Of a stretch of DNA of 20,935 nucleotides, positions 1 to 20,935 are shown in pieces; the stretch's first letter is position 1; each line of letters starts with the position of its first letter. The stretch is from a virus: positions 1 through 20,935 of the IMG/VR virus record IMGVR_UViG_3300014914_000048. One strand, written 5' to 3'. Under the pieces are notes generated by a model. That model did not search any database and was not told where the DNA came from. It was given only the letters and a program-made list of their open reading frames with translations. A program made the position numbers and the translations under genes.

Positions 1-89
1 ATTTTTTTTATTTTATTTTTTATGTAATAAAAACGTATAGTTATGATATACTTTTTTACTTTTCAGCAAAAAATAATTTATAAAAATAC

Positions 90-110
90 ATAAGTTATTG
101 ATTTACTTAT
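90..110. repeat. 21-bp repeat with inverted arms, copy 1
   Basis: ATAAGT-N9-ACTTAT: 6-bp inverted arms around a 9-nt spacer. The identical 21 bp recurs at 181-201, start-to-start distance 91 bp, and the match extends a few bases to the right with one mismatch. Two identical imperfect palindromes suggest binding sites for a dimeric protein (terminase, repressor or host factor). Confidence 0.55.
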
Positions 111-180
111 AAAACTTTTTTTATTGTGCTTTTTATAGTGTAATCAATCAGGTAATTAGTAAAAACATAAAATAGCCTAT

Positions 181-201
181 ATAAGTTATTGATTTACTTA
201 T
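181..201. repeat. 21-bp repeat with inverted arms, copy 2
   Basis: Exact second copy of the 21 bp at 90-110, again ATAAGT-N9-ACTTAT. The DNA between the copies is not otherwise repeated. Confidence 0.55.
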
Positions 202-372
202 ACAACGTAATTTAAAAAATTTGTATGCCTAAGTACCTATATTTTTAAATCATGTTAAAAACAGCCTTTTTGTGCTTTTTAGCGCTATACTACTTTGTGG
301 TACTTACTATTTTTTTATGTTATTTTTACCTTCATACTTTTTCACCTTTTTACCTTCAAAAATGATAATTTT

Positions 373-391
373 TATCACTTTTACCGTGATA
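373..391. promoter_or_regulatory. Operator-like palindrome
   Basis: TATCAC-N7-GTGATA, a perfect 6-bp inverted repeat with a 7-nt centre. The half-site resembles the TATCAC half-site of lambda-type operators, although those are 17 bp overall and this is 19 bp. Only one copy was seen, and no repressor gene lies in the window, so the role is open; in RNA it would be a weak hairpin. Confidence 0.25.
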
Positions 392-428
392 CGCTATTGA
401 ATAGCCTTGAACCTTTTGTTTTAACACA

Positions 429-450
429 GGGGGGTGGGGGGATTGTCCCC
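429..450 (+). other. G-rich stretch and GC hairpin, candidate cos-proximal site
   Basis: Positions 429-441 read G6-T-G6, unique in this AT-rich DNA. The last four Gs (438-441) can pair with CCCC at 447-450 across ATTGT, and a T5 run follows at 455-459, so it could also be a weak intrinsic terminator. A GC-rich block just upstream of terS, followed by direct repeats, is what many cos phages have at their cohesive-end site. The choice between cos core and terminator cannot be made from sequence alone. Confidence 0.35.
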
Positions 451-539
451 TGACTTTTTATTAGAGTAGTGTATTATTTTAGTTGTCTTGCTCATATCTC
501 TGACTTTTTATTAGAGTAGTGTATTATTTTAGTTGTCTT
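450..539. repeat. Two 40-bp direct repeats, 50-bp period
   Basis: Positions 450-489 and 500-539 are identical over 40 bp, separated by a 10-nt spacer that is not repeated. The 50-bp period is close to five helical turns, so the two copies face the same side of the helix. Directly following the G-rich stretch and preceding the terminase genes, they fit terminase small subunit binding sites of the cosB type, or a tandem regulatory site. Confidence 0.7.
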
Positions 540-544
540 TTTGC

Positions 545-573
545 TTGACATTAAGAAAACGAAGGTATATGCT
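545..573 (+). promoter_or_regulatory. Sigma70-type promoter for the terminase operon
   Basis: A perfect -35 box TTGACA (545-550), a 17-nt spacer and TATGCT (568-573, 4 of 6 matches to TATAAT). The predicted transcript start near 580 lies about 48 nt before the first well-supported gene at 628. It could drive the head genes. Confidence 0.5.
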
Positions 574-631
574 TATTCCAAAAGAGAGATTGTTTACAAT
601 TGAAAAGGTACAAGAAGGTCAGAAGATATGA
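569..631 (+). CDS. Possible 20-residue leader peptide
   Basis: ATG at 569 opens a 20-codon frame whose TGA (629-631) overlaps the next ATG (628-630) as ATGA, the usual layout for translational coupling. A GAAGG at 561-565 is close to the ATG (3 nt). Against it: the frame overlaps the promoter -10 box, so a transcript from that promoter would lack its start. It may be used only on read-through RNA or be chance. Confidence 0.2.
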   Translation: MLIPKERLFTIEKVQEGQKI

Positions 632-891
632 AAGTATCTACCAGAATAAATGGAAGAGTAACCAGTATCAATGTAAGAGATAGCATATGCGCCTTACATT
701 ATGTTATATGTGGAGAAAGGGATAAATTAGTCTATGACCACATATTAGATACCTGTCACACTATCATAAATACATGGGATGGTACTACAGGTAAAGGATT
801 AAGTAGCTATATTACAGATACTATGGTGCTTGATTTATTAGAACCAGAAGATTTAAAGTTATATAACGAATCACTAGAGGAACTCAGTTGA
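628..891 (+). CDS. Hypothetical protein, 87 residues
   Basis: I do not recognise this protein. It is 87 residues, mildly acidic toward the C-terminus (ending LEPEDLKLYNESLEELS), with Cys at several positions in the first half but no clear metal-binding spacing, no signal peptide and no membrane segment. The ATG at 628 has AAGAAGG at 612-618, nine bases upstream. It is the first gene after the promoter and repeats and ends 10 nt before terS, so it is very likely in the terminase operon. A packaging accessory role is possible from position only. Confidence 0.7.
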   Translation: MKVSTRINGRVTSINVRDSICALHYVICGERDKLVYDHILDTCHTIINTWDGTTGKGLSSYITDTMVLDLLEPEDLKLYNESLEELS

Positions 892-901
892 GGAGTACAT
901 C

Positions 902-1549
902 ATGGCTAAACGTAAATTAACTCCCAAAAAGAACCGTAATCAGACAGATCATAATGACACTCCTATTGATCCTGATGAAAAAATATATGACCCTAATAGA
1001 AAACCTAAAAGTAAAAACTGTAAAGTAATAAAGAAATACCCAAAAGAAAGATGTTCAGTAAAAGGGTGCAGAAATTATGCTGTAGGTAAAACCGATGTTT
1101 GTAAAAAACATGGAGGTGATCCTGTAGTAAAAGAGAATTTAGTACTACCAGACGAAATACTCCCACCATTATTGTTGAATAATACTAAGTACAATCCTTC
1201 TTATCATCCTATGGCTTTTATTGAAATGAGCCGGGATGGGCTTAGCGATATAGAAATAGCTGCCAAATTTGAAGTAGCTGTTACTACTATAAGAAATTGG
1301 GCTGAAAAGTATGCCGAATTTAATACAGCCTATGAAGTAGGGCAGGCATTGCATGAGAGCTGGTGGTTAGCTGAAGGTAAGAAAAACTTGGATAATAGAG
1401 GATACAATACAGGGCTGTACAAATTTTTGACTGGGAACAAGTTAGGGTACTCTGATAAGATAGAGAGTAAGAATTTGAATGTTACAGCAGGGGTTTTAAT
1501 GGTTCCTGGGCAAGTATCTATTGAAGAATGGGAAAAGGGTGTGAAATAA
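902..1549 (+). CDS. terS: Terminase small subunit
   Basis: Probable DNA-recognition subunit of the packaging motor, which binds the viral packaging site and brings the large subunit to it. The 215-residue protein has a basic, lysine-rich N-terminal tail (1-50), a Cys/His cluster at about 50-72 (CSVKGCR ... CKKHGG) that looks like a small zinc-binding motif, and a helix-turn-helix at about 108-135 (LSDIEIAAKFEVAVTTIRNW) of the kind found in phage small terminases. The C-terminal part (ESWWLAEGKKNL ... FLTGNKLGYSDK) resembles the tail of HTH-type terminase small subunits. A GAGG lies upstream of the ATG. Position one small gene before terL supports the call. The Cys/His motif is an addition many small terminases lack. 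Confidence 0.8.
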   Translation: MAKRKLTPKKNRNQTDHNDTPIDPDEKIYDPNRKPKSKNCKVIKKYPKERCSVKGCRNYAVGKTDVCKKHGGDPVVKENLVLPDEILPPLLLNNTKYNPSYHPMAFIEMSRDGLSDIEIAAKFEVAVTTIRNWAEKYAEFNTAYEVGQALHESWWLAEGKKNLDNRGYNTGLYKFLTGNKLGYSDKIESKNLNVTAGVLMVPGQVSIEEWEKGVK

Positions 1550-1551
1550 TC

Positions 1552-1935
1552 ATGCCAGGTAAGAGAAAAAAGCAGGGTAGGAAGTTTAGGAATTTGGAGA
1601 ATGGTAAGATGTATACCTCCAAAAACCAGAGTAGATCTGCTAAGGATCGTAGTAGGAAAGCCCTTGCCAGATTAGATTGTTCATTAATGATGAAAGCTAC
1701 TTCTGCAAACAGTACTGAAGGTGCCATTAAGAAAAGAGTTGAGGGCTTTAGGAAGTTCTGTAAAGATAATCCTGATTATTTCTCTAATGCTATGTACAGA
1801 GCCCATAGAAACGATCCTACTATGAGAAAGAGGGCAATATTTACAAGGACCCATTGTGCAGATGGTGTTCAGGTAGTAGAGTATCAAGAGTGTACTAGGG
1901 AAGGGGATTCAGGAGTAGTACATTATGGCCCGTAA
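1552..1935 (+). CDS. Small basic hypothetical protein, 127 residues
   Basis: Unknown function. The N-terminal 45 residues are strongly basic (PGKRKKQGRKFRN ... KNQSRSAKDRSRKALARL), suggesting nucleic-acid contact; the rest contains RKFCKDNPDYFSNAMYRAHRNDPTMRKRA and two C-terminal cysteines. I chose ATG 1552, two bases after the terS stop, with AAGGG at 1535-1539; an in-frame ATG at 1528 inside terS has a weaker ribosome binding site. Its stop (1933-1935) lies inside the first codons of terL, an 11-nt overlap, so the two are probably translationally coupled. A role in packaging is inferred only from its place between the terminase genes. Confidence 0.7.
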   Translation: MPGKRKKQGRKFRNLENGKMYTSKNQSRSAKDRSRKALARLDCSLMMKATSANSTEGAIKKRVEGFRKFCKDNPDYFSNAMYRAHRNDPTMRKRAIFTRTHCADGVQVVEYQECTREGDSGVVHYGP

Positions 1936-4357
1936 GAAATTTGTTCGCAAGAGAAATGTAGTATGGAAGCCTCATCCTGGTTCTCAGGTAGCTTTCTTGA
2001 CATGTCCTGCAGATGAAGTACTATTACATGGTAATAGAGGTGGTGGTAAAACTGACTGTTTACTTATGGATTACTTACAAAGTGTAGGAGTAGGTTACGG
2101 ATCAGATTGGAGGGGTATTATTTTTAGGCAGGAGTACACACAATTAATAGATGTTATAAATAAATGTAATAAATGGATACCTCAAATATTTCCTGGTGCT
2201 AAGTATAATGGTAGTGAGCATAGATGGACATTTCCATCTGGTGAAATGTTATATTTACGTAATATGAAAAGGCCAGAGGATTATTGGGGATATCACGGAT
2301 GGGAAATACCGTTCCTTGGTTGGGAGGAATTGACTAATTGGGCCACTGACGAATGCTATTTACGTATGATGTCTACTAATCGTAGTAGCAATCCAAATGT
2401 GCCTAGAAAAATAAGGTCCACTTGTAATCCCAGTGGTTCTGGGCATGGTTGGGTAAAATCTAGGTTTATAGATCCAGTACCGCCAAAAACAGTATTTTTT
2501 GACAAAGAAACTAAAAAGACAAGGGTCAATATACCATCTAAATTAGAAGAGAATACTGCTTTGTTAGAAGCAGATCCTAATTATGTCAATACTATTTTGG
2601 CTGCTGTAGCAGACGATCCTGTTAAATACAAAGCATGGGTATTAGGTGAATGGGATATTATAGCAGGTGGTGCTTTAACTGATGTATGGGATAAAGATAA
2701 GCAAATATTTGCTCCTTTTGAATTCCCTAAGTCCTGGCACATCTATAGAAGTTTTGACTGGGGTAGTGCGAAACCTTGGGCTGTTACATATGGAGTAGAA
2801 TCTAATGGGGAACAGCCAGATACAGAATACGATATACCTTACATACCTGCTGGCAGTGTCATTATCATAGATGAAATATATGGATGGAACGGTACTGTCA
2901 ATGAAGGTGATAGGGCTACATCCCAGGAAATAGCTGAAAGGGTATTGGAAAAAGACAGGGCCTTAGAAATAGAGTATGGTACCAAAGTATATTCTGGACC
3001 AGCAGATACTTCTATATATGAGGTTCGGGATGGGACAAGTATTGGTAGTAATTTAGCTTCACATGGATGTCATTGGAAAAGAGCATACAAAGGAAGTGGT
3101 AGCCGTGTTGCTGGATTAGCTATTATACGTCAGATGCTGGCTGCTTCTAAAAGAGGTGATTTAGAAAAACCTGGATTATACTTCTTTGACAGGGCCAGAC
3201 ACCATATAAGAACATTTCCATTATTACAGTATGACGAAAAGAAATCAGAAGATGTGGATACTAACCAAGAAGATCATGCATACGATTGTTTACATGGGGA
3301 TACATTAATTGTTACGGATAAAGGGATTATTCCTATTAAAAAATTAGTAGGTTCTTCAGGTAAAGTATTGTCAGTAAATAATAAATTTGCATATTACTAT
3401 GATTGTAGGATGGTACATAAAGAATCAACATTGGTTAGGGTTCATTTTGAAGATAAATCATTTGTAGATTGTACCCCAAATCATGAGTTTTTAACTACAA
3501 ATGGGTTAGTTACAGCAGAAGACTTATTAACTTTACCAGATACGTATTGCATAGTAAATATCCCCTTTATTGTACAGGAGAATATATGGAACGTGTCAAA
3601 ATTATTTCAAAAACTAAACAAGAATTTCAGGGAAAAATGTACTATCTTTGTGGAGAGTACTTTCAAAGAAAAGGCGCAGGACAGCATTCTGATGGTGGTA
3701 GATTACATAAAAAAGTGTACATTACCAATTACGGGGAGATACCTGAAGGATTTCATGTACATCACAATGATGGGGATAAAACAAATAATCAGCCAGAAAA
3801 CCTTGAATTATTGTACGGCCCCATACACTGCTCCTTCCATCAAAAAGAACATAAGCGTGGTATGCCAAAAGAATGTCTGCAGAAAGCCTCAGAATGGCAT
3901 GGAAGTAAAAAAGGAAAAGGATGGCATTTTAAACATTACGAAAATACTAAGGATGCCTTTCATGCCAAGGTTAGTCGCTCGTGCGCTTTTTGTGGTAAAG
4001 AACACCAAACACATTATTCAAAATTGGAAAATACATTTTGCTCCAGTAAATGCAAATCTGCTTACAGGAGAAAGTCAGGTATTGACAATATTGAAAGAAG
4101 ATGTGTCATATGTTCCAAAACATTTACGGTTAACAAGTACTATTCTAGAAAAACATGTAGTAGCCCGTGCAGCACAGCATTGCGTTCTAGGCGTAGAAAA
4201 GGTATCATATTTAGAAGATAAGCAGCCCACTTATTGTTTGTCTGTAAAAGATACTCATACATTTGCCCTTGGTAATGGGGTACTAAGTAGTAATTCTACA
4301 AGATACCTTTTGACTCGTAAATTTACCAAGATGAAGAGAAGAAAGGTTAAATACTAA
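1925..4357 (+). CDS. terL: Terminase large subunit with an intein
   Basis: ATPase-nuclease of the packaging motor, 810 residues as translated, about 474 after intein removal, which is normal for the family. Walker A is GNRGGGKT (36-43); a Walker B-like segment IPFLGWEE lies at 128-135; a coupling-motif-like TCNPSGSGHGW lies near 166-176. The RNase H-like nuclease domain starts with RSFDWG (Asp278), continues with VIIIDEIYGW and GPADTS, and reaches EDHAYD (449-454). There an intein (455-790) interrupts it; the continuation is STRYLLTRK, so the spliced product reads DHAYD-STRYLL, matching the usual D-H-A-Y-D-x-x-R-Y end of this nuclease domain. ATG 1925 has GGAG upstream. The intein splits the gene exactly at the catalytic motif, so active terminase should require protein splicing. 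Confidence 0.93.
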   Translation: MARKKFVRKRNVVWKPHPGSQVAFLTCPADEVLLHGNRGGGKTDCLLMDYLQSVGVGYGSDWRGIIFRQEYTQLIDVINKCNKWIPQIFPGAKYNGSEHRWTFPSGEMLYLRNMKRPEDYWGYHGWEIPFLGWEELTNWATDECYLRMMSTNRSSNPNVPRKIRSTCNPSGSGHGWVKSRFIDPVPPKTVFFDKETKKTRVNIPSKLEENTALLEADPNYVNTILAAVADDPVKYKAWVLGEWDIIAGGALTDVWDKDKQIFAPFEFPKSWHIYRSFDWGSAKPWAVTYGVESNGEQPDTEYDIPYIPAGSVIIIDEIYGWNGTVNEGDRATSQEIAERVLEKDRALEIEYGTKVYSGPADTSIYEVRDGTSIGSNLASHGCHWKRAYKGSGSRVAGLAIIRQMLAASKRGDLEKPGLYFFDRARHHIRTFPLLQYDEKKSEDVDTNQEDHAYDCLHGDTLIVTDKGIIPIKKLVGSSGKVLSVNNKFAYYYDCRMVHKESTLVRVHFEDKSFVDCTPNHEFLTTNGLVTAEDLLTLPDTYCIVNIPFIVQENIWNVSKLFQKLNKNFREKCTIFVESTFKEKAQDSILMVVDYIKKCTLPITGRYLKDFMYITMMGIKQIISQKTLNYCTAPYTAPSIKKNISVVCQKNVCRKPQNGMEVKKEKDGILNITKILRMPFMPRLVARALFVVKNTKHIIQNWKIHFAPVNANLLTGESQVLTILKEDVSYVPKHLRLTSTILEKHVVARAAQHCVLGVEKVSYLEDKQPTYCLSVKDTHTFALGNGVLSSNSTRYLLTRKFTKMKRRKVKY
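3287..4294 (+). mobile_element. Intein in the large terminase (336 residues)
   Basis: Residues 455-790 of the TerL reading frame. Block A begins at Cys455 (CLHGDTLI), block B is VDCTPNHEF with Thr517 and His520 in T-x-x-H spacing, block F is YCLSVKDTHTFALGNG with His778, and block G ends LSSN (Asn790) followed by Ser791 as first C-extein residue. This is a class 1 Hint intein with Cys1, terminal Asn and Ser+1. The penultimate residue is Ser789 where most inteins have His; such variants are known to splice. Between the splicing halves (about 550-765) no LAGLIDADG or HNH motif is visible in this frame; that DNA instead encodes an HNH protein in another frame (3586-4221). Confidence 0.9.
3586..4221 (+). 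CDS. HNH endonuclease nested out of frame inside the intein
   Basis: Homing-type HNH nuclease of 211 residues, read in the -1 frame relative to terL and lying fully inside the intein DNA. The HNH core is at about 57-73 (HVHHNDGDKTNNQPENL), followed by HCSFHQKEHKRG. The C-terminal half holds two zinc-ribbon-like cysteine sets: C133/C136 with C152/C156, and C173/C176 with C191/C195, as in HNH proteins with DNA-binding zinc modules. The frame can be extended to TTG 3547, but ATG 3586 has AGGAG at 3576-3580 with a 5-nt spacer, so I chose it. It can therefore be translated on its own from the terL message, independent of splicing. It probably cleaves inteinless terL alleles. Confidence 0.85.
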   Translation: MERVKIISKTKQEFQGKMYYLCGEYFQRKGAGQHSDGGRLHKKVYITNYGEIPEGFHVHHNDGDKTNNQPENLELLYGPIHCSFHQKEHKRGMPKECLQKASEWHGSKKGKGWHFKHYENTKDAFHAKVSRSCAFCGKEHQTHYSKLENTFCSSKCKSAYRRKSGIDNIERRCVICSKTFTVNKYYSRKTCSSPCSTALRSRRRKGIIFRR

Positions 4358-4372
4358 AAGTGAGATAATAAA

Positions 4373-5947
4373 ATGGCTATTGCACCTGGAAGTGAAGTGT
4401 ATACTGGAACTCAAAAGATTGTAGATGGTTCTGACCCTTCTACAAAACACCCTGATTATGAATTATTGGAAAAAGATTGGGATAGGATACGTGATTGTAT
4501 TCACAGTGAGTCTGTAATTAAGTCAAAACGTGAAAAATACCTTCCAAGACCTGCAGGAATGACAGGGGAGTATGCTGAAGCGTATGATGCTTATTTAGAA
4601 AGAGCGCATTATCCTCAGATTTGTTCTTATGCACTTGCCGGTGCTTTGGGTGTTATTATTACAAAACTCCCTGAATTTAATGTCCCAAAACAACTTGAGT
4701 ACATTTTAGATGATGCTACCAAGGATGGAAGTACTATACAGCAGCTTTTTATGGATGTTGTTATAGAAATTCTGCAAACTGGAAGGTGTCCTGTAGTAGT
4801 TGACATATCTGGTGATATAAATAAGTTCAAATTTGTTAAATATACTGCAGAATCCTTTATAAATTGGAAAGAAGAGACTGTAGCAGCTGAAAAAAGTCTA
4901 ATTATGGGTACTTTGAAGGAACAAATGCCCAAAACTGACGATATTTTCTCTCATGATACTGTTGATATCTACAGAGTACTCACTTTAGAGGATGGGCACT
5001 ACGTTTCTCATATTTTTGAAGAGGATGGGCGTGAATTAGAGGATTTTTTGACAAAACCCACGTATATGGGCAAAACAATAGACGAAATTCCACTATTTGT
5101 TGCAGGTTCCATCAATAATAGTACAGATAGTCAGCCAATCCCACTCCTTTCAGTAGCAAATTGCTCAATACAGATATATAGGAAGGAAGCTGATCTGGCA
5201 AATAGTGAATTTTTGAGCTGTAATCCTACTTTATGTATGGTTGGGGCTTCAAATGACGATGATTTGCCTAATGTAGTTGGTTCGTCTGTTATGATAGTAC
5301 TTCCTGACCCACAGGCACGCATATTTTACACTGAAACTGATACGGCGGCCCTTCGGCATGTGAAGACGCACATAGACGACCTTTATGAGGAAGCTATTCG
5401 TCATGGCGTAGCCATTCTTGATACTAGAAAAGGGGTTGAGTCTGCAGAAGCATTACGTATAAGGCAGGCAACTCAATCAGCTTCCATATATAGTATTTAC
5501 CTTTCTGCTTTAAATGCCCTGAAAAGTGGGTTGCAGTTAATGTGTAAATGGGCTGGTTGGAATCCAGAAGATATTGTTGTTGACGCTCCTTCTGCATTGA
5601 CGTATGGTATACCAGATTCTAACGTGATACGTAGTATTATAGAAGGGTTTGGAAACAATGTGGTCCCACTTAGTGTTATTCATAAGTATCTTGTAGGTTC
5701 TGGACTATTGGATCAGACTATAAGCCTCAAAGAGTATATGGAGCAGTTAATTGAGGGTAAAGAAATATTTGAGGAAGCTGGATTGACTAATGATGTGATA
5801 CCTACTGGTGCTGATTTAATTGATTCTAATGGAAATCCAATGCCTGGAAAGAAATCTGGTACTGTTGGATCGGAAGACCCTGATGAAGCAGCTGAATTAA
5901 AAAAGAATAAAAAGAAGGTTAAAAAACCTGTTAAAAGTAAAGTATAG
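4373..5947 (+). CDS. Portal protein, DUF4055-like
   Basis: Forms the ring at the capsid vertex through which DNA is pumped and on which the neck assembles. The 524 residues fit the DUF4055 family of phage portal-like proteins: an N-terminal region HPDYELLEKDWDRIRDCI, then YLPRP and YAEAYDAYLERAHYP, ALAGALGVI, TGRCPVVVDI near 140, and a central segment with IPLFVAGS. The part around 310-390 (LPDPQARIFYTETD ... AIRHGVAILDTRKGVESAEALRIRQATQS) is the wing-to-stem helical part seen in portals. The C-terminus is Lys-rich (KKNKKKVKKPVKSK). Directly follows terL (15-nt gap), as portals usually do. Confidence 0.85.
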   Translation: MAIAPGSEVYTGTQKIVDGSDPSTKHPDYELLEKDWDRIRDCIHSESVIKSKREKYLPRPAGMTGEYAEAYDAYLERAHYPQICSYALAGALGVIITKLPEFNVPKQLEYILDDATKDGSTIQQLFMDVVIEILQTGRCPVVVDISGDINKFKFVKYTAESFINWKEETVAAEKSLIMGTLKEQMPKTDDIFSHDTVDIYRVLTLEDGHYVSHIFEEDGRELEDFLTKPTYMGKTIDEIPLFVAGSINNSTDSQPIPLLSVANCSIQIYRKEADLANSEFLSCNPTLCMVGASNDDDLPNVVGSSVMIVLPDPQARIFYTETDTAALRHVKTHIDDLYEEAIRHGVAILDTRKGVESAEALRIRQATQSASIYSIYLSALNALKSGLQLMCKWAGWNPEDIVVDAPSALTYGIPDSNVIRSIIEGFGNNVVPLSVIHKYLVGSGLLDQTISLKEYMEQLIEGKEIFEEAGLTNDVIPTGADLIDSNGNPMPGKKSGTVGSEDPDEAAELKKNKKKVKKPVKSKV

Positions 5948-5971
5948 GCGTCCATTTAGGGCACTAACTTG

Positions 5972-5986
5972 GGGGCTGGAGGCCCC
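5972..5986 (+). other. GC hairpin between portal and scaffold
   Basis: GGGGC (5972-5976) pairs with GCCCC (5982-5986) across TGGAG. No T-run follows, so it is more likely an RNA-processing or stability hairpin, or a weak attenuator, than a terminator. Confidence 0.4.
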
Positions 5987-6013
5987 TGTAATATTATCTC
6001 TGGAGGAGATACA

Positions 6014-6778
6014 ATGAAGTTCGATTTTATTGAAGATGTAGACTTACGTCAAAAAGCAGAAGAAGCGTACGAAGCTGAAATGAAGGCGACTACTGAAAGT
6101 ATAGACGCCAAAATTCAGGAGGCTGTAGAGGGGCTTAAAGCTAAGAATGAAGAATTGCTTAGTGAGAAGAAAACAATTCAGGAAAAACTTCAAAGATTTT
6201 CTGAAATCAAAGACCCTGAAAAAGCCTTGGAGGCTTTGAAGTTCATTAATGAGAGTGAAGAAGCTCAGATGATCCGTGACGGTAAATTTGATGAATTGCT
6301 TGAAAAGCGCACTTCTACTATGAGACTTGAGCATGAACAAACCCTTAACGAACTTACTAGCCAATTGGAAGAAATAGCTGGTAGTAAGGATAAGTACAAA
6401 AACCTGTATCAGACCAAGATAATGGATGATACTTTGCGGGAGGTGGCTGTCAAGGCTGGTGTTATTACTGAAGCTATACCAGATTTATTGCTTAATGCAA
6501 AATCTTTGTTTAGTCTTGGTAAAGACGGCAGTGTTGAGGCCCGTACATCAGACGGTAAATTAATGAAGAATGAAGATGGTAATGTACTTACTCCTGCTGT
6601 TTGGGTAGAGTCACTGAAATCCTCACGTCCTCATTATTGGCCTCGTTCTGAAGGTGTCGGCGCACGTGGTGGAAACATTACTGGAGATGCTGACACTACT
6701 GAAAAACTTGCTGCATATGCTAAGGCTGGAAATATGGCAGCTTACAGAAAATTGCGTGCTAAGATGCAAGGTGCGTAG
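6014..6778 (+). CDS. Capsid scaffolding protein
   Basis: Probable internal scaffold that guides coat assembly and leaves before or during packaging. The 254 residues begin with a long charged coiled-coil region (about 5-140: KAEEAYEAEMKATTESIDAK, then a LEALKFIN segment and more Glu/Lys-rich helix), followed by DDTLREVAVKAGV, a common element of phage scaffolds, and a C-terminal part with PHYWPRSEGVGARGG and a basic end (AYRKLRAKMQGA) of the type that binds coat protein. I chose ATG 6014 because TGGAGGAG lies at 6001-6008; a TTG at 5969 in frame would run through the hairpin and has no such site. Place between portal and major capsid supports the call. Confidence 0.8.
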   Translation: MKFDFIEDVDLRQKAEEAYEAEMKATTESIDAKIQEAVEGLKAKNEELLSEKKTIQEKLQRFSEIKDPEKALEALKFINESEEAQMIRDGKFDELLEKRTSTMRLEHEQTLNELTSQLEEIAGSKDKYKNLYQTKIMDDTLREVAVKAGVITEAIPDLLLNAKSLFSLGKDGSVEARTSDGKLMKNEDGNVLTPAVWVESLKSSRPHYWPRSEGVGARGGNITGDADTTEKLAAYAKAGNMAAYRKLRAKMQGA

Positions 6779-6833
6779 GTAAAACGGGGGTGTCAGGTAG
6801 TTTCATAGAATGAGAATTATTTTTAAAAACTGC

Positions 6834-6862
6834 TTGACACCTCTTAACAGATACTATACTAT
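6834..6862 (+). promoter_or_regulatory. Promoter ahead of the major capsid region
   Basis: Perfect -35 TTGACA at 6834-6839. The -10 can be TATACT (6855-6860, 15-nt spacer) or TACTAT (6857-6862, 17-nt spacer) in a TA-rich run. TGACACC (6835-6841), which contains most of the -35, is the partner of an inverted copy GGTGTCA at 6789-6795, a possible control site. Transcripts would start near 6868, giving a long leader before capsid. Confidence 0.5.
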
Positions 6863-6869
6863 AAAATAT

Positions 6870-6919
6870 ATTCCTATGTAGAATCCAGAGGATTTGAAAT
6901 GGCTTGGGGCCACAGGAAT
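6870..6919 (+). ncRNA. Three-way-junction leader RNA before capsid
   Basis: ATTCCT (6870-6875) pairs with AGGAAT (6914-6919). Inside are two hairpins: AATCC (6882-6886) with GGATT (6890-6894), and GGC (6901-6903) with GCC (6909-6911). It begins within a few bases of the predicted transcript start, so it would form the 5' end of the capsid mRNA, where such structures often protect against decay. A GGCC further down (near 6941) could pair with GGCC at 6908-6911. Single copy, so there is no covariation support. Confidence 0.4.
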
Positions 6920-7010
6920 TATAGAACTAAGCAGTTTTATCGGCCAATGTTGTACGTAGTTATAATAGGAAACTCTAATGATAATATGAATCCTTTGGAG
7001 GAAAAATAAA

Positions 7011-7043
7011 ATGGCAAATATATGTAAGAGATTTGTTGTTTAG
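7011..7043 (+). CDS. Leader mini-gene copying the capsid start (MANICKRFVV)
   Basis: A strong site GGAGGA (6997-7002) precedes ATG 7011, giving 10 codons and TAG at 7041-7043. The first 14 bases match the start of the major capsid gene (7676 on) except for three bases, each in a third codon position: GCA/GCT, AAT/AAC, ATA/ATC, so MANI is kept. The stop codon ends 3 nt before the RNA structure at 7047. It looks like the duplicated 5' end of the capsid gene, now acting as a translated leader for the HNH gene downstream. Confidence 0.6.
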   Translation: MANICKRFVV

Positions 7044-7046
7044 ATT

Positions 7047-7095
7047 ATGAGGATAGGCTGATCACCGAAAAGGAGCTACTCACTCCCTGCCTCAT
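7047..7095 (+). ncRNA. Conserved three-way-junction RNA, copy 1 (HNH cassette A)
   Basis: Outer stem ATGAGG (7047-7052) with CCTCAT (7090-7095); short hairpin GG (7056-7057) with CC (7065-7066) around a 7-nt loop; third stem GGAG (7072-7075) with CTCC (7083-7086) around the 7-nt loop CTACTCA. The element at 10959-11007 shares the fixed parts (GGATAGG, N7, CCGAAAAG, loop CT-N-CTCA, then CCT) while the outer and third stems differ in sequence but keep pairing. GAGTTATTT follows in both, and its GAG could pair with CTC of the loop. Lies between a leader mini-gene and an HNH gene; I know of no family it matches. Confidence 0.7.
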
Positions 7096-7127
7096 TGTAG
7101 TATAGAGTTATTTTAATGGAGATTAAA

Positions 7128-7655
7128 ATGATTACTCAAGCTGAATTGAAGAAGGTATTGCATTATCACCCTAAAACTGGTTTATTTACGTGGAAAGTAC
7201 ATAGAATTAGTAATAGGGTAGGTTCTGTGGCTGGTACCCATACTTATAAAGGGTACACCCAAATAAAAATTAAGGGTAGATGCTACAGAGCAGGACGTTT
7301 GGCTATATTGTATATGGAGGGAGAATTTCCAGAGGGACAAGTAGATCACCTTAATAGGGTTAGGGATGATGACAGGTATTGTAACTTACGGAAATGTTCT
7401 CAATCAACTAACATGAGAAATATTGATACCGCCCGTAATAATACTAGTGGTGTTAAAGGAGTTGGTTGGTGTAATACTCATAACAAGTGGGTAGCTAAAA
7501 TAATAGTCGGTAATAAATTTAAGTGGCTTGGGTATTATATACATAAAGTAGATGCAGTATGTGCTAGATATGCTGCTGAACAGTGTCTGGAATTGGATTA
7601 TTTCAGTCCAGCTAGACAATATTTGATAAATCATCAGGTGTTGTTAAGTACCTGA
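7128..7655 (+). CDS. HNH endonuclease with AP2-like domain (cassette A)
   Basis: Homing endonuclease-type protein of 175 residues located just before the major capsid gene. Residues 1-55 form the usual N-terminal part (GLFTWK, GSVAG, GYTQIKIKGRCYRAGRL), the HNH core is at 72-88 (VDHLNRVRDDDRYCNL), then STNMRN, and an AP2-like DNA-binding domain at about 105-155 (SGVKGVGWCNTHNKWVAKI). ATG 7128 is chosen over ATG 7116 because GGAG (7118-7121) sits 6 nt before it. His74 is present, but the Asn usual in the D-N-R part of this family is Asp82 and an upstream His-Arg is Gly56-Arg57, so activity may be altered. It ends 20 nt before the capsid ATG. Confidence 0.87.
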   Translation: MITQAELKKVLHYHPKTGLFTWKVHRISNRVGSVAGTHTYKGYTQIKIKGRCYRAGRLAILYMEGEFPEGQVDHLNRVRDDDRYCNLRKCSQSTNMRNIDTARNNTSGVKGVGWCNTHNKWVAKIIVGNKFKWLGYYIHKVDAVCARYAAEQCLELDYFSPARQYLINHQVLLST

Positions 7656-7675
7656 TATTATTGGAGGAATTTAAA

Positions 7676-8842
7676 ATGGCTAACATCTGGGAACACCCCT
7701 CTATTATTGCCCAGGAAGCACTTACACATCTGGAAGATGCTCTTGTAGTAACAAAGATGTGTGCTAAGGATAACTCTTCTGAGTTTTCCACACGTGCTAA
7801 TGGTTGGAAAAAAGGTGATACGGTATCTTTCCGTACACATGGTGATTACTATGCAGAAGATTTCTCTGGTAGTATTAACATTCAGGATATCCAGACCTCT
7901 AGTCGTCCAATGACTATTGAGAAACACCTGGATATTTCTGTAGAAGTTACTGCACGTGAAGAAGTTCTTGACCTGGATTCTTTCAGTGATCAAGTTATTC
8001 GTCCTGCTGCATACCGTCTTGCTGAAATGACAGAGACTTATGTTGCTGGTAAAATTCTGCAGGGGGCTGGTCTGTATACTTCTGCAGATCTGTTTGCCGA
8101 TGCCGCAGATATAGCTTTGGCACGTAAGTATGCAACTATTCAACAGCTGAGTACTCAGCGTTTTTGCCTTGTAGATCTGGCTACCGAAGCTAATTTACTT
8201 GGACAGACTTGGTTTAACCAGTCTCAAACACGTGGTGCTGCTGGTGAAACCACTCTGCGTACTGGTGAGATGGGTACAGTAATGGGTATGGATTGGTATT
8301 CAGCAATTACCTTCCCTGAAAGTACTCATACTAATGGTACCCTTGGGGCTTCTGGTACCTTACTTACCAATAATGCCACTTCCACAGACAATAAGATTGG
8401 TTCTAAGACACTGACAGTTGATGGTGGTACTCTTAATGAGACACTGTTGACAGGTGACAGAATTTTGGTGGCTGGTTGTCGTAGGCCTCTTATTGTAGCA
8501 GCGGACATTGCTGATCTGCAGGGCGCTACTTCTGTTTCACTGGTTGATCCTATCACTGAAATTATCAGCGATAATGCTGCTATTACTCTGGTAGGTGGTG
8601 CTAGCACTACTTTTGATATTCATGGTGCTATTTTCGATGACCGTTCGTTGGCAGTCGCATTCCCAATGCTTGACCTGCCTGGAGATAAAGTTACCGCTAC
8701 AGCCTCTAACAATGGCGTAAGTATCCGCATCGTGAAAGGTTACGATATTAACACCAAGAAGACCACCATGTCTCTTGACCTGTTATGTGGTGCATTTGCG
8801 CACGATCCGCGTAGAATCACTATCCTTGCTGACAGTCAGTAA
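7676..8842 (+). CDS. Major capsid protein, P22 coat-like
   Basis: Main shell protein, 388 residues, HK97 fold expected. The sequence resembles the P22 gene 5 coat family: MANIWEHPSIIAQEAL at the start, KKGDTVSFRTHGDY near 50, DLDSFSDQVIRPAAYRLAEMTETYVA near 105 (spine helix region), a Thr/Gly-rich inserted part at about 220-310, and a C-terminal segment with GVSIRIVKGYDINTKKTTMSLDLLCG. ATG 7676 has TTGGAGGAA (7661-7669); a TTG within that site would give a 5-residue longer product and is unlikely. Codon use is smoother (more CTG, CGT) than in neighbours, fitting strong expression. Preceded by an HNH cassette that carries a copy of its start. Confidence 0.88.
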   Translation: MANIWEHPSIIAQEALTHLEDALVVTKMCAKDNSSEFSTRANGWKKGDTVSFRTHGDYYAEDFSGSINIQDIQTSSRPMTIEKHLDISVEVTAREEVLDLDSFSDQVIRPAAYRLAEMTETYVAGKILQGAGLYTSADLFADAADIALARKYATIQQLSTQRFCLVDLATEANLLGQTWFNQSQTRGAAGETTLRTGEMGTVMGMDWYSAITFPESTHTNGTLGASGTLLTNNATSTDNKIGSKTLTVDGGTLNETLLTGDRILVAGCRRPLIVAADIADLQGATSVSLVDPITEIISDNAAITLVGGASTTFDIHGAIFDDRSLAVAFPMLDLPGDKVTATASNNGVSIRIVKGYDINTKKTTMSLDLLCGAFAHDPRRITILADSQ

Positions 8843-8852
8843 GCAATAGGTA

Positions 8853-8889
8853 AATTGCAGGGTGGTGACATTCTAGCTGCCCTGCAATT
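8853..8889 (+). other. 10-bp hairpin after the capsid gene
   Basis: AATTGCAGGG (8853-8862) pairs perfectly with CCCTGCAATT (8880-8889) across a 17-nt loop. No T-run follows, so it is not a typical intrinsic terminator; it may stabilise the 3' end of processed capsid mRNA or reduce read-through. The bases after the stop (TAAGCAATAG) recur after the tail tube gene. Confidence 0.6.
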
Positions 8890-8910
8890 AACATATAAGG
8901 AGATTTACTC

Positions 8911-9135
8911 ATGGTTATCAAAATGTATAAGGGCAGCAGTGAATGTCTTGCAGACATTGATCAAGTGCCGGTTATGGAAAATGCAGGGTGGTCAAGAAAA
9001 AAAGCCGTAAAGAAAGCTAAAGCAGTAAAAGCTCGAGAAGCAAAAGCTGATGTTAAGGTTGATACTACGGATGAGGCAAAGGTTGAAAGGCCAAAGACTG
9101 CCCCCAAGAAACGTCGTAGTGTTGCCAAGAAGTAA
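8911..9135 (+). CDS. Small Lys/Ala-rich structural protein
   Basis: 74 residues. The first third (MVIKMYKGSSECLADIDQVPVMENAGWSR) resembles a short domain found in small phage proteins encoded after capsid, in which a Gly-Trp near residue 26 follows an acidic stretch; the rest is a low-complexity Lys/Ala-rich tail. A binding role on capsid or DNA is possible but not shown. AAGGAG precedes the ATG; the gene lies between capsid and the first head-tail connector. Confidence 0.7.
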   Translation: MVIKMYKGSSECLADIDQVPVMENAGWSRKKAVKKAKAVKAREAKADVKVDTTDEAKVERPKTAPKKRRSVAKK

Positions 9136-9145
9136 GGAGTAAGCT

Positions 9146-9646
9146 ATGGCTTTAGATAATACTGTAGGTTCTGCTGATGCCAACAGTTATGTTTCACTGG
9201 CCGAAGCTAATGCATACTTTGCTGACAGGGCGCACGCTGAAAGTTGGGAAGAAGTAGAGAATCAGGAACAAATGCTGATTACAGCTTCTTCCCAACTTGA
9301 TTGGTACGTCACTTGGAAGGGTACTAGGGTGACTGGTACGCAGGCTATGGATTGGCCTAGGTCTGGTGTGTATGATAAAGTTGGGGAGCTGTATCCAGAA
9401 GATGTTATTCCTAATGATGTAAAAGTAGCTGTATATGAATTAGCATTATCATCTTTTGATGTAGACAGGACAGCTGACGGAGACTTAGCTGGATTATCTG
9501 AAGTACGTGCCAGTTCATTGATGCTTAAAACAGATGATGGTATGTATAATACCAAACCAGATACCATACCTGACAAAATATGGAAAATATTATCTGGGCT
9601 GACCACTAAGAGCGGTATTGGCGTTGTACGCCTCATAAGGGCGTAA
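9146..9646 (+). CDS. Head-tail connector (adaptor), DnaT-like family
   Basis: 166 residues. The opening, NSYVSLAEANAYFADR at about 13-28, is the signature of a family often named putative DnaT-like, found in phages at the place of the head-tail adaptor that docks under the portal. The following helical pattern (QEQMLITASSQLDWYVTWKG ... PNDVKVAVYELALS) matches the compact helical fold of such connectors. AAGGAG lies just upstream of ATG 9146. The order capsid, this gene, then closure and gp10-like genes fits. Confidence 0.78.
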   Translation: MALDNTVGSADANSYVSLAEANAYFADRAHAESWEEVENQEQMLITASSQLDWYVTWKGTRVTGTQAMDWPRSGVYDKVGELYPEDVIPNDVKVAVYELALSSFDVDRTADGDLAGLSEVRASSLMLKTDDGMYNTKPDTIPDKIWKILSGLTTKSGIGVVRLIRA

Positions 9647-9663
9647 TTAAGGGGTAAGGTATA

Positions 9664-10038
9664 GTGTCATTAAAAAACACGTTTAATAAGGCCGCTGAGA
9701 CTGTTTTTAAGGTATTCAAAAGCCTTATAGTTGAAGTTGACTATACAATTATCACTGATGACGGTTTTGGTACTGTAGATAGAGATGAATACACTGTTGA
9801 TATGATAATTGACAATTTTTCTGAACGTGATGTTCAGTTTTTATCTTTTTCAGCATTAATACAGCCTACTGACGTAAAAGGATTGATTAGGGGTAAACAG
9901 TTACGTGATAAAGGTGTTACGCAGTATTCTACACAAGATGTTATAGTAAAAAAAGATGATGGTACCGAGTATTCTATAATAGCCTACAACACAGACCCTG
10001 CAGAGGCTTTGTATACTTTTCTTTTGAGGAATGTGTAA
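9664..10038 (+). CDS. Probable head closure / stopper protein
   Basis: 124 residues, GTG start at 9664 (AAGG upstream). The sequence is beta-rich: FKSLIVEVDYTIITDDGFGTVDRDEYTVDMII, then SALIQPTDVKGLIRGKQLRDKG and DVIVKKDDGTEYSIIAYNTD. I infer head closure from its size, fold pattern and place between adaptor and gp10-like protein. The stop TAA (10036-10038) overlaps the next ATG by one base. Confidence 0.6.
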   Translation: MSLKNTFNKAAETVFKVFKSLIVEVDYTIITDDGFGTVDRDEYTVDMIIDNFSERDVQFLSFSALIQPTDVKGLIRGKQLRDKGVTQYSTQDVIVKKDDGTEYSIIAYNTDPAEALYTFLLRNV

Positions 10039-10478
10039 TGGGCACATTGAATAGAGAAATAAAATTTTTTGGGTCTGTGTATGGTAAACTACAAAAGAAT
10101 GTACGTAATACGTTAGATGTAGAAACACGTGTACTACGTGATAGAATATCTAGAAAATCACCAGTCCGTACTGGAAGGTACAAAAGATCTTGGAGAGTAA
10201 ATAAAACTAGAGGTACTGGTACTATAGCTAATAGTATGATATTGAACCCATTGAAACAGGCATCTGCATTGGAGTTTGGTATAGATCCACAAGAGTTCCC
10301 ATCACATCCTTGGGTAGTCAGTTTTGTAGAGGGTGGAAGTTCTGGTGTAGATATGCAAGATGGCTTAGTCTGGTCTGCTAAAGCAGTAGGTGGTACTATG
10401 TTACCAGAATTTAATAAAGAATACAAAGATAAATTAACTAAAGTACTAGCTAACTCTGCTATACAGGCATTTAAGTGA
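10038..10478 (+). CDS. HK97 gp10-like neck / tail completion protein
   Basis: 146 residues. The segment LRDRISRKSPVRTGRYKRSW near 33-52 is the signature of the HK97 gp10-like family, in which a Pro-Val-Arg-Thr-Gly turn precedes a Trp or Leu strand; a following VNKTRGTGTIANS and ALEFG with a later HPW segment also fit. Members act in the neck or tail completion. Start ATG overlaps the previous stop; its own stop overlaps the next GTG, so the three genes are coupled. Confidence 0.75.
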   Translation: MGTLNREIKFFGSVYGKLQKNVRNTLDVETRVLRDRISRKSPVRTGRYKRSWRVNKTRGTGTIANSMILNPLKQASALEFGIDPQEFPSHPWVVSFVEGGSSGVDMQDGLVWSAKAVGGTMLPEFNKEYKDKLTKVLANSAIQAFK

Positions 10479-10900
10479 TCAATAGAGAAAACGGTTTATT
10501 GGAAATATACAACCGTGTCAAAAACGATAAAGATTCTTTAGGTTTACGGGCGTTCAAACGTACCCCAACTAAACCAATAGATGAGAATTTTCTACCCTGT
10601 GTATTTATGATAGAGGGTGTTGATGACGTTGTAAAACCTGCTACAAGAAACAATACAGGGTACCCCTGTGTTAGAAATCTTGAAGTAACATTAGAAATAG
10701 TTACTGATAGAGATACAGATATAAAGAAGTTATATACAGATGTGCGATCTGTTGTTTTTAATGGTGGAGTTATTGTGGCCGATAATAACACTTTCATTAG
10801 AGAAATTCGCGCAGAAGGACCTACTGGATACGGCTTACCAGATGTATTAGGTATGCAATTAGTGTTGATGTTAGTTTACACTGATATGGGCACTTACTAA
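10475..10900 (+). CDS. Probable tail terminator protein
   Basis: 141 residues. The small alpha-beta protein (YNRVKNDKD ... LPCVFMIEGVDDVV ... RNLEVTLEIVTDRDTDIKKLYTDVRSVVF ... QLVLMLVYTDMG) looks like tail terminators that cap the tail tube and join the head. GTG 10475 overlaps the previous TGA. Position between gp10-like and tail tube genes is the usual one. Confidence 0.65.
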   Translation: MINRENGLLEIYNRVKNDKDSLGLRAFKRTPTKPIDENFLPCVFMIEGVDDVVKPATRNNTGYPCVRNLEVTLEIVTDRDTDIKKLYTDVRSVVFNGGVIVADNNTFIREIRAEGPTGYGLPDVLGMQLVLMLVYTDMGTY

Positions 10901-10925
10901 TTAACTATAATGGAGGACCCAAAAA

Positions 10926-10955
10926 ATGGCTAATTCCCCTAGCACAGACAACTAA
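10926..10955 (+). CDS. Leader mini-gene copying the tail tube start (MANSPSTDN)
   Basis: ATG 10926 after GGAGGA, nine codons, TAA at 10953-10955. The first 29 bases are identical to the start of the tail tube gene (11568 on), and the preceding ribosome binding site region is also near-identical. After that it reads ACCTTAG, close to the ACCTTGG of the real gene but shifted one base. The stop ends 3 nt before the RNA element at 10959. Same design as at 7011-7043. Confidence 0.65.
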   Translation: MANSPSTDN

Positions 10956-10958
10956 CCT

Positions 10959-11007
10959 TAGTGGATAGGGTCGCCCCCGAAAAGTGCCTTCTCAGCACCT
11001 TCCACTA
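10959..11007 (+). ncRNA. Conserved three-way-junction RNA, copy 2 (HNH cassette B)
   Basis: Outer stem TAGTGG (10959-10964) with CCACTA (11002-11007); GG (10968-10969) with CC (10977-10978) around 7 nt; third stem GTGC (10984-10987) with GCAC (10995-10998) around CTTCTCA. Compared with 7047-7095: same 49-nt length, same fixed bases, outer stem changed at four pairs and third stem at three, all still paired. TGAGTTATTT follows at 11016-11025. Its base lies 3 nt after a leader stop codon and it precedes the HNH ribosome binding site by about 25 nt. Confidence 0.7.
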
Positions 11008-11040
11008 TTTAGCAATGAGTTATTTACTTGAGAGGTAAAT

Positions 11041-11541
11041 ATGCAGTATATTGAACTACCGGATGCAGAGTATCTAAATTCTGTGTTCAAATACGATAGA
11101 GTATCTGGTAAATTGTATTGGAAGAAAAGAGTGGCTAATTGTGTTACAATAGGTTCTGAAGCTGGTTGGAAGTCTAGAAAGTACCTACAAGTCACACTTA
11201 ATGGTACTCACTATTATGTTCATAGAATTATTTGGAAAATGGTTTGTGGTACTATTCCTAATAATAAACAAATAGAGCATAATGATAGAAATAGGCTAAA
11301 TAATGCTTGGCATAATTTAAAATTAGTGGATCAATCTACTAATATGCGAAATCAATCGTTGCCTATTAACAATTCTTCTGGTACTATAGGTGTAAGTAAA
11401 CACGTATCTGGGTTATGGGTCGGGTCTATAACTAAGAATAAAAAGCGTGAGACTACTTACCATCAAAATTTTGAGGACGCTGTTGCTTGGCGTAAATCAA
11501 AAGAAATTGAGTATAAATTCCATGTTAATCATGGTACTTAG
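11041..11541 (+). CDS. HNH endonuclease with AP2-like domain (cassette B)
   Basis: 166 residues, same family as the genes at 7128 and 13147. N-terminal GKLYWKK and IGSEAGW, then YVHRIIWKM (His61), HNH core at 78-94 (IEHNDRNRLNNAWHNLK; Glu-His in place of the more usual Asp-His), STNMRN, and an AP2-like C-terminal domain (SSGTIGVSKHVSGLWVGSI). GAGAGG lies 5 nt before ATG 11041. It ends 26 nt before the tail tube start and 65 nt before the group I intron. It may cut tail tube alleles lacking the cassette or the intron. Confidence 0.87.
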   Translation: MQYIELPDAEYLNSVFKYDRVSGKLYWKKRVANCVTIGSEAGWKSRKYLQVTLNGTHYYVHRIIWKMVCGTIPNNKQIEHNDRNRLNNAWHNLKLVDQSTNMRNQSLPINNSSGTIGVSKHVSGLWVGSITKNKKRETTYHQNFEDAVAWRKSKEIEYKFHVNHGT

Positions 11542-11567
11542 TTAATAATTATTTGGAGGATCCAAAA

Positions 11568-12599
11568 ATGGCTAATTCCCCTAGCACAGACAACTACACC
11601 TTGGGTAAAATTAATTGCCCCCTATGCAAGTAATTGCATTTGCAAAACCCTCTAATTCAGGGAAATCCTTAACAAGTAGTGTTGAAGGTAATCCTGAGCG
11701 AAGTCTTACCCGACAAGAAACGTGCAACGACTATCCGAAAGGAGTACACTCAAGCGAGTGGAAATGGGGGTTATCCTACATAGGATAATGATATAGTCTC
11801 ATCTGCATGGAAACATGCAGCTGCCATACGGCGGATTAGGTAGTAGCGAGCCTAATTGAAGATAGTGAAAGGTGTAGTATATTTTGATAAGTACGATTTT
11901 ACAAGCTCTGAGTACACCGGAGAACGTGATCTTGGAAATGCCCCTGCTTTTAGCTTTAACCTTGCATTAGAGAAACTGGAGCATTTCAGTTCTCGTGGTG
12001 GGCTGAAGTCTAAAGATAAGGAGATTATTTCTCAGATTACTCCTGGTCTTACTTTTACACTTGATGAAGTCAACAAAGAAAATCTTGCCCTGCTTACAAT
12101 GGCCACCCTGAATGAAGTTACGCAGACTGGTGGTAACATTACTGCAGAAACTCATACTGCTTATGAGGGTAGACGTATTAATTTGTTATACAGAGATATT
12201 TCTGCTGTGACTATTTCTGGTTATACCTCACCTGCGGACTACATTATTGATACTACCCTTAAAGATGATGTTATTGGTCGTATTTATATTGTACCTGCTG
12301 CTGATGGTGGTACCATCACTGATGGTAGTTCTATAGATGTAGACTACACGTATGGTTCTATTACATACACTGAAGTAGAAGCGTTCAATGAGACTGTTAT
12401 TGAAGGTAGACTGCGGTTCGTTTCTGATAATCCGGTTGGTACTCAACAGGAATTGGAAGCTTGGCGTGTATCTCTGACCCCATCTGGCGATACTGCTATG
12501 ATTGGTGATGACTGGTCTACCCTTGGGTTTAGCGGTGAAATTCTTAAGGATACTGCTAATCATCCAGACAGTCCTTATATGACAATCACTATTGTATAA
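11568..12599 (+). CDS. Major tail tube protein, interrupted by a group I intron
   Basis: Exons 11568-11606 and 11868-12599 join to 256 residues. Exon 1 encodes MANSPSTDNYTLG; exon 2 continues KGVVYFDKYDFTS, giving the Y-T-L-G-K-G-V-V-Y-F start typical of this kind of tail tube protein. The rest is beta-rich (GRRINLLYRDISAVTISGYT, GRIYIVPAADGG, EGRLRFVSDNP, WRVSLTPSG, FSGEILKD), as expected for a tube that stacks into rings around the tape measure. Start ATG 11568 has TTGGAGGA. Without splicing, translation stops at TAA 11631 after 21 residues. A TTG at 11856 in frame lies inside the intron and is not the real start. Confidence 0.88.
11607..11867 (+). ncRNA. Group I intron in the tail tube gene (261 nt)
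   Basis: Self-splicing intron, probably IA-like. P1: exon GGGU (11603-11606) pairs with GCCC (11617-11620), giving a U-G wobble at the 5' splice site. P2: ATGCAA/TTGCAT (11624-11639). P3: ACCCTC (11647-11652) with GGGGGT (11766-11771). P4/P5: AATTCAGGGAAATCC with AATCCTGAGC (11690-11699). P7: GACTAT (11729-11734) with ATAGTC (11793-11798), within GATATAGTC. A hairpin CACTC-AAGC-GAGTG (11747-11760) lies between P7 and P3, and TATCC/GGATA forms P8. P9: CTGCATG-GAAA-CATGCAG (11803-11820); ATTAGG/CCTAAT follows. Terminal G at 11867 leaves exon 2 in frame. No internal reading frame. Confidence 0.93.
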
Positions 12600-12640
12600 G
12601 CAATAGTATAAATACGGTCTGCTCCCCAATGCCGACCTAG

Positions 12641-12670
12641 GGGTGGGAGGATAACCTTCCCCTCCCACCC
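12641..12670 (+). other. 10-bp hairpin after the tail tube gene
   Basis: GGGTGGGAGG (12641-12650) pairs with CCTCCCACCC (12661-12670) across 10 nt. The following bases TGCCTTTACA are only weakly T-rich, so a partial terminator or an mRNA stability hairpin is possible. Like the capsid gene, the tail tube gene ends TAAGCAATAG before a strong hairpin. Confidence 0.6.
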
Positions 12671-12706
12671 TGCCTTTACATAAGCCTAACAAGAAGGAAG
12701 AAGAAA

Positions 12707-13147
12707 ATGGCTACCCGCACACGATTGAAACTAGACCTAGAGTCTCTATTTCCAGGAGACACCATAGATATTTGTGGTAACACCGTAGATATCCGTCCAT
12801 TAAGTATCCAACAATTAGCAGTCATTGCCCGTAAGCTGAAAGGATTTGGTTCCATACTTTCAGAGGAAGGGGTTACATGGGATAATTATAACCAGCCTGA
12901 GAATTTATTAAAATTGGCTGTTATTCTATTGGAACATGCCCCTGATGTTTTGGAGGAGGGTTCTAATATTGCTATTGAAGACCTTCAAGTACTGCCTATT
13001 GAGGTAGTTGTAGAAGTTTTAGACAAAGTTATTGAAGTTAATATGAAATCCAAAGAGAAATTGGAAAAAAACTTCAAGTCTTTAGCTACTAAATTTAATT
13101 TGGGGCCTGTCCCAGCATCTAGAAAACCCAGAAAACGGAGCAAATAA
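12707..13147 (+). CDS. Tail assembly chaperone G
   Basis: 146 residues. A helical protein binding the tape measure during tail assembly, called from its place between tail tube and tape measure and from its paralogue downstream. Visible features: DLESLFPGDTIDICG then TVDIRPLSIQQLAVIARKL, a middle region LLKLAVILLEHAPDVLEEG, and VVVEVLDKVIEVNMKSKEKLEKN. A classical slip site A-AAA-AAC lies in frame at 13066-13072, as used by chaperone genes for -1 frameshifting, but here the shifted frame stops after six codons (TAA 13090-13092). The normal end is basic (SRKPRKRSK). The stop overlaps the HNH start by one base. Confidence 0.75.
   Translation: MATRTRLKLDLESLFPGDTIDICGNTVDIRPLSIQQLAVIARKLKGFGSILSEEGVTWDNYNQPENLLKLAVILLEHAPDVLEEGSNIAIEDLQVLPIEVVVEVLDKVIEVNMKSKEKLEKNFKSLATKFNLGPVPASRKPRKRSK
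13066..13072 (+). promoter_or_regulatory. Relic -1 frameshift slip site
   Basis: Heptamer A-AAA-AAC, correctly phased in the G frame (GAA AAA AAC). In most siphophages such a site makes the G-T fusion. Here the -1 frame ends at 13090-13092, so it can only give a slightly altered short product; probably a relic of the gene's state before the duplication and HNH insertion. Confidence 0.5.
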
Positions 13148-13626
13148 TGTGCCTTCCACGTAAAGAATTACCTTCACTACATAGATTGTTGGAGGTTTTC
13201 AGGTATGAGGAAGAATCTGGGTTATTATATTGGAAGAGTATGCCACACCCTGCCGCGCATAACATAAAAGTAGGATCTGTTGCAGGCACCAAAAGTAATT
13301 CAAATGGGTATATTTGTGTTACTTTGGATAAACAATTATATGTAGCGCATAGAATTATATGGAAGATGTTCTATGGTACTTTAGGTGTGGATGAAGAAAT
13401 AGATCATGCTGATAGAAATAGGCATAATAATAAGATAGATAACCTTTCTATTGTAACTAGAAGTGAAAATTGTTGTAATAGAAAGTTTGTATCCGCACAT
13501 CCTGGTGTTTGCTGGTATAAACGAACAAAGAAGTGGCACGCTAGGTATAAGAAGAAGCACATTGGTTATTTTGAAAAGTTGTCTGATGCTATATACGCAT
13601 TAGATGCAGTAAAAAATGTTACATGA
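13147..13626 (+). CDS. HNH endonuclease with AP2-like domain, between chaperone genes
   Basis: 159 residues of the same family as those at 7128 and 11041. GLLYWK and VGSVAGTKSNSNGYICVTL, then AHRIIWKMFYG (His68), and the most canonical HNH core of the three (IDHADRNRHNNKIDNLS, 85-101), then a shortened AP2-like domain (HPGVCWYKRTKKWHARYKKKHIGYFEKLSDAIYAL). ATG 13147 overlaps the stop of G (TAATG), so it depends on translational coupling. Its end overlaps the next gene by 11 nt. There is no leader mini-gene or three-way-junction RNA here, unlike the other two. Confidence 0.85.
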   Translation: MCLPRKELPSLHRLLEVFRYEEESGLLYWKSMPHPAAHNIKVGSVAGTKSNSNGYICVTLDKQLYVAHRIIWKMFYGTLGVDEEIDHADRNRHNNKIDNLSIVTRSENCCNRKFVSAHPGVCWYKRTKKWHARYKKKHIGYFEKLSDAIYALDAVKNVT

Positions 13627-14296
13627 TCTACAAGCGCTACATATTGTTAATACTGTTTATATAGGCACTTGTTTATATACGGTACGTCCATATACTGTAA
13701 TAGAGTTATTTGAAGTTATTGCCAAGTTAAAAGCTATTAAGAATAAATTATTAGATAATGGCATCACATTGGATAATTGTTTTTCTGTGCACAATATATG
13801 CCTTATGATAGATTTTGGATACTCTTTCTTGTGTGACGAAATTTGTCTTGTTTTAAAAATGAAGAAAAGTGATTTTGCTATTTTATCACCAGAAGTTGTA
13901 CTTAAAATAGTGGATAGTATTGTTGAAGTTAATTTAAAGTCTAAAGAGTTGTTTGAACAATATTTGAAAGAGCTTGGCCGGAAAATTAAATCTGACCCAA
14001 ACACCGAAGCCGAAATCGCGAAAGCGATCCAAAAGCTAATAAAACACGGTCATTCTTGGTCAAGCCTGAAAACTTATTCGTTAGCTGAAATAGGCATATT
14101 TTTTAAAACTGTTGTAGAGATAGAGGCAGAAGAACGCAAAGAAAACCTATCTCATTTATGGATGGGGGCTAATCTACAACATGATGGTATCAAAGAAGTA
14201 TTAGATTCCTTAACATTGCGTACAGAGGAAGAAGAAATAGATAAAGTAAATGCTGATTGGAGAAGATTAGCATCTTTTATGGCTAAAAATCAGTAG
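13616..14296 (+). CDS. Tail assembly chaperone, diverged G copy fused to T domain
   Basis: 226 residues. Residues about 4-115 are a diverged copy of the G protein: DLQALHIVNTVYIGTCLYTVRP aligns without gaps to DLESLFPGDTIDICGNTVDIRP, and SPEVVLKIVDSIVEVNLKSKE to LPIEVVVEVLDKVIEVNMKSKE. The C-terminal half (HSWSSLKTYSLAEIGIFFKTVVEIEAEE ... DWRRLASFMAKN) has no match in G and is the expected T domain that contacts the tape measure. In usual phages this product comes from -1 frameshifting; here it is a single frame, and the slip site is replaced by GAACAATAT. It lacks only the first few residues of G. No strong ribosome binding site: ATG 13616 lies inside the HNH end, so it relies on coupling. 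Confidence 0.72.
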   Translation: MLHDLQALHIVNTVYIGTCLYTVRPYTVIELFEVIAKLKAIKNKLLDNGITLDNCFSVHNICLMIDFGYSFLCDEICLVLKMKKSDFAILSPEVVLKIVDSIVEVNLKSKELFEQYLKELGRKIKSDPNTEAEIAKAIQKLIKHGHSWSSLKTYSLAEIGIFFKTVVEIEAEERKENLSHLWMGANLQHDGIKEVLDSLTLRTEEEEIDKVNADWRRLASFMAKNQ

Positions 14297-14303
14297 GTGT
14301 GTT

Positions 14304-17300
14304 ATGGCTGACGTGAATAGAGAAGTCAGTATTGCTATTAATGTTATAGGCGATGCTAAGGATAAAATAGCTGGTATAGCTGATAGTTTACAAGCACTGA
14401 CACAACCTATAAAAGATCTTAGTAAGGATCTACGTACTGCTAATAATGGTATCAAGCAATTTGCTACCAGTTTAGGTACTATAAAAAATAGTGTACCAGA
14501 TTTAGCCCCATTTTCAGAGAGTCTATCTAAGATAGGGAGTAAAGGCGGCACAGATAAAGTAGTAGCGCTAAGTAACGCCCTATCTTCTTTCAAAGATCTA
14601 AAGTTCCCACCTAATTTTCAAAATTTTATAGATAGTCTAGTAAAACTCAAGACTATCAAGACTCCACCTGATTTAACAGATTTTGTTAAATCTATAAAGG
14701 CGCTGGCTGCTATAAAGGGAGTGCCTGTTAAAGATTTATCCTCATTGGCAACTGCACTAAATAAGTACAGTAAAATAAAGAATTTACCACAGAAGAGGCT
14801 TGGTTCCTTTGCTGAGGAGTTATCTAAACTTAAAGATGTAAAGGGCATACGTTCTGAAAATCTTAAAAAGATAGCTGATGCCCTACGTAAATTTTCTAAG
14901 TTAGATATATCAGGCGCTACCAAGATAGGCACTTTAGTAGCAGAGCTTAATAAATTAAAAGATATAAAGGGTATACGTGTTTCTAATTTAAAGAATATAG
15001 GAGATGCGTTACGCACTTTCTCAAGTCTTACTAAAGTACCAAGCCTTGATAATTTTATAGTATCATTACAAAAATTAGCTAAATTGGATTTTTCTAATCT
15101 AGGTAAAGTGGCTACCCATGTAAACTCCTTTGCCAGTTCAATAGCTTCTTTATCTAATACAATACCATCTATAAATAGTGGCCTGAACAAAACCAGTACT
15201 GCTGCTACTGGTACATCTAAGAGCATGCGTACACTTAATAAAAGTGTAAAAGAAGTAGATAGTTCTTATAATAAATTTATGCAGAAAGTAGAACGATACG
15301 CTGTGTATCGTTTGATTGCTGATAGTATTATTGGTTTAAAGGAGGCTTTTTACTCTGGGTTTCAAGAAATAATAAATTATGATCAGGCACTAAAAGATTT
15401 GCAAGCTATTACTTCTTCTACTGATGGGCAGGTAGAACAGATGGGAGAAACTATCAAACAGGTAGCTTCTGATACAAAATTCTCTGCCTCTGAAGTTGCG
15501 GTAGGTATGCGTACCCTAGGACAAGCTGGTTTTTCAGCCCAAGAAAGTATAGATGCTATGCAGAGCATAGCAAATCTTGCTACAGGTACTTTATCTAGTA
15601 TGAGTACAGCTGTAGATTTAGTTTCTACAGCTATACGTGTTTATGGTGCAGATCAATTAAATGCTGCTAGGGCTTCAGATGTTTTTGCTAATGCTGTTAA
15701 CAAATCCAAGTTAACTATAGATAAAATAGTAACAGCATTTAACTATGTAGGGCCTGTTGCAAAAAATGCAGGCATATCATTTGAAGAATCAGCCACAGCG
15801 ATGGCTGTATTGGCCAATGCTGGTTTAAAAGCCAGTAAGATAGGCACTGGCCTGCGTAGGGTAATAGCTGAACTTGTAGACCCTAATGAACGTCTTGCTA
15901 AAGCTATAGCATTATCTGGAATGTCCCTTGAGGAACTTAGCCCCCAATATAATGATTTAGATACTGTATTGCGCAATTTAAGTATAGTCCTTACAGATTC
16001 ATCAGTGGCTTTTGATTTATTTGGTAAACGTGGAGCTGCTGCTGCATTGACACTAACACAAGATGCTTCTGCTTTTAAATCTATGCAAGAAGTTATCAGC
16101 GAATCTGGTACTGCCGCTGAAATGGCAGATATACAGATGGAAGGTTTAGGGGTATCCTTTAAGAACTTACGTGATAAGTTAAGTTTAGTAATGGTAGCCT
16201 TAGGAGAAGCTGGTTTAATAGCTGGTATGAAAAGCCTTGTTGATATACTTAGATCATTAGTAGATGCTGTTACTGCATTTATTAATTCTGGTATAGGTAA
16301 ATTAGCAGTTCAGATGGGAGTAATGTCTGTTAAGATATTAGCGGTAGCAAAAGCGTTTGCACTAATGAAAAGTGCCATGATGGGTTTAAAATCTGTTGGG
16401 TTTTTAAATTTCTTGTTAGAGGCACGTGTACAGATTAAAGGAGTAGGGGCTAGTAGTCAATTGTCTTCTGTACAATTATATGAGATGAGACAAGCAGCTT
16501 TGAGTGCTGGTATGGGATTAAATGCTACTGGAGTAGCTGCTGCCACCGCATCAAAATCTATTAAAGGTGTTGGAGCTGCTATTAAAGTTGCACTGGTTGA
16601 ATTGGGGCCTCTGTTAGCTCTATATGCAGCTATAGCTGTTGCCATAGCTGCCGCCACTGTAGCTTGGTCTGCATTTAAGAAACATTTTGTTACTGGAGCT
16701 GGAGAAGCTACTAAAGAAGCGTTCAAACTTTCTGAGGCTGTGGCTGGTCTATCAAAATCTTTTGAGGCATATAAAACAGATATTTCTGGATTAGATCATT
16801 CTTCAGATAAATACCTATCTAGAAATAAAGAACTACGTGCAGAATTAGCTAAAGTAGCTAATGAAAATGGTGTGATGTCAGCTTCTGCTACTGCTGCTAT
16901 GAAATCCATAGATGCGTTATCAGGAGAGATTATAGATGGTGGAGATGCATTAGAATACTATGCACAGAAGGCCAAAGAAGTTGAATTTGAGGCGATGATA
17001 GATGGTGTACAGTCACTTTCTGCTACCTTTAATCAAAATACAGGTATGTTCAAGGGGTTCTTTGGTAATTTCACTAGTTCTGGTTCTGAAATGAATAACC
17101 TAGTAGCTGCTTTGAAAAGCGGTGAGATGGGTATAGATGAATTCCGTAGAAGAGTCGAAGAATTAGTGGATGCAGGTGATTTAGATAAGTATTCTAAAGG
17201 AGTAGTAAAGGCATTGCGTGATATTGATTTGCGTACTAATGAATTTTTACAGTCATTGTCTGATAAAAGTTTCATTAATGTTGATATGACTGTTGATGAA

Positions 17301-20300
17301 TTATTACGTGTACCACAAGTTATGCGAGCCCTTGCTGGTGATTCTGGTGAAGTTACTGCTATTCTAATAGAGAATTTTGAACAGTACGCAAAAGCTGTGA
17401 AGGAGCAGCAAGAGGCCATTGTTTCTAAATGGGAAGAGTCAGGCACTATATTTGAGACTTTATCTAATAAGCAGGAAGGGTCGTACATTGATTTACAAGA
17501 TTCAGTGAATAAACTTACTGATGCTGAAAAGTTACGTATTCAGGGTTTTGAAAACCAGCAATTGTCTTTAGTTTCTGCTATAAAAGCAGAGCGTGAAGAA
17601 TACGATAAAAATGTTATAGCATTAGAAAAGATAATTTCAACTTCTAAATTTGGTAGTGAGGAACAGAAACAAGCGGTTAGGGATTTAGCTGCACTTGATG
17701 TTAAACATGAGAAAGAGCGTTCAGAGTTAGTTAAGAAAGCTAACGAATTACAGAAAAAGAAATTTGGTGATCCTGTATATGTGCGGTTAATGAAGGAGAT
17801 GACTGCAGAAAGTAAACGTCAGGAGGATATACAGACAGCTAATTTAGAGACTAATCTAAATAAACGTAGGGCTATGTTAGCTAAGGCTGCTTTAGACTAC
17901 GAAAAGGCTATGGAGAGGGCTAAAATAGATATAGTCACAGAAGATGATTTTAGTAATAGATTAGCAAAATTAAAGTCTTCATTAGAAGATGAATTGGCAC
18001 TAAATAAAGTGTTTGCTTCTAAAAACGAAGAGAATCTAGCTAAGTCTGTAGATAATGAATTTAATATAAAAGAGAACTATTATTCTAAGGCTATTCAGGC
18101 AGCTATAGCTTATAGAGATAGTGTAAAAGAGTTGAATCCTCACAATACTGCTGAGATTGACAAAGCAAATAAAAAGATAGAGGAGTTGACTAAAGAACAT
18201 AGAGCTAGTTTGTTAGAGGATGCTGCTGATTATTATAGTGCGCTAGAGGATATGAAAGATGATTATGATAACTTAGAGAAAGATTTAGCCACAGAAAATA
18301 AGCTGCATTCTAAAAACATACAAAAGCAGTTGAAGCTAGAAAAGAAGTATAAGGAAGATAAGGAAAAGGTATGGGATAAGTATCAGGATATTAGGGAAAA
18401 ACAATTAAAGAAATTAGATAAGTTAGAAGAAGACTATAGAAAGGATAAATTACAGGCTGAAAAAGATCTTAGAGATGCTATAGCAGGGTTAGAGGATAGT
18501 TTAGAAGATAAGATAGCCCGTAAAAAGCAGGAGGGTATGTCTGGTAAACAAAAAGCCAGAGATAATGAACGTCGATATTATGCCAAAATGCGCGAAGCTG
18601 AGAATCTTTTAGCTGAAGGTATAAAGAAAAATGATGAAGGAATTATAAAACGGGCAGCTAAAAAAGCGGAACAGGCTCAGAATTTAGCTGAAGGTTTTAA
18701 TAAGCAGAAAAAATCTATTGATGGCATGACTAAAGCCAACAAACTGCTTATTAAATCTGAGGAAGCATTAGCTGCTATACAAGGTAAGGAAAGAGAAACT
18801 AAGTATAAAGAAGATAAAGGGACTGTACAAGATGAGCTTAAGAAAGCCCTTAGTGATTATGAGAAGGCACACAGTAAGATAGTTAGCGATTTCGAGGATT
18901 CTCAGAAAGCTATTAGAAAGGCATTAGAAGAAGAGTTGGGTGTACGGGAGGGAATTTATACTACTGTAAAACAATTGGAGGATGCTAGACATTCTACTGC
19001 TATAAATAATATAAAAGCAGAAATGACCCAAGTTGAAGCACTGTCTGCTTTGTATAGTACATTAGCCCCTAACGCTGAACAGAAAGCTAAAACAATAGCT
19101 GCCCCTGAAGTATCTACAGGATCTGATCAAAAAGTAGCAGATAAAATTACCCAAGAATATAAGCAAATGGGTTCTGAGATACAAGAGCAGACTAAAGTAA
19201 TAGCTGAGAATGGATATAGGGTAATTGAGGAAAACGGTAAAAAGGTATACACTAATCTGACAGATTCTCAAAGAAAGGCAAACAGCCTTATATCAGAAAG
19301 TATGCAGAAGACTGGTACAGCACTTGGTCAAATGGGTGAAAGTGCTAAAAATTCTTATGGTACTATATTGGATGCTGCCGGAAATGTAATTTCTCAGATT
19401 AAAGATGGTGTAGACATAAAATTGAACCCACCAGAATCTGTACCTGATTTACGTAAAGAGGTGCCAGAAGAACTAGAAGTAGATATAAAAATAAAGGATA
19501 CTATAGATAGAGCCAAAGCGTATATAGATGAATTACAGGGTTCTATAAAAGGTATTGGTGAGGATGGTTCAGGATTAAAGATAATAGGACCAGAAGAATT
19601 AGCCAAAATAGATGCGGTAGCCCAAAAACTCAGTGGGCTATTTGATGGCCTTAATACTGAAGACCCTAAGCAAAAACTTAAAGATATGCTAACAGCTATT
19701 GAGGGGTTAGGACCGCTTACACAAAAAGAAATGGATATAGCTAGGGAGGCCTTACAAAATTTTGCTGATACTATACCTAATGTTAACATAGCAGAATCTA
19801 TAGTATACGAAGATGATGGTAGCATATCTGAAAAGATAAGTATAGTAGATGACTTAGGTAGAAAATACACAGATCTTAACGATAATATACAATCAAACCC
19901 ACTTGATATACTTCCTGATGAATTAAAAGAGAAGGTAATCAATCATATAGAAGATATCAAGGGGGCTATGGACCATCTTGAAGAAAGAATAGCAAAAGAG
20001 ACTAAGTTAGAGTTTGATACTTCTGAAGCTAACGAAAAAATAGAAGGGCTGTCAGATAATTTCGACAGAAATAAAGATTCTATAGAGGGTTCTCCAATTA
20101 CCCCTTCTGTAGATAATGTACAACTAAATGAGGCAGTAGATGAATTCCATGCTAAGTTAGAATCTGATGCCCCACCTATTGAGATGAATATTGATAGGGA
20201 TAAGTTAAAAGAACAGACTGGTGATGCAGCTGAGTCTGTTGTAGATGAAGTAGATGCCTACTTGAAAGATAAGAAAATTGAAGTACCTGTAGAATTAGGT

Positions 20301-20935
20301 GGAGAAGAATTCCAAACTTCTCTTACAGACCTTGGTGTCAAAATGGAAGATGTTAGGGAAATAGTTACAGACCTTAACGATGAAGAAGTCAATGTGTCTT
20401 TCAATGTAGATGCTGAGGAATTTGACACTGTTTCAGAAAAAGTGACTAAAGTAACTGAAGAAAAACAGGTGATTACTGTAGAGACTGATGTTACAGGTAA
20501 AGATAAATTAGAGGAAGTTGGTACTATAGTTGAGCAGTTAGATGCTGCTGAAGTTAAAACAGTACAAGTTAAAGTTGAGACAGAGGGCCTAGATAAATTA
20601 AAAGATTTGAAAAAAGCTGTAGATGACGTAGTAGGAAAATTAGTAAAAGTTATTATTGAAGTAACAGGTATAGAACAAGTACGTGCTGCTAAACAGGCTA
20701 TAGATAAAATACCAAAAGAGACACATAAGTATGTGTACATTCATACTGTTAATGTGAAAGGAAAGGAAGATGGTGGTTACATAGAGCCTGAACATTATGC
20801 TGGTGGTGGTAACGTATTTAGAAGGCTAACTACTCCATTTATAGGTACTGGTTCAGGTACAAAAGATGATGTGCCTGCCATGCTTATGAAAGGCGAGTTT
20901 GTATTAAAGAAATCTGCTGTTGAAAAATATGGTAA
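14304..20935 (+). CDS. Tail tape measure protein (cut by the window end)
   Basis: At least 2210 residues, incomplete at the C-terminus. It sets tail length and is ejected at infection. N-terminus: an array of about nine 18-22-residue repeats (about 96-276; pattern L-K-x-I-K-x-x-P-x-x-L-x-x-F-x-x-x-L-x-K). A TP901-type tape measure core follows at about 335-525 (YDQALKDLQAITSSTDGQ, SASEVAVGMRTLGQAGFS, AGLKASKIGTGLRRVIAEL). Hydrophobic segments lie near 668-697 and 762-793, then a long charged coiled coil at about 1090-1575. Late parts carry beta-alpha repeats (about 1990-2141), then FIGTGSGTKDDVPAMLMKGE (about 2178-2197), a motif common near the end of tape measures. ATG 14304 follows the chaperone stop by 7 nt; its ribosome binding site is weak (TAGGTG). 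Confidence 0.92.
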   Translation, partial: MADVNREVSIAINVIGDAKDKIAGIADSLQALTQPIKDLSKDLRTANNGIKQFATSLGTIKNSVPDLAPFSESLSKIGSKGGTDKVVALSNALSSFKDLKFPPNFQNFIDSLVKLKTIKTPPDLTDFVKSIKALAAIKGVPVKDLSSLATALNKYSKIKNLPQKRLGSFAEELSKLKDVKGIRSENLKKIADALRKFSKLDISGATKIGTLVAELNKLKDIKGIRVSNLKNIGDALRTFSSLTKVPSLDNFIVSLQKLAKLDFSNLGKVATHVNSFASSIASLSNTIPSINSGLNKTSTAATGTSKSMRTLNKSVKEVDSSYNKFMQKVERYAVYRLIADSIIGLKEAFYSGFQEIINYDQALKDLQAITSSTDGQVEQMGETIKQVASDTKFSASEVAVGMRTLGQAGFSAQESIDAMQSIANLATGTLSSMSTAVDLVSTAIRVYGADQLNAARASDVFANAVNKSKLTIDKIVTAFNYVGPVAKNAGISFEESATAMAVLANAGLKASKIGTGLRRVIAELVDPNERLAKAIALSGMSLEELSPQYNDLDTVLRNLSIVLTDSSVAFDLFGKRGAAAALTLTQDASAFKSMQEVISESGTAAEMADIQMEGLGVSFKNLRDKLSLVMVALGEAGLIAGMKSLVDILRSLVDAVTAFINSGIGKLAVQMGVMSVKILAVAKAFALMKSAMMGLKSVGFLNFLLEARVQIKGVGASSQLSSVQLYEMRQAALSAGMGLNATGVAAATASKSIKGVGAAIKVALVELGPLLALYAAIAVAIAAATVAWSAFKKHFVTGAGEATKEAFKLSEAVAGLSKSFEAYKTDISGLDHSSDKYLSRNKELRAELAKVANENGVMSASATAAMKSIDALSGEIIDGGDALEYYAQKAKEVEFEAMIDGVQSLSATFNQNTGMFKGFFGNFTSSGSEMNNLVAALKSGEMGIDEFRRRVEELVDAGDLDKYSKGVVKALRDIDLRTNEFLQSLSDKSFINVDMTVDELLRVPQVMRALAGDSGEVTAILIENFEQYAKAVKEQQEAIVSKWEESGTIFETLSNKQEGSYIDLQDSVNKLTDAEKLRIQGFENQQLSLVSAIKAEREEYDKNVIALEKIISTSKFGSEEQKQAVRDLAALDVKHEKERSELVKKANELQKKKFGDPVYVRLMKEMTAESKRQEDIQTANLETNLNKRRAMLAKAALDYEKAMERAKIDIVTEDDFSNRLAKLKSSLEDELALNKVFASKNEENLAKSVDNEFNIKENYYSKAIQAAIAYRDSVKELNPHNTAEIDKANKKIEELTKEHRASLLEDAADYYSALEDMKDDYDNLEKDLATENKLHSKNIQKQLKLEKKYKEDKEKVWDKYQDIREKQLKKLDKLEEDYRKDKLQAEKDLRDAIAGLEDSLEDKIARKKQEGMSGKQKARDNERRYYAKMREAENLLAEGIKKNDEGIIKRAAKKAEQAQNLAEGFNKQKKSIDGMTKANKLLIKSEEALAAIQGKERETKYKEDKGTVQDELKKALSDYEKAHSKIVSDFEDSQKAIRKALEEELGVREGIYTTVKQLEDARHSTAINNIKAEMTQVEALSALYSTLAPNAEQKAKTIAAPEVSTGSDQKVADKITQEYKQMGSEIQEQTKVIAENGYRVIEENGKKVYTNLTDSQRKANSLISESMQKTGTALGQMGESAKNSYGTILDAAGNVISQIKDGVDIKLNPPESVPDLRKEVPEELEVDIKIKDTIDRAKAYIDELQGSIKGIGEDGSGLKIIGPEELAKIDAVAQKLSGLFDGLNTEDPKQKLKDMLTAIEGLGPLTQKEMDIAREALQNFADTIPNVNIAESIVYEDDGSISEKISIVDDLGRKYTDLNDNIQSNPLDILPDELKEKVINHIEDIKGAMDHLEERIAKETKLEFDTSEANEKIEGLSDNFDRNKDSIEGSPITPSVDNVQLNEAVDEFHAKLESDAPPIEMNIDRDKLKEQTGDAAESVVDEVDAYLKDKKIEVPVELGGEEFQTSLTDLGVKMEDVREIVTDLNDEEVNVSFNVDAEEFDTVSEKVTKVTEEKQVITVETDVTGKDKLEEVGTIVEQLDAAEVKTVQVKVETEGLDKLKDLKKAVDDVVGKLVKVIIEVTGIEQVRAAKQAIDKIPKETHKYVYIHTVNVKGKEDGGYIEPEHYAGGGNVFRRLTTPFIGTGSGTKDDVPAMLMKGEFVLKKSAVEKYG

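Follow-up and report, generated by a model that had tools for sequence, protein, structure and literature searches.

A structured RNA related to int-alpA precedes two phage HNH endonuclease genes and is probably a cis-acting translational leader

Described systems and the int-alpA family

The int-alpA motif, reportedly described in a 2017 paper, is catalogued in Rfam (RF02996) with the type 'Gene; sRNA', and in the literature searched its mention was confined to a table and a remark. The C4 antisense RNA of phages P1 and P7 shares a transcript with its target, which lies downstream, and carries segments complementary to an SD region. The RNA described here, found twice in the window (the whole 20,935-nucleotide stretch of viral DNA that was analysed), is likewise a phage RNA upstream of a potential target with SD-complementary segments, whereas C4 acts as a processed trans RNA, unlike the cis leader that we propose. 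No match to C4 (RF01695) was obtained by Rfam scans at E<=1 in the window or in the relatives scanned. RNA structures also limit the translation of I-TevI, segB, and mobE, homing endonucleases of the T4 type (PMC2988022), and here too an RNA structure at the RBS would restrain the translation of a phage endonuclease. In the T4-type systems, however, a simple stem sequesters the RBS, whereas in our case the SD is in or near a hairpin loop and a loop of a conserved three-way RNA junction would compete for it; furthermore, unlike those hairpins, the window element represents one homologous family across unrelated nucleases. By analogy with these unrelated RBS hairpins, the leader probably limits endonuclease synthesis.

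The first-pass annotation of the window knew of no described family like this RNA, a view contradicted by relatives reaching 50.1 bits against RF02996 (cut-off 35.8). That threshold was passed by the RNAs of L060, L017 (two copies), L081, L008, L077, L054, L065 and others, whereas window copy 1 scored 27.1, below the gathering score, and copy 2 was not listed by the Rfam scan at E<=1; both window copies being sub-threshold, they are linked to int-alpA through these relatives only. The cmscan alignments contained the three stems and the UA(G)..CGAAAAG..CCU core, so that int-alpA and the window RNA share a three-way junction, a core of UA(G) and CGAAAAG, and the CCU junction. Reciprocally, our own covariance model (R2, below) gave 47.6 bits at L324, an int-alpA locus of E. 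coli. The window copies are not located between int and alpA and precede HNH genes. The E. coli int-alpA loci follow the same layout as the family, with int, the RNA, an SD hairpin (clear in L325, weaker in L324), an unnamed gene separating the RNA from the regulator, and then the alpA-like regulator, and they have a pseudoknot segment as well. The Rfam model ends at this segment and contains neither SD pairing nor the hairpin P4, the cis position, or the endonuclease association. The window RNA is best described as a putative divergent branch of int-alpA to which a pseudoknot and an SD hairpin are added. The catalogued 'sRNA' appears to be a cis translation switch in phages and prophages of several bacterial phyla, a reading that would correct the int-alpA annotation.

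Two RNA and HNH cassettes in the window

Inspection of the sequence bore out the layout previously noted at both loci: a GGAGGA SD, a mini-gene, 3 nt, a 49-nt RNA, the conserved GAGTTATTT, and an HNH gene. At the capsid locus GAGTTATTT occupies positions 7105-7113, and the features are as follows.

7011..7043, + strand: mini-gene 1 (MANICKRFVV, ATG to TAG), the capsid gene 5'-end remnant left of the cassette; its stop lies 3 nt before the RNA
7047..7095, + strand: RNA copy 1, predicted three-way junction, 49 nt; covariance model R2, 47.2 bits
7047-7052/7090-7095, 7056-7057/7065-7066, and 7072-7075/7083-7086: stems P1, P2, and P3 of copy 1
7076-7082: loop L3 of copy 1, CUACUCA
7105..7108, + strand: predicted pseudoknot partner of L3, GAGU with ACUC 7078-7081, assigned by the family rule of L3/post-P1 complementarity
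7111..7128, + strand: predicted hairpin P4, UUUUAAU-GGAG-AUUAAAA, SD in the loop, final base overlapping the start codon; fold -5.0 kcal/mol
7128..7655, + strand: HNH homing-type endonuclease 1 (HNH_3, PF13392); Pfam E 3.4e-8, 33.4 bits against a cut-off of 24.8
7676..8842, + strand: major capsid gene with regenerated start (P22-like coat protein); Pfam P22_CoatProtein E 1.3e-19, PHROG 283

The product of HNH gene 1 also matched PHROG 99 (E 1.8e-56), and the true start of this gene is most likely 7128, the ATG at 7116 falling inside the SD hairpin. At the tail-tube locus the order is the same, with GAGTTATTT at 11017-11025.

10926..10955, + strand: mini-gene 2 (MANSPSTDN, ATG to TAA), the tail-tube 5'-end remnant; its stop, made by a 1-nt deletion, lies 3 nt before the RNA
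10959..11007, + strand: RNA copy 2, predicted three-way junction, 49 nt; covariance model R2, 54.1 bits, E 1.6e-12
10959-10964/11002-11007, 10968-10970/10976-10978, and 10984-10987/10995-10998: stems P1, P2, and P3 of copy 2
10988-10994: loop L3 of copy 2, CUUCUCA
11016..11019, + strand: predicted pseudoknot partner of L3, UGAG with CUCA 10991-10994; duplex -3.0 kcal/mol
11022..11040, + strand: predicted hairpin P4, AUUUAC-UUGAGAG-GUAAAU, SD in the loop
11041..11541, + strand: HNH homing-type endonuclease 2 (HNH_3); Pfam E 8.3e-14, 51.4 bits against the same cut-off, which both genes pass
11568..11606, + strand: regenerated tail-tube exon 1 (MANSPSTDNYTLG); relatives read M..NTDNYTLGKGVV.F
11607..11867, + strand: group I intron, outside the RNA module, at the site entered by the HNH cassette

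Rfam Intron_gpI matched 11597-11820 at 104.3 bits, and the intron ends were placed by joining the exons to fit the relatives. About 6 nt at most separate the cassette boundary from the tail-tube intron site, a situation reminiscent of collaborative homing between a free-standing endonuclease and a group I intron; unlike in that system, the HNH cassette and the intron both occupy the tail-tube gene at once with adjacent boundaries. In a DNA search with the whole region, the best matches listed were mainly to the group I intron part. The copy 2 HNH protein, searched against viral_contigs, had no relative there.

The mini-genes had been described as copying the first codons of the next gene. For the tail-tube gene this is almost exactly the case (alignment score 42.5 versus a control maximum of 14.5), while at the capsid locus the match between mini-gene and gene start is limited to the SD and the first ~14 bases. 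The idea that the mini-gene is part of the module was not supported: of the 145 loci tested, only 3 had flanking repeats clearly above background, namely L233, the tail-tube copy of the window, and L280, whose repeat appears to be non-coding. L065 and the window capsid copy scored 11 and 13.5, no higher than controls did (maximum 14.5), and their assignment is based on gene identity. Alleles without the cassette show that the mini-gene is an insertion remnant and that the gene start was regenerated downstream. Among the capsid relatives read, 53 of 55 had no such cassette (the others being L326 and L365), as did 22 of 23 tail-tube relatives (L406 being the other); cassette-free capsid relatives read SD-ATGGCWAATATTTGGGAACA at the place of insertion, and in L326 a homologous cassette follows MANI. 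Presence and absence at the same capsid and tail-tube sites among relatives indicate a mobile HNH cassette. We concluded that the mini-genes are separate from the RNA module and are the 5' ends of the invaded genes, left when the RNA and HNH cassette inserted. Two such cassettes would have entered the capsid and tail-tube 5' ends, with full starts regenerated downstream, which illustrates how an essential phage gene can survive the entry of a cassette at its 5' end.

Covariation of the junction and pairing of loop L3

A wide search for further copies with paired stems, as proposed in the first-pass annotation, returned many of them from phage and prophage DNA, 187 after removal of redundancy; Klebsiella phage 2b LV-2017 (L416) is one carrier. 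The covariance model R2, built from other phages without the window, matched copy 2 at 54.1 bits (E about 1e-12 in 50 kb) and copy 1 at 47.2 bits (E about 1e-10), so neither window RNA is a chance arrangement. R2 replaced an earlier model, R1, from a MAFFT alignment including the pseudoknot and P4, which had 3 pairs only. The RNA of L326 was not detected by R2; this RNA has a different core (CUAGAC..GUUGAAAA), and visual inspection was used to assign its stems, pseudoknot, and P4. A weak R2 match at 12644-12667 (12.7 bits) was a plain hairpin, and an Rfam match to mir-196 at 6785-6845 was a chance match to an inverted repeat.

Covariation between the two window copies had been put at seven base pairs; the covariation stands, and the count is six, comprising double-sided changes at 3 of 6 pairs in the outer stem and 3 of 4 in the third stem. 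Across 42 ungapped relatives, 95.2% of cells were paired and 176 were changed on both sides, and the covariation score in these rows, which were chosen for pairing, was 0.718 compared with 0.127±0.017 when shuffled and at most 0.16 when slid. In a less biased set, the 149 unique matches to a primary-sequence pattern, at least two outer-stem pairs beyond those fixed by the pattern were formed in 88%, versus 22% with swapped partners. These comparisons show a predicted three-way junction, P1-P2-P3, with a GAUAGG..CCGAAAAG core, the conservation of which was partly imposed by searches that fixed part of it. They also support the original proposal of a structured RNA with covarying stems, probably controlling expression of the HNH gene.

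Two further predicted elements had been missed. Comparison of the relatives shows that L3 can form a pseudoknot by pairing with a segment that follows P1 after a few nt, and GAGTTATTT, previously noted as conserved, is this segment. Immediately ahead of the start codon a fourth hairpin, P4, is shown, with the SD in or near its loop. The SD zone, too, is complementary to L3, so that it and the pseudoknot segment would compete for this loop. In 133 non-redundant copies with 102 distinct L3 words, complementarity to the post-P1 zone was 5.05 versus 3.06±0.07 with swapped partners, and to the SD zone 4.92 versus 3.63±0.07; the two zones also share words (4.48 versus 3.57±0.07). Because SD zones are rich in purines throughout and L3 in pyrimidines, base composition accounts for part of the L3-SD signal, as the swap measures; the swap controls leave some shared ancestry in, and start codons were chosen by rule and not by annotation. 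In an independent set of 23 copies with a usable start codon, found with a model ignorant of the pseudoknot and P4, the values were 5.08 versus 3.90±0.18 for the post-P1 zone and 4.79 versus 4.14±0.18 for the SD zone, the best of 500 swaps equalling the latter observed value (4.79). Around the SD word, P4 stems with a score of 5 or more numbered 54, with 50 distinct arms, compared with 7.3 expected, and P4 is not obvious everywhere (46 of 133 copies score <4 in a stricter test and 74 of 184 score <5 in a looser one). In window copy 2, UGAGAGG at 11029-11035, comprising six P4 loop bases and the first base of the P4 3' arm, is complementary to all 7 nt of L3 (L3/SD duplex -7.9 kcal/mol). In copy 1, L3 makes just 3-4 pairs with its own SD loop, so the L3-SD state would be weak there.

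The cis leader and its alternatives

From these pairing patterns, we consider it likely that the RNA is a cis-acting translational leader, a two-state switch working through L3. With L3 held by the pseudoknot decoy, the SD loop would be free and the gene translated; with L3 paired to the SD loop, translation would be blocked, the ON and OFF assignment being assumed. The balance may be tipped by a ligand or protein bound to the junction core or by a ribosome that terminates just upstream and opens P1. Such a simple pairing code of L3, decoy, and SD is accessible to compensatory mutation.

A ribosome input of this kind is the core of one alternative, in which a ribosome ending the mini-gene opens P1 and thereby permits or blocks HNH translation. 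Spacing agrees with it, the stop-to-P1 gap being 3 nt in both window copies and in L326 and 7 nt in L406, and an upstream gene ends within 80 nt of P1 in 130 of 181 copies, most often at 6-17 nt. However, the gap after upstream stops is variable, gene-start repeats flanking the cassette are rare and explained by insertion, and the RNA is often preceded by a long gene or by a promoter of its own. Promoter-like -10 elements occur within 30 nt upstream in 73 of 181 copies (about 14 expected), mostly ending 0-6 nt before P1, so leader coupling cannot be the general mechanism. We regard coupling as rather unlikely, and it can coexist with the switch as its input in this phage.

The Rfam label implies instead a trans-acting sRNA, a separate junction whose L3 targets the SDs of other mRNAs in the manner of the P1 C4 RNA. 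L3 is indeed SD-complementary, and some copies could end in the U-rich post-P1 spacer (about 45% T over its first positions, with at least 6 T in 8 nt in 15 of 164 copies). Most copies have no such terminator-like U-run, though, and the pseudoknot partner is located beyond the stem, L3 covaries with the SD zone of the copy's own downstream gene, and nearly all copies lie 25-40 nt before a start codon. The sequence evidence favours a cis leader over a free sRNA, which we judge improbable; processing that would allow both cis and trans action is possible. The same spacer could suggest a transcription attenuator, in which P1 and the U-rich stretch stop transcription unless the pseudoknot or upstream translation interferes. 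The T fraction is 0.40-0.47 at the first six positions after P1 and the Rfam consensus has a U-run there, but the scarcity of true T-runs just noted and its failure to account for P4 and the L3-SD complementarity make an attenuator very unlikely. Finally, in an RNA-guide reading modelled on IscB/OMEGA, the mini-gene copy would lead the HNH protein to the uninterrupted gene. In its favour, the window has a match to the presumed target gene 5' of the RNA and a nuclease gene just 3'. We rejected this reading as scarcely credible, since unrelated nucleases (HNH_3, GIY-YIG/T5orf172) and non-nucleases follow the same RNA, -10 elements abutting P1 leave no space for a guide, 8 of 8 HNH relatives checked in annotated phages were without the upstream RNA, the Pfam scan found only HNH_3 and no RuvC domain, and the Rfam scan gave no HEARO/IscB-type RNA.

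An ORF of at least 55 aa begins 12-75 nt after P1 in 168 of the 187 copies (mode 25-40 nt), and the downstream genes include many homing-type endonucleases of unrelated folds (HNH, GIY-YIG/T5orf172) as well as integrases, primases, glycosyltransferases, and capsid proteins. If the cis-leader reading is true, homing endonucleases whose folds are unrelated would share one regulatory RNA, which would suggest a common expression valve acquired by selfish genes. More speculatively, and with doubts of our own, the int-alpA junction might act as the sensing domain in a widespread class of riboswitch-like RNAs that is dedicated to phages and mobile elements, binding an infection- or host-state signal while the loop toggles between decoy and SD and so times homing endonucleases, integrases, primases, and other genes. 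The reach of the RNA is uneven: among 199 genomes in the phylum of a Lachnospiraceae MAG it was present in the seed genome only, whereas 20 of 198 genomes in the phylum of Desulfosarcina carry it.

The two window RNAs and the int-alpA family

Both loci carry the arrangement described in the first-pass annotation: a Shine-Dalgarno (SD) site, a mini-gene (a short ORF), its stop codon, 3 nt, a 49-nt RNA, GAGTTATTT and an HNH gene.

7047-7095, RNA copy 1, before the HNH and capsid genes
10959-11007, RNA copy 2, before the HNH and tail-tube genes

The base pairs changed on both sides between the copies number six, rather than the seven originally counted. At 35% identity over some 145 residues, the HNH proteins of the two loci are too far apart for the RNA they share to be explained simply as one cassette (RNA plus HNH gene) recently duplicated.

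The RNA had been thought to belong to no described family, but its fold is already known as Rfam int-alpA (RF02996), catalogued there as an sRNA. Copy 1 reached 27.1 bits in an Rfam scan, below the cut-off of 35.8, and several relatives exceeded that cut-off (best 50.1 bits). A core-pattern scan of viral contigs returned background matches and many complete junctions; together with two more viral scans and one genome scan, and with pairing required in the outer stem (P1) and in the junction stem P3, the wide search yielded 187 non-redundant copies with paired stems, in which core conservation is partly imposed because the searches fixed core bases. A covariance model (R2) built from 42 equal-length copies, window copies excluded, gave 54.1 bits for window copy 2, 47.2 for window copy 1 and 47.6 for L324, an int-alpA locus of E. 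coli. Taken with the relatives above the Rfam cut-off, these matches indicate that the window RNA belongs to the int-alpA family as a divergent part of it, with the window copies themselves under the family threshold.

Of the cells in the alignment of these 42 copies, 95.2% were paired, and the covariation score was 0.718, versus 0.127±0.017 in shuffled and at most 0.159 in slid alignments. Because those rows had been chosen for pairing, we made a less biased test of P1 using 149 unique matches to a pattern fixing only two P1 pairs: at least two further pairs formed in 88%, versus 22% with swapped partners, and at least three in 73%, versus 10%.

The genome collection gave 18 pattern matches over several phyla, with strong matches in 20 of 198 genomes from the phylum of Desulfosarcina widdelii and, in the phylum of a Lachnospiraceae genome, in 1 of 199, the seed genome itself. 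Three sets of loci carry further features:

L423, 1501-2571: two RNA copies in one genome, about 1 kb from each other and oppositely oriented, one preceding an AP2/HNH-like gene
L416 (Klebsiella phage 2b LV-2017), 2687-3441: RNA at 2703-2755 (37.9 bits) and an HNH gene, in a stretch unannotated in the record
L324, 2582-3535, and L325, 2582-3463 (E. coli): a gene of 293-317 aa and no known family, flanked by the RNA and the alpA-like regulator and not reflected in the motif's name

Neighbouring genes and cassette insertion

In 168 of 187 copies an ORF of 55 aa or more began 12-75 nt after P1, most commonly at 25-40 nt; of the other 19, about nine have a contig end no more than about 220 nt away. 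Downstream proteins matched HNH_3 (36/146), AP2 (17/146) and, less often, NUMOD, treble-clef DUF4379, DUF723 and GIY-YIG-type models, and PHROG tallies agreed. Two (at L027, above, and L054, just below Pfam cut-offs) resemble GIY-YIG/T5orf172 nucleases, whose fold is unrelated to HNH. Endonucleases are the largest class in this set, but the element is not specific to them, since copies also precede glycosyltransferases, primases, an integrase, Rha, a DNA methylase and a major capsid protein. The RNA was absent at all eight HNH relatives checked in annotated phages.

The first-pass annotation had placed the mini-genes within the RNA module; they are best read as severed gene starts lying outside it, because capsid and tail-tube relatives without the cassette point to insertion. 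We read 55 capsid-relative loci, using a regular expression to detect the core and a small profile to detect HNH. An upstream HNH gene was present at L326 and L365, three loci matched the core by chance and lacked HNH, and the remainder had neither. L326 carries a homologous cassette, inserted at the identical codon, with a mini-gene (MANIPDSANV*), 3 nt, an RNA variant, pseudoknot, SD hairpin, HNH gene and regenerated start; L365 carries another RNA and HNH cassette, intergenic and without a mini-gene. Among tail-tube relatives the cassette was absent in 22 of 23; the exception, L406, has a mini-gene whose match to the tail tube ends after NYSL. In the window the tail-tube repeat stops matching at the corresponding position, ACCTT, which lies a few nt short of the group I intron site. 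In a repeat test on 145 loci, three were well clear of background (window copy 2, L233 and L280). The scores of window copy 1 and L065 fell inside the control range, so for these two it is the gene starts' known identity that carries the claim of a repeat.

Other features of the window were as follows.

1925-4357: large terminase ORF in which residues 470-789 form an intein-like insertion (Intein_splicing, E 6.3e-7, under the Pfam cut-off)
6785-6870: long inverted repeat (GGTGTCAGGTAGTTT ... AAACTGCTTGACACC), leading into a pair of promoter-like boxes, TTGACA / TATACT, ahead of the capsid gene
About 6885-6955: possibly structured segment before the capsid gene, conserved in aligned relatives (GTCC.GAGGAC, GGCYAGGGGCC, ATCGGCC), with no Rfam match
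11607-11867: group I intron of the tail-tube gene; its site nearly coincides with the left edge of the HNH cassette upstream, and intron and cassette may form a collaborative-homing pair
13147-13626 (within 12707-14296): third HNH gene, without the RNA, between two ORFs resembling a duplicated tail assembly chaperone
13029-13077 / 13920-13968: direct repeat (73%) in that ORF pair

Two partners of the P3 loop

The case for an RNA leader rests throughout on comparative evidence. In the literature searched, which took in a minority of subscription papers and so gives absence little weight, we found no description of the pseudoknot, SD hairpin, two-partner code, cis position or homing-endonuclease link. 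The P3 loop (L3) is complementary to a pseudoknot segment, here called the decoy, usually 4-12 nt 3' of P1. Farther 3', directly before the start codon, stands a hairpin (P4) with the SD in its loop.

P4 sequences of the window copies
Copy 1: UUUUAAU-GGAG-AUUAAAA
Copy 2: AUUUAC-UUGAGAG-GUAAAU

With start codons and P4 assigned by rule, stems scoring at least 5 surrounded the SD word in 54 of 133 copies against an expectation of 7.3; their 5' arms came in 50 different sequences. Against the first zone, after P1, L3 scored 5.05, versus 3.06±0.07 with loops swapped among copies, and against the SD zone 4.92 versus 3.63±0.07, the swaps in both cases keeping phylogeny. Clear single cases are L290 (loop UUCCCA; UGGGAA, then UGGGAGG), L309 (loop CAUCGCCA; UUGGCG, then UGGCGAGG) and L314 (loop CCGUCCUA; UAGGAC, then AGGACGG). 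A second set comprised 25 copies collected by R2, which models neither pseudoknot nor P4; in the 23 with a usable start codon, the first-zone score was 5.08 versus 3.90±0.18 (maximum of 500 swaps, 4.44) and the SD-zone score 4.79 versus 4.14±0.18 (maximum 4.79), the latter result being weaker, as almost every loop there is rich in C.

Pairing of L3 with one partner excludes the other, and the second partner is the SD; we propose that the element acts as a two-state translational leader in which decoy-paired L3 would leave the SD free and SD-paired L3 would block it. As simple duplexes, with loop costs left out, L3-SD and L3-decoy came to -7.9 and -3.0 kcal/mol in copy 2 and to -2.9 and -4.1 kcal/mol in copy 1. 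Copy 2 is predicted to be shut more tightly than copy 1, because only there is L3-SD the stronger. A biological reason for such a switch is that T4 homing endonucleases are commonly restrained at the level of translation (PMC2988022).

Upstream, a stop codon lay within 80 nt in 130 of 181 copies, mostly at 6-17 nt, and a -10-like hexamer within 30 nt in 73 of 181, against an expectation of about 14. These hexamers usually end 0-6 nt before P1 and would then start transcription at P1. Coupling to leader translation, as proposed at first, is a plausible input where the transcript comes from an upstream gene, because a ribosome at a stop codon just ahead of P1 would sit on the stem's 5' strand, but transcripts starting at P1 would receive no such input.
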